NCBI GenBank assembly: GCA_913065025.1
Contig: CAJYAP010000005.1
Location: 1 to 50,297, forward strand
Source of the DNA: an uncultured Gammaproteobacteria bacterium
GTDB lineage: Bacteria; Pseudomonadota; Gammaproteobacteria; Poriferisulfidales; GCA-002705445
Reading direction: 5' to 3'
DNA length: 50,297 nucleotides
The translations under genes were made by a program, and so were the position numbers. Positions 1 through 50,297 of this stretch are shown one piece after another (position 1 is the stretch's first letter; the number at the start of each line of letters is the position of its first letter). Under the pieces are notes generated by a model, which saw nothing but the letters and a program-made list of their open reading frames with translations, made no database searches and was not told where the DNA came from.

Positions 1-48
1 GATAGAAAAAATAAATAAATTATTTTTATATACTGCTTAACTTATGTA

Positions 49-54
49 TATAAT
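49..54 (+). promoter_or_regulatory. Candidate -10 box for mgtE
   Basis: TATAAT lies 32 bases before the mgtE start, and a weak purine-rich ribosome site (agagaa) follows near position 76. I see no convincing -35 hexamer, so this is a tentative assignment in a very AT-rich leader. Confidence 0.35.
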
Positions 55-86
55 AATTCTTAATTAAATAATTTAAGAGAACTCTT

Positions 87-1433
87 ATGTCTAGTGAAAG
101 TCAGATCTTAAAACTTAATGCAATAACCGAGTCTCTAAACTCTGGAGCAATGATTAAAGCTAAATTAATACTTAATGGCCTTCATCCTGCAGAGATTGCT
201 AGATTATTGGAAAGTTCTCCAACGAGACAAAGAAGATTAATTTGGGAGATGCTTGACCATGATAATGATGGTGAAGTTCTTTTAGAAGTTGGGGAGGAAG
301 TACGAAGTAATTTAATGGAATCAATGGATGAGAAATCCCTTTTAGCTGCAACTAAAGGGTTGGATGTAGATGATCTTGCAGATCTTTTAGAAGAACTGCC
401 GGAAACGGTTGTAACTCAAGCTTTGCAAGGTATGGATTATCAGTACAGAACTCGCTTAGAAGCAGTAATGAACTATAATGAGGATACTGCTGGCGGTCTA
501 ATGAATACAGACACAATCACCATTAGGCCTGATGTTACATTAGATGTAGTTCTAAAATACTTAAGATTAAAAAAAGAAATACCACAAAATACAGATAATA
601 TTATTGTAGTTGATAGATATAATCATTACTTAGGAATATTGTCGGTGACTAATTTATTATGTGCTGACCCAGAAAAAACTGTATCTGAATCTATGAATAG
701 AAATTATATTTCCATTAGATCAAATGCCTTTGCAAGCGATGTTGTAAATATTTTTGAGGATAGAGATTTAGTATCAGCTCCTGTAGTTGATAAAAATAAT
801 ATACTTCTTGGAAGAATTACAATTGATGACGTTGTAGATGTAATTCGTGAAGAAAGTGAAAGCGCTGTCCTAAATATGGCAGGTTTAACTGATGAGGAAG
901 ATATTTTTGCACCTATTTTACCTTCAACTAGAAGAAGAGCAATTTGGCTTGGTATAAATTTAATTACTGCACTAATAGCTTCAGGAGTTATTAGTTTATT
1001 CCAAGATACAATAGAAAAAGTAGTAGCTCTCGCTGTTTTAATGCCAATAGTTGCAAGCATGGGAGGTATCGCTGGATCTCAAACTCTAACTTTGGTAATT
1101 AGAGGTATAGCTCTTGGTAATATAAGCTCTACAAACTCAAAATCTTTATTAATTAAAGAAATCTCTGTTGGTCTTTTAAATAGTTTTTTATGGGCAAGCG
1201 TAATTGGAGTTTTATCTTCTTATTGGTTTGACAACTATTTAATAGGAGTTGTTATTGGTATAGCAATGATTGCCAACCTCTTTTTTGCAGCACTATCCGG
1301 AGTTTTAGTTCCCATTATACTTAAAAAAATAGGTGCGGATCCAGCGCTAGGGGGAGGAGTAATTCTTACTACGATTACTGATGTAATAGGATTTTTTTCT
1401 TTTCTTGCTCTAGGTACAATTTTTCTTCTCTAA
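87..1433 (+). CDS. mgtE: Magnesium transporter MgtE
   Basis: Inner-membrane Mg2+ channel/transporter gated by its own cytoplasmic domain. The 448-residue protein has the family layout: an N-terminal helical MgtE_N domain (about 30-135), a CBS pair (about 135-258) that senses Mg2+, and a C-terminal membrane domain of about five helices from about 280. The conserved GGIAGSQTLTLVIRG segment is present, and so is the pore motif TTITDV, whose Asp432 corresponds to the pore aspartate of the family. Length is normal. The start follows agagaa at a usual distance. It abuts the convergent PGPGW gene with no gap and no visible terminator. Specificity for Mg2+ is inferred from the family; Co2+ transport is also known in it. 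Confidence 0.96.
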   Translation: MSSESQILKLNAITESLNSGAMIKAKLILNGLHPAEIARLLESSPTRQRRLIWEMLDHDNDGEVLLEVGEEVRSNLMESMDEKSLLAATKGLDVDDLADLLEELPETVVTQALQGMDYQYRTRLEAVMNYNEDTAGGLMNTDTITIRPDVTLDVVLKYLRLKKEIPQNTDNIIVVDRYNHYLGILSVTNLLCADPEKTVSESMNRNYISIRSNAFASDVVNIFEDRDLVSAPVVDKNNILLGRITIDDVVDVIREESESAVLNMAGLTDEEDIFAPILPSTRRRAIWLGINLITALIASGVISLFQDTIEKVVALAVLMPIVASMGGIAGSQTLTLVIRGIALGNISSTNSKSLLIKEISVGLLNSFLWASVIGVLSSYWFDNYLIGVVIGIAMIANLFFAALSGVLVPIILKKIGADPALGGGVILTTITDVIGFFSFLALGTIFLL

Positions 1434-1676
1434 TTAAAATTTCTTTTTAATTACTTTCTTAGCTGACTCAGATAGTGATGAGGTTGTTTCTTTGAACTTT
1501 TTTAATAATTTTTTTGCCCATATAAATTCGGTTGCTAATATAGCTAAACCTACAGGGATAACAATAATTGCTGGGCCTGGTGTGAAAAATAATATACACC
1601 CTATTAACACAACAGAAGTACCTATCAAAAATGTAGCTAATCTTCTTATTTGTTTATACAGTATTTCCGGTGTCAT
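1434..1676 (-). CDS. Small PGPGW-family membrane protein
   Basis: An 80-residue protein with two hydrophobic segments (about 13-32 and 34-50) separated by a TPGPA turn, followed by AILATEFIWAKKLLKK and a basic tail. This matches the small PGPGW transmembrane family (PF09656-like), whose function is unknown. The signature is imperfect: TPGPAII instead of the usual LPGPGW. It lies 7 bases downstream of dcd on the same strand and is probably cotranscribed with apbC-dcd. No function can be assigned. Confidence 0.75.
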   Translation of the reverse strand: MTPEILYKQIRRLATFLIGTSVVLIGCILFFTPGPAIIVIPVGLAILATEFIWAKKLLKKFKETTSSLSESAKKVIKKKF

Positions 1677-1683
1677 ATTAAAT

Positions 1684-2247
1684 TTACTTAGGTAAAGTTA
1701 CTCCTGTCTGTTTTTGATACTTTCCACCCCTGTCTTTATATGAAGTTTCGCATACAGTATCAGATTCAAAAAATAACATTTGCGCCACACCCTCATTAGC
1801 ATAAATTTTTGCTGGTAGCGGTGTTGTATTTGAGAATTCTAGTGTTACATGACCCTCCCACTCCGGCTCTAGAGGAGTAACATTGACAATTATGCCGCAT
1901 CTGGCATAAGTAGATTTACCAAGGCAAATTGTTAAAATTGATCTAGGAATTTTAAAATATTCAACTGTTGAAGCTAAAGCAAAAGAATTAGGAGGTACAA
2001 TACATGTGTCACCTTCAAAATCTACAAAACTATTCTTATCAAATTTTTTAGGGTCAACTACCGCCGAATTTATATTTGTAAATACTTTAAACATACTGGA
2101 ACATCTTACATCATATCCATAGCTAGAAACTCCATATGATATAACTTTTTCGCCTGATAAAGCTTTTACTTGCTCTGGCTCAAAAGGAGATATCATATCC
2201 TCCTCTTTAGCCATTTGTTTAATCCATGTATCAGGCTTAATTGACAT
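1684..2247 (-). CDS. dcd: dCTP deaminase
   Basis: Deaminates dCTP to dUTP, the main route to dUMP for thymidylate synthesis in proteobacteria. The 187-residue length is typical. Family segments include the N-terminal [15 protein letters not shown], the [11 protein letters not shown] nucleotide-binding region, and [12 protein letters not shown] with the likely catalytic Glu. It lies 4 bases downstream of apbC, and the metG/apbC/dcd neighbourhood is a common gammaproteobacterial arrangement. The dUMP it leads to is the substrate of ThyA, encoded at 39443. Confidence 0.95.
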
Positions 2248-2251
2248 AATG

Positions 2252-3337
2252 TTAGTTATTATCTATTACAATTTTTGGAAATTTAGCACTATAATCTTTA
2301 GCTTGAGCTGCTAATTTTCCGGCTGCTTTTCTCGCTATTTCTCCATATATCTCTGCTATTCTTCCACTTGGATCAAAAACTACACTCGGTTTACCCGTAT
2401 CAGTTTGCTCTCTTATAGATTTATCTAAAGGTAACTGCCCTAATAAATCAACTTTACTTTCATCGGCTAGAGAAGTACCACCTCCTTCCCCGAATATTGA
2501 CTCTTCATTTCCACATTCACTACAAATATGTAAACTCATATTTTCAACAATTCCAAGAACTGGGACCTCGACTTTTTCAAACATTTTCAAACCTTTTCTG
2601 GCATCTAGAAGAGCAATATTTTGTGGTGTTGTAACTATGATTGATCCACTTACTGGAATTTTTTGTGCCAATGTTAATTGAACATCGCCTGTGCCTGGAG
2701 GCAAATCTATAATAAGATAATCAAGTTCACGCCACTGGGTATCTGTTAATAGCTGCTCCAAAGCCTGAGTTACCATGGGCCCTCTCCATATCATAGGCGT
2801 TTCTTCGTCAATCAAAAATCCAATAGACATAGCTTGTAGTCCATGATTTTCCATTGGTTCCAATGACTTGCCATCTTGAGAATCTGGCTGGCCAGATAAT
2901 CCCATCATTCTAGGTATACTTGGACCATATATATCAGCATCCAAAATTCCTACATTTGAACCCTCTGCCGCCAAAGCTAAAGCAATATTTACAGCTGTAG
3001 TAGACTTACCTACACCACCTTTACCTGAAGCAACCGCAATAACATTTTTTATATTTTGCATTGGTTGTAAGCTTTTTTGTACAGAATGGCTCTCAATTTT
3101 CCATGTGATCTCAACTGTGCCGCATGTTATTTTGTCAGACGATAATCTATCAATTATCATATGATTTAGTGTTTCAGCATAATTTTTAGCTGGGTAACCT
3201 AAGCATATTTTTAAATTTGCCTTGTTATCTACCAAATCGATTGATTCTACTGACTTAGTATCAACTAGACTTTTCCCTGTATTTGGATCAGTCAATTTTT
3301 TGAGTGATTCAACGACCATGCTTTCAGTCAACGACAT
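2252..3337 (-). CDS. apbC: Mrp/ApbC Fe-S cluster carrier ATPase
   Basis: Cytoplasmic P-loop ATPase that holds and delivers Fe-S clusters to apoproteins. The 361-residue protein starts with a MIP18/DUF59-like domain (about 5-80), then the deviant Walker [10 protein letters not shown] (105-113), [20 protein letters not shown], and a C-terminal ICSEC motif whose two cysteines bind the bridging cluster. A good ribosome site (aaaggagaaaata) precedes the ATG. It is divergent from metG, with an 80-base spacer holding both promoters, and reads into dcd. Likely clients include the ferredoxin at 5409, though that is inference. Confidence 0.95.
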
Positions 3338-3417
3338 TATTTTCTCCTTTTGATTTAAATACTTTAATACTTAACTTTAACAATATTATATACTAGTTCA
3401 TATATTTTGGAGAGAAA

Positions 3418-5412
3418 ATGAAAACAAATAATAAAATATTGGTAACAAGTGCCTTACCTTATGCAAATGGCCCAATTCACCTGGGACACCTTGTAGAATA
3501 TATACAAACTGATATTTGGGTTAGATTCAACAAGACTATTGGCAATGATGTTGTATATATTTGTGCAGATGATGCACATGGTACTCCAATAATGCTTAAA
3601 GCAAAAGAACAAGGAATATCTCCAGAAGAATTAATTGAAAAAACAAAAAATAACCACGAGGCCGATTTCAAAAAGTTTTTTATTAATTTTGATCATTACT
3701 CTTCTACAAATTCAAAAAAAAATGAAGAGCTTTGTAAAAAAATATTTATCAAATTGAAAGAATCTGGACATATATCTCAAAAAATAATTTCACAATTTTA
3801 TGATGATAAAGAAAATATTTTTTTACCAGATAGATACATAAAAGGAATATGCCCAAAATGTAAGGCAGAAGATCAATATGGTGATTCATGTGAAAGTTGT
3901 GGAGCAACATATTCACCAACAGAATTAATAAACCCAGTATCAATCTTATCTAATACAAAGCCCATGACTAAGGATACAAATCACTACTTTTTTAATTTAA
4001 AAAGTTTTAAAGATTATCTAATTAAATGGACAAAAGAACATGATCTTCAGGCAACTATAAGAAATAAATTAAATGAGTGGCTAAATGATAATTTAAATGA
4101 TTGGGATATCACTAGAGATGCTCCTTATTTTGGCTTCAAAATTCCTAACGAAGAAGATAAATACTTTTATGTTTGGATGGATGCTCCCATAGGATATATT
4201 GCTGCTTTTGAAGAATATTCTGAAAAGAATAATAGATTTGAAGGTATTTGGAATAATGAAGATAAAGGTCAAATTTACCATTTTATAGGAAAAGATATTG
4301 CTTACTTCCACTCACTTTTTTGGCCTTCAATTTTAAATGGTGCTGGCTACAGAACGCCAAATGGGATTTTTTGCCATGGCTTTTTAACAGTGGATGGAAA
4401 GAAAATGTCGAAGTCACGGGGGACTTTTATTAAGGCTTCTGATTATCTTAATTATCTTGATCCTGAATTCTTGAGATATTATTTTGCAAGTAGGCTAAAT
4501 GATAGTATTGAAGATATAGATCTCAACTTTGATGATTTAACTAAAAAGATTAATAGTGACTTAGTTGGAAAGTTAATAAATCTTGCCAGCAGATGTTCTG
4601 CGTTTTTAGAAAAAAATTCTAAATTGATGCTGTCGAAAGAATTAGAGGATAAAGAAAAATTTTTAAGTTTTCTAAATAACATTGAAGAAATAAAGAATCT
4701 CTATTATCAAAGAAAATACAGTAGTGCTATTAATAAGATAATGTTGATGACTGATACAGCTAATCAATATATAAACGAAAAGAAACCATGGTCGTTAGAC
4801 GACTTAGACAAAGTTCAGGAAATTTCAACACAGGGATTAAACTATTTTAGAACTTTAGTTATTTTATTATCGCCAGTTATGCCCGACCTCTTAGAAAAAG
4901 TAGAAAATATGTTAAACGAGGAAAATTTAGTATGGAACGATAGTTTATCACCTATACTAAACAAAAAAATTAAAAAATTTACAACATTAAAAAATCGAAT
5001 TCAAAAAGAAGATGTCGAAAAATTAAAAGAAGGACTAATGAAAAATAATAATAATAAACAAGATATGAAGGTGCCTAATATGAGTAATGAAATTGAATAC
5101 GATGACTTTGCTAAAGTTAATCTTAGAGTTGGAGAGATAGTAAGCGCAGAAAATATTGAAGGTGCTGACAAACTTTTAAAGCTAACCGTAAATCTAGGAA
5201 CTCTTGGAGATAAAGAAATTTTTGCTGGTATAAAAAAATTTTACAATTCAGAGGACTTGATTGGTTTGAAAACATTAGTGGTTGAAAATTTAAAACCAAA
5301 GAAAATGAAATTTGGGACATCATCTGGGATGGTTCTAGCAGCAGATTCTGATGGCGATATTATTGTTATAGAAGCAAATAATAAAATTAAAAATGGGTCG
5401 AAAGTAAAATGA
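3418..5412 (+). CDS. metG: Methionyl-tRNA synthetase
   Basis: Charges tRNA-Met. The 664-residue protein is the long dimeric form. It has the HLGH signature (residues 21-24), the zinc knuckle cysteines at 145, 148, 158 and 161, the KMSKS loop at 329-333, an anticodon-binding helical domain, and a C-terminal EMAP-II/Trbp111-like tRNA-binding domain (about 565-664) joined by an Asn/Lys-rich linker. Ribosome site ggagag lies just before the ATG. The stop overlaps the ferredoxin start (ATGA), so the two are translationally coupled. Confidence 0.98.
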
Positions 5413-5738
5413 ATCAAAGACCAGTAGCATTTATAGATGAAAAAAATTGTATAGGTTGCGCAATTTGTATACAAGTATGTCCTTTTGATTCAATAATAGG
5501 TGCACAAAACTTTTCTCATAGAATTAATTTTAATGAATGTCCTGGATGTAAAATATGTATTTCCAAATGTCCAACTGACTGTATAAAAATTATTAAAATT
5601 AACCAAGACAAGAATGATATTAAAAAAAGAGTAAAATTTAATTATAATAGAAGAGAACGTAGAAAAAATAATATAGAAAAAAGATATTCTGAGAGTATAG
5701 AAAAACAATTGGAAGAAATTCTTAATTATCAAAAGTGA
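5409..5738 (+). CDS. Stand-alone RnfB-type 2[4Fe-4S] ferredoxin
   Basis: A 109-residue ferredoxin resembling the C-terminal cluster domain of RnfB. It has two CxxCxxCxxxCP motifs with cysteines at 14, 17, 20, 24 and at 44, 47, 50, 54. The RnfB N-terminal membrane helix and extra cluster domain are missing, and no other rnf gene is present. Residues after 65 form a basic, charged tail. The start overlaps the metG stop by 4 bases and the end overlaps the convergent cysG by 10 bases. In several gammaproteobacteria the rnf operon lies next to metG, so this may be a remnant kept as a soluble electron carrier. The partner is unknown. Confidence 0.85.
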
Positions 5739-7147
5739 ATATTATTTTTATCTTTAAAAGAAAATGGATCAAACCACTTTAATTTATTATGAAGCTTAAC
5801 CACATCCCCAATAATTAATAATGTGGGTGGTATAATTTTATTTTCCTTAATTATTTTCGGCATGCTAAGTAAATCTCCAATTATTACTTCTTGATCTGCT
5901 GTAGTTCCTTTAACTATTAAAGCTGCTGGTGTTTTTTCTTTTAACCCATGTTTGATTAATTCTTCACATATGACTTTAGAACCATGCATACCCATATAAA
6001 AAACTAAAGTTTGCTTTTCGTGAGCTAACATTTTCCAATTTAAATTAACAGTGCCATCTCTTAGGTGTCCAGTAACAAAAATGCATGCCTGCGAATGATC
6101 TCTATGAGTTAATGGTATGCCAGCGTAACTCGCACATCCTGATGCTGCAGTTATTCCCGGTACAATTTGAAAAGGTATGTCGTCATTTATTAAACTTTCT
6201 ATCTCCTCACCGCCTCTTCCAAATATAAAAGGATCTCCTCCCTTGAGTCTCAAAACTTTCTTACCTTCAAGTGCTAAGCGAGCTAGTAATTCATTTATAT
6301 TTTCTTGTGGCATGGCGTGATCTGCTCTTTGTTTTCCAACATATATTTTCTCAGCATCCTGCCTTATTAAATTCATAATTGGTTCAGAAACTAATCTATC
6401 ATAAATTACCACATCTGCTTTCTGCATCAATCTTAATGCTTTAAAACTAAGTAGCTCTGGATCTCCTGGGCCTGCTCCTACAAGATAAACTTCACCATTT
6501 TTATCTGGGATTTTTTCTTCCTTAATAGATTTATCTAAGGCCTTTTTTGCTTTATCAATATGCCCTGATAAAACCATTTCAGATAACGGACCATCTAAAA
6601 ATGCCTCCCAAAAATTTCTTCGCTCTTTAATACTTGAAAAATGATCTTTTACTTTACTCCTATATTCCATCATTACTTCAGCTAATTTGCTAAATGAAAA
6701 AGGTATAACTGTTTCCAATTTCGTTTTAACTAAACGAGTTAATATTGGAGACGCTGCGCCAGATGAAATTGCTATTTTTATAGGATCTCTATCTACTACT
6801 GAAGGTATTAAAACGTTTCCATTGATAGAATCTTCAGCCATATTAATTAAAATATTCTTACCTTTTGCTATCTTTGCAATAAGCGCATTAGTATTTTTAT
6901 CGTTTGTTGCAGCAACGATTAAGAATTGGTCTTTTATGTCATTCTCTTCAAATTTTCGCTTTTCATGAATAAAATTTTTATTATCTTTTATAATATGCTC
7001 AATATCATCAATGATTTCAGGCGAAATCATTTTTACATTCATTTTAGATTTAAGAATTGGGATAAGCTTTCTACTGGCAACTTTTCCTCCACCTATAATC
7101 AAACATTTTTTGCCAGATGTATCTATAAATAAAGGCAAATAGTTCAT
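5729..7147 (-). CDS. cysG: Siroheme synthase CysG (fused PC2 dehydrogenase/ferrochelatase and SUMT)
   Basis: Makes siroheme from uroporphyrinogen III for sulfite or nitrite reductase. Residues 1 to about 205 form the NAD-dependent dehydrogenase/ferrochelatase domain ([12 protein letters not shown] near the N-terminus; FPLF-type start). Residues about 216-455 form the SAM-dependent methyltransferase domain ([36 protein letters not shown]). Its 472 residues are normal for the fused enzyme. Ribosome site ggggag precedes the ATG. No sulfite or nitrite reductase gene is in the window. Confidence 0.96.
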
Positions 7148-7162
7148 TTTTTCTCCCCACTC

Positions 7163-7168
7163 ATTATA
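7163..7168 (-). promoter_or_regulatory. Candidate -10 box for cysG
   Basis: On the minus strand TATAAT lies 15 bases before the cysG ATG, with GGGGAG in between, which implies a leader of only about 8-9 bases that is nearly all ribosome site. No clear -35 is seen. The rest of the cysG/5-FCL spacer (7169-7369) must hold the promoter of the one-carbon operon, but I cannot place that one with confidence. Confidence 0.4.
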
Positions 7169-7369
7169 CTATTTTTGATAATAATTCTTACACTTAGCAA
7201 CTATAAAAGATATATTGCAAAGTAGGTGTTTAAATCCTTTATATATGCATCATTATCATTATTATATAGGTTTTTTTAAAATCAAATAAAAAATAGATAG
7301 CTGTTTACTTAAAACTATAGAATAATAAATACCTTAAGAATTGAAATTTTAATGCTAGGAGAATTGAAT

Positions 7370-8002
7370 ATGTCTATATCTAAAGAAGAATTAGAAAAAA
7401 TAATGGAAAAAAAATCTGGTATGCGAAGAGAAGCATATGACAGAAGAGCAGCTCAAGAGAATAAAGACGAAGTAAGCGCAAGTGCTTGTGAAAGGTTTAT
7501 GAGCCTTCCTGAGTATAAAAATGCTCAAGTCATAATGTGGTATATAGACTGTAGATCGGAAACAAGAACTAAACCTCATCTCATTAAAGAAGTTGAAAAG
7601 GGTGAAAAAAAAATTATTGTCCCTTATTGCACCGAAGATGAAAACGGAGAAAATAAGCTTGGTCTTTGGCATATGTCTAGTTTAGAAGAAATGGTAGTTG
7701 GTAAATGGGATATTTTAGAACCACCAAAAGAACTATGGGGAAATCCTGAAAAAGAAGTTACTCCACAAGAGCTTGATATGATAATGGTTCCTGGCACAGG
7801 TTTTGATAGAACTGGTGGAAGAATGGGGAATGGTCAAGGCTACTACGACAGAACTATGGAGCAAGTTAGGCCAGAATGTTCATTAGTAGCTCTTTGCTAT
7901 GAATCTCAGTTATTTGATGAAATTCTTGTCGCTCCTCATGACGTTTATATGGATAAAGTAGTTACAGAGTCTGATGTATACGAAGGCAAAGGAAGAGGTT
8001 AA
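7370..8002 (+). CDS. 5-formyltetrahydrofolate cyclo-ligase family protein
   Basis: The family uses ATP to convert N5-formyl-THF to 5,10-methenyl-THF. The family signature VPGTGFDRTGGRMGNGQGYY (140-159, then DR) is intact, and the N-terminal MRREAYDRR resembles the usual substrate/ATP-binding helix. I prefer the ATG at 7370 (210 residues) over one at 7352, because AGGAGA at 7357-7362 is spaced 7 bases before it. It is slightly longer than the usual 180-200 residues. It is the first gene of a + strand block, 3 bases before the ftr homologue and near folD. In many gammaproteobacteria the fau gene follows 6S RNA; here it does not. It may be housekeeping 5-FCL, or a version specialised for this pathway. 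Confidence 0.88.
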   Translation: MSISKEELEKIMEKKSGMRREAYDRRAAQENKDEVSASACERFMSLPEYKNAQVIMWYIDCRSETRTKPHLIKEVEKGEKKIIVPYCTEDENGENKLGLWHMSSLEEMVVGKWDILEPPKELWGNPEKEVTPQELDMIMVPGTGFDRTGGRMGNGQGYYDRTMEQVRPECSLVALCYESQLFDEILVAPHDVYMDKVVTESDVYEGKGRG

Positions 8003-8005
8003 ATT

Positions 8006-8929
8006 ATGACTGCAATTATAGACGACACATATGCTGAAGCTTTTAAAAGTATGTACTCTGAAGTACTTATTACTGCAATTAATAGAAAATGGCTAGATCA
8101 TGCTGTTAATGCTGCTACGGGAAATGCGTCAAGTAGTATTCTATGTGATTGTGAAGCTGGTCTGGATAGATATGTAGGGCCAGGTGGCGACGAAAGTGTT
8201 TCAACTCCTGATGGCAGACCTGGAGCAATAATACAGCTGCACATACCAAAATTTTGGAAAGATCCAAAAAAACTTGAGAAAGCTGCTTTAGTAAGAATCA
8301 GCCAAAATATTCTCACATGTCCTACTGCATCTTGCTTCAATCTTATGGAAGATAGCGAGTCTTATTTTAAACTTGGAAAAAAAGTTGCTTTTTTTGGCAA
8401 TAAATACCAAAAAAGAATAGAAAGGTTCGGAAGAAAAATGTGGTGGATACCTATATTAGGTGGTGAGTTTATCATGGATAGAAGGCTAGGATACTCTGAT
8501 GGTCTTATGGGTGGAAACCTATGGTACTTTGGTAAAAATACAAAATCAGCTTTAGAAGCTGCTGAAAAAGGTGTTGAGGCTATTTTGCCAATACCAGATG
8601 TTATTACTACTTTTCCTGGTGGTATTGCAGGTAGTGGGTCTAAAGCTGGAAGTGACTATGATTTTACAATAGCTAGCACATATGAGAAGTTCTGCCCTTT
8701 ACTTCAAGATAACCCTGATGTTGAAGCTGCTTTGCCTGAAGGAGTAAATTCAGTAATGGAAATTATAATGAATGGTAAAGATATGAGATCTATCATAATT
8801 GCTACTCAAGCAGCAATTGAAGCTTCTAAAGAAACTAAAGATTTACTTATGATTTCTGCAGGAAACTACAATGGTAAACTCGGTAAAAGTTTCATTTACC
8901 TTCACCCTGATAAGCAACCTGAAGCTTAA
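8006..8929 (+). CDS. Formyltransferase Ftr/FhcD homologue (formylmethanofuran:H4MPT formyltransferase family)
   Basis: In archaea the family moves a formyl group between methanofuran and N5 of tetrahydromethanopterin; in bacterial methylotrophs it is subunit D of the formyltransferase/hydrolase complex. The 307-residue protein covers the full family: DDTYAEAF (6-13), CDCEAG (47-52), TPDGRPG (67-73), LTCPTASCFN (103-112), TFPGGIAGSGSKAGSDYDF (202-220), VMEIIMNG (250-257, Glu252 a likely catalytic acid) and ISAGNYNGKLG (283-293). It is therefore unlikely to be a relic. It is 3 bases downstream of the 5-FCL gene and 25 bases before folD. The genes for the hydrolase subunits FhcA, B and C, which normally flank it, are absent from the window. 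The acceptor pterin (THF or H4MPT) cannot be read from sequence. Confidence 0.9.
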   Translation: MTAIIDDTYAEAFKSMYSEVLITAINRKWLDHAVNAATGNASSSILCDCEAGLDRYVGPGGDESVSTPDGRPGAIIQLHIPKFWKDPKKLEKAALVRISQNILTCPTASCFNLMEDSESYFKLGKKVAFFGNKYQKRIERFGRKMWWIPILGGEFIMDRRLGYSDGLMGGNLWYFGKNTKSALEAAEKGVEAILPIPDVITTFPGGIAGSGSKAGSDYDFTIASTYEKFCPLLQDNPDVEAALPEGVNSVMEIIMNGKDMRSIIIATQAAIEASKETKDLLMISAGNYNGKLGKSFIYLHPDKQPEA

Positions 8930-8954
8930 ACTAAAAATAATTTAAAAGATTAAT

Positions 8955-9824
8955 ATGAAATATACAGAAAAAGGAACTTTGATATTAGATGGGAGATTTG
9001 TAGCTCAAGAAATGCAAACTTCTATTAAGAAAAAAATTGACGAATCAGGTGTGGATATTACACTCGCGACCGTTTTAGTAGGCGATGATAAACCAAGTCA
9101 GCTTTATGTAAACAACAAACATAAGCAAGCTACTGCCTCATCTATTAAGTCGTTACATGTAAATCTTCCAGGAGATATTTCTCAATTAGAACTGGAAAAT
9201 AAAATATCAGAGCTTGGAAATGACTCTTCCGTAAATGGTATCCTTATACAAATGCCTTTACCAAAAGGATTGAATGAAGATAGTGTCATTGAGATGATTC
9301 CTACCAATAAAGATGTTGATGGTCTTAAAGAACAAAATCTTGGTAAATTAATTGTTGGAAATGATGTGCTACGACCATGCACACCTCTAGGAGTTATGAA
9401 ATTAATAGAGTACTATAAGCTTGAGACAGTAGGTAAAAAAGCTTTAGTTATAGGTAGATCAAGACTAGTTGGAATGCCTCAAGTTATTATGTTTGGGTCA
9501 AAAGGAGTTGATTGCACTGTCACATTAGCTCATTCTAGAACAAAAGATTTAGATGAATTAATTTCAGAATCCGAAATTGTAGTGCCAGCAATTGGTGTGC
9601 CAGGTATTATAAATGCTAAAAACGTAAAAAAAGATGCTATTTTACTTGATGTTGGTATAAGTAGTGACGAAAAAGGTATTCACGGAGATGTTGATTTTGA
9701 TTCTGTAGATGGAATAGCAAAGGCTGTTACCCCTATGCCCGGAGGTACTGGCCCAATGACAGTTGCAAGCTTGCTTGAAAATACCATGAAAGCTGCTCAA
9801 CTTCAGGGTATAATCTCTTCTTAA
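8955..9824 (+). CDS. folD: Methylene-THF dehydrogenase / methenyl-THF cyclohydrolase
   Basis: Bifunctional enzyme interconverting 5,10-methylene-, 5,10-methenyl- and 10-formyl-THF with NADP. The 289-residue protein shows the YVNNK motif with catalytic Lys55, IQMPLPKGL, DVDGL, the dinucleotide-binding GRSRLVGMPQ and MPGGTGPMTVASLLENT. In alphaproteobacterial serine-cycle clusters this position is held by mtdA and fch; here FolD does both steps. It probably supplies methylene-THF for serine formation. It follows ftr by 25 bases and has only a weak ribosome site. Confidence 0.96.
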   Translation: MKYTEKGTLILDGRFVAQEMQTSIKKKIDESGVDITLATVLVGDDKPSQLYVNNKHKQATASSIKSLHVNLPGDISQLELENKISELGNDSSVNGILIQMPLPKGLNEDSVIEMIPTNKDVDGLKEQNLGKLIVGNDVLRPCTPLGVMKLIEYYKLETVGKKALVIGRSRLVGMPQVIMFGSKGVDCTVTLAHSRTKDLDELISESEIVVPAIGVPGIINAKNVKKDAILLDVGISSDEKGIHGDVDFDSVDGIAKAVTPMPGGTGPMTVASLLENTMKAAQLQGIISS

Positions 9825-9864
9825 GTAGAATCTATAATGTTTATAATTAAAGGTTGAGCCTCAC

Positions 9865-9882
9865 ATAATGCTATGGCATTAT
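9865..9882. promoter_or_regulatory. Perfect hairpin/palindrome upstream of sgaA
   Basis: ATAATGC, a TATG loop, then GCATTAT form a perfect 7-base-pair inverted repeat in the 134-base folD-sgaA gap. No T-tract follows, so it does not look like an intrinsic terminator. It may be an operator, an RNA-processing site or a stabilising hairpin between the folate trio and the serine-cycle genes. A good ribosome site (aaagga) stands before sgaA further downstream. Confidence 0.35.
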
Positions 9883-9958
9883 TTACGCCTTATTTCATTT
9901 TAATAAAATATAGATTTCATTAAAATTTAACGAATTTAACAACTTAAAGGAAAATATT

Positions 9959-11197
9959 ATGCCTGGCCAAAAACTATCATTCCCTGGAAGAAATTATTTA
10001 TTTGCTCCTGGACCAACACATATTCCAACAGTAGTACAGAATGCTATGAACGTACCTATGGAGGATCACAGAGCTCCTGATTTCCCAGAGCTTGTAAAAC
10101 CAATTTTAAGAGATTTAAAGAAAGTATTTTTAACAAAAACTGGGACTCCATTTATTTTTCCAGCTACTGGAACAGCAGGATGGGAAGTTGCTTTAGCGAA
10201 TACACTTTCACCAGGCGATAAAATCCTAACTTCAAGATTTGGTCAATTTAGCCACCTTTGGTATGACTTAGCAAAAAGAATTGGGCTAGAAGTGGAGTTA
10301 ATTGATACAAAATGGGGAAATGGTATTGAAATAGAGAAATTTAAAAAAGCTTTAGCAAATGACAAAGATAAGAAAATAAAAGCTGTTGTTGTTTGTCATA
10401 ATGAAACTGCGACTGGAGTCACAAGTGATATTGCAGGATTAAGAAAAGCTATGGACCAAGTTAAACACCCTGCTCTTTTGATGGTTGATGGTGTAAGTTC
10501 TATTGCAAGTGTTGAATTTAGATTTGATAAATGGAAAATAGATATAGCGGTTAGTGGATCTCAAAAAGGGTTTATGCTTCCAGCTGGTTTAGCTATTCTA
10601 TGCTTTAGTAAAAAAGCATTAGCTATGCGAAAAACAGCAAAATGCAAAAGATGTTTCCTTGATATACAAGATCATATAAATACAAATAAAGACGGATTCT
10701 TTCCTTATACTCCACCTGTCAATCTTCTCAGAGGCTTGAGAGTTGCTATTGACCTTTTATTAGAAGAAGGAATGGAAAATGTGTTTGCTCGTCATAAAAG
10801 ATTGGCTAGTGGTGTAAGAGCAGCAATCAGAGCTTGGGGTTTAAAATTAGCAGCCTCATCTCCAAAATGGCAATCGGATACAGTTAGTGCGATATGGTTA
10901 GAACCAGGTTCAAAGAATAACCCAGATGGTAAAAAAGCTATGGAAGTAATTAGCATAGCTTACCATACATACAATATTTCACTCGGCGCTGGACTTACAC
11001 AGGTTGCTGGAAAAGTTTTTAGAATTGGTCACCTTGGTGATAACAACGAAGCAAGAATGATGGCTGCACTTGGTGCTGTTGAAATGGCTATGATTGATGC
11101 TGGAATTAAATTTACACCAGGAAGTGGAACTGGTGCAGCTGCTAAATATTGGACAAGTAATCCGAATAAAGCTTTAAAGAAAAAGAAGAAAAAATAA
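9959..11197 (+). CDS. sgaA: Serine-glyoxylate aminotransferase
   Basis: PLP enzyme converting serine plus glyoxylate to hydroxypyruvate plus glycine, the signature transamination of the serine cycle. The 412-residue class-V aminotransferase begins PGRNYLFAPGPTHIP-like, carries TGTAGWEVALANTL (71-84), MVDGVSSI (175-182) and the Schiff-base Lys203 in SGSQKGFMLPAG. Length is typical. A poly-lysine tail (six Lys) ends the protein. Ribosome site aaagga. It lies 21 bases before mcl. Alanine-glyoxylate aminotransferase is the main alternative, but the neighbours make the serine-cycle role secure. Confidence 0.95.
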   Translation: MPGQKLSFPGRNYLFAPGPTHIPTVVQNAMNVPMEDHRAPDFPELVKPILRDLKKVFLTKTGTPFIFPATGTAGWEVALANTLSPGDKILTSRFGQFSHLWYDLAKRIGLEVELIDTKWGNGIEIEKFKKALANDKDKKIKAVVVCHNETATGVTSDIAGLRKAMDQVKHPALLMVDGVSSIASVEFRFDKWKIDIAVSGSQKGFMLPAGLAILCFSKKALAMRKTAKCKRCFLDIQDHINTNKDGFFPYTPPVNLLRGLRVAIDLLLEEGMENVFARHKRLASGVRAAIRAWGLKLAASSPKWQSDTVSAIWLEPGSKNNPDGKKAMEVISIAYHTYNISLGAGLTQVAGKVFRIGHLGDNNEARMMAALGAVEMAMIDAGIKFTPGSGTGAAAKYWTSNPNKALKKKKKK

Positions 11198-11218
11198 CAA
11201 TATAAAAAGGATAATTAT

Positions 11219-12166
11219 ATGAGTCATAAAATATACGAACAAACTTCTAGAAGAGTGCAAAGAAGTGAGCTGGCTGTGCCTGGATCTAATCCAAAGATGT
11301 TTGAAAAAGCATTAAACAGCGACGTTGATTTTGTCTTTTTAGATTTAGAAGATGCTGTAGCTCCTGATGATAAAGTAACAGCAAGAAAAAATGTCATAGA
11401 AGCTCTTCAAGATTTAGATTGGCAAGGTAATGGCAAGACAATTTCTGTTCGAATTAATAGTATTGATACACACTATATGTATCGTGACGTAGTTGAAGTG
11501 GTAGAGCAAGCCGGTGAACACTTAGATACTATCTTACTTCCTAAAGCTGGTACAGCCTCTGATATCTACATGTTGTCAGCATTACTCAATCAAATTGAAA
11601 CTTCTAAAGGTCTTAAAAAGCGTATTGGTATTGAAATTTTAATTGAAACTACTTTAGGTATGGCGAATGTAATGGATATAGCTAAATCTGGTCGCGATGA
11701 AAGACTGGAAGCAATGCATTTTGGTGTTGCTGACTACGCTGCAAGTTGTAGGGCACGTACAACAGTTATTGGTGGTTTAAATCCAGATTATCCTGGCGAT
11801 CAATGGCATGCTGATTTGTCACAAATGTTAGTAGCATGCAGAGCATACGGTTTAAGAGCAATAGATGGTCCATTTGGGGATTTTAAAGACCCATCAAGTT
11901 ATACTTTAGCTGCAAAAAGAGCTGCTGCTCTTGGGTATGAAGGAAAATGGGCTATTCACCCTTCGCAAATCGAGCTAGCAAACGAAGTATTTACACCTCC
12001 ACCAGCAGAAGTTGATAAAGCAAAAAGAATTTTAATAGCTTTAGATGAAGCTGCAAAAGCAGGTCAAGGGGCCGCATCATTAGATGGTAGATTAATTGAT
12101 GCTGCATCAGCAAAAATGGCAGAAAACATTGTTGAAACTGACAAAGCTATAAATTCAAAAAAGTAA
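11219..12166 (+). CDS. mcl: Malyl-CoA lyase
   Basis: Cleaves L-malyl-CoA to glyoxylate and acetyl-CoA, the last step of the serine cycle. The 315-residue CitE/HpcH-family barrel shows ELAVPGSNPKMFEKA (17-31), FLDLEDAVAPDDK (40-52), the CoA/substrate Arg78 in SVRIN, the Mg-binding Glu143 in IETTLG, FGVADYAAS with the second metal acid, and WAIHPSQIELANEVF. Ribosome site aaaggata. It sits directly before mtkAB, whose product is its substrate, as in the alphaproteobacterial mtk/mcl clusters. Confidence 0.96.
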   Translation: MSHKIYEQTSRRVQRSELAVPGSNPKMFEKALNSDVDFVFLDLEDAVAPDDKVTARKNVIEALQDLDWQGNGKTISVRINSIDTHYMYRDVVEVVEQAGEHLDTILLPKAGTASDIYMLSALLNQIETSKGLKKRIGIEILIETTLGMANVMDIAKSGRDERLEAMHFGVADYAASCRARTTVIGGLNPDYPGDQWHADLSQMLVACRAYGLRAIDGPFGDFKDPSSYTLAAKRAAALGYEGKWAIHPSQIELANEVFTPPPAEVDKAKRILIALDEAAKAGQGAASLDGRLIDAASAKMAENIVETDKAINSKK

Positions 12167-12192
12167 ATTAATAATAAAAAGGGGAATGTATT

Positions 12193-13356
12193 TTGGACAT
12201 ACATGAATATCAGGCAAAAAAAATATTATCATCCTACGGTGTACAAATTTTAGATGGAGAACTTGCACTTAACGCTTCAGAAGCTGTAGCGGCATTTAAC
12301 AAATTAGATTCAGATATATGTGTTGTAAAAGCACAAGTTCATTCTGGTGCTAGAGGTAAAGCTGGCGGGATAGTACTGTGTAAAACTGAAGAAGAAGTTA
12401 AAATTGCATCAAACAAACTTTTTGGTACCCACCTAAAAACTATACAAACTGGTGATGAAGGTAAGATAATTGAGAGACTATATATAGAATCCGGTTGTGA
12501 TATTGATAGAGAGATATACTTAGCTTTTGTAATGGATAGAGCTTCACAAAGAATTGTTATAGTAGCTTCTGCGGAAGGTGGGATGTCTATAGAAGAACTT
12601 GCTATTGAAAAACCTGACTCAATCAAAAAAATAGAAATAGACCCAGTAGTTGGACTTACAGGATTCCAAGCTAGAGAATTAAGCTTTGCCTTAAATCTGC
12701 CTAAAGAAGCTCTTGGGAAAGCCGTAAAATTATTTATGGGTTGCTATAAAGCAATGACTAATTTAGATATGAATATGTTAGAAATAAATCCATTAGTGTT
12801 AACAAAGGACAATGATTTAATAGCATTAGATGCAAAAATTAGTTTTGATGATAATGCTATGTTTAAGCACCCAGATATTGATGCACTAAATGATAATGCT
12901 CAAAAAGATCCAAGAGAGGTTGCAGCAAAAGAACATGATTTAAGTTATGTCGGTTTAGACGGCGATATTGGTTGTATTATAAATGGTGCTGGTTTAGCTA
13001 TGGCCTCCATGGATATGATTAAATATTGCGGGGGAGAGCCTGCAAACTTTTTAGACATTGGTGGCGGAGCTTCACCAGAAAGAGTTGGGAAAGCTTTTGA
13101 ACTTGTTTTAGCTGACAAAAAAGTAAAAGCAATGCTTGTTAATGTTTATGCTGGTATTAATAGATGTGATTGGATAGCTGAAGGATTGGTTCAAGTAATT
13201 CCAAAAGTAAATTTACAAATTCCTTTAATAGTTAGGCTATCTGGAACAAATGTGGAAGAAGGTATTAAGATAGTAAAAGATAGCGGACTTCCAATTATTT
13301 TAGCTGACACTTTAAAAGATGCAGCTCAAAAAGCAGTTGATGCTGCCAAACAATAA
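12193..13356 (+). CDS. mtkA: Malate-CoA ligase (malate thiokinase) beta subunit
   Basis: With MtkB it forms malyl-CoA from malate, CoA and ATP. The 387-residue protein is a SucC-like ATP-grasp subunit with KAQVHSGARGKAGGI (nucleotide fold), MNMLEINPLVLT and INGAGLAMASMDMIK. It starts with TTG at 12193: the MDIHEYQAKKIL that follows is the invariant family N-terminus, and aaaaaggggaa is the ribosome site. Assignment as MtkA rather than succinyl-CoA synthetase rests on neighbours (sgaA, mcl, hprA) and on the partner's MtkB-like features. It is 14 bases before mtkB. Confidence 0.92.
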   Translation: MDIHEYQAKKILSSYGVQILDGELALNASEAVAAFNKLDSDICVVKAQVHSGARGKAGGIVLCKTEEEVKIASNKLFGTHLKTIQTGDEGKIIERLYIESGCDIDREIYLAFVMDRASQRIVIVASAEGGMSIEELAIEKPDSIKKIEIDPVVGLTGFQARELSFALNLPKEALGKAVKLFMGCYKAMTNLDMNMLEINPLVLTKDNDLIALDAKISFDDNAMFKHPDIDALNDNAQKDPREVAAKEHDLSYVGLDGDIGCIINGAGLAMASMDMIKYCGGEPANFLDIGGGASPERVGKAFELVLADKKVKAMLVNVYAGINRCDWIAEGLVQVIPKVNLQIPLIVRLSGTNVEEGIKIVKDSGLPIILADTLKDAAQKAVDAAKQ

Positions 13357-13370
13357 TAAAGGGGTAAATA

Positions 13371-14261
13371 ATGTCAGTTTTATTAAATAAAAATACAAAA
13401 GTTTTAGTTCAAGGAATTACAGGGAGAATCGGTAATTTCCATGCTGAAGAAATGATTGCATATGGCACAAATGTAGTAGCTGGTGTAACACCAGGAAAAG
13501 GTGGTTTAACTCATCTCGGAAAACCTGTTTTTAATACGGTAAAAGAGGCTGTTGAAGAAACTGGAGCAGAAGCAACGATAGTTTTTGTTCCCGCTGCCGC
13601 TGCCGCTGATGGTATTATGGAAGCTGCAGATGCTGGAATTAAATATGCTGTCTCAATTACAGATGGAATACCTGCTCACGACATGATAAGAGTCAAAAGG
13701 TATATGCTTAGATATAAAAAAGATGAAAGAATGATTTTAACAGGACCAAATTGCGCAGGAACTATTACGCCTGGTGAAGCCATGATTGGAATAATGCCTG
13801 GTCATATATATATGCCTGGTGAAGTTGGTGTTATTGGAAGATCTGGAACTCTCGGTTACGAAGCAGCCTCTCAGATGAAGGCGGAAGGAATTGGTATTTC
13901 AACTAGTGTTGGTATCGGGGGCGATCCAATAAACGGTAGCTCGCATAAAGATATTCTAGAGTTATTTAATGAGGATGATAAAACAAAAGCAGTTATGATA
14001 ATCGGTGAAATTGGCGGACCACAAGAAGCAGAAGCCGCAGAATATATTCAAAGAAATATGAAAAAACCAGTTGCAGCATATATTGCCGGGCTAACTGCTC
14101 CAAAAGGAAGAAGAATGGGTCATGCTGGAGCTATTGTTTCAGGTAAAGGTGAAAGTGCAGCAGAGAAAGTTGAACTTCTTAAAGAAGCCGGAATTCATAT
14201 AATTCCTAACCCTTCTGAAATGGGAAGTACAATGAAAGAAGTTATGGATAAACATTTATAA
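13371..14261 (+). CDS. mtkB: Malate-CoA ligase (malate thiokinase) alpha subunit
   Basis: CoA-binding, phosphohistidine subunit of malate-CoA ligase. The 296-residue protein has the Rossmann start VQGITGRIGNFH (13-24), GPNCAGTITPGEAMIGIMPG (125-144), IGRSGTLGYEAASQMK, GGDPINGSS, and KGRRMGHAGAIVSGKG with the phosphorylated His251. The HIYMPG and GTLGYEAASQ segments resemble MtkB more than SucD. It is sandwiched between mtkA and hprA (18 bases), so one transcript probably serves the whole serine-cycle block. Confidence 0.93.
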   Translation: MSVLLNKNTKVLVQGITGRIGNFHAEEMIAYGTNVVAGVTPGKGGLTHLGKPVFNTVKEAVEETGAEATIVFVPAAAAADGIMEAADAGIKYAVSITDGIPAHDMIRVKRYMLRYKKDERMILTGPNCAGTITPGEAMIGIMPGHIYMPGEVGVIGRSGTLGYEAASQMKAEGIGISTSVGIGGDPINGSSHKDILELFNEDDKTKAVMIIGEIGGPQEAEAAEYIQRNMKKPVAAYIAGLTAPKGRRMGHAGAIVSGKGESAAEKVELLKEAGIHIIPNPSEMGSTMKEVMDKHL

Positions 14262-14279
14262 ATTTAAACGGGGAAAGAG

Positions 14280-15251
14280 ATGAGTAAACCTACAGTATTA
14301 GTTACAAGAAAATGGCCTTCTGAAGTAGAAGAAGAATTAAAATCAAAATATGATGTAACACTTAATGAGAAGGACGTGCCTATGAGCATTCCTGAACTTC
14401 AAGCAGCGTTTCAAAATTATGATTGCGTTTGCCCAACTGTTACAGACCCTATTAATGCAGAAGTACTTTCTGTAGAAAATAAAAAAGCTAAAATAATAGC
14501 GAGTTTTGGCGTTGGATTTAACCATATAGATCTTGATGCAGCAAAAAAAGAAAATTTAGTTGTTACAAATACACCTGAAGTTCTTACAGACTGTACAGCA
14601 GATATAGCAATGACTTTGCTGCTAAGTGCCGCAAGAAGGACTAGTGAAGGAGAAAGAGAATTAAGAGCTGGCAAATGGGCTGGATGGAGACCAACGCATC
14701 TAAGAGGTACACAAGTAACAGGCAAAACTTTGGGTTGCATTGGTTTTGGAAGAATAGCTCAAGCTACAGCTGATAGAGCTCATTTTGGATTTGGAATGAA
14801 AATTATATTTTCGGATCCATATATGCCATCAGACGAAGTTATTAAAAAATATGATGCTACACCATGCTCAAGTGTTGAAGAGGTTTTAGAAAAAGCAGAT
14901 TTTGTTTCTATTCACTGCCCAGGCGGAGAAAGTACTTATCATCTAATGAATAAAGAAAGAATTGGTATGATGAAAAAAGGCGCTTATCTAATAAACTCAG
15001 CTAGAGGTGATGTTATTGATAACGACGCTTTAATAGAGGCATTAAAAAATAAAACAATCGCTGGGGCAGGATTAGATGTGTTTGAAGGTGAGCCGAAGTT
15101 AAATCCAGGATTCTTAGATTGCGAAAATGCTGTACTGCTTCCTCATTTAGGTAGTGCCTCAACTGAAACAAGAATAGCAATGGGCATGAGAGTACTTGAA
15201 AATATGGAGGCTTACTATAGTGATAAAGAGCCCGGAGATAGGGTAGCTTAA
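14280..15251 (+). CDS. hprA: Hydroxypyruvate reductase (D-2-hydroxyacid dehydrogenase)
   Basis: Reduces hydroxypyruvate, made by SgaA, to D-glycerate with NAD(P)H. The 323-residue protein has the D-2-hydroxyacid dehydrogenase layout: substrate domain to about 100, Rossmann motif GCIGFGRIAQATADRA, INSARGDVIDNDAL with the catalytic Arg, AGLDVFEGEP with the Glu, and LLPHLGSAS with the catalytic His. Glyoxylate reductase is a close family alternative, and many members do both. Ribosome site gggg/aaagag. It is the last gene before a strong terminator. Glycerate kinase, needed for the next step, is not in the window. Confidence 0.9.
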   Translation: MSKPTVLVTRKWPSEVEEELKSKYDVTLNEKDVPMSIPELQAAFQNYDCVCPTVTDPINAEVLSVENKKAKIIASFGVGFNHIDLDAAKKENLVVTNTPEVLTDCTADIAMTLLLSAARRTSEGERELRAGKWAGWRPTHLRGTQVTGKTLGCIGFGRIAQATADRAHFGFGMKIIFSDPYMPSDEVIKKYDATPCSSVEEVLEKADFVSIHCPGGESTYHLMNKERIGMMKKGAYLINSARGDVIDNDALIEALKNKTIAGAGLDVFEGEPKLNPGFLDCENAVLLPHLGSASTETRIAMGMRVLENMEAYYSDKEPGDRVA

Positions 15252-15274
15252 ATAAATCATGACGTTATAAAATT

Positions 15275-15301
15275 AAAAGCTAGTTATTACTAGCTTTTTT
15301 T
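15275..15301 (+). terminator. Intrinsic terminator of the serine-cycle operon
   Basis: AAAAGCTAGT, loop TATT, then ACTAGCTTTT form a perfect 10-base-pair stem and run on into a T-tract. It lies 23 bases after the hprA stop and 12 before the end of the convergent gene at 15314. The A-rich left arm means it can probably stop transcription from both sides. It is the clearest terminator in the window. Confidence 0.9.
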
Positions 15302-15313
15302 GTATACAATAAT

Positions 15314-15982
15314 TTACTCTCTTATAGAAATCTCTTTTTCAATTTTAGAAAGCACTGCTTTAATATCAGAAATCTCTGTAAGAGTTTCCATATCTTTTTT
15401 TACAAGATTTATATTAACTTGAGCTAATTTCAACTCTTTATTATATTTTCCTATGCTAGTAGTATCATTTTTCTTATCTTTAACTAATCTAGAATAAAAC
15501 TTTTTACTTTCTTCTGTTTCATGAAAAGCACTCATCATAGCTAAATATGCTGAGCCTAGGCGAAAATCATAAGCTTTATAATCTCTTAAATTTTTTACTA
15601 GCGGCCTATTATCTTTTATTATATTCATAAAAGTATCTTTAAAACTTAGTAATGTATTTTCTATTTCTATATTTACTTTGTAATCTTGAATAATTTCATC
15701 TATAACATTCGTTATCTGAATTCTCACATCATCATATTCAAGTAGAGCTACTAATAACTTTTTTTCTAAATTTTTTTTAGAATCTATTTCTTTTATACCA
15801 TCTTCATCAAGATAATTTTTAAGAGAAATTCTTGTTTTTTGCAAATCTTTTATATTCATACTCTCTAAATTATATGAATATTTTGAAATATAATTAGAAT
15901 CAATTATAGGATGAGGCTCATCTGTTGCAGAATAAGAATTTATAGATAGCAATAGCATTGTAGTTAATATTAAATATTTCAT
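15314..15982 (-). CDS. Secreted helical protein of unknown function
   Basis: I do not recognise this 222-residue protein. It starts with a signal peptide (MKYLILTTMLLLSINSYSA, cleavage likely near 19) and the rest is charged and predicted helical, with long Lys/Glu/Leu stretches suggesting a coiled coil (about 125-215). No cysteines or catalytic motifs are apparent. Ribosome site aggaatct precedes the ATG. It lies 13 bases downstream of the aldehyde dehydrogenase gene on the same strand, so it is probably cotranscribed. A periplasmic location is inferred only from the signal peptide. Confidence 0.7.
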   Translation of the reverse strand: MKYLILTTMLLLSINSYSATDEPHPIIDSNYISKYSYNLESMNIKDLQKTRISLKNYLDEDGIKEIDSKKNLEKKLLVALLEYDDVRIQITNVIDEIIQDYKVNIEIENTLLSFKDTFMNIIKDNRPLVKNLRDYKAYDFRLGSAYLAMMSAFHETEESKKFYSRLVKDKKNDTTSIGKYNKELKLAQVNINLVKKDMETLTEISDIKAVLSKIEKEISIRE

Positions 15983-15995
15983 AGATTCCTAAAAA

Positions 15996-17444
15996 TTATA
16001 AAGTTATATTGTTTGAATTTATTATGATAAGTTTATCATATAATAAATCAGAAAATGAGTATTCTATTCCACCTACAGCTTCCCCTGAATGCTTTATACC
16101 ACCAAATGGCATCCAGTCTACTCTAAATGCAGTTTGTTCATTTATAAATACACTTTTAGCATCAAGATTTTCATAGCATAATATTGCTGTATCAATGTTT
16201 TTTGTGTACACGGATGACTGGAATGCAAACTTATCATGGTTTGCTTTCTGTATAGCTTCATCTATTGTGTTGAAGCTATATAGACATAGAACTGGACCAA
16301 AAATTTCGTGGCTGCTTACTGTAGAGTTTTCTTTTGGATTTTTTAAAACTGTGCATTCATAAGTTGTTTCATTTTTAGCAAACCCACCACATATTAATTC
16401 AGCACCTTCGCTTATTGATTTTTTTATAACTTTATCTATTCTTTTAACTTCAGAAGGTCTAATTAATGGCCCAACATCTGTTGTTATTTTTCTTGGATCT
16501 CCAACTTTTATTTTTAAGATTGCCTTTTTTATAAGTTCTGTGAATTGATCAATCAAATCTTCGTGAATAATAACTTTTTGAATTGATACGCACACTTGCC
16601 CTGCATGATAGAAAGCGCCTCTTAGTATAGACGGTAATATTTTTTGTATGTCAGCATCTTTATCTATTATTACAGAACCAACACCTCCATGTTCCATTGC
16701 GCATTTTGCACCTGGTGGCATCATAGTCTTTAATTTCCATCCAACATCAGAGCTACCGATAAAAGATAGAAAAGATATTCTTGGGTCTTTAACAAATTTT
16801 TGTGTAATGATGTGATTTTTAATATTGATCATCTGACAAAATTCTTTTGGTAACCCTGATTCTAATAATAACTTTATAAACTCATAACACGAAACTGGAG
16901 TTTCTAATGAAGGCTTAATAATAATTGGACATCCAGCTGCTATAGCTGGTCCTATCTGATGAATAACTAAATTCAATGGATGGTTAAACGCACTGATAGC
17001 TAGTACTGGCCCGACTGGAAATTTTCTTGTAAATGCTATTTTATTAACTGAAGCTTTATTAATATTCATAGGTATTTCAGTTCCATGAGATTTCTTTAAA
17101 GCTTCTGCACACAGTTCTAAACCGTTTACTGCTCTTTCAACTTCAATTTTTGAATCTTTTAAGGGCTTACCGCCCTCAAGTGCAATTATATTAGTAAATT
17201 TTCTTGAATTTTTTAAAAGCTTATTTCTACAGTTTTTTAAAATCTCTAATCTTTTGATCTTACTTAAATACTTTTTATTATTTTTAAAAGCGTTTGATGA
17301 AACATCAAGAATTTGATCTACTTCTTTTTTAGAAATACATTCTACCTTCCCTATTTTTTTTAAATCCCATGGCGAGTATAAATCAACATATGTTGGGTCT
17401 TTTATTTTTATAGGCGTGATATTTTTGATATTTCTAACCGTCAT
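15996..17444 (-). CDS. NAD(P)-dependent aldehyde dehydrogenase
   Basis: Oxidises an unknown aldehyde to the acid. The 482-residue protein is a full-length ALDH-superfamily member: SAFNHPLNLVIHQIGPA (cofactor and active-site region), KPSLETPVS, FIGSSDVGW, the general base Glu in AMEHGGVGSV, catalytic Cys in GQVCVSIQKV, and EIFGPVLCLYSF. EHGG replaces the common ELGG. The start overlaps the end of the upstream acetolactate-synthase-like gene by 11 bases, so the two are tightly coupled and probably act in one pathway. The substrate cannot be inferred from sequence; succinate-semialdehyde- and glyceraldehyde-type enzymes are close relatives. Confidence 0.9.
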   Translation of the reverse strand: MTVRNIKNITPIKIKDPTYVDLYSPWDLKKIGKVECISKKEVDQILDVSSNAFKNNKKYLSKIKRLEILKNCRNKLLKNSRKFTNIIALEGGKPLKDSKIEVERAVNGLELCAEALKKSHGTEIPMNINKASVNKIAFTRKFPVGPVLAISAFNHPLNLVIHQIGPAIAAGCPIIIKPSLETPVSCYEFIKLLLESGLPKEFCQMINIKNHIITQKFVKDPRISFLSFIGSSDVGWKLKTMMPPGAKCAMEHGGVGSVIIDKDADIQKILPSILRGAFYHAGQVCVSIQKVIIHEDLIDQFTELIKKAILKIKVGDPRKITTDVGPLIRPSEVKRIDKVIKKSISEGAELICGGFAKNETTYECTVLKNPKENSTVSSHEIFGPVLCLYSFNTIDEAIQKANHDKFAFQSSVYTKNIDTAILCYENLDAKSVFINEQTAFRVDWMPFGGIKHSGEAVGGIEYSFSDLLYDKLIIINSNNITL

Positions 17445-19098
17445 ATGTTTTCTCTAGTGAGCCTAAAAAATCAGTCAATTTTTCATTTTCTGAATAATCT
17501 ATTGGTATTACGAATAAAGTTGGGCCTTTAAGACCTTCGGTCTCATTTAGCCTTTTTGTTATTTTTGAGCTGTCATTCTCGTATATGTAATTCCAATTAA
17601 ATGATTGAGCTAATTGCTCCCATTGAGGATTATCAAAATCAAGGTCTGTTGATTTTCCAAATTCTGCTTGCTGCTTCCATTTTATTAAACCGTAAGATTT
17701 ATCCTCCCAAATTATTGCCACAAAATCAGACCTCATTCTCTTTGCTGTTTCCATCTCCTGAAGATTCATTAAAAAACCAGCATCACCACATATAGCGAAT
17801 ATTTTTTTCTTATTATTTGATAGTGACGCTGCTATTGCCGCTGGTAATGCATATCCCATTGAGCAAAATCCATTTGGTATTATGCAAGTGTTTGGTTCGT
17901 AACATGGGTAGTGTCTTGCAATCCACATTTTGTGTGCCCCAACATCAGATATTAATATATCGTTCTTACTTAAAAAATTTCTCAAATCATAAAGAAACTT
18001 CTGGGGTTTTATCAGGCCTTTTTGCTTATCATCTTTATACTTTTCATTATCAACTTTCAGCTCATTTCTTAATTTTTTTACATTTTGTAAAGCGTATGGC
18101 TTAATTCCTTCTCTATCTATTATTTTATTTAATACAGATAAGGAATGGGCTAGATCTCCAACCACTTCTACCTGAGGTATATAATGTTCGTCAATTTCAG
18201 CGGCTTCAAAATCTATATGTATAATTTTTGACTTTGAATTTCTGTTCCAAAGTTTAGGATGGTATTCAACCATGTCGTATCCAAGTGTAATAACTAAATC
18301 AGAATCTTTAATTGCTATATCTCCAAAATCAATAGCTCCCAAACCTACTGTTGAAAGATAATATTCAGAGTTGCAGTCTACTGCTCCTTTACCCATAAAT
18401 GTTGTAACAACAGGAATATTGGTCCTTTCACAAAAGTCTCTGAGTTGACGTGATGATCTTTTCCTTATTGCTCCATTTCCAGCAATAAGTATTGGTGACT
18501 TTGCCTCAATCATTAGTTTGAAGGCTTTATATATAATATCATCTTCAGCTATTGATCTTCTGTAGGGAAAGGATTTCAGTGGTTTGGCGTTCACATCTAA
18601 CTTTGATATATCTTCTGGTAACTCTATATGAACAGCACCTGGTTTTTCTAACGTTGCGAGTCTTACAGCTTTTCTTACAATCTCGGGAATTGTTTTTGGA
18701 TTTCTAATAGATGTTGTCCACTTAGTAACAGACTTAAACATATTGCACACATCCAATATTTGATGTGACTCCTTATGAAGTCTATCTGATGAACCTTGTC
18801 CTGTAATGACAAGTATCGGGGAATGGTCCATATTTGCATCAGCTACGCCTGTAAGTAAATTAGTCGCTCCCGGCCCGAGTGTGCTTAAACAGCAAGAAAG
18901 TTTACCAGTTAACTTTCCATATGATTCTGCCATAAAAGCTGCTCCCTGCTCATGCCTTGTCAAAATAAATTTTATCTTCTTAGACTCGTGAAGAGACATT
19001 AAAAAATCAGCATTTTCCTCTCCAGGAACGCCAAAAATATACTCAATACCTTCATTTTCAAGGCACTTTACAAATAAATCAGAAGTCTTCATATTCAT
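17434..19098 (-). CDS. TPP-dependent acetolactate-synthase-like enzyme
   Basis: The 554-residue protein has the three-domain TPP fold: N-terminal Pyr domain with the cofactor-activating Glu in RHEQGAAFMAESYG, a central domain (about 195-330), and the C-terminal PP domain with GDAGFLMNLQEMETA, the diphosphate/Mg motif. Closest in character to catabolic acetolactate synthase (AlsS/IlvB large subunit). No regulatory small subunit (IlvN) follows; the next gene is an overlapping aldehyde dehydrogenase. The Glu excludes glyoxylate carboligase, which lacks it, even though glyoxylate is prominent in the neighbouring pathway. Exact substrates remain open. Confidence 0.82.
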   Translation of the reverse strand: MNMKTSDLFVKCLENEGIEYIFGVPGEENADFLMSLHESKKIKFILTRHEQGAAFMAESYGKLTGKLSCCLSTLGPGATNLLTGVADANMDHSPILVITGQGSSDRLHKESHQILDVCNMFKSVTKWTTSIRNPKTIPEIVRKAVRLATLEKPGAVHIELPEDISKLDVNAKPLKSFPYRRSIAEDDIIYKAFKLMIEAKSPILIAGNGAIRKRSSRQLRDFCERTNIPVVTTFMGKGAVDCNSEYYLSTVGLGAIDFGDIAIKDSDLVITLGYDMVEYHPKLWNRNSKSKIIHIDFEAAEIDEHYIPQVEVVGDLAHSLSVLNKIIDREGIKPYALQNVKKLRNELKVDNEKYKDDKQKGLIKPQKFLYDLRNFLSKNDILISDVGAHKMWIARHYPCYEPNTCIIPNGFCSMGYALPAAIAASLSNNKKKIFAICGDAGFLMNLQEMETAKRMRSDFVAIIWEDKSYGLIKWKQQAEFGKSTDLDFDNPQWEQLAQSFNWNYIYENDSSKITKRLNETEGLKGPTLFVIPIDYSENEKLTDFLGSLEKTYDG

Positions 19099-19124
19099 CC
19101 ATAATACATAAGATATAACTATAG

Positions 19125-19130
19125 TATAAT
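19125..19130 (+). promoter_or_regulatory. Candidate -10 box for the small lipoprotein/amgK/murU transcript
   Basis: TATAAT stands 6 bases before the first ATG (19137) and 15 bases before the second in-frame ATG (19146) of the small lipoprotein gene. A start of transcription 6-7 bases after it would fall on or next to the first ATG. There is no good -35. Confidence 0.4.
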
Positions 19131-19136
19131 GAAATT

Positions 19137-19262
19137 ATGATTAATATGAATAAAAAATTAAAAACAATAAGCTTAATAATTATAACATTATTAATACTAG
19201 TATCGTGTGATCAAAATGTTGATAAGAGAAATATAAATGAAGAAATATCCTTTGACAGTTAA
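19137..19262 (+). CDS. 41-residue putative lipoprotein
   Basis: A short frame that encodes a basic N-terminus (NKKLK), a 13-residue hydrophobic core and a lipobox LVSC with Cys24 as the lipid-modified residue. The mature part would be only about 18 residues and is acidic (DQNVDKRNINEEIS). The ATG at 19146 (third codon later) is an alternative start. It ends 6 bases before amgK, in the same direction. The size recalls the small gammaproteobacterial lipoproteins such as LptM, but I see no LptM-specific motif. The gene call rests on the signal architecture alone. Confidence 0.6.
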   Translation: MINMNKKLKTISLIIITLLILVSCDQNVDKRNINEEISFDS

Positions 19263-19268
19263 AATATA

Positions 19269-20258
19269 ATGCAAAAAGTAAAAATACAAAAATATATTAG
19301 TAAAGAATTTAAAGGAAATAAATTCTCTATTAGTGAAATAAAAGGTGATGCAAGCAATAGAAAATATTATAGGGCAATATCAAAAAAAAGAAAATTAATT
19401 ATAATGGATAGCAGTTTAGAAAAAAGAAATTATAATAATTTTCTAAAATTCACAAAAATATTTGAAAATAAAAAAATTAGGGTCCCAGAAATTTTTTATA
19501 AAAATTTAGATAAAAAAATTCTTGTTATGGAAGATCTAGGTAATAATTTAATTTATGATAAAGTAAATAAAAATAATTTTTTTGAAATTTATGAAAAAGC
19601 AATAATAAATATTATTGATATTCAAAAAATAAAAGATAAAAGTATTAATAAATATACAAGAGAAAAGTATTTTAAAGAAAGTTTTTTATTCTTAGAATGG
19701 GTTCTTAAAAGTTTTTTCAAACTAAAAATTTCAAATAAAGATAGTAGAAAATTAAAAAAATCATTAGATTTTTTAGTAAATAATATTAATTATGAGCATA
19801 ATAAACTCGTTCATCGTGATTACCATTCTAAAAACTTATTTTATAAAAGTAAAAAAGTAATAATTATAGATTATCAAGATGCTCTGTATGGTTCACCTTT
19901 ATATGATTTTGTTTCTATCATAAATGATTGTTATAGAGATATTGATAAAACTAGTAAAAATTTGCTTCTTAATTTATTTTTATCTACGTACAATGATGTT
20001 CATATAAAAAAGTTTTCAAATGATGAGTTTTTTCATAATTATCATTTGCTCACAACACAACGACACTTAAAAGCTTCAGGGATATTTTGTAGATTGAGTG
20101 TTAAATACAATAGACATAATTACTTAAAGCACCTATCTAGAACTTTAAATTATATAGTTAATGCTTCGTACGGTTATGGTAATCTTGATATTGTTAACTA
20201 TTATGCTCAAGAGGTTATTAATATTTTAAATGAAAGCAATTATTCTAGCCGCAGGTGA
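19269..20258 (+). CDS. amgK: Anomeric MurNAc/GlcNAc kinase
   Basis: Phosphorylates N-acetylmuramate at C1 in the peptidoglycan recycling route that bypasses de novo UDP-MurNAc synthesis. The 329-residue aminoglycoside-phosphotransferase fold shows LVHRDYHSKNLFY (catalytic loop HxDxxxxN) and IIIDYQDALYGSPLYDF (metal-binding DFG-like Asp). The frame overlaps murU by 29 bases; the amgK-murU pair defines the pathway. Very AT-rich and lysine-rich. The general family also includes other kinases, but murU beside it makes AmgK the best call. Confidence 0.85.
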   Translation: MQKVKIQKYISKEFKGNKFSISEIKGDASNRKYYRAISKKRKLIIMDSSLEKRNYNNFLKFTKIFENKKIRVPEIFYKNLDKKILVMEDLGNNLIYDKVNKNNFFEIYEKAIINIIDIQKIKDKSINKYTREKYFKESFLFLEWVLKSFFKLKISNKDSRKLKKSLDFLVNNINYEHNKLVHRDYHSKNLFYKSKKVIIIDYQDALYGSPLYDFVSIINDCYRDIDKTSKNLLLNLFLSTYNDVHIKKFSNDEFFHNYHLLTTQRHLKASGIFCRLSVKYNRHNYLKHLSRTLNYIVNASYGYGNLDIVNYYAQEVINILNESNYSSRR

Positions 20259-20895
20259 AGGAAAACGTTTTGGTGATATAACTAAAACAATACCTAAACC
20301 CTTAATTAAATTAGATGAACTTTCACTAATAGAACATAATATATTATTATTAAGAAAATTTGGCTTTAATGATCTAGTTATAAATGTGTCATATCTTTCT
20401 AATTTGATTATTGAATTCTTGGGATCTGGATCTAGATACAATGTTAATATTAACTACTCCGTAGAGAAACCTGGTCCACTTGAAACAGGAGGTGGCATAC
20501 AAAATGCGCTTAAAATTCTTGGTAATGAGCCTTTCTTAGTAATAAATTCCGATATTTATACTGACTGTAAACTTTCAGATATTAAAGTAAATAATAACGA
20601 CCTTGCGGCTTTAGTTATGGTCAAAAATCCACCGCACAATACTAATGGAGACTTTTCTTTAGATAATAAAAGAATCACATTAAGCAATAAAAATACAATG
20701 ACTTATTCGGGTATAGGTATTTATAAACCAGAAATATTCTCAAAATATAAAATTAAAAAATATAAATTAATTGATGTACTTTTAGAACATATAAAAAATA
20801 ATAAAATATCAGGTGATGAACATAAAGGAATATGGTATGACGTAGGTGATATTAAAAAATTAGAAAATGTTAAAAGATTATTTTTTAACAATTGA
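20230..20895 (+). CDS. murU: MurNAc-1-phosphate uridylyltransferase
   Basis: Makes UDP-MurNAc from MurNAc-1-phosphate and UTP. The 221-residue nucleotidyltransferase starts MKAIILAAGEGKRFG with the nucleotide-binding GxGxR loop, then KPLIKL, ETGGGIQNAL, and NSDIYTD with the metal-binding Asp. The length matches the short MurU enzymes that lack an acetyltransferase domain. It starts inside amgK and its end overlaps the convergent UDG-like gene by 18 bases. Together with AmgK it would let murein sugars be reused. Confidence 0.88.
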   Translation: MKAIILAAGEGKRFGDITKTIPKPLIKLDELSLIEHNILLLRKFGFNDLVINVSYLSNLIIEFLGSGSRYNVNINYSVEKPGPLETGGGIQNALKILGNEPFLVINSDIYTDCKLSDIKVNNNDLAALVMVKNPPHNTNGDFSLDNKRITLSNKNTMTYSGIGIYKPEIFSKYKIKKYKLIDVLLEHIKNNKISGDEHKGIWYDVGDIKKLENVKRLFFNN

Positions 20896-21483
20896 TTTCC
20901 AGCTTTGACTATCTCTTATAATATTCAACGCATCATTTAGTAATGATTTCCCAGGATCTTTTTTATACCAAGTTGATAAACCTGATGGGTGTGGAAGTGA
21001 TACAATATCTATTTTTATATCGTCTTTTTTATAAATAATTTTTTTACCAACCACATCATTTAATTTTTTAAATTCTATAAACTGTGATATTGCAAGCTTT
21101 CCAACTGGTATTATTAATTTAGGTTTCAGTGAATAAATCTCGAAGTTAAGCCATTTCGAGCACTTCTTTATTTCGATTTCAGATGGTACTCTATCTCCTG
21201 AACCAGAAATATTTTTTCCCGGGTAGCATCTACATACTGCAGACATATAAATATTTTTTCTAAATTTCTCCTCACTTAAACCTATAGAAGAAAACCACTT
21301 AAACATATTTTTTCCCGCTGTCCATGCAAAAGGTCTTTTAAGATCACCTTCTTTTACTCCTGGAGCTTGACCAATTAAAATTATTTTAGATTTTATTGGA
21401 TTGCCCACTATTGGTTTTCCTTTCATATCTTGACATTTATTACATTTTAGCAGCTCTTCATGATGTTGAATTATATTATTCAC
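20878..21483 (-). CDS. Uracil-DNA-glycosylase-family protein (Fe-S type)
   Basis: A 201-residue UDG-superfamily protein. It shows CNKC near the N-terminus (Cys14, Cys17), GQAPGVKEGDLKRPFAW (motif 1 region), AVCRCYPGK with further cysteines, and SLPHPSGLSTWY (the HPS motif). This pattern fits the family 4/5 group with a possible 4Fe-4S cluster. GTG appears to be the start, directly behind the dat stop codon. Function is probably removal of uracil from DNA, but the substrate is not provable here. The end overlaps murU by 18 bases. Confidence 0.8.
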   Translation of the reverse strand: MNNIIQHHEELLKCNKCQDMKGKPIVGNPIKSKIILIGQAPGVKEGDLKRPFAWTAGKNMFKWFSSIGLSEEKFRKNIYMSAVCRCYPGKNISGSGDRVPSEIEIKKCSKWLNFEIYSLKPKLIIPVGKLAISQFIEFKKLNDVVGKKIIYKKDDIKIDIVSLPHPSGLSTWYKKDPGKSLLNDALNIIRDSQSWKSIVKK

Positions 21484-22344
21484 TTATCCAGTATATTTAA
21501 TAAAGGTTTTATATAGTTCCTTCGTAATTTCGCCACATATTCCTTCATTTATCTTCATATTATCAATAATAGTTATTGGTAGTATTCCTTGAGTGGAATT
21601 TGTAATAAATACTTCATCAGACTCTAATAATTCATTTTTAGAAAAATTTTCTATTAATAATTTATTTCCATTTTCTTTGATTATTTTTTCTATTACAAAA
21701 GAACGTGTTACACCAGGAAGTATTAGATTACTTTTAGGAGCAGTTTTTATAATATTGTTTTTTACTATAAATACATTGCTTGAGCAACCCTCTGTGATAA
21801 CATCATCTCTGATTAAAATAGCTTCATAAGCCCCTTCCTTGTAAGCTAATGTTTTAGCATATGAGTTAAATAATAGTGAGATAGATTTTATGTTGCATTT
21901 TTTCCATCTCTTATCTTCCATAGTAATTGATTTTTTCCCAATAATATTTTTTTCTTGCAAATTATCTATCTCAGAATAAAACATTGATACTGCAGTAATA
22001 TAATTTTTAGTAGCAGCATGCTCTCTCAAAACTCCGTCACTAATATCTTTTGGAGCACCTCTTGTCACCTGTATATAAAGATAATAATTTTTATATTCGC
22101 TATTATTTGTAAAATCATTAATATTTTTAAACCATTCTTTTTTAGTGTATGGATTTTCTAAACCTATCATTTTTAAACTTTCTTGAAGCCTTTTGTAATG
22201 ATCTTCTAAAAGAAATGGTTTTGAATTAAAGTATGGTATTAACTCATAAATACCATCAGAAAATAAATATCCTCTGTCAAATAAAGAGACTTTCGCATCT
22301 TTAGCATTATAAATAGTGCCATTTAAAAAAACTTTGTTTTTCAA
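21484..22344 (-). CDS. dat: Class-IV aminotransferase, probably D-amino-acid transaminase
   Basis: PLP fold-type IV enzyme that interconverts D-alanine/D-glutamate-type amino acids and 2-oxoacids, or a branched-chain aminotransferase. The 286-residue protein begins FLNGTIYNAKDAKVSLFDRG (family start) and carries the Schiff-base Lys in CNIKSISLLFN, EGCSSNVFIV, and FITNSTQGILPI. The context beside dacA and the rod-shape genes favours the D-amino-acid role. TTG appears to be the start codon, 1 base after the dacA stop codon. Confidence 0.82.
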   Translation of the reverse strand: MKNKVFLNGTIYNAKDAKVSLFDRGYLFSDGIYELIPYFNSKPFLLEDHYKRLQESLKMIGLENPYTKKEWFKNINDFTNNSEYKNYYLYIQVTRGAPKDISDGVLREHAATKNYITAVSMFYSEIDNLQEKNIIGKKSITMEDKRWKKCNIKSISLLFNSYAKTLAYKEGAYEAILIRDDVITEGCSSNVFIVKNNIIKTAPKSNLILPGVTRSFVIEKIIKENGNKLLIENFSKNELLESDEVFITNSTQGILPITIIDNMKINEGICGEITKELYKTFIKYTG

Positions 22345-22345
22345 T

Positions 22346-23491
22346 TTAATTTTCTATAAAAAAGTTTGCTATATAGTCGTATGTTCTTCTGTATAAATTC
22401 CCTTCTTCTATCCTTTTTAGTGCATATATTTTTTCAGTTGCAACCACTTTATTATTTTTCCAAAAATCAATTGTTCCTAAGTTTTGATTCAACCTAACTG
22501 GCGCTTCTATTTTGGAGAGAAGATTTAATTTTGGAATAATTTTTTGATCTTCATGCTTTAAAAATGTGATATAAATATCTTTATTAAATCCAATATCTAT
22601 ATACTTTTCTTCACCATTCCATATTCTTTCTTTGGCTATAATTTTATTTTTCTGAAAATATTTTTTAGTTATAAAATTTCTAAAACCAAATTTAAAGAGT
22701 GTTTTTGCATATTTGAATCTTACTTTTGAGCTTTTAGCTCCAAATATAACTGATACAAGTCTTGTTCCTTCAAGTTCTGCTGAAGCAGATAAACAATATC
22801 CTGCTGAACTTGTATGCCCTGTTTTTATTCCATCTGCATATTCATAGGTTGTTAGTAGCCTATTTCTATTTAGTTGAGTAATATTATTATATGTATACTT
22901 TTTCTGTGAGAACCGTTTATATTGTTCTGGAAAATCTTGAATAAGTCTTTGTGATAAAATTGCAAGATCTCGAGCCGTCGTATAATGATCCTTATTGGGC
23001 ATTCCTGAAACATTTTGAAATTTTGTATTATCTAAGCCCATTTCTCCTGCAAGTTTGTTGAGCATTGTAACAAAAAATTCTTCGTCTCCTGCAATATGTT
23101 CAGCCAAGGCTACACTTGCATCATTACCTGACTGAACTATTACTCCTTGTATTAAATCCCTTACCTGAACTTTTTTACCGACTTCGACAAACATCCTTGA
23201 CCCAACCATTTTCCATGCTTTCTTACTAATGGTTACATAATCATTCTCACTTATGTACTTAGACTCTAATGATTTGAAAACAAGGTAGAGTGTTGCTATC
23301 TTGGTTAAACTTGCTGGCTCAACTTTCTTATCGAGATTTTTTCCCGCTATAATTGATCCTGATTTTACATCTAATAACGCATAACTAGACGCATCAATAT
23401 TTGGTACAGCAAAAGGATATTCATTTTCTGCATAAGTTAAATTAGTTGTAGAAAAAAATATCAGAAGTAAGCTTATTATAATTTTATACAT
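22346..23491 (-). CDS. dacA: D-alanyl-D-alanine carboxypeptidase (PBP5/6 type)
   Basis: Trims the terminal D-Ala from murein pentapeptides. The 381-residue protein has a signal peptide (1 to about 21), the catalytic PASLTK (Ser61, Lys64), SGNDAS and KTGHTS, and a C-terminal beta-rich domain ending in an amphipathic tail typical of membrane-anchored PBP5/6. A ribosome site with gagga precedes the ATG. It is part of the mrdA-rodA-mltB-rlpA-dacA run, which is a familiar gammaproteobacterial order. Confidence 0.95.
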   Translation of the reverse strand: MYKIIISLLLIFFSTTNLTYAENEYPFAVPNIDASSYALLDVKSGSIIAGKNLDKKVEPASLTKIATLYLVFKSLESKYISENDYVTISKKAWKMVGSRMFVEVGKKVQVRDLIQGVIVQSGNDASVALAEHIAGDEEFFVTMLNKLAGEMGLDNTKFQNVSGMPNKDHYTTARDLAILSQRLIQDFPEQYKRFSQKKYTYNNITQLNRNRLLTTYEYADGIKTGHTSSAGYCLSASAELEGTRLVSVIFGAKSSKVRFKYAKTLFKFGFRNFITKKYFQKNKIIAKERIWNGEEKYIDIGFNKDIYITFLKHEDQKIIPKLNLLSKIEAPVRLNQNLGTIDFWKNNKVVATEKIYALKRIEEGNLYRRTYDYIANFFIEN

Positions 23492-23568
23492 TGCGTCCTC
23501 AGATTAAATATTTTTGAATGCTCATATTATATCATCTGCATCTTATTTTATAAAATTAATAATTAACA

Positions 23569-24078
23569 CTATTTTTTTATCACTTCAATTGCTTCAATAA
23601 AAACTCTCGTTGTACCCTGAGAAATAAAATCAAGCTTTTTTGCAGCGGCGTAAGATAAATCAATTATTCTTCCTTTTTTAAATGGCCCTCTATCATTTAC
23701 TCTTACGACTAAAGATTTATTATTTTTTAAATTCGTAACTTTCACATAGCACGGTATAGGTAAGCTCTTGTGCGCTGCAGTTAAATTATACATATTGTAT
23801 ACTTCTCGTGTAGAAGTTAATCTTCCGTGAAATTTTTTTCCATACCAAGAAGCAATGCCCTCTTCTGAATATCCTACATGTGTTTTCCATGTTGTATACT
23901 TTACACCAAAGACCTTATAAGATTTTGGATTTCCATATTTACTATATTTTTCTATTTTAGGAATTACTTTTTTAGAAGAATAATTCTTTTTATACTTACT
24001 TGTATTATCCTTTTTAATAACTGTACAGCTAGATAACAACATCGAAAGTATAATAAATATTAAATATAAATATTTCAT
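23569..24078 (-). CDS. rlpA: RlpA-like septal-ring lytic transglycosylase lipoprotein
   Basis: Cleaves denuded glycan strands; family members act at the septum. The 169-residue protein has lipobox LSSC (Cys18) and a double-psi barrel domain (about 78-169) with [20 protein letters not shown] and VRVNDRGPF, containing the catalytic region. It lacks the C-terminal SPOR domain found in the roughly 360-residue enteric RlpA, so septal targeting must differ. The start ATGA overlaps the mltB stop. Confidence 0.88.
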
Positions 24079-25067
24079 TTGCCTGCTGCTATTCTCTCAC
24101 TAAGTGTAGATACAACCATCGCATAAAATGTACTTGGATTATAAGACATTATTACTTTAAAGTTTTTGTAGCCTAATTTATATTCTTTATTTTCTTTACT
24201 AAGCAATATTAAATATTTTTTACCTTGATTATTATTCTCTTTAATAAGAATTTTCTTTAATTTTTTTTCTGTAACCAATATGGTCTTTACATCACCTTTT
24301 TTAAAAATATCATTTATATACGTTTCTTTTATCTTTATATTAGAGTATATATTTTCATTTTTTTTCCACCCATTTTTAATTAAATAATTAGCGACACTTG
24401 CATAAATATCATGCTTACTATTCCATAAGTCTATTTTTCCATCATTATTATAGTCAACTCCTAATTTTATATAACTCTCTGGCATAAATTGAGGTACGCC
24501 CATAGCCCCTGCATATGAACCATATAATTTATCATGATCTAAATTATTTTTATAAGTTAAAACTACAAAGTATATAAGTTGTGCTTTAAAATATTTTGAT
24601 CTTCTTGGGTGTTTTAATGCTAAAGTACCTAAAGAGTCTAAAACCTTAACTCTTCCAGTTCCTTTTCCATAATTTGTTTCAACTCCTAAGAATGCAACTA
24701 TTACTTCAGATGGTACACCATACTTATTTTCTACATCTTTTAGAAGCTTGTAGTTTTGTTTATGATACTTTATACCTTCTTTTATCCTTTTTTTAGTGAT
24801 AAAAATTTTTTTATACTGATCCCATGTTGACTTTCTTTCTACTGCATTACTCATGGAATCAAGTGTTTTCTGACGAAATTGTATAGATTTTAAAACTTTA
24901 TTAACATATTCTGGATCTACATTATGTTTATTTCTTAAAATAGATTTTATTTGTTCTATTTCAATAGGATAATTCTTTAAATTCTTATTACTCTCTGCAT
25001 GTACAAAATTTACTGGTAAACATGTTGAACAGAATATTATAAAAATACATAAAGAAAGTTTGTTCAT
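24075..25067 (-). CDS. mltB: Lytic murein transglycosylase B
   Basis: Cleaves murein glycan strands with formation of anhydro-muropeptides. The 330-residue protein has a signal-like N-terminus (to about 24), the catalytic Glu130 in [29 protein letters not shown], and [17 protein letters not shown] see no good lipobox, so it could be a periplasmic SltB1-like enzyme rather than a lipoprotein. Ribosome site taggag lies within the end of rodA, so translation is coupled. Confidence 0.92.
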
Positions 25068-26138
25068 TTAATTTCTCCTATTTACAGAAAATATTATACC
25101 AAATGCTAGAAAAATTGATATTAAGGAACTACCTCCTAAACTTAAAAGAGGAAGTGTCACGCCAACTACTGGCAATACTCCTACTGCCATGGAAATATTT
25201 GTTATTATTAACAGTATGAGTATTGCAGTAATACTTCCGGAAAGTATTTTGGAAAAGTAGTTTTTAGCTTTACTTGTTATATATACACATCTTATTATTA
25301 TTGCCATATAAAATAATAATAATATTAATATACCTATAAAACCAAACTCCTCAGCAAAAACTGCAAATATAAAATCTGTTCCTCTTTCAGGAAGAAATTC
25401 AAGTTGTGATTGCGTACCATTTAAAAATCCTTTGCCAAAAAATCCACCTGATCCTACAGCAATTTTTGATTGCATAATATGGTATCCTGAGCCTAATGGG
25501 TCAGAAGCTGGATCAAACATTGTTATGATCCTTTGTTTCTGGTACGGGAGTAAGAGAAACTTCCACATGACTGGCATAAAAACTATCAATAATCCTGAAA
25601 GATATGCGATATACTTTTTTCTGATTCCACCTAAGAATATTGTAATTGTCCCGCACAAAAGTATTATTAGTGATGTTCCTAGATCTGGCTGCTTAATTAC
25701 AAAAAAAATCGGTGCAAATATAATTAAAAAACTAAAAATTAGTTTTTTTAAACTAATATCTTTGTCGTCAGACAAAGAAAAATACCAGGCGAGCATCATT
25801 GGCACAGTAATTTTTAGAATTTCAGAAACTTGTAATGAAAATCCCATTACAATGATCCATCTTTTAGCTCCTTTCGAATCGTGACCCCAAAATAAGGTAA
25901 TGGCTAAAAATATTAAACAAATTATATAAATATAAGGAGTTAATTGTTTTAATTTATTAATTTCAATCGAACTAACTATAATCATTAAAATAAAACAAAA
26001 AAGGAGTCGTGAGCCTTGTCTGATTACTATATCTACATCTTGGTTAGTTGCGCTATAAAGTAATGCCAAGCCAAATAATGAAACTAACATTATAAACACA
26101 AATAAAACTGAATCTGAAATACTTAAAATTTTATTCAA
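25068..26138 (-). CDS. rodA: Rod-shape peptidoglycan polymerase RodA
   Basis: SEDS-family glycosyltransferase of the elongasome; works with PBP2. The 356-residue polytopic protein has the family segments PDLGTSLIILLCG, IMQSKIAVGSGGFFGKGFLNGTQ (split here: GSGGFFGKGFLNGT), LEFLPERGTDFIFAVFAEEF with the key acidic region, and GVTLPLLSLGGSS. Start is TTG, with TTGA overlapping the mrdA stop. The lysine/asparagine content of loops reflects low GC. Confidence 0.96.
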   Translation of the reverse strand: MNKILSISDSVLFVFIMLVSLFGLALLYSATNQDVDIVIRQGSRLLFCFILMIIVSSIEINKLKQLTPYIYIICLIFLAITLFWGHDSKGAKRWIIVMGFSLQVSEILKITVPMMLAWYFSLSDDKDISLKKLIFSFLIIFAPIFFVIKQPDLGTSLIILLCGTITIFLGGIRKKYIAYLSGLLIVFMPVMWKFLLLPYQKQRIITMFDPASDPLGSGYHIMQSKIAVGSGGFFGKGFLNGTQSQLEFLPERGTDFIFAVFAEEFGFIGILILLLFYMAIIIRCVYITSKAKNYFSKILSGSITAILILLIITNISMAVGVLPVVGVTLPLLSLGGSSLISIFLAFGIIFSVNRRN

Positions 26139-27979
26139 TATTTCTCTCTTATATTATCAAAATAATAGTTTATGATTTCATTACTTATCGGAGCAGCATA
26201 TTTACTTCCACTTCCAATATTCTCAATTATTGTAGCTATAACGATTTCGGGATTTTCTTTAGGTGCGTAGCCAATATAAAGTGAATGATCTTTTAAATAA
26301 TCAGGAATATCTTCTTTTTCTCTAACGTCTGTTTTCTGAGATAGTGAATAAACTTGAACAGTTCCTGTTTTTCCAGAAATATTATTATATTTATTTTTAG
26401 TTGCCCAGTAAGCTGTACCATTTTCTTGATTCACGACTTTGAACATTGCGTTATTGATAGTTTCCCAATCTTTTAAACTAATTTTGTTTTTAAGATAATT
26501 TTCTTTTTCTAAAATCTTTTTATTTTTTTTCATTTGTATATTTTTGTTCAATTTTGGAATTACAATAGATCCATTATTTGCAATTATACTTGTTGCATAA
26601 GCTAGTTGTATTGGTGTTGTTAAAAAATAACCTTGACCAATACCAGTTATCACTGTGTCACCTTTAGTCCACTTATGACCAATATTTTTCACCTTCCATT
26701 CATTTGTAGGTAAAACTCCAGATGATTCATATGGCATATCTATTCCTGTTTTTTCTCCAAAGGAGAAATATTTAAAGAATGATGTCATTTTTTGTATACC
26801 AAGATTATTTGCTAACATATAAAAATAAACATCGCATGATTGAATGATAGCTTTTTCTAAATCAACAATTCCATGGCCTTCAGGCTTCCAATCTCTATAC
26901 CTCCTATTACTATTTGGTAACTGAAAAAATGGTCCAGCATAGTACTCGGTCTTAGATTCAATTATTTTATTATGCAAACCGTTTAAGGCAAGAATGGGTT
27001 TTATTGTTGATCCCGGAGAATAAAGACCATTTATAGATCTATTAAACATTGGGCTTTTGAGTTTTTTTATTGCTTCATTATCCGTTTTGAAGTTCCATAA
27101 TTTATCATTAGGATTTATTGTTGGTGAGCTAACCATAGCTAATATTTCACCATTTTTTGGGTTCATAAGTATAGATGATCCTGCATAGTCTTTTAGTTTT
27201 GAATACATAAACTTTTGGAGTTCTATGTCTAAAGTTAAATGCACATCACTGCCTGGAGTAGCAGACTGCTCCTCTATATCCCTTATCTGCCTTCCTCGTG
27301 CATTAACTTCTACTCGTTTATATCCTGGATCACCGTAAAGAACATTTTCGTAATATTTTTCAATGCCAGTTTTCCCAGTATATTTAACATTCTTGTATTT
27401 TTTTCTATCTAATTCGAATAAATCTTTTTTATCAATATATCCAATATTTCCTAAGACATGCGCCGTAATTTCATTATGTGGATACTTTCGCATTAGGCTG
27501 GCAGTAACATCTAAACCATCATATTTATATCTAATAGCCAAAACTTTGGCAATCTCAGCGTCATTCAAATTAGACTTCAAAACTATTGAATTATGATGTG
27601 AATATCTTGACTTTTTTTTATGGAAAATTTCAATTTCTTTTTTTGTTAAACCAATTTCTTTATTGACTGCATTAATTATTTTTATTACATCTTTCGATTC
27701 TTTGATATTGATTTCTACCGAATAAAAAGAAGAATTGTCTGCTAGGACAATATTGTTTCTATCGTAAATAATTCCTCTTCTTGGGGGTGTTTGAATATAC
27801 TTTATTCTGTTAGTTTCTGATAAAGTATCAAAATGCTTAAAACTGACAACCTGAAGAAAGTAAATTCGTATTATCAAAAATATTGTCAATACTGATAAGA
27901 TTAAAATCAAAATAGCGAATCTGTTATTAAATAACCTTTCAGCGTTTACTCTGTTAAAATCCCAAAATGATTTTCTCAA
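26135..27979 (-). CDS. mrdA: Peptidoglycan transpeptidase PBP2
   Basis: Crosslinks murein in the elongasome with RodA. The 614-residue protein has a transmembrane anchor (about 22-45), a non-catalytic pedestal domain, and the transpeptidase domain with SPGSTIKP (catalytic Ser324, Lys327), SCDVYFY and SGKTGTVQV. TTG is the apparent start, with gaggta upstream as the ribosome site; no ATG is placed better. It is the first gene of the murein block, downstream of the RND permease gene with a 29-base gap. Confidence 0.95.
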   Translation of the reverse strand: MRKSFWDFNRVNAERLFNNRFAILILILSVLTIFLIIRIYFLQVVSFKHFDTLSETNRIKYIQTPPRRGIIYDRNNIVLADNSSFYSVEINIKESKDVIKIINAVNKEIGLTKKEIEIFHKKKSRYSHHNSIVLKSNLNDAEIAKVLAIRYKYDGLDVTASLMRKYPHNEITAHVLGNIGYIDKKDLFELDRKKYKNVKYTGKTGIEKYYENVLYGDPGYKRVEVNARGRQIRDIEEQSATPGSDVHLTLDIELQKFMYSKLKDYAGSSILMNPKNGEILAMVSSPTINPNDKLWNFKTDNEAIKKLKSPMFNRSINGLYSPGSTIKPILALNGLHNKIIESKTEYYAGPFFQLPNSNRRYRDWKPEGHGIVDLEKAIIQSCDVYFYMLANNLGIQKMTSFFKYFSFGEKTGIDMPYESSGVLPTNEWKVKNIGHKWTKGDTVITGIGQGYFLTTPIQLAYATSIIANNGSIVIPKLNKNIQMKKNKKILEKENYLKNKISLKDWETINNAMFKVVNQENGTAYWATKNKYNNISGKTGTVQVYSLSQKTDVREKEDIPDYLKDHSLYIGYAPKENPEIVIATIIENIGSGSKYAAPISNEIINYYFDNIREKY

Positions 27980-28008
27980 ACTATTACCTCTTCTTTTATC
28001 AATAATTA

Positions 28009-31000
28009 TTAAAATTTAATTTTTTTTATAACAAATTCTTTTAAATCATCCATTATTAAATAAAAACATGGTAAAACTATTAATATCAATATAGTAGCAA
28101 ATAATAGGCCAAAACCTAAACTTACTGCCATTGGAGATAAAAACTTTGTTTGACCAGTAGCGAAAAATATTAGCGGTGAAATTCCTAAAAATGTTGTAAC
28201 TGATGTTAGTATTATTGGCCTAGCTCTTACATTACAAGCTTCGATTGTAGCTTGAATTTTATCTTTTCCCGCTTTTCTTAGTTTTTTTAAAAAATCTATT
28301 AGAATGAGTGAATCATTAACTACAATTCCTATTAAAGCTAGTAAACCAATTACAGATAAGAACTGTAAATTATAACCGAATAATATATGCCCTAGTATTA
28401 CTCCAACTACCGCAAACGGAATAGAAAATAAAACAACTAGGGGGTCTAAAATCGTTTTAAATAAAACTGCTAATATAAAAAATATGATTCCTAATGATAC
28501 AAATGCTGCTTTTTTCATATCTGCAAAATTTTCCCTGCTTCTCTTCTTACTACCTAAGTACATATACTCGTATGATGCATCTTTCTTAAAAATTTCTTTG
28601 TATTTTTTGTCAAATATATCCGTTACTTCTAAAGGAGTAATAATGCTTGGATCTACGTCAGCACTTATTTTTGCAAGTCTTTGACCATCTCTTCTTCTAA
28701 CAGTATTCATTCCTCTAGACACTTCTATATCTGCTACTTCTGCTAAGTATATTGTTTTCCCTGATTGTAAAACTATGGGTAACTGATAAAGCTTGCTACT
28801 ATCATTTCTGTATTTTTCTGAATATATCAGTCTTACTGGAACACGCTCTCCTTTCAAATTAAAGTATGCTGTTTCTAAACCTAAAAAACCTGTCCTAACT
28901 GATTCAGAAATATCAGCTTGACTTAAACCTAGCTCTTTACCCCTATTATTTATTTGATACTTAAATTCAACCTTTCCAGGATCTTGATCTTGCTCAGCAT
29001 CCTTAACACCATCAATGTTAGATAAAAAACTTTCAATTTCTTTTGCATATTTAGTTAATATTTTTTGATCTTGACCAACGACTCCTATAACAATATCAGA
29101 ACCACCTGGGCCCCCCGAAGCTTTTTTAACTGCTAATTTCTGTAGACCGGCTACAGAAGAGAGCTTCTCCCTCAAAGAATTTATTATTTCTTTTTCACTT
29201 CTATCTCTTTTACCATGGTTGTCAAAAGAGAGATTAAATATAGGAGTAACAACATAATCAACAAAACCTTGAGGACTCCTTTTCTTTAAACTTACAACAA
29301 TTTGTATATACTGACTTCCTAAATCGAATCTACTAAAATCTTTAAAACTTACACCAACATTAGTGTATAGGGATTCTAGCTCATCTTCATTTAATTCGGA
29401 TAAAATAATTTCTTCTAACTTAATTGCTAATCTTTCACTATCTTTAACACTACTGGTTATTGATGCTTCGCCATTTATAAAAAATTGACCGCTATCAACT
29501 TTCCCAAATTGATAGTAAGGAATCCTAGTTACGGCAAAAGTTATAATTACAATTAATACTCCTACTGTGATGCTTGAAACTAAATACCTATTTTTAATAC
29601 ATATATTTAGATATTTATTATAAGTTAATAAAGCTTTTTTCCATTTTTCTTTCTTTGTATTAGTTTTTTTTGGCTTTTTTAGAAAACTTGCGCAGTGAGA
29701 TGGTAATACTATAAACGCTTCCATTAATGAGCCTAATAAAGCAACAGTTACAACCAATGGAATAACTTCTATAAACTTTCCTAAGGTTCCAGAAATACTT
29801 AACATAGGTAGAAAAGCTGCAATAGTAGTTAAAGTAGAAGCTACTATAGGCCAAAAAACTTCTCTTGCTCCTAATTTTGATGCTGCAATCGGCTCCATGC
29901 CGTTCTCAATATGTCTGTAAGTATTTTCTGTAACTATAATTGCGTCGTCAACAACCATTCCAAGAGCTACTAGAAACGCAAATAAAGAAATCATATTGAT
30001 TGTGAATCCAAATACATACATTCCAAATGCTGCAACTAAGAATGAAACTGGTATTCCAAATGCTGTTATAAATGCAACTCTGGAATTTAAAAAAAAATAT
30101 AAAGACAATAGTAATAATGATAAACCTATTACTCCTGATGATTTTACTGTGTCTAACCTAGTTTTAACATTTTTTGAAAAATCACTGAAAACACTTACTT
30201 TCAAACCTTGTGGTAAAGAATAATCATTTACAATTTCTCTTACATTTTTAGATACATCAAACACAGAAGCTTCTGCAGTTTTTGTCACAGACATGTTTAC
30301 AGCTTTTTTTCCATTAAACCTTCCAACTGAGTTTTCTTCTTCTAATCTTTGCTCAACGGAAGCAATTTCTTTTAATAATAATTGCCCGCCAATATTATTA
30401 TTTTTTAATGTTATGTTCTCTATTGATTTAATAGATGACGAACCTAATCCTCTCAATAATATGTCACCCTCTAAAGCTTTTACTGATCCTCCAGGCAAAT
30501 CTCTAATATTGTTCCTTAAAGCATCAATAATTTCTCTTGTAGAAATATTTTTTGCCGATATAACAGACGGATTTATTATTACCCATACTTCATCATCTCT
30601 ATTTCCTGCTATTCCAACACCAGCAACGCCATTAAGCTGCATGATTTTTTGTTTTATATTTTTTGCATTTTTGAATAATAAACTTTGTCTTGTGTCTCCA
30701 AAAATACTTACGCTTATTACCGGAAACCTTGTTTTTACTCTTGATATCTCGGGGTCGTCCGCCTCGCTTGGAAAGCCATCTATTGCATCTACAATATCTC
30801 TAACCGATCTTAATAATTCGTCCACATCTGCTTCTGGTTTCAATCTTAAAGTTACAGCTGATACTCCTTCTGAGCTTTTTGAGTAGTAAAAGTCTATATC
30901 CTGAATATTGTCTAAAGTATCCTCTATCGGAATAGTAACCTGTTTTTCAACTTCTTCAGGTGACGCTCCATCATATTTTGTAATGATTTTAATAGCATCT

Positions 31001-31119
31001 TTTTCTACAACTGGAAACATTTCCTCAGGCATTGACTGCCAGGATATTACTCCTATTATAACAACTAGAAATAAAAATAAATTTACAACCAGTGGGTTTT
31101 TTATAGAATAATCTATCAT
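28009..31119 (-). CDS. RND-family efflux permease
   Basis: Inner-membrane proton-driven exporter of the AcrB superfamily. The 1036-residue protein has the duplicated layout: N-terminal transmembrane helix, two large periplasmic loops, and helices 2-6 and 8-12. VVDDAIIVTEN near the middle carries the two conserved Asp residues of helix 4, and IVVNDSLILIDFLKK near the end is the matching helix-10 region. Substrate is unknown. It is downstream of the adaptor gene by 10 bases, but no outer-membrane factor gene is present, so it must borrow one. Confidence 0.93.
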   Translation of the reverse strand: MIDYSIKNPLVVNLFLFLVVIIGVISWQSMPEEMFPVVEKDAIKIITKYDGASPEEVEKQVTIPIEDTLDNIQDIDFYYSKSSEGVSAVTLRLKPEADVDELLRSVRDIVDAIDGFPSEADDPEISRVKTRFPVISVSIFGDTRQSLLFKNAKNIKQKIMQLNGVAGVGIAGNRDDEVWVIINPSVISAKNISTREIIDALRNNIRDLPGGSVKALEGDILLRGLGSSSIKSIENITLKNNNIGGQLLLKEIASVEQRLEEENSVGRFNGKKAVNMSVTKTAEASVFDVSKNVREIVNDYSLPQGLKVSVFSDFSKNVKTRLDTVKSSGVIGLSLLLLSLYFFLNSRVAFITAFGIPVSFLVAAFGMYVFGFTINMISLFAFLVALGMVVDDAIIVTENTYRHIENGMEPIAASKLGAREVFWPIVASTLTTIAAFLPMLSISGTLGKFIEVIPLVVTVALLGSLMEAFIVLPSHCASFLKKPKKTNTKKEKWKKALLTYNKYLNICIKNRYLVSSITVGVLIVIITFAVTRIPYYQFGKVDSGQFFINGEASITSSVKDSERLAIKLEEIILSELNEDELESLYTNVGVSFKDFSRFDLGSQYIQIVVSLKKRSPQGFVDYVVTPIFNLSFDNHGKRDRSEKEIINSLREKLSSVAGLQKLAVKKASGGPGGSDIVIGVVGQDQKILTKYAKEIESFLSNIDGVKDAEQDQDPGKVEFKYQINNRGKELGLSQADISESVRTGFLGLETAYFNLKGERVPVRLIYSEKYRNDSSKLYQLPIVLQSGKTIYLAEVADIEVSRGMNTVRRRDGQRLAKISADVDPSIITPLEVTDIFDKKYKEIFKKDASYEYMYLGSKKRSRENFADMKKAAFVSLGIIFFILAVLFKTILDPLVVLFSIPFAVVGVILGHILFGYNLQFLSVIGLLALIGIVVNDSLILIDFLKKLRKAGKDKIQATIEACNVRARPIILTSVTTFLGISPLIFFATGQTKFLSPMAVSLGFGLLFATILILIVLPCFYLIMDDLKEFVIKKIKF

Positions 31120-31129
31120 AATTTTTTTA

Positions 31130-32191
31130 CTATTTAGATATTAAAATATCTTGACCTTCTGACAGAGAAGAAACATCTTTTACTACTATCAAATCGTTTG
31201 ATTTTATATTTCCATTAATTACATAAATTTTTTCAAATCTCGTCAAAATATTTATTTCCTTTTTTTGTAATTTTTTATTATAAATCACAAAAACAAACTT
31301 TTTCCCATTATCGCTTAGAACAGATGAGACTGGCACACCAAAACTTTTGTTAATTTTTGGCAATATAAATTTTGCATTTGCTAACATACCTGATCTCAAC
31401 CTATCATCTTTTATTCTTATTCTTAATAAATGGGTGTAAGTTTCTAGATTTGGACTTGTTTGAAATGATATTAATTTTCCTTTTGAAATAATTTGATTTG
31501 ACGAAACTTCAATATTCATATTTAACTCTAAACCATCAATTACATCCCCTCTTACTTCAACATAAAGATCTAAACTTGAAGTATCTATCAAATTAGCTAC
31601 GATAGTATTGGGGCTTACAACATCACCTTCATCAATATTAATTTCGTTAATAACACCTGAGAAGTTTGCCTTTATAAATGTTTTATGAAAATCTTGTCTG
31701 CTTCTATACATTTTTGATTCTAATTCAATCTGCTTTTGAACAGTTTTATCATATTGGGATTTTGACAATAACGATTTTTTGTCAAGAGCAGCCATTCTTT
31801 CAACTTCTTTAGTTTGCAATTCGTAATTTTTTTTTGCTAGTTCATATAATTTTTTATATATGTAATATTCTTCTAATATTAATATTTTATCTCCAGATTT
31901 TATAAATTCACCTGGCTGTACCAATTTTTTTGATAATCTTCCGCTTATTTCAAATTTTAACTCAGCTTTTTTAGATGGCTCTAATCTTCCAGTATAATCA
32001 ACTATTGGAGCTATATTTTCTATTTTCAACTGCATTGCATCTACAACTACCGGAATAGGCCTATTTACGTTTGCTTCTGGCTCAGGTTGAAAAATAACTA
32101 ATAAAATAGAAATAGATATAAATGCAAATAAAGCTATTATACTAAGCTGACCTTGATTTTTAATGATTTTATAGCTTTTTAGTTTACCCAA
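31130..32191 (-). CDS. RND efflux periplasmic adaptor (membrane fusion protein)
   Basis: Links the RND permease to an outer-membrane channel. The 353-residue protein has an N-terminal anchor helix (about 17-36), a lipoyl-like half (DYTGRLEPSKKAELKFEISG), a coiled-coil hairpin (about 108-170), and the beta-barrel and membrane-proximal domains. Start appears to be TTG with gagagaa as the ribosome site; a nearby upstream ATG is out of frame and stops at once. Divergent from lptD with a 67-base spacer. Confidence 0.88.
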   Translation of the reverse strand: MGKLKSYKIIKNQGQLSIIALFAFISISILLVIFQPEPEANVNRPIPVVVDAMQLKIENIAPIVDYTGRLEPSKKAELKFEISGRLSKKLVQPGEFIKSGDKILILEEYYIYKKLYELAKKNYELQTKEVERMAALDKKSLLSKSQYDKTVQKQIELESKMYRSRQDFHKTFIKANFSGVINEINIDEGDVVSPNTIVANLIDTSSLDLYVEVRGDVIDGLELNMNIEVSSNQIISKGKLISFQTSPNLETYTHLLRIRIKDDRLRSGMLANAKFILPKINKSFGVPVSSVLSDNGKKFVFVIYNKKLQKKEINILTRFEKIYVINGNIKSNDLIVVKDVSSLSEGQDILISK

Positions 32192-32243
32192 AATATTCTC
32201 TCATGAATTAATATAATACAGTCATTATCTCAAATTTTTGCTA

Positions 32244-32249
32244 TATAAT
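32244..32249 (+). promoter_or_regulatory. Candidate -10 box for lptD
   Basis: TATAAT ends nine bases before the lptD ATG (32259). No Shine-Dalgarno lies between, so the transcript would have a 2-3-base leader or none. The -35 region is not recognisable. Confidence 0.45.
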
Positions 32250-32258
32250 ATATGTTAT

Positions 32259-34688
32259 ATGATAAATTCAAATAAAATAATACTGTGTGTTTTTTTAATA
32301 TTAAATAGCAGTGCATATGCTGATGAAGCTAATAATTTAGAAGAAAAAAGTTTCTTTTGTTGCTCTATTAATGACTTGTACAAAACTGATTCCTCAATTG
32401 ATAATACTCAAAATCTTCAGCTACAGAATGGGCCTCTCGAAAGTATAAACATTGTAAAAGTAAAAGAACGACCAGATAATACTATCAAAGAAATTCAGCT
32501 ATCAAAAGAAATTATTAATACAAAAACTAAACAAAATATTAGTGATGTGGAAAATTCTTCTATTGGAAGTAGCATAATTACAAATCATGACCTAATAGAA
32601 GTTGAAGCTGATGAGTCTTATTGGCATGAAGGTAAGCAATTAACAATTTTACAAGGTGATACAAAAATTGTTAGAGGCAGTGAGACTATAAGAAGTGAGC
32701 TAACTAATTTTTTACAATTAGAAAACAGGGCAAGATTAAGTGGTCATGTTCAGTATAATGCTGATGGCATAGAAGTTAGAGCACCCTACGCAGAGTATAA
32801 TACCAAAGAGTCTAGAGCTGATTTTATATCTCCTAAATACAAATATTCATCTCTTAATATATCTGGTAAAGCAAGGTATGGAGTTAGATTAAAAAATAAA
32901 AAAATGTTTTTAAAAAATTCTACATATACAACATGTGATTTAATTAATCCTGACTGGAATTTAATTAGTAAAAGTACAGAATTAGATTTTGAAAGAGGTG
33001 TTGGTACTGGTAAAAATGTATTTGTTACGGTCAAAGGCGTCCCTGTTTTCTATTCGCCTTATATGCAATTTTCTTTAGACGAGCAAAGAAAAACTGGTTT
33101 CCTAGTCCCAGATTTTTCAGGGAGCTGGGTAAAAGGTCCAGATGTTATTGCACCTTTTTACTGGAATATAGCAGAAAATATGGACATGTTGATTGAGCCA
33201 TCATATATTCAAGAAAGAGGAAGTCAAATTACATCTCACTTTAGATATTTAAATAATAATTATAAAGGATCAATATTTTTATCATACTTAGATGATGATT
33301 CGCAATACAAAGTTTCTGGAAAAAATACTAGAGACAATAGCGACAGATATAATATTTATTTAGAACATAAGCAAAATTTTAAAAATAATTTGAGTGTCGA
33401 TATGTTGTATGATAAATATTCTGACAAAGACTATTTTGATGATTTTGGATCAGGTATTTCTAGAAGTAGCACATCTTATAAAACTAGGCATTTAAAATTA
33501 AATTATAATTTCAATGGTTGGGATATAAATTCTAGGTTTAAAGGTTATCAGGTATTTGATAAAAATGTTAACTCGTCCTCTAAACCGTATGATATTTTGC
33601 CTGAAATCAACCTTAGTAAGAGATGGGATAAAAAATTTGCGAGTTTTGATTTAAAATCTTCCTTGTCAAAATGGGACCATATATCAAAAGTTGACGGTGC
33701 AAGAGCCGATATTCAAATAGGGCTTGATAAAGTTTTTCAAATGAGAGGAATAAGTATCAAGCCAAGACTAAAAATTCAACATACCAGTTATGACTTAGAT
33801 AATCAGGTTGCAGGGTTTACCTCGACCCCTAGCAAAACAATACCAATCTTTACTCTTGATAATCAGATAACACTTACAAAACAAATAAAAAATACAGATA
33901 TAGCTCATCAAGTAAGGCCACGCATATTTTACTTATATTCAGGTGAAGAAAATCAAGATGATATTCCGATTTTTGATACAGGCCTTAATGAATTTACTTA
34001 TTCTCAATTGTTTAGAGATAATAGCTATTCTGGCTTAGATAGAAATAGTGATACAAATCAGATGACTATTTCCATATCATCAAGCTTCTACAATTTGAAA
34101 GAATTTAGAAATATATTTACAGCTAGTGTTGGACGAATAATTTATTTTGAAGATAGAAATATATCTACTGATAATAATACAACTTATACAACACCAAATT
34201 CAAATATTATCGGTGAGTTGGAGTACAACCCTGTAAAAAATATAAGCTTAAAGTCTACTTTTTTATATGATACAAATGGAAAAAATAATAAAACTCAAAA
34301 AAATATTCATTCTTTTCAATATAGAGGAAAAGGCAACAATGTGTTTAATGCAAGCTACAGATACAGAAAAGATGATACTGAACAAGGCGATGTAAGCTTT
34401 GCTTATGGGATTAATGATCGTTTAAATATTCTCGGTAGATGGAATTATGACTTTAAAAATAATTCAAATGCAGAAAATGCTGGAGATATAGAAACTTTAG
34501 CAGGATTAGAGTATGAAAGCTGCTGCTGGAAAGCAAGGCTTGTTCAAAGAAGATATAAAGTAGATACAGAAATATACGAAAAAGATATACAATTTCAAAT
34601 AATGTTAAAGGGATTTACAGATGTAGGTACCCCTCTTGGAGACCTAATTGCTGATAGTATCAAAGGATATATGGATGAAGAATACTAA
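32259..34688 (+). CDS. lptD: LPS-assembly outer-membrane protein LptD
   Basis: Outer-membrane barrel that inserts LPS at the cell surface. I use the ATG at 32259 (809 residues); a TTG seven codons upstream is possible but a signal peptide starts cleanly here (MINSNKIILCVFLILNSSAYA). Cys34/Cys35, a lone Cys in YTTCDLINPDW, and the CC pair in YESCCWKARL keep the cysteine pattern needed for the inter-domain disulfides. An OstA/LptA-like domain (about 110-200) precedes the C-terminal barrel. It overlaps surA by 14 bases and starts the lptD-surA-pdxA-ksgA-apaG-apaH run. Confidence 0.95.
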   Translation: MINSNKIILCVFLILNSSAYADEANNLEEKSFFCCSINDLYKTDSSIDNTQNLQLQNGPLESINIVKVKERPDNTIKEIQLSKEIINTKTKQNISDVENSSIGSSIITNHDLIEVEADESYWHEGKQLTILQGDTKIVRGSETIRSELTNFLQLENRARLSGHVQYNADGIEVRAPYAEYNTKESRADFISPKYKYSSLNISGKARYGVRLKNKKMFLKNSTYTTCDLINPDWNLISKSTELDFERGVGTGKNVFVTVKGVPVFYSPYMQFSLDEQRKTGFLVPDFSGSWVKGPDVIAPFYWNIAENMDMLIEPSYIQERGSQITSHFRYLNNNYKGSIFLSYLDDDSQYKVSGKNTRDNSDRYNIYLEHKQNFKNNLSVDMLYDKYSDKDYFDDFGSGISRSSTSYKTRHLKLNYNFNGWDINSRFKGYQVFDKNVNSSSKPYDILPEINLSKRWDKKFASFDLKSSLSKWDHISKVDGARADIQIGLDKVFQMRGISIKPRLKIQHTSYDLDNQVAGFTSTPSKTIPIFTLDNQITLTKQIKNTDIAHQVRPRIFYLYSGEENQDDIPIFDTGLNEFTYSQLFRDNSYSGLDRNSDTNQMTISISSSFYNLKEFRNIFTASVGRIIYFEDRNISTDNNTTYTTPNSNIIGELEYNPVKNISLKSTFLYDTNGKNNKTQKNIHSFQYRGKGNNVFNASYRYRKDDTEQGDVSFAYGINDRLNILGRWNYDFKNNSNAENAGDIETLAGLEYESCCWKARLVQRRYKVDTEIYEKDIQFQIMLKGFTDVGTPLGDLIADSIKGYMDEEY

Positions 34689-36036
34689 TATAAAATGTTT
34701 TATTTTAATAATAATTTTATTTTGCTCTAACTCGTTCGCAAAGATCCTAGATCAAGCTATTGTAATTATTGAGGATGATGTAATTACTCAGTCTGAATTT
34801 GAGAAAAAACTAAATTTTGTTATAAATCAATATAAGATGAGTGGTAATAGCCTGCCGAACGACAGAAGTGCTTTTCAAAAGCAACTTCTAGATAGCATGG
34901 TAAATATAAGGCTTATGCTAAATTATGCTAGAAAAAGTGGTCTCGTAATTGAAGAATGGATGGTTGATAAGGCTATGGAAGATATGGCTAAAAGATCAGG
35001 TGTTTCACTTACTGAATTTAGAGAGCAAATTATAGAAAAAGGTGCTGACTACAATTTTTTTAGAGAATTTTTAAAAGAAGATCTCATTACAAGAGAAGTA
35101 AAAAGAAGAGTAATATCTCAAAAAGTAAAAATTAGTAAAAAAGAAATAGATGAATTTGTAACACATCAATCCCATATTTTTAAAGAAAATAATCAATATA
35201 AAATATCCAATATACTTATTTCTATTTCTGAAAATCCTTCTATTCAAGAAAAATCATCTGCAAAGAAGAAGGTTGAAATGATAAAGAAAAAATTTTTAAG
35301 TGGTGGACAATTTTCAACTTTAGCTAAAAACTACTCTGATAGTGGTAATGCTTTATCAGGAGGTGACCTTGGTTGGAGAAAGATCAGTGAAGTTCCTAGA
35401 ATATTTTTAGATGAGCTAGAAACATTAGATGTTGGCAAAATTAGTAATGTAATTGAGAGTACAAATGGATATTATATTTTCTACTTAGAAGATAAAAAAG
35501 AAATGGAAAATGTGGAAATAGAAGAAAGAAATGTAAGGCATATACTTATAAAAAGAAATGCAATTGTGACAAATGAACTGGCTTCTAACAAATTGCTAGA
35601 GCTTAAAATAAGAATTGAAAATGGAGAATCTTTTTCAGATCTAGCGAGAGCACATTCCGAAGATACTATGTCTGCAGCTAATGGTGGTGAGCTAAATTGG
35701 TCTGTGAAGGGAAGTTTTGTTCCAGAATTTGAAGATAAAATTGATACGTTACCATTAAATAAAATTAGTGAGCCTTTTTCAAGCCAATTTGGCTGGCACA
35801 TACTAGAAGTGTTAGGAAAAAGAAATCAAGATAATACAGAAATAGTTAAGAGAAGTCTTGCCAAAAGGTATATTACTTCAAGTAGGTCCCAAGAAGTTGT
35901 AGACGCTTGGATAATAGAACTTAAAGAAAAAAACTATATTAAATATCTTGCCGAAAGTAGCCCCAAAATTTATGATAAAAATATAAAAAATAATGATTTA
36001 GAATTACAGCAGATTTGGGATCCATTTTCAAAATGA
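34675..36036 (+). CDS. surA: Periplasmic chaperone/prolyl isomerase SurA
   Basis: Folds outer-membrane proteins, including LptD. The ATG at 34675 gives 453 residues and a clean signal peptide (CFILIIILFCSNSFA), with AAAGGA at 34662-34667 as the ribosome site. An N-terminal chaperone domain (about 23-165), then two parvulin PPIase domains (about 170-270, and 285-390 with VRHILIKRN) and a C-terminal helix follow. The start lies inside the last codons of lptD. Confidence 0.95.
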   Translation: MKNTNIKCFILIIILFCSNSFAKILDQAIVIIEDDVITQSEFEKKLNFVINQYKMSGNSLPNDRSAFQKQLLDSMVNIRLMLNYARKSGLVIEEWMVDKAMEDMAKRSGVSLTEFREQIIEKGADYNFFREFLKEDLITREVKRRVISQKVKISKKEIDEFVTHQSHIFKENNQYKISNILISISENPSIQEKSSAKKKVEMIKKKFLSGGQFSTLAKNYSDSGNALSGGDLGWRKISEVPRIFLDELETLDVGKISNVIESTNGYYIFYLEDKKEMENVEIEERNVRHILIKRNAIVTNELASNKLLELKIRIENGESFSDLARAHSEDTMSAANGGELNWSVKGSFVPEFEDKIDTLPLNKISEPFSSQFGWHILEVLGKRNQDNTEIVKRSLAKRYITSSRSQEVVDAWIIELKEKNYIKYLAESSPKIYDKNIKNNDLELQQIWDPFSK

Positions 36037-37025
36037 AAAATATTCCTAAAATTCTTATTACTCCAGGAGAACCATCTGGGATAGGTTATGATATTCTTCT
36101 AGATATTCCAAAAAAAAGATTCCCTGCAAATATAATAGCAATAACGAATATTGATCTACTAAAACAGAGAGCGAATATCTTAAAGAAAAAAGTTAATATT
36201 GTAAAAGTTAATATTAATGATAATAATCTTCCTTCAAAATCTAATGACGATATTTATGTCCACGACTTGAATGAAGCTAATAAAGTTAAAATTGGAAAAC
36301 CAAGTATTAAACATGTTCCTTTAATCTTAAAGTCTCTGGATTTAGCAATAGCGTCATGCATTAATAATTTAGCAGATGCTTTTGTGACTGGGCCCGTGCA
36401 AAAAAGTACAATTATGGAGTATGGGGTGAAATTTTCAGGGCACACTGAATATATTGGATTAAAATGTGGGAGCGAACCTATAATGATGTTGCATACTGAA
36501 AGACTTAAAATTGCATTATTAACCACCCATGTTCCTTTATCAGAAGTTCCAAAACTTATTACAAAAGAAAGACTAGAGTCTTATATTGAGATAATTAGCA
36601 AGGACTTGATTGATAAATTTGGTGCCAATAATCCAAAAATTAGCGTATGCGGACTAAATCCACATGCTGGAGAAAATAGCTATATTGGATCCGAAGAAGA
36701 GAAAGTTATAATCCCAGCTATTAACTCTATGAGAGAAAAAGGATTTAACGTTGAAGGTCCTTTTTCTGCAGATACAATATTTACAAAAGATGATACTGGG
36801 CTAATTCTAGCAATGTTTCATGATCAAGCACTGCCAGTCATAAAAACTATTGGCTTTGGAAATATTGTGAATACAACACTAGGTCTTCCAATAATTAGAA
36901 CGTCTGTAGATCACGGGACTGCTTTAGATATAGCTGGTAAAAATTTAGCCGATTCAAGTAGTCTTATTTCAGCAATTAATACTTCAATTAAAATTGTAAC
37001 TGAAAAAAATGCTAGAAAAAGTTAA
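36033..37025 (+). CDS. pdxA: 4-hydroxythreonine-4-phosphate dehydrogenase
   Basis: Pyridoxal-phosphate biosynthesis: oxidises 4-phosphohydroxythreonine. The ATG at 36033 overlaps the surA stop (ATGA) and gives 330 residues, the normal size. Family segments: TPGEPSGIGYD near the N-terminus, FSGHTEYIG with a metal His, CGLNPHAGE, and MFHDQALPVIKT. Its PLP product would serve the PLP enzymes here, including SgaA and Dat. It overlaps ksgA by 17 bases. Confidence 0.96.
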   Translation: MKNIPKILITPGEPSGIGYDILLDIPKKRFPANIIAITNIDLLKQRANILKKKVNIVKVNINDNNLPSKSNDDIYVHDLNEANKVKIGKPSIKHVPLILKSLDLAIASCINNLADAFVTGPVQKSTIMEYGVKFSGHTEYIGLKCGSEPIMMLHTERLKIALLTTHVPLSEVPKLITKERLESYIEIISKDLIDKFGANNPKISVCGLNPHAGENSYIGSEEEKVIIPAINSMREKGFNVEGPFSADTIFTKDDTGLILAMFHDQALPVIKTIGFGNIVNTTLGLPIIRTSVDHGTALDIAGKNLADSSSLISAINTSIKIVTEKNARKS

Positions 37026-37782
37026 TCCAAAAAAAAAATTAGGTCAAAATTTTCTAATAAATAAGTTCACAATAAATAAAATATCAGAAATAATAAATAT
37101 ATCTGAAGACGATTTAATATTAGAAGTTGGCCCCGGACAAGGAGCTTTAACGGAAGATATAATTAAAAAAACAAAAAATTATATTGGTGTAGAAAAAGAT
37201 AGTAATCTATGCAATATTCTAAAAAGTAGTTACGGGGATAAAATTACTATAAGAAATGAAGATATATTAGAAACTAATTTTAAAAATATATATAAAAAAA
37301 AATATAGGATTATCGGAAATATTCCATACAATATATCAACAAAATTACTATTAAAGTGCATTGAGAATAAAGAAGATATCACGAATATTCACTTTATGAT
37401 GCAGAAAGAATTTGTTGATAGAATCGTTTCCGAGCATGGTAATAAATCTTATGGAAGACTTACGGTGTTAATACAGCTATTTTTTATTGTAGAAAAATAT
37501 ATTGATATTGATCCTAAAGATTTCTACCCCCCTCCTAAAATTCACTCTTCTTTCATGAGCTTAACGCCTAGAAAAAAGATTTTACTTGCTAAGGATGAAA
37601 TAGAAGACTTTCTTGTTTTTTCAAAATCTATATTTAGCACAAGAAGAAAAAAAATTAAAAACTGCATAAATATCCGGAGCATTAATTTGTATGATAATAT
37701 GGATAAAAGAGCTGAAGAATTAACAATAATTGAAATGATTAAATTATTTAGAGATATTAGAAATGATGGAGAATTTATATAA
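37009..37782 (+). CDS. rsmA: 16S rRNA dimethyladenosine transferase
   Basis: KsgA: dimethylates the two adjacent adenines near the 3' end of 16S rRNA. The 257-residue protein has KKKLGQNFL at the N-terminus, the SAM-binding LEVGPGQGALTEDI, and the target-base motif IGNIPYNIS. Start lies inside pdxA and the end overlaps apaG by 20 bases. The order pdxA-ksgA-apaG-apaH is typical of the group. Confidence 0.97.
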   Translation: MLEKVNPKKKLGQNFLINKFTINKISEIINISEDDLILEVGPGQGALTEDIIKKTKNYIGVEKDSNLCNILKSSYGDKITIRNEDILETNFKNIYKKKYRIIGNIPYNISTKLLLKCIENKEDITNIHFMMQKEFVDRIVSEHGNKSYGRLTVLIQLFFIVEKYIDIDPKDFYPPPKIHSSFMSLTPRKKILLAKDEIEDFLVFSKSIFSTRRKKIKNCINIRSINLYDNMDKRAEELTIIEMIKLFRDIRNDGEFI

Positions 37783-38143
37783 AGTTGATGTTGAAGTTAA
37801 AACTGAATATGTTGAGTATCAATCTATACCAAGTGAAAATAGATATGTTTTCTCATATACTGTTACTATCAAAAATTCCGGTAAAATACCTGCAAAACTA
37901 ATTAGCCGGCACTGGATTATTTCAGATGCTAATGGAAAAGTTGACGAAGTTAAAGGTCTTGGAGTCATTGGAGAACAGCCTAGATTGCTCTCAAATCAAT
38001 CTTTCGAGTACACCAGTGGAACTATATTAAATACGCCAGTTGGAACAATGCATGGACAGTATCAAATGGTAGCAGATAATGGATATGAATTTGATGCTGA
38101 AATACCTTTATTTTCCCTAAATATACCTAAAATTTTAAATTAA
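37763..38143 (+). CDS. apaG: ApaG protein
   Basis: A 126-residue single-domain beta-sandwich (DUF525) protein of unknown biochemical role, also called CorD. The family segments YVFSYTVTIKNSG, SRHWIISDANG and GEQPRLLSNQSFEYTSG are present. It begins with two consecutive ATG codons inside the end of ksgA; either could be used. It is directly followed by apaH (1-base gap). Confidence 0.94.
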   Translation: MMENLYKVDVEVKTEYVEYQSIPSENRYVFSYTVTIKNSGKIPAKLISRHWIISDANGKVDEVKGLGVIGEQPRLLSNQSFEYTSGTILNTPVGTMHGQYQMVADNGYEFDAEIPLFSLNIPKILN

Positions 38144-38144
38144 A

Positions 38145-38963
38145 ATGTCTACTTATGCTATTGGTGATATTCAAGGTTGCTACAAAGAATTTAGAAAATT
38201 ATTAAAAGAAATAAATTTTAATAAAAAAAAAGATACATTGTGGTTGGCTGGAGATTTAGTAAACAAGGGCCCAAAATCTTACGATGTCATTAAATATGTT
38301 ATGGATTTAGGCTCAAATGCTATAACTGTTTTAGGAAATCATGACTTTTTTTTAATGGCATCTTATTACAAGCTTGATCCATGGCCTTACAAAAAAAATA
38401 ATTTTGATGATATTCTTTCACACAAAGACAGTGATCAAATAGTAAGCTGGTTAAGAAAACAAAAATTAATTCATTTAGACGATGAATTAGGACATATGAT
38501 TGTTCATGCAGGAATTTACCCAAAATGGAAAATCAAAGAAATGTTATCAATGGCATTTTTGATTGAAAAAGAATTACAAAGTGAAAAATGTAAGCAATTT
38601 ATTAAGACTTTATGGTGTAATAAACCAGATAGTTGGAATCAAAATCTTACTAAGCAAGAAAAATTAATTTTCGCAACTAATGTATTTACACGAATGAGAT
38701 ATTTAAAAAATGATTTATCACTTGATTTTTCAGAAAAATTAAGCCCAAAAGAAGTAAGTACTAGCTTATTATATCCATGGTACGAGATAGATAGTGAGAT
38801 ATATAATAAATATAGAATCATTATTGGGCATTGGTCGACTTTAGATTTTTACGAGAAAGAGAACTTAATTTCTATTGATACTGGTTGCGTATGGGGAAAT
38901 AAATTAACTGCTATAAAGCTTTTAAGTAATAAAAAGATAAAAAGATTTCAGGTCAAGTGTTAA
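38145..38963 (+). CDS. apaH: Symmetrical bis(5'-nucleosyl)-tetraphosphatase
   Basis: Hydrolyses Ap4A to two ADP. The 272-residue calcineurin-like phosphatase has the metal-binding motifs YAIGDIQGCY, AGDLVNKGP and GNHDFF, plus a later IGHW. Length is usual. The 4-base overlap with the end of folA makes the two genes convergent, and no terminator separates them. Confidence 0.95.
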   Translation: MSTYAIGDIQGCYKEFRKLLKEINFNKKKDTLWLAGDLVNKGPKSYDVIKYVMDLGSNAITVLGNHDFFLMASYYKLDPWPYKKNNFDDILSHKDSDQIVSWLRKQKLIHLDDELGHMIVHAGIYPKWKIKEMLSMAFLIEKELQSEKCKQFIKTLWCNKPDSWNQNLTKQEKLIFATNVFTRMRYLKNDLSLDFSEKLSPKEVSTSLLYPWYEIDSEIYNKYRIIIGHWSTLDFYEKENLISIDTGCVWGNKLTAIKLLSNKKIKRFQVKC

Positions 38964-39442
38964 ATATTTCTAATTAAAATCTCAGATTTAAAGCTATGAG
39001 TATTGTTCTCGTTTTTTTCATAGAATACTGAGTCAATAATACTCCAATTAGAAAATTTAATTTTTGGAAAATACTTATCGCCCTCCAGCTCTTCGTTAAT
39101 GGTAGTGAGATAAATCTTATTTGCTCTATTTACCGTCTGACAATAAATATCTTCACCGCCTATAATAAATATTTCTCTTTCATCTTTTAAAGTACTTAGC
39201 GCATTATCCAAGTTATCAAATACCAGTAAATTTGGATCTTTTAATTTTCTAGACAAGACAATATTTTTCCTTTTTGGTAGTGGTTTTCCAATCGATTCAT
39301 AAGTTAATCTCCCCATTATTATAGTACTTCCCATGGTGACTTTTTTAAAATTCTTAAGATCATCCGATAAATGCCATGGCATGTCATTATCTTTTCCAAT
39401 AACTCTATTTTTTGACATGGCAACTATAATAGATATATTCAT
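38960..39442 (-). CDS. folA: Dihydrofolate reductase
   Basis: Regenerates THF from DHF with NADPH. The 160-residue protein has VAMSKNRVIGKDNDMPWHLS, with the catalytic acid in the LSDDL helix, TIIMGRLTYESIGKPLP, and a FIIGGEDIY cofactor loop. The ATG starts right after the thyA stop (TAAATG), so ThyA, which makes DHF, and FolA are coupled. It feeds the folate pool used by the C1 block. Confidence 0.96.
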   Translation of the reverse strand: MNISIIVAMSKNRVIGKDNDMPWHLSDDLKNFKKVTMGSTIIMGRLTYESIGKPLPKRKNIVLSRKLKDPNLLVFDNLDNALSTLKDEREIFIIGGEDIYCQTVNRANKIYLTTINEELEGDKYFPKIKFSNWSIIDSVFYEKNENNTHSFKSEILIRNI

Positions 39443-40237
39443 TTATATAGCTATTACCCCACTAATATGAGGGTGCGCCCTATAATCTTGAATCTCAAAA
39501 TCTTCGTATTTGAAAGAAAGTATGTCTTTAACCTCACTATTTATTTTCAGCCTTGGCAATTTATATGGCTTTCTTAGAATCTGTATTTTAGCTTGCTCAA
39601 GATGGTTGCTATATAAATGCAAGTCCCCAACTGTATATATAAAATCTCCAACGTCATGTCCTAATACATGAGCAATCATATGAACTAATAATGAATATGA
39701 CGCTATATTAAATGGCACGCCTAGGAATGCATCAGCACTTCTTTGGTACAACTGACATGAAAGTTTATTTTTTGCTAAATAAAATTGAAACATGCAATGA
39801 CATGGTGGTAAAGCCATTTCTTCTATTTCGCCTACGTTCCATGCAGAAACTATATGCCTTCTAGAGTCAGGATTATTCTTTAGATTTTCTATCAAATTTT
39901 TTAATTGATCTATGCTAGAACCGTCGTTTTTACCCCAGTTTCTCCACTGAACTCCATAAATTTTCCCCAAGTCACCATTATTGTCAGCCCACTCATTCCA
40001 GATTGATACTCCATTTTTATTTAAATAATCAATATTACTATCACCGTTAATAAACCATAAGAGTTCATGGATAACTGACTTTAAATGAAGTTTTTTTGTT
40101 GTAATTAACGGAAAGCCTTTCGAAAGATCGAATCTAGTCTGATATCCAAATGTAGAAAGTGTTCCTATTCCAGTTCTATCACTTTTTTCAATACCATTTT
40201 CTATAATATGGTTAAGCAAATCAAGATACTGCTTCAT
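39443..40237 (-). CDS. thyA: Thymidylate synthase
   Basis: Methylates dUMP to dTMP using methylene-THF. The 264-residue protein has the catalytic Cys146 in [10 protein letters not shown], the phosphate-binding RRHIVSAWN region and [17 protein letters not shown]. Length and motif positions match the family well. It lies 5 bases after lgt and runs directly into folA. Confidence 0.97.
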
Positions 40238-40242
40238 AAGCT

Positions 40243-41013
40243 TTAATTACCTTTTCCTATTTTTAAAAAATATAAACCTAATAAAAACATTGGTATACAA
40301 AGAATTTGGCCCATTGTAACCCAATTCAAGGCTAGATATCCAATATGAGCGTCTGGAACTCTAAAAAATTCCACAGTAAATCTAAATAAAGAATACAGTA
40401 TTAAAAAATATGAGGTCATAACCGACGCTTTAAGTTTTTCGGTAAATACAAAATTTAATATTATAAATAATACTATGCCCTCCAAAATTGCCTCGTAGAT
40501 TTGGGTCGGATGTCTCGGCAAATTATCTATTTTAGGAAATATTACACCCCAAATTATATCAGTTGGCTTTCCCCATAATTCACCATTGATAAAATTTCCA
40601 ACCCTTCCTGTAAATAAACCAATTGGCACTAATCTAACTATAAAATCAGATATCTCAAAAAAAGGTATTTTATTTTTTTTGCAAAAGTAAACAATGGCTA
40701 AGATCACACCAATAAAACCACCATGAAAACTCATGCCGCCATTCCACAAATAAAATATTGTTATAGGATTCTCTAATGTATATGAAAAGTTATAAAAGAT
40801 TGTGTAACCTACTCTTCCTCCAATTAGAATTCCTAAAAAACAGTAAAACATTAAATCAGAAAAATCATCCCTATTAATTCCTACAATATTTTTTTTTATA
40901 TAAAGATTTCCTACGTACCATGCCGATAAAAAGGCTATTAAATACATAATTCCATACCAATAAATATGGAAGTCACCTAGCGAGATAAAAATTGGATTTA
41001 TATCGTGTATCAT
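40243..41013 (-). CDS. lgt: Prolipoprotein diacylglyceryl transferase
   Basis: Transfers diacylglycerol to the lipobox Cys of prolipoproteins (for example RlpA and the 41-residue lipoprotein). The 256-residue protein has about seven membrane segments, [13 protein letters not shown] with the conserved His, and the Lgt signature [17 protein letters not shown]. Start ATG at 41013. It is the first gene of lgt-thyA-folA. Confidence 0.96.
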
Positions 41014-41027
41014 TACTAATAATTTTT

Positions 41028-41033
41028 ATTATA
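41028..41033 (-). promoter_or_regulatory. Candidate -10 box for lgt
   Basis: Read on the minus strand, TATAAT lies 14 bases before the lgt ATG, within the 41-base lgt/DUF255 spacer. There is no clear Shine-Dalgarno, and the leader would be about 7 bases. Confidence 0.4.
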
Positions 41034-41039
41034 AATGTA

Positions 41040-41045
41040 TATAAT
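41040..41045 (+). promoter_or_regulatory. Candidate -10 box for the DUF255 gene
   Basis: TATAAT ends nine bases before the ATG at 41055, the same spacing as for lptD. The intervening bases lack a good Shine-Dalgarno. This promoter overlaps, back to back, with that of lgt. Confidence 0.45.
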
Positions 41046-41054
41046 AGCAGAGCT

Positions 41055-43100
41055 ATGATTATAAATCGTCTTTCTAAAGAAACTAGTCCTTACCTTCAAC
41101 AACATGCTGAAAATCCTGTTGATTGGTATCCTTGGGGTGAAAATGCTTTAGAAAAAGCTAAGAGCGAAAAAAAGCCTATATTACTATCCATTGGTTACTC
41201 TGCTTGCCACTGGTGTCATGTCATGGCGCATGAGTCTTTTGAAGATATTCAAACTGCTGAAATCATGAATAAATATTTTATAAATATAAAAGTTGACAGA
41301 GAAGAGAGGCCGGATCTAGATAAAATATACCAAACATCTCAGATTCTTCTTAACCAAAGATCAGGAGGGTGGCCACTAACTATGTTTTTGTCTCATGAAA
41401 ACCAAGCTCCATTCTTTGGCGGTACTTACTTTCCAAATGTTGCAAAATATAATTTGCCTAGTTTTAAAGAATTACTTATCAAAGTTCACGAATATTACCA
41501 AAATAACTACAATGATGTATTAAACCATAATAAATCCATAATTAAAGCACTTGAAGGTATCCACAAAAAAAATAAAACTGATGAGAAAATTGATGAAGAT
41601 ATAGAGAATAAGTATATACAAAATGTACGTAAAAATTTTGATCAAACTATGGGTGGTTTTGGTTCAGCTCCAAAATTTCCGCAACCAGGTGTAATAATGC
41701 ATATTTTAAATAATAGCCAATACCATAAAAAAGAAAAATACAAAGATTTAAACATGGCGCTTTTTAGTCTTTTATCTATGCAGGAAGGAGGAATTAATGA
41801 CCAGCTAGGCGGGGGATTCTTTAGGTATTCAGTCGATGATGTTTGGATGATACCTCACTTTGAGAAAATGCTTTATGATAATTCGTGTTTGTTGGAATGT
41901 TATTGCAAAGCATACTCTATAACAAAAGAAAAAAGTTTTCTTGATACTGCGCAAAAGACCGCAAATTGGATTGTAAGCGAAATGCAATCCTCAGAGGGTG
42001 GTTTTTTTTCAAGTATTGATGCGGATTCAGATACTGGAGAAGGACAATACTATATATGGGATAAAAATGAGATTAAGGAAAATTTAAATAGTAATCAATA
42101 TAAAGTATTTTCTAAATATTATGGGCTCAATAAAAAAGATAATTTTGAAAAAAAATACCATTTGTATATTTCTTATAATTCTATAAGTGATTTTAAATCT
42201 CGAAAAAAAGATGTTGATAAAAAATTACTTAATGAAAGTATTAATATACTATTAAAGGTTAGAAATAAAAGAAAAAAACCTTTTACAGATGAAAAGATAC
42301 TTACTTCTTGGAATGCTTTAGCAATAAAATCATTAATTGATTATAGTAAGGCTTCTAAAGATATGAGTTACATAATTAATACCGAAAAAGCTATTAATTT
42401 TTTAATAGATAAAATGTTATCTAAAGATGGCTTGAATGCTACATATAAAGATGGCAAATCTCATATTAATGCATACTTAGATGATTATGCTTTTTTAATT
42501 AATTCTATTTTAAATTTTTTATCAATTAAGTGGAATAATGAATTATTTGGAAAAACTCTACTATTAACAGATTTGTTAATTGATAAATTTTTAGATCATG
42601 AGGATGGTGGTTTTTTCTTTACTGCAAAAGATCATGAAGACCTTATTCAAAAGCCTAAACCAACGGAAGATGAGGCTTTTCCATCCGGGAACAGTATTGC
42701 CGCCAAAGTATTAATTAAATTGGGCTTTCTTATGAACAATACAAAGTATCTAGACTCAGCAGCTACAGTATTTAAATATGCATCTAAACGAATCAACGAT
42801 TCACCAAATGCACATAGTTCGCTTCTTGATAGTTATTTGTTACTAAATGAGCCATTTGTAACAATAATTCTAAAAACAAACCAATCGTCTAAAAATATAG
42901 ATTTGTGGGTAGATCATCTTTCTAATATAAATAAATCATATGTAGATTATTACCATATACCTGAAACTAATACTGGGTTTGCAAATATTGATAATAAAAT
43001 ATCATCTGATGATATTACAGCATATATTTGTACAGATTATACATGTGAAGAGCCAATTTATGATATTGAGAAGTTTATATCTAGGATCAATCTTTTATGA
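41055..43100 (+). CDS. DUF255 thioredoxin-domain protein (YyaL/SPATA20 family)
   Basis: The 681-residue protein starts with a thioredoxin-like domain carrying CHWC (Cys51, Cys54) after [18 protein letters not shown], followed by a (alpha/alpha)6 glycosidase-like domain to the end. The family is widespread but its biochemical role is not settled. I chose the ATG at 41055 because the family N-terminus ([15 protein letters not shown]) follows it; an upstream in-frame TTG would lie over lgt's start. Coupled to the acyltransferase by ATGA. Confidence 0.9.
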
Positions 43101-43843
43101 AAATACTAATTTTCTTTAAAAAACTTTTTAGATTTATTTCACATATAACTAATACTAAAAAGATAATTAGCGATATTGGAGATTTTAAAGTATGCGCAAA
43201 TGAAGCTCAATCTGAAAAAATAAGATTATGGTTCAAAAAAATTTTAGATATTATTGAAATTAAAACTGTAATTAGAGGAAAAATAAAAAAAGGCAATTAT
43301 TTAATAATTTCTAATCACTCATCTTGGTTAGATATCATAATACTAGGTAGCACTTTTAGAACTACGTTCTTGTCAAAAATTGAAGTTAGCCGTTGGCCAA
43401 TTATTGGAAAGATTACAACAGCGGTGGACATGCTTTTTATAAATAGAGGGACAAAGAATGCTGCCTCTTTAGCTGTTGACGGAATTTCAGCATTCTTAAA
43501 AAATAATAGAAGTGTAACGATTTTCCCTGAAGGTACATCTTCAGGTGGACAAGGTTTACTTAAATTTAAACCTAGACTCTTTGCCAGCTGCATCGAAACT
43601 AACTCTCCAGTTCAATGCGTTATAATTAAATATCCTCATAAAGATGAAAAGATACATCCGAGTGTTCCTTTTGTTAGAGGTAATTCTTTATTTTTAAATA
43701 TTATAAAAGTTTTATTTCAAAATGATATTGTTGCAGAAGTCACAATATCAGAATTAGTAGTTTCCGAGAACAAAGACAGAAGATCTATTACCAATGAATG
43801 CTACGAAATTGTAAAAAATAATTTAGAAAACAATGCTAATTAA
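43097..43843 (+). CDS. PlsC-like lysophospholipid acyltransferase
   Basis: Transfers an acyl chain to a lysophospholipid-type acceptor. The 248-residue protein has the catalytic NHSSWLD (His74, Asp79) and the phosphate-binding FPEGTSSGG, plus a basic N-terminal helix likely touching the membrane. 1-acylglycerol-3-phosphate acyltransferase is the default activity; an ornithine-lipid (OlsA-type) role is an alternative. Overlaps tupB-like gene by 11 bases. Confidence 0.88.
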
Positions 43844-44516
43844 TATTTTAGAAACTGCTTTTAATTTAATTATCACGCTAAATGATGATTTATTTGAGAT
43901 CATAAATCTTTCCCTCAAAGTTACTTTATCTGCGTTAATAATTGCAGTATCAATAAGTATTCCATTTGGGGCATTTCTAGTATTTTATAAAAATAAGTTT
44001 CAATCTTTTATAGTACTTATTGCTAATACTCTTATGGGTATGCCGCCAGTAGTTCTTGGTCTTTTGATATACACACTTGTATCAAAAAAAGGTATTTTTG
44101 GCTTTCTAGATATACTTTATACACCAACTGCAATGATACTTGCTCAAACTCTACTGATAACTCCTATAGTAATATCACTTACCTATGAAGAGATTTATAA
44201 AAAAAATAAAGAATATGACTTATTACTAAACTCTTTAAATTTAAATAATTTTTCTAAATTAAAGACACTAATATATGAATGTAGATACGCTCTTCTAACA
44301 GTTGCTTTAACAGGTTTTGGTAGAGCAAGTGCAGAGGTAGGTGCAGTTATGATAGTAGGTGGGAACATAAATCATTTTACTAGAGTTATGACTACAGCTA
44401 TAGCATTTGAGACAAGTAGAGGTAGTATCGAATTAGCTGTAGCACTAGGTTTAATTTTACTTTTAATTTCTTTATTAATTACTCTCTTAATAAAATCTTT
44501 AAGGAAAATAAGCTAA
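43833..44516 (+). CDS. ABC transporter permease, TupB-like (tungstate)
   Basis: A 227-residue permease with about five or six transmembrane segments and the cytoplasmic EAA-like loop (about 150-165, CRYALLTVALTGFGRASAEVG follows in two parts). The GMPPVVLGLLIY and GFGRASAEVGAVMIVGGN segments resemble TupB-type permeases of tungstate importers rather than molybdate ModB. The ATP-binding gene follows directly. No substrate-binding protein gene is adjacent. Confidence 0.82.
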   Translation: MLINILETAFNLIITLNDDLFEIINLSLKVTLSALIIAVSISIPFGAFLVFYKNKFQSFIVLIANTLMGMPPVVLGLLIYTLVSKKGIFGFLDILYTPTAMILAQTLLITPIVISLTYEEIYKKNKEYDLLLNSLNLNNFSKLKTLIYECRYALLTVALTGFGRASAEVGAVMIVGGNINHFTRVMTTAIAFETSRGSIELAVALGLILLLISLLITLLIKSLRKIS

Positions 44517-45212
44517 ATGAATATTTTTCCACTAAAAATTAATAATTTAAATTACTCAGTAAATGAAAATACTATTTTAAAAGATATACATCTAACTTGC
44601 GAAAAGAATACTTTAACAATTATAGCTGGCAATAATGGTTCGGGGAAAAGTACTTTACTAAAAATACTTCATGGACTCATTAAAGTACCTATAAATACAG
44701 TACGCTGGGGGGATTACTCCACTTCTAATATTAAAATAAATCAGTCTATGGTATTTCAAACACCTATACTTCTTAATAGAACTACATACGATAATCTAGC
44801 TTATGTCACAAAAAAAAAGAATATAACAGAAAAATTTTATGTTGAAAAAATTATAGAAAAATTAAATATAAAAATTATATCAGATATAAATGCTAAATAT
44901 TTATCTGGAGGAGAAAGACAAAAAGTAGCTATTGCAATGTCGATAATAGGAAGTCCAAAGGTAATATTCATGGACGAGCCAACATCCCAGCTTGACCCCG
45001 CTTATAAAAACGAAATTGAAAATATAATTGTAGATCTCTCAAACAATGGAGTAAAAATATTCCTTACATCACATGATATATCTCAAATAAGAAGGATTGG
45101 TAAAGAAATAATATTTTTAGATAAGGGGAAATTAATATATCACGATTGTATAGAAAAATTTTTCAAAGATAAACACTGTGATTTAGTGAATAACTATATA
45201 AATTATGGATGA
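44517..45212 (+). CDS. ABC transporter ATP-binding protein, TupC-like
   Basis: ATPase partner of the preceding permease. The 231-residue protein shows Walker A GNNGSGKST (38-46), Q-loop, signature LSGGERQ, Walker B VIFMDEP, and the switch His in TSHD. It starts directly after the permease stop codon (taaATG). No ModC-like C-terminal regulatory domain is present, which fits the short TupC type. Ends two bases before convergent ubiI. Confidence 0.85.
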   Translation: MNIFPLKINNLNYSVNENTILKDIHLTCEKNTLTIIAGNNGSGKSTLLKILHGLIKVPINTVRWGDYSTSNIKINQSMVFQTPILLNRTTYDNLAYVTKKKNITEKFYVEKIIEKLNIKIISDINAKYLSGGERQKVAIAMSIIGSPKVIFMDEPTSQLDPAYKNEIENIIVDLSNNGVKIFLTSHDISQIRRIGKEIIFLDKGKLIYHDCIEKFFKDKHCDLVNNYINYG

Positions 45213-45214
45213 AA

Positions 45215-46369
45215 TTAGAAGAAAGTTAAATTATTATTTGCGTGCTTAATTATTTTTTCTTTCAAATAATTAGACTTTTGCATATTAAACATGGCTGTTC
45301 TTATAATTTTATTTGCCAAACTATTTTCAATAGAATAAATTTTCTCTATAAATTTTAATTGTTGCCTTGCCTTTTTATTTACTATTTTTTGTTTTCTTGC
45401 ATAACCTGAAAAAAATTTCCCGCTGTCAAATGTATTATTATTTTTATTTGTAATACTCATAATTTCTATAATATCTGAGACTCCTAAATTTAATCCCATG
45501 CCAGCTAATGGATGTACAGAGTGTGCAGAATCACCGACAAATAAAACCCTGCCCTTCTCATATCTCTCAGCATCATAACCTATTAAATCAAACGAAATAA
45601 GTTTTGTTATTAGCTCTATTTTTCCAAATTTATTATTTGTTATCTTAGCTATAAATTTGCATATATTATTTTCCGAAAATTTCTCATTATCGAAGAAATT
45701 GTTCTTAACACTTACTACCATTGAAAATAAATTGCTAGATATTGGTAAAAACGCAACTGGGCCACTTTCTAGAAAAATTTGATAAGCAATTCCTTTATTT
45801 GATTTTTCATGGGATATATTAAAAACTAATGCCTTTGAATCGTAATAATCATAAATATTTTCAATTTCTAATTTTTCTTTTAGTTTAGAATTTACCCCTT
45901 CGCAACTAAACAAATATTCAGCTTCTATAGTTTTATTATTTCTTGTTATAACTTTTACATTTTTCTTTATCTCATCTAAATTAATAATCTCACAATTATC
46001 TAGGAAATTAATGTTCTTATCTTTTTCTATTTTCCCTAAAAGCGAAGATATGATATTTTTACTTTGAGCTATATAACCAACGTTGTTATTATTTTCTTCA
46101 CTTGAAAAGCTAAGTAAATTATTATCATTAAATTTTCTGTAGAAGAGTTTCATTCCATTCAATCTATTTATTGATGCAATATCTTGCCATATTTCTATAT
46201 CATTAAAGAAATTTTTTGTTTTCTCTGATATTGAGTAAACTCTATTTATTTTTAAAGCGTTAGAAAAATTTTTTTCTATTATCACTACTTTCTTCTTCTT
46301 TAGGCTCAAAGAAAGTGCCAATGACATACCTATAATTCCTGATCCTACTATGATCACATCTGTTTTCAT
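45215..46369 (-). CDS. ubiI: Ubiquinone-biosynthesis FAD-dependent hydroxylase (UbiI-like)
   Basis: Aromatic hydroxylase of ubiquinone biosynthesis. The 384-residue protein has the FAD dinucleotide motif VIIVGSGIIGMSLALSL at the N-terminus, a weak middle DG motif, and the GD motif RVLFVGDSAHSVHPLAGMG. Placement after ubiH in pepP-ubiH-ubiI order supports UbiI (VisC), hydroxylating C5; UbiF or UbiM cannot be excluded from sequence alone. It is 2 bases downstream of ubiH. Confidence 0.86.
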   Translation of the reverse strand: MKTDVIIVGSGIIGMSLALSLSLKKKKVVIIEKNFSNALKINRVYSISEKTKNFFNDIEIWQDIASINRLNGMKLFYRKFNDNNLLSFSSEENNNNVGYIAQSKNIISSLLGKIEKDKNINFLDNCEIINLDEIKKNVKVITRNNKTIEAEYLFSCEGVNSKLKEKLEIENIYDYYDSKALVFNISHEKSNKGIAYQIFLESGPVAFLPISSNLFSMVVSVKNNFFDNEKFSENNICKFIAKITNNKFGKIELITKLISFDLIGYDAERYEKGRVLFVGDSAHSVHPLAGMGLNLGVSDIIEIMSITNKNNNTFDSGKFFSGYARKQKIVNKKARQQLKFIEKIYSIENSLANKIIRTAMFNMQKSNYLKEKIIKHANNNLTFF

Positions 46370-46371
46370 AT

Positions 46372-47583
46372 TTAATCTTTAAGGGTTGAAATTAATGACT
46401 GAGAGAAATTCACTCCTAACAAGTACCTTATAGCGTTAACTCTTAAGTTCTTGTTCATATCCATTATTAAAAAAGAAGTGCTAACTATGTTATTTTTAAT
46501 AAATCCGTTTCCGTGCACAAAAGATGCTAAAAAATCAGTAAAATTAACTAATCTATCAACTTCATTTATTCTTTTTTCATAATAATCTTCGAATATAGAT
46601 AGAAAATCTTTCTTATCAAGCTTGGTTAGATTTTTTATCAGATTAGTTAAATAAGCGCAATCACGTAATGATAAATTAAAGCTTTGAGCTGCTATAGGAT
46701 GGAGCGTATGGGCTGCATCTCCTAGTAAACATATATTTTTGTTAATAAATTTTTTATAATATTTCATTTTTAATGGATAAATTTTTATATTTTTAACTTC
46801 TTCTAATTTTCCACATTTGTTTCCAATAAGTTTTTGAAAGTAATTTTTAACTTCAACCATATTTAGGTTTTTTATAGTATTAGATTCTTCTTGATCTGTT
46901 GAGTATATTAATGACCATGCATTTTCTTTTCTAGGTATAATCCCCAAAATACCACGACTTGTAAATCTCTCAAATGCTGTTTCTGAATTATATTTATCAG
47001 AGACTATTTCGCAAGTAACTGCATTTTGATGATAATCTTTTTGAACTTTTTCTACAAATATCTTATTTACTAAATTGTCTGTTGATCCAGTTGAAAATAT
47101 TAAAGAATCTGAATTAGTAAATTTTTCTTGGGCATTTTGAATGTACTTTATTTCCACAGTACTACCTTCTTTTACCTCAATTACTTCTGCTTCATGAACG
47201 AACTGAATATTATTTTCATCTTCTATATTTTTATAGAGAATTTTAATTAGAGTTTTAACTGGAAGCTGATAACCCAAAGACTCTAAATCTTCATCAGAAG
47301 ATTTCATAATGGTTGAGCCGAAAATATTTTTTTTTGAGATGTGAATATTTTTCACTTCTGTGCAATGTTTTTTGATCTCACACCATATTCCTATACTTTG
47401 AAGAATAATCTTACTTGTATTAGATAAAACAATATATCTATCATTATCTGTTGTTTTATAAAATATTTTTGGTTGTATATCTATTAGAGAAATATTTATT
47501 TTCGTATTTTTTAGAAGATTACAAAATGCTAGGCCTGTTAAACCTGCTCCAATTATTGTTATATTATCTTTTTTATTATGCAT
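46372..47583 (-). CDS. ubiH: Ubiquinone-biosynthesis FAD-dependent hydroxylase (UbiH-like)
   Basis: Second flavoprotein hydroxylase of ubiquinone biosynthesis. The 403-residue protein has ITIIGAGLTGLAFCNLL (FAD binding) and ICLLGDAAHTLHPIAAQ (GD motif). The order pepP-ubiH-ubiI matches many gammaproteobacteria, which is the reason for the UbiH name. Sequence is divergent and AT-driven, with many Lys/Asn residues. It follows pepP by one base. Confidence 0.85.
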   Translation of the reverse strand: MHNKKDNITIIGAGLTGLAFCNLLKNTKINISLIDIQPKIFYKTTDNDRYIVLSNTSKIILQSIGIWCEIKKHCTEVKNIHISKKNIFGSTIMKSSDEDLESLGYQLPVKTLIKILYKNIEDENNIQFVHEAEVIEVKEGSTVEIKYIQNAQEKFTNSDSLIFSTGSTDNLVNKIFVEKVQKDYHQNAVTCEIVSDKYNSETAFERFTSRGILGIIPRKENAWSLIYSTDQEESNTIKNLNMVEVKNYFQKLIGNKCGKLEEVKNIKIYPLKMKYYKKFINKNICLLGDAAHTLHPIAAQSFNLSLRDCAYLTNLIKNLTKLDKKDFLSIFEDYYEKRINEVDRLVNFTDFLASFVHGNGFIKNNIVSTSFLIMDMNKNLRVNAIRYLLGVNFSQSLISTLKD

Positions 47584-47584
47584 T

Positions 47585-48877
47585 TTATTGGTTGCACAGT
47601 GATTCTATTTCATGACGAGATTTTGGTAAATCCAAAGTTATTACCTCACTTCCATTTTCTGTTACTAGAACATCATCTTCAATTCTTATCCCAATTCCTT
47701 TCCATTTTTCATCAACATTATTATTTAAATAGTTTATATATATTCCGGGCTCGACGGTTATAACCATTCCAGGCTTAAAAAGAATATTTTCATATTCTCC
47801 TACATCATGAACATCTAATCCTAGCCAATGACCAGTTTTATGCATAAAGAAATCCTTGTAGGATTCGTTTTTTATTACATCTTCATATTTATCTGTTAAT
47901 AGATTTAGCTCAATCAGACCTTTTGAAATCTCACTAACTGTTACTTTATGAACTTCATCCCATGTGACTCCAGGCTTTATAAATTCTATAGCTTTCTCTT
48001 GCGACCTTAAAACAATATCATAAATTTCTGCTTGCTCTTTAGTAAATTTTCCATTTACTGGAAATGTTCTAGTTATATCAGATGCGTAGCCCTGATTTTC
48101 AGCTGCTGCATCTATTAAAACCAAATCTTTATCTTTTAATAAACTTTCATTTTTTACATAATGTAATGTGCAAGCATTATTTCCGCTTCCAACTATAGAC
48201 ATATAAGCATAATGCATATTATTCTTATTAAAAATATATTTGATCTCTGCATCTAACTCATATTCGTACATCCCAGGCTTTGATTTTTTCATTGCTTCTT
48301 TATGTGCTTTAATTGAAACTTTTGCAGCATCTTTAATTAATTTAATCTCATATTTGGATTTAATTAATCTTAAGTTCTGTGTCAATGAATGCAACGCAAT
48401 AATTTGATTTGGGAATGAAAAATTTTTTCTATTATTCTTGCCAGAATTTGATATTTGCTCTTGAATAAAACTATCTAATTCATTATTTAATCCCGATTCA
48501 ATAAACAAGCTATCTTTATTTTTAATAAAATCTAGTATTTTATCTTTACAATCGTTGTATCTGTGTACTTCCGTAAAATCATACATTTTTTGGACTGTAT
48601 CATTATCTATTCTAGTGCCATCCCATACCATTTCATACTCTGAAGTATTATCTCGAAAAAGTATCGAGTTAATTTTCTCGTTTTCTTTAAAAATTAAATT
48701 TATTAAATTTGGTTCACTTAATCCAGTTATATATAAAAAATCACTATTTTGTCTATATGGATTTTCAACATCCTTTGTTCTGTAGTTCTTATTAGCAGAT
48801 GATAATATAGCTACAGAATTTCTAGGCATCCTAGAAATTAAGGCCAATCTTCTTCTTTTAAGTTCATTTAATTCCAT
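47585..48877 (-). CDS. pepP: Xaa-Pro aminopeptidase P
   Basis: Removes N-terminal residues preceding proline. The 430-residue protein has an N-terminal creatinase-like domain (to about 165) and a pita-bread domain with the dinuclear metal ligands in VLIDAAAENQGYASDITRTF (two Asp), KTGHWLGLDVHD (His), MVITVEPGIYI (Glu) and IRIEDDVLV (Glu). Ribosome site ggtga before the ATG. Head of pepP-ubiH-ubiI and divergent from zapB. Confidence 0.94.
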   Translation of the reverse strand: MELNELKRRRLALISRMPRNSVAILSSANKNYRTKDVENPYRQNSDFLYITGLSEPNLINLIFKENEKINSILFRDNTSEYEMVWDGTRIDNDTVQKMYDFTEVHRYNDCKDKILDFIKNKDSLFIESGLNNELDSFIQEQISNSGKNNRKNFSFPNQIIALHSLTQNLRLIKSKYEIKLIKDAAKVSIKAHKEAMKKSKPGMYEYELDAEIKYIFNKNNMHYAYMSIVGSGNNACTLHYVKNESLLKDKDLVLIDAAAENQGYASDITRTFPVNGKFTKEQAEIYDIVLRSQEKAIEFIKPGVTWDEVHKVTVSEISKGLIELNLLTDKYEDVIKNESYKDFFMHKTGHWLGLDVHDVGEYENILFKPGMVITVEPGIYINYLNNNVDEKWKGIGIRIEDDVLVTENGSEVITLDLPKSRHEIESLCNQ

Positions 48878-48924
48878 ATTTCACCAACTAAAATAATAAA
48901 TATAGTTTATTTAGTATTTAACTA

Positions 48925-48953
48925 TTGACCTTCAATGCTCACAATAATAATAT
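48925..48953 (+). promoter_or_regulatory. Promoter of zapB-zapA-6S RNA
   Basis: TTGACC (48925-48930) and TAATAT (48948-48953) are spaced by exactly 17 bases; TATAAT at 48951 is an overlapping alternative -10. The -10 ends nine bases before the zapB ATG, as for lptD and the DUF255 gene, and no Shine-Dalgarno intervenes. This is the only one of the group with a good -35. Confidence 0.55.
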
Positions 48954-48962
48954 AATTAATAT

Positions 48963-49196
48963 ATGAATAATGATCACATAATATCCTCACTAAATAAAGA
49001 CTTAGACGAGCTCGAAGCTAAAATAGAGGAATTGTCCAACAAATATCTAGACCTTAAAAAAGAAAATCAGCTACTAAAAGAGAGACAAGAAATAGAAGTC
49101 TCTGAAAAATTTAAAATTAAAGAAAAGAATCAAAAAGTTCAAAATAAAGTAGAAGGTATAATTAATAGATTAAGGTCCCTAGAGTATACTCAATAA
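48963..49196 (+). CDS. zapB: ZapB-like coiled-coil protein (TIGR02449 type)
   Basis: A 77-residue, almost entirely coiled-coil protein (leucine heptads over about 8-72) placed directly before zapA. This fits the small family found upstream of zapA in gammaproteobacteria and likened to ZapB, a Z-ring-associated factor. The role in division is inferred from position and shape only. The stop overlaps zapA's ATG (TAATG). The leaderless-type promoter is described separately. Confidence 0.75.
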   Translation: MNNDHIISSLNKDLDELEAKIEELSNKYLDLKKENQLLKERQEIEVSEKFKIKEKNQKVQNKVEGIINRLRSLEYTQ

Positions 49197-49498
49197 TGAA
49201 TGATCAAGATAAAAAAATTCCGGTTACTGTTAAAATTTTAAATCAAAATTACGATATCTTTTGTAATGAAAATGAAAAAGAAAACTTATTTAACTCAGCT
49301 GAGCTACTGAATGACAAAATGATGAAAACAAAAGCTGAAGGAAAAACCATAGGTTTAGATAGAATAGCAGTAATTTCAGCATTAAATTTTGCAAATGACT
49401 CACTAGACCATAAAAACATTACAAACACATTGAGTTCTACTATAAAACAAAAAATTCATAGTCTTAATGAGAAATTAGACTCAATTCTACAAAATTAA
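49196..49498 (+). CDS. zapA: Cell division protein ZapA
   Basis: Bundles FtsZ filaments at midcell. The 100-residue protein has the family start (PVTVKILNQNYDIFCNENE), followed by the dimerisation helices LFNSAELLNDKMMKTKAEGKT in two parts and IAVISALNFANDSL. Normal size. Next to it, 55 bases after the stop, is the 6S RNA, the classical zapA-ssrS order. Confidence 0.92.
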   Translation: MNDQDKKIPVTVKILNQNYDIFCNENEKENLFNSAELLNDKMMKTKAEGKTIGLDRIAVISALNFANDSLDHKNITNTLSSTIKQKIHSLNEKLDSILQN

Positions 49499-49553
49499 TA
49501 CTTAAGTTTTAATCAGTAGTCAAATTATTTTATATTTGATATATTTGATTCAT

Positions 49554-49723
49554 AACTGATGTATTCGATATTATAGTTATGTCTTTGTTCCTAATTTTAA
49601 AATAGGGATTAAGTAACTTATAGCAGGTGTGCAAACCTAAATTTTAGGTAGCCTAATGTATAAAACTTAAGCCCACCTGAACTCAGCGGTTCAAGGAAAA
49701 TTAATAATAACGGTACATCGGTT
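49554..49723 (+). ncRNA. ssrS: 6S RNA
   Basis: Binds the sigma-70 RNA polymerase holoenzyme and down-regulates promoters in stationary phase. I recognise it by structure and place. CTGATGTATT (49556-49565) pairs over 10 positions, counting G-U, with GGTACATCGG (49712-49721), closing a molecule of about 170 nt. CAGGTG (49624-49629) pairs with CACCTG (49674-49679), and GAAC/GGTTC forms the conserved 3'-side hairpin, as in the enteric RNA. It follows zapA as in other gammaproteobacteria. Ends are estimates, and a U-rich stretch (gtttctttct) follows the closing stem. Confidence 0.85.
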
Positions 49724-49734
49724 TCTTTCTATAA

Positions 49735-50138
49735 AATTATTATAAATAAATTTTAATATTCATAAAAAAAATAAATAATGTGAAAAAACTAAATAATTTA
49801 ACAAAATATTATAAATAACTAAAAAAAATCAAAAAAAGTTAAAAATACATTAAATAACTAAAAAAATATCAGAAAAAACATAATAAAAGACTAAAAAAAT
49901 ATTTTTTTAACAAAAAATAAGAAAAAAGAGTAATAATTACTTAAAATAAAAAAAAATTAAAGAAAAAATGTCGAAAATTGAAAGAAAAAAACATTTTTTT
50001 TTATTTTGATGCGAATTACGTTAAAAAAAAGCTAAAAAATAAAAAAAACAAATAAATGAATTTTTTATTTAAAAAAAAAGATTGTATTTCACTTTAATAT
50101 CATTAAACTTTTATTTGATAACCAACTTTAAGTGTTTT
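49735..50138. repeat. Extremely AT-rich, A-tract spacer
   Basis: About 400 bases without a gene. In 49741-50100 I count about 41 G or C in 360 bases, that is about 11% GC. Adenine greatly exceeds thymine on the + strand, in runs of 5-9 A. TAAATAACTAAAAAAA occurs twice (49812-49827 and 49851-49866), 39 bases apart, with looser copies of ACTAAAAAA around. I see no open frame, RNA or clear terminator. It probably holds the promoter of the histone-like gene and may be bent DNA. Confidence 0.8.
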
Positions 50139-50149
50139 GGAGGATTTAA

Positions 50150-50297
50150 ATGGCCATTAAACGTAAGAAGAAAAAGGTAGTAAGAAAAACAGCTGCTAAG
50201 AAAAAAGTTGTACGAAAAGCAGCTAAAAAGAAAGTAACTAAACGTAAAGTTGCTAAAAAGAAAGTAGCTAAGCGTAAAGTTAAAAAGAAAGTTAAGA
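50150..50297 (+). CDS. Histone H1-like lysine-rich DNA-binding protein (3' end beyond window)
   Basis: The first 49 codons read MAIKRKKKKVVRKTAAKKK and then repeat patterns such as KKKV(V/T/A)(R/K)(K/R)K and AAKKK with no acidic residues. This resembles the C-terminal-type histone H1 homologues of bacteria (HctB/AlgP-like). GGAGGA at 50139-50144, five bases before the ATG, is the best Shine-Dalgarno in the window and suggests strong translation. The gene is cut by the window end. It probably compacts DNA and could also bind RNA; the full length is unknown. Confidence 0.82.
   Translation, partial: MAIKRKKKKVVRKTAAKKKVVRKAAKKKVTKRKVAKKKVAKRKVKKKVK

Follow-up and report, generated by a model that had tools for sequence, protein, structure and literature searches.

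A divergent Ftr paralogue encoded between 5-formyl-THF cyclo-ligase and FolD, and a candidate relay of formyl groups into the folate pool

Gene content of the locus

The window, that is, the whole stretch of 50,297 nucleotides analysed here, is contig C5 of a 983-kb assembly that is 83% complete. Three co-directional ORFs on its forward strand encode a 5-formyl-THF cyclo-ligase (5-FCL), a divergent paralogue of Ftr, called Ftr2 here, and FolD (Table 1). The gap is 3 nt between 5-FCL and Ftr2 and 25 nt between Ftr2 and folD. An earlier note on this DNA had described this order, these gaps and a full-length Ftr, and all are borne out by the ORFs and by the Pfam matches, which cover both Ftr lobes. 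The start of 5-FCL is more likely to be at 7370, as many relatives align from residue 7 onward. The trio also heads a serine-cycle block, as had been proposed: the genes downstream (9959-15251) are a serine-cycle set. Malate-CoA ligase, malyl-CoA lyase, the serine-glyoxylate-type aminotransferase and hydroxypyruvate reductase are encoded in the window, and GlyA in the relative G004. Convergent to the serine-cycle operon, on the reverse strand (15996-19098), are genes for an aldehyde dehydrogenase and an acetolactate-synthase-like TPP enzyme (PRK08322, 695/509 bits); the latter is also found near the corresponding locus in G004.

Table 1. Features of the window discussed in the text (positions within the window).
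Feature	Position	Strand	Evidence
5-FCL (5-formyl-THF cyclo-ligase)	7352..8002 (likely start 7370)	+	PF01812 5-FTHF_cyc-lig, 131 bits; TIGR02727 over cut-off
Ftr2, divergent Ftr paralogue	8006..8929	+	PF01913 FTR, 144 bits; PF02741 FTR_C, 160 bits
FolD, methylene-THF dehydrogenase/cyclohydrolase	8955..9824	+	THF_DHG_CYH, 183 bits; PF00763 and PF02882
Serine-glyoxylate-type aminotransferase, serine cycle	9959..11197	+	PF00266; nearest NCBIfam BhcA, below cut-off
Malyl-CoA/citramalyl-CoA lyase family, serine cycle	11219..12166	+	PF03328
Malate-CoA ligase beta (mtkA)	12193..13356	+	NF010647, 614.5/604 bits (score/cut-off)
Malate/succinate-CoA ligase alpha (mtkB)	13371..14261	+	PF02629 and PF00549; NF004230 over cut-off
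Hydroxypyruvate/glyoxylate reductase, serine cycle	14280..15251	+	PF02826 and PF00389
6S RNA, after zapA (49196-49498)	49550..49728	+	RF00013, 72.6 bits

The 5-FCL belongs to its family both by score (TIGR02727, 127.7/84.9 bits) and by the ATP-site motif GxGxGYYD, which is present as GNGQGYYDR when aligned to 1ydm, 1sou and 3hxt. Family and motifs are common to this protein and to the repair 5-FCL of E. coli (fau/ygfA), and 5-FCL is known as a housekeeping metabolite-repair enzyme too. In E. coli, the gene order is zapA-ssrS-fau, with the 5-FCL gene after that for 6S RNA. By contrast, the Ftr2-linked 5-FCL is in the ftr2 operon and not at the zapA-6S locus, is strongly conserved, and is proposed below to act on a main path. 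In the window, zapA and 6S RNA precede a short Lys-rich ORF truncated by the window end (50297), and there is no 5-FCL ORF between the 6S RNA and that end (49728-50297). The 5-FCL of the trio is the only one found in the window genome, and of the 45 genomes that gave a match, 44 have the Ftr2-type 5-FCL as their only copy. Planctomycete 5-FCLs that are not linked to Ftr2 are 45-53% identical to that of the window, versus 28% for E. coli fau, and by this measure they still belong to the Ftr2 type.

A separate clade of Ftr

Ftr2 shares both Pfam lobes, the fold and the core residues of archaeal Ftr and bacterial FhcD. Its AlphaFold model (pLDDT 87) superimposes on 1ftr, 1m5h and 1m5s with TM-scores of 0.87-0.90 (0.87/0.90 for 1ftr), and the residues that are invariant across Ftr are retained in the alignment, including E252. 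This residue corresponds to M. kandleri E245, the proposed catalytic Glu. Ftr2 of the window passes the NCBIfam models PRK02114 (318/297 bits) and, only just, TIGR03119 (297.8/292.6 bits), where the canonical FhcD of the same genome scores 411 bits.

Nevertheless, Ftr2 differs from Ftr and FhcD in several respects. Identity to them is 36-41%, and to the FhcD of its own genome 37-39%. Two specific inserts are found near positions 58-66 and 79-82, and S15, N101, R140, R159, M168 and W173 are invariant in Ftr2 only. At position 159, Ftr2 has Arg where the others have E/D, and at position 101 it has Asn instead of Cys; of these, the Arg would be well suited to the glutamate tail of folate. In a tree that sets this protein against FhcD, a check put forward in the earlier note, the 41 Ftr2 rows form one clade (support 100/100, branch length 1.31) outside both FhcD and archaeal Ftr, and the latter two (75 FhcD plus archaeal Ftr) group together on the other side. 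Gammaproteobacterial Ftr2 is nested among the planctomycete and NC10 sequences, which suggests transfer of ftr2 between phyla. Furthermore, Ftr2 is located with 5-FCL and folD rather than with fhcABC. On sequence evidence, Ftr2 is a separate family that was previously not set apart from Ftr. The idea that the Ftr of the window is the sole Ftr of its genome, and hence its FhcD, was rejected, as a second fhcD lies on contig C16.

Distribution and linkage

Within the order, which was covered by 20 genomes from three families, 16 genomes have both Ftr2 and FhcD, two have one of them, and two incomplete genomes have neither. The trio is kept in every genome of the order whose locus was read, a comparison also proposed earlier. 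Identity between families is 72-79% for Ftr2 and 67-78% for 5-FCL but lower for FhcD (about 49-56%) and FolD (47-52%), which makes Ftr2 and 5-FCL the best-conserved two of the compared set. In a scan of species genomes, Ftr2 was found in Gammaproteobacteria, Planctomycetota and an NC10 genome. The gammaproteobacterial carriers are marine and sponge-associated, with records named Ca. Porisulfidus, 'uncultured Thiothrix' and Methylococcaceae UBA2778, and further carriers are a Methylomirabilis MAG and many Planctomycetota, including Zavarzinella formosa, Gemmata and Limnoglobus roseus. A second, FhcD-type FTR_C match is present in all 46 Ftr2 genomes checked, although one is only a fragment. Judged by these matches, Ftr2 is an addition to FhcD and not a substitute for it.

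The neighbors of Ftr2 are also conserved. 5-FCL is directly upstream in 34 of the 34 gammaproteobacterial loci with a visible upstream region (gap of 2-8 nt), in the NC10 locus (gap of 28 nt) and in 17 of 43 planctomycete loci. As the trio is kept wherever its locus was read in the order and 5-FCL is paired with Ftr2 in other phyla too, this arrangement is not due to chance. In Gammaproteobacteria, FolD follows Ftr2 in 27 loci, and the serine-glyoxylate-type aminotransferase is linked to most Ftr2 loci. In clusters that lack FolD (for instance, L076), an mtdA-like gene, assigned by sequence resemblance with no NCBIfam model over its cut-off, closes the same serine-cycle block, and metF precedes Ftr2 in one planctomycete. 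All of these partners (5-FCL, FolD, the mtdA-like protein and MetF) use folate.

Some individual loci show additional features. In Methylococcaceae UBA2778, Fae-like coding similarity lies just upstream of 5-FCL-Ftr2 (L089:8600-9271); this genome has three Ftr genes and a formate-THF ligase, and is among the few such Ftr2 genomes. In a gammaproteobacterial MAG chromosome (L070, CP070821.1), mch, mtdB and their neighbors are within 10 kb of 5-FCL-Ftr2-FolD, and the canonical fhcD match is only a fragment.

The H4MPT pathway in the same genomes

The second Ftr gene of the window genome is on contig C16, in a fwdD-fwdB-fwdA-ftr-fwdC cluster adjoined by genes for a ferredoxin and a ferredoxin reductase-like protein, and by its sequence it is the canonical FhcD. 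Contig C1 carries fae and mch, which are present in 19 and 18, respectively, of the 20 genomes of the order. In the relative G004, a single cluster holds mtdB, mch and fae along with probable genes for cofactor biosynthesis. With the mtdB-type gene taken from that cluster, the set for formaldehyde oxidation on H4MPT (fae, mtdB, mch, fhcABCD) is complete, so 5-FCL need not replace Mch. In the earlier note, a complete fhc-mch-mtdB-fae set, an Ftr inside FhcD and a normal ftfL had been named together as arguing against a relay into folate; the set is indeed present, but the Ftr falls outside FhcD and ftfL is missing.

In the window's family, the alignment of FwdB with tungsten FwdB spans the whole protein, and both the FeS and the SVCHGP motifs are retained. 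In consequence, the C1 unit from FhcD probably continues to CO2 without free formate in this family. A review places the formate of such complexes in an internal cavity, where it is trapped (PMC11656701). A coupling of Ftr2 to this CO2-forming, dehydrogenase-type Fwd was considered as well. It is true for the window's family, for Ca. Porisulfidus and for several others, but it is not a rule: other Ftr2 genomes encode hydrolase-type FhcB alone, and the dehydrogenase type also turns up in some genomes with FhcD only.

On contig C16, the FwdD-like gene is at L023:14822-15214 and FwdB, with CxxCxxxC and SVCHGP, at L023:15245-16615. In a survey of H4MPT genes, fwdD is stated not to be present in Proteobacteria (PMC5020050). 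The FwdDBA-ftr-C type is also found in several other Gammaproteobacteria, in some of them beside a hydrolase-type fhc cluster (G026, G031, G183 and G197).

Entry of C1 units into folate

The earlier note had described formate-THF ligase as absent from the window, and this holds for the searchable window genome and for the order: no match over the cut-off was found in 12 genomes of the family and eight further genomes of the order. Thus, the gene on which FtfL-dependent C1 assimilation relies is missing from this set. Among about 68 distinct Ftr2 genomes, four have the ligase. In a sample of the class (369 Gammaproteobacteria, 50 of them with an Ftr), it is present in 31 of 39 FhcD-only genomes versus 2 of 11 Ftr2 genomes (Fisher p=0.00036). 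Collapsed to families, with a second family of the order added to the sample, the ratio is 16/23 versus 1/6 (p=0.056). This association rests on Gammaproteobacteria, as planctomycetes are without an FhcD-only comparison set.

Other entries are scarce as well. With the GCV_T profile, the 20 genomes of the order gave only weak, probably YgfZ-like matches and no other GcvT-type protein; hence, neither glycine cleavage nor GcvT-family folate-linked demethylases are evident in the order. The readable 93% of G004 has glyA and metH, and no gcvP/H/T, serA/B/C, metF or formate-THF ligase was found in it; these absences are provisional, since purH and purD were likewise not seen there and seem to lie in the other 76 kb.

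A candidate relay from the furan carrier to folate

We consider it probable that Ftr2, 5-FCL and FolD pass C1 units from formyl-MFR to methylene-THF and so replace formate-THF ligase. Formaldehyde would be oxidized on H4MPT by Fae, MtdB, Mch and FhcD to formyl-MFR, as usual, and formyl-MFR would then be a branch point, from which Fwd/Fhc leads to CO2 or formate and Ftr2 leads to folate. Ftr2 would transfer formyl from formyl-methanofuran (or formyl-methylofuran) to N5 of THF; 5-FCL, with ATP, would cyclize the resulting 5-formyl-THF to 5,10-methenyl-THF; and FolD, or MtdA in some relatives, would reduce this to methylene-THF, from which serine hydroxymethyltransferase (GlyA) would supply serine and the serine cycle. 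As 5-FCL acts on N5-formyl-THF, an N5-formyltransferase ahead of it is the simplest reading. From the observed gene content, linkage, phylogeny and distribution we infer the donor, the acceptor, the N5 position and the direction.

Like the route through FtfL/Fhs and Fch/FolD in serine-cycle methylotrophs, the relay would bring oxidized C1 units to methylene-THF at a cost of one ATP each. Unlike that route, in genomes where FtfL is mostly absent, it would use a carrier-bound formyl group, transferred to N5 and then taken up by 5-FCL, with neither free formate nor 10-formyl-THF as an intermediate. Genomes with hydrolase-type Fhc would make free formate, and formate-THF ligase is mostly missing from them, so the relay may be used there too. 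Methylofuran is reportedly proposed as a bound group of the Fhc complex in M. extorquens; if so, Ftr2 would need access to a bound cofactor. Transfer of a formyl group at N5 of THF is not without precedent: glutamate formiminotransferase has a moonlighting activity on N5-formyl-THF (PMC3223725), although this enzyme belongs to an unrelated family, consumes 5-formyl-THF and tends to occur instead of 5-FCL.

The earlier interpretation is therefore upheld in part: a relay that bypasses formate-THF ligase is backed by the phylogeny, the linkage across phyla, the negative association with the ligase and the fact that no other C1 entry into folate was detected, while the role of 5-FCL as a stand-in for Mch is not. 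Points against the relay include the four Ftr2 genomes with the ligase, the family-level p value, the enzyme-free condensation of formaldehyde with THF, the possible need for access to a bound furan cofactor, and the housekeeping role of 5-FCL, of which this is the sole copy. A literature search, with most subscription journals outside its reach, found no paper describing such a link between Ftr2 and folate, and the text covered of the survey of H4MPT genes by Chistoserdova 2016 (PMC5020050) does not mention a second Ftr clade.

Alternative explanations

Ftr2 could instead be a mere isoenzyme of FhcD, with formyl-MFR and H4MPT as its substrates, that lies next to 5-FCL and folD for historical reasons. 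The retained fold, most of the invariant residues and the narrow pass of the fhcD equivalog cut-off would agree with this. Nevertheless, we regard it as unlikely, given a separate, long-branch clade that is always additional to FhcD and better conserved than it, the linkage to 5-FCL in three phyla, and the negative association with formate-THF ligase.

Ftr reactions are reversible, and SHMT flux is high in the serine cycle. Ftr2 might thus work in reverse, draining 5-formyl-THF, a harmful by-product of SHMT that needs recycling (PMC9426524), and passing its formyl group to MFR for oxidation. This appears improbable: such disposal would be redundant with 5-FCL and compete with it for 5-formyl-THF, and it would leave no source of folate C1 units where ftfL and glycine cleavage are missing. 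Furthermore, where a glutamate formiminotransferase disposes of 5-formyl-THF, this enzyme tends to take the place of 5-FCL (PMC3223725), whereas 5-FCL is retained, usually next to Ftr2, in every Ftr2 genome checked.

Folate could also be charged by non-enzymatic condensation of formaldehyde with THF, with Ftr2 and 5-FCL only topping up or balancing the 5-formyl pool. One labelling study of methanol-grown M. extorquens supports this condensation and assigns most of the flux to it, but could not eliminate the H4F module (PMC539335). As the condensation leaves the conserved linkage, the Ftr2 clade and the loss of formate-THF ligase unexplained, we give this explanation very little weight. Finally, the organism does have an H4MPT pathway, as would fit the earlier note's alternative that 5-FCL and Ftr both act on H4MPT, with 5-FCL in place of Mch. 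This alternative is refuted for practical purposes, as mch is found in 18 of the 20 genomes, including that of the window, fae in 19, and the THF-specific folD closes the cluster.

Implications

The links described between the methanofuran/H4MPT pool and the folate C1 pool of methylotrophs are, to our knowledge, limited to free formate (by FtfL) and free formaldehyde. If the relay from Ftr2 to FolD operates as proposed, direct transfer of formyl would add a third connection between these pools and a new route from one-carbon compounds to biomass, with a new substrate for the old Ftr family and 5-FCL as a main-path rather than a repair enzyme. It would also explain how folate is charged without formate-THF ligase in many H4MPT-bearing Gammaproteobacteria and Planctomycetota, a gap currently masked by the 'ftr' label in genome annotations, and it may be of interest for engineering C1 assimilation without free formate.

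The relay could even start from CO2, with formyl-MFR dehydrogenase reducing CO2 and Ftr2, 5-FCL, FolD and GlyA feeding the serine cycle. This is conceivable because the active site of Fwd looks intact (SVCHGP in FwdB) and because FwdD and a neighboring ferredoxin are present, but we consider it a long shot; if true, it would be a new entry for CO2 fixation in a probable sulfur oxidizer. Simple, weak motif searches of G004 gave no PQQ methanol dehydrogenase or RuBisCO. The same genome has probable AprBA-like genes (adenylylsulfate reductase; C4:182441-184791, L286), which suggest the lifestyle of a sulfur oxidizer.
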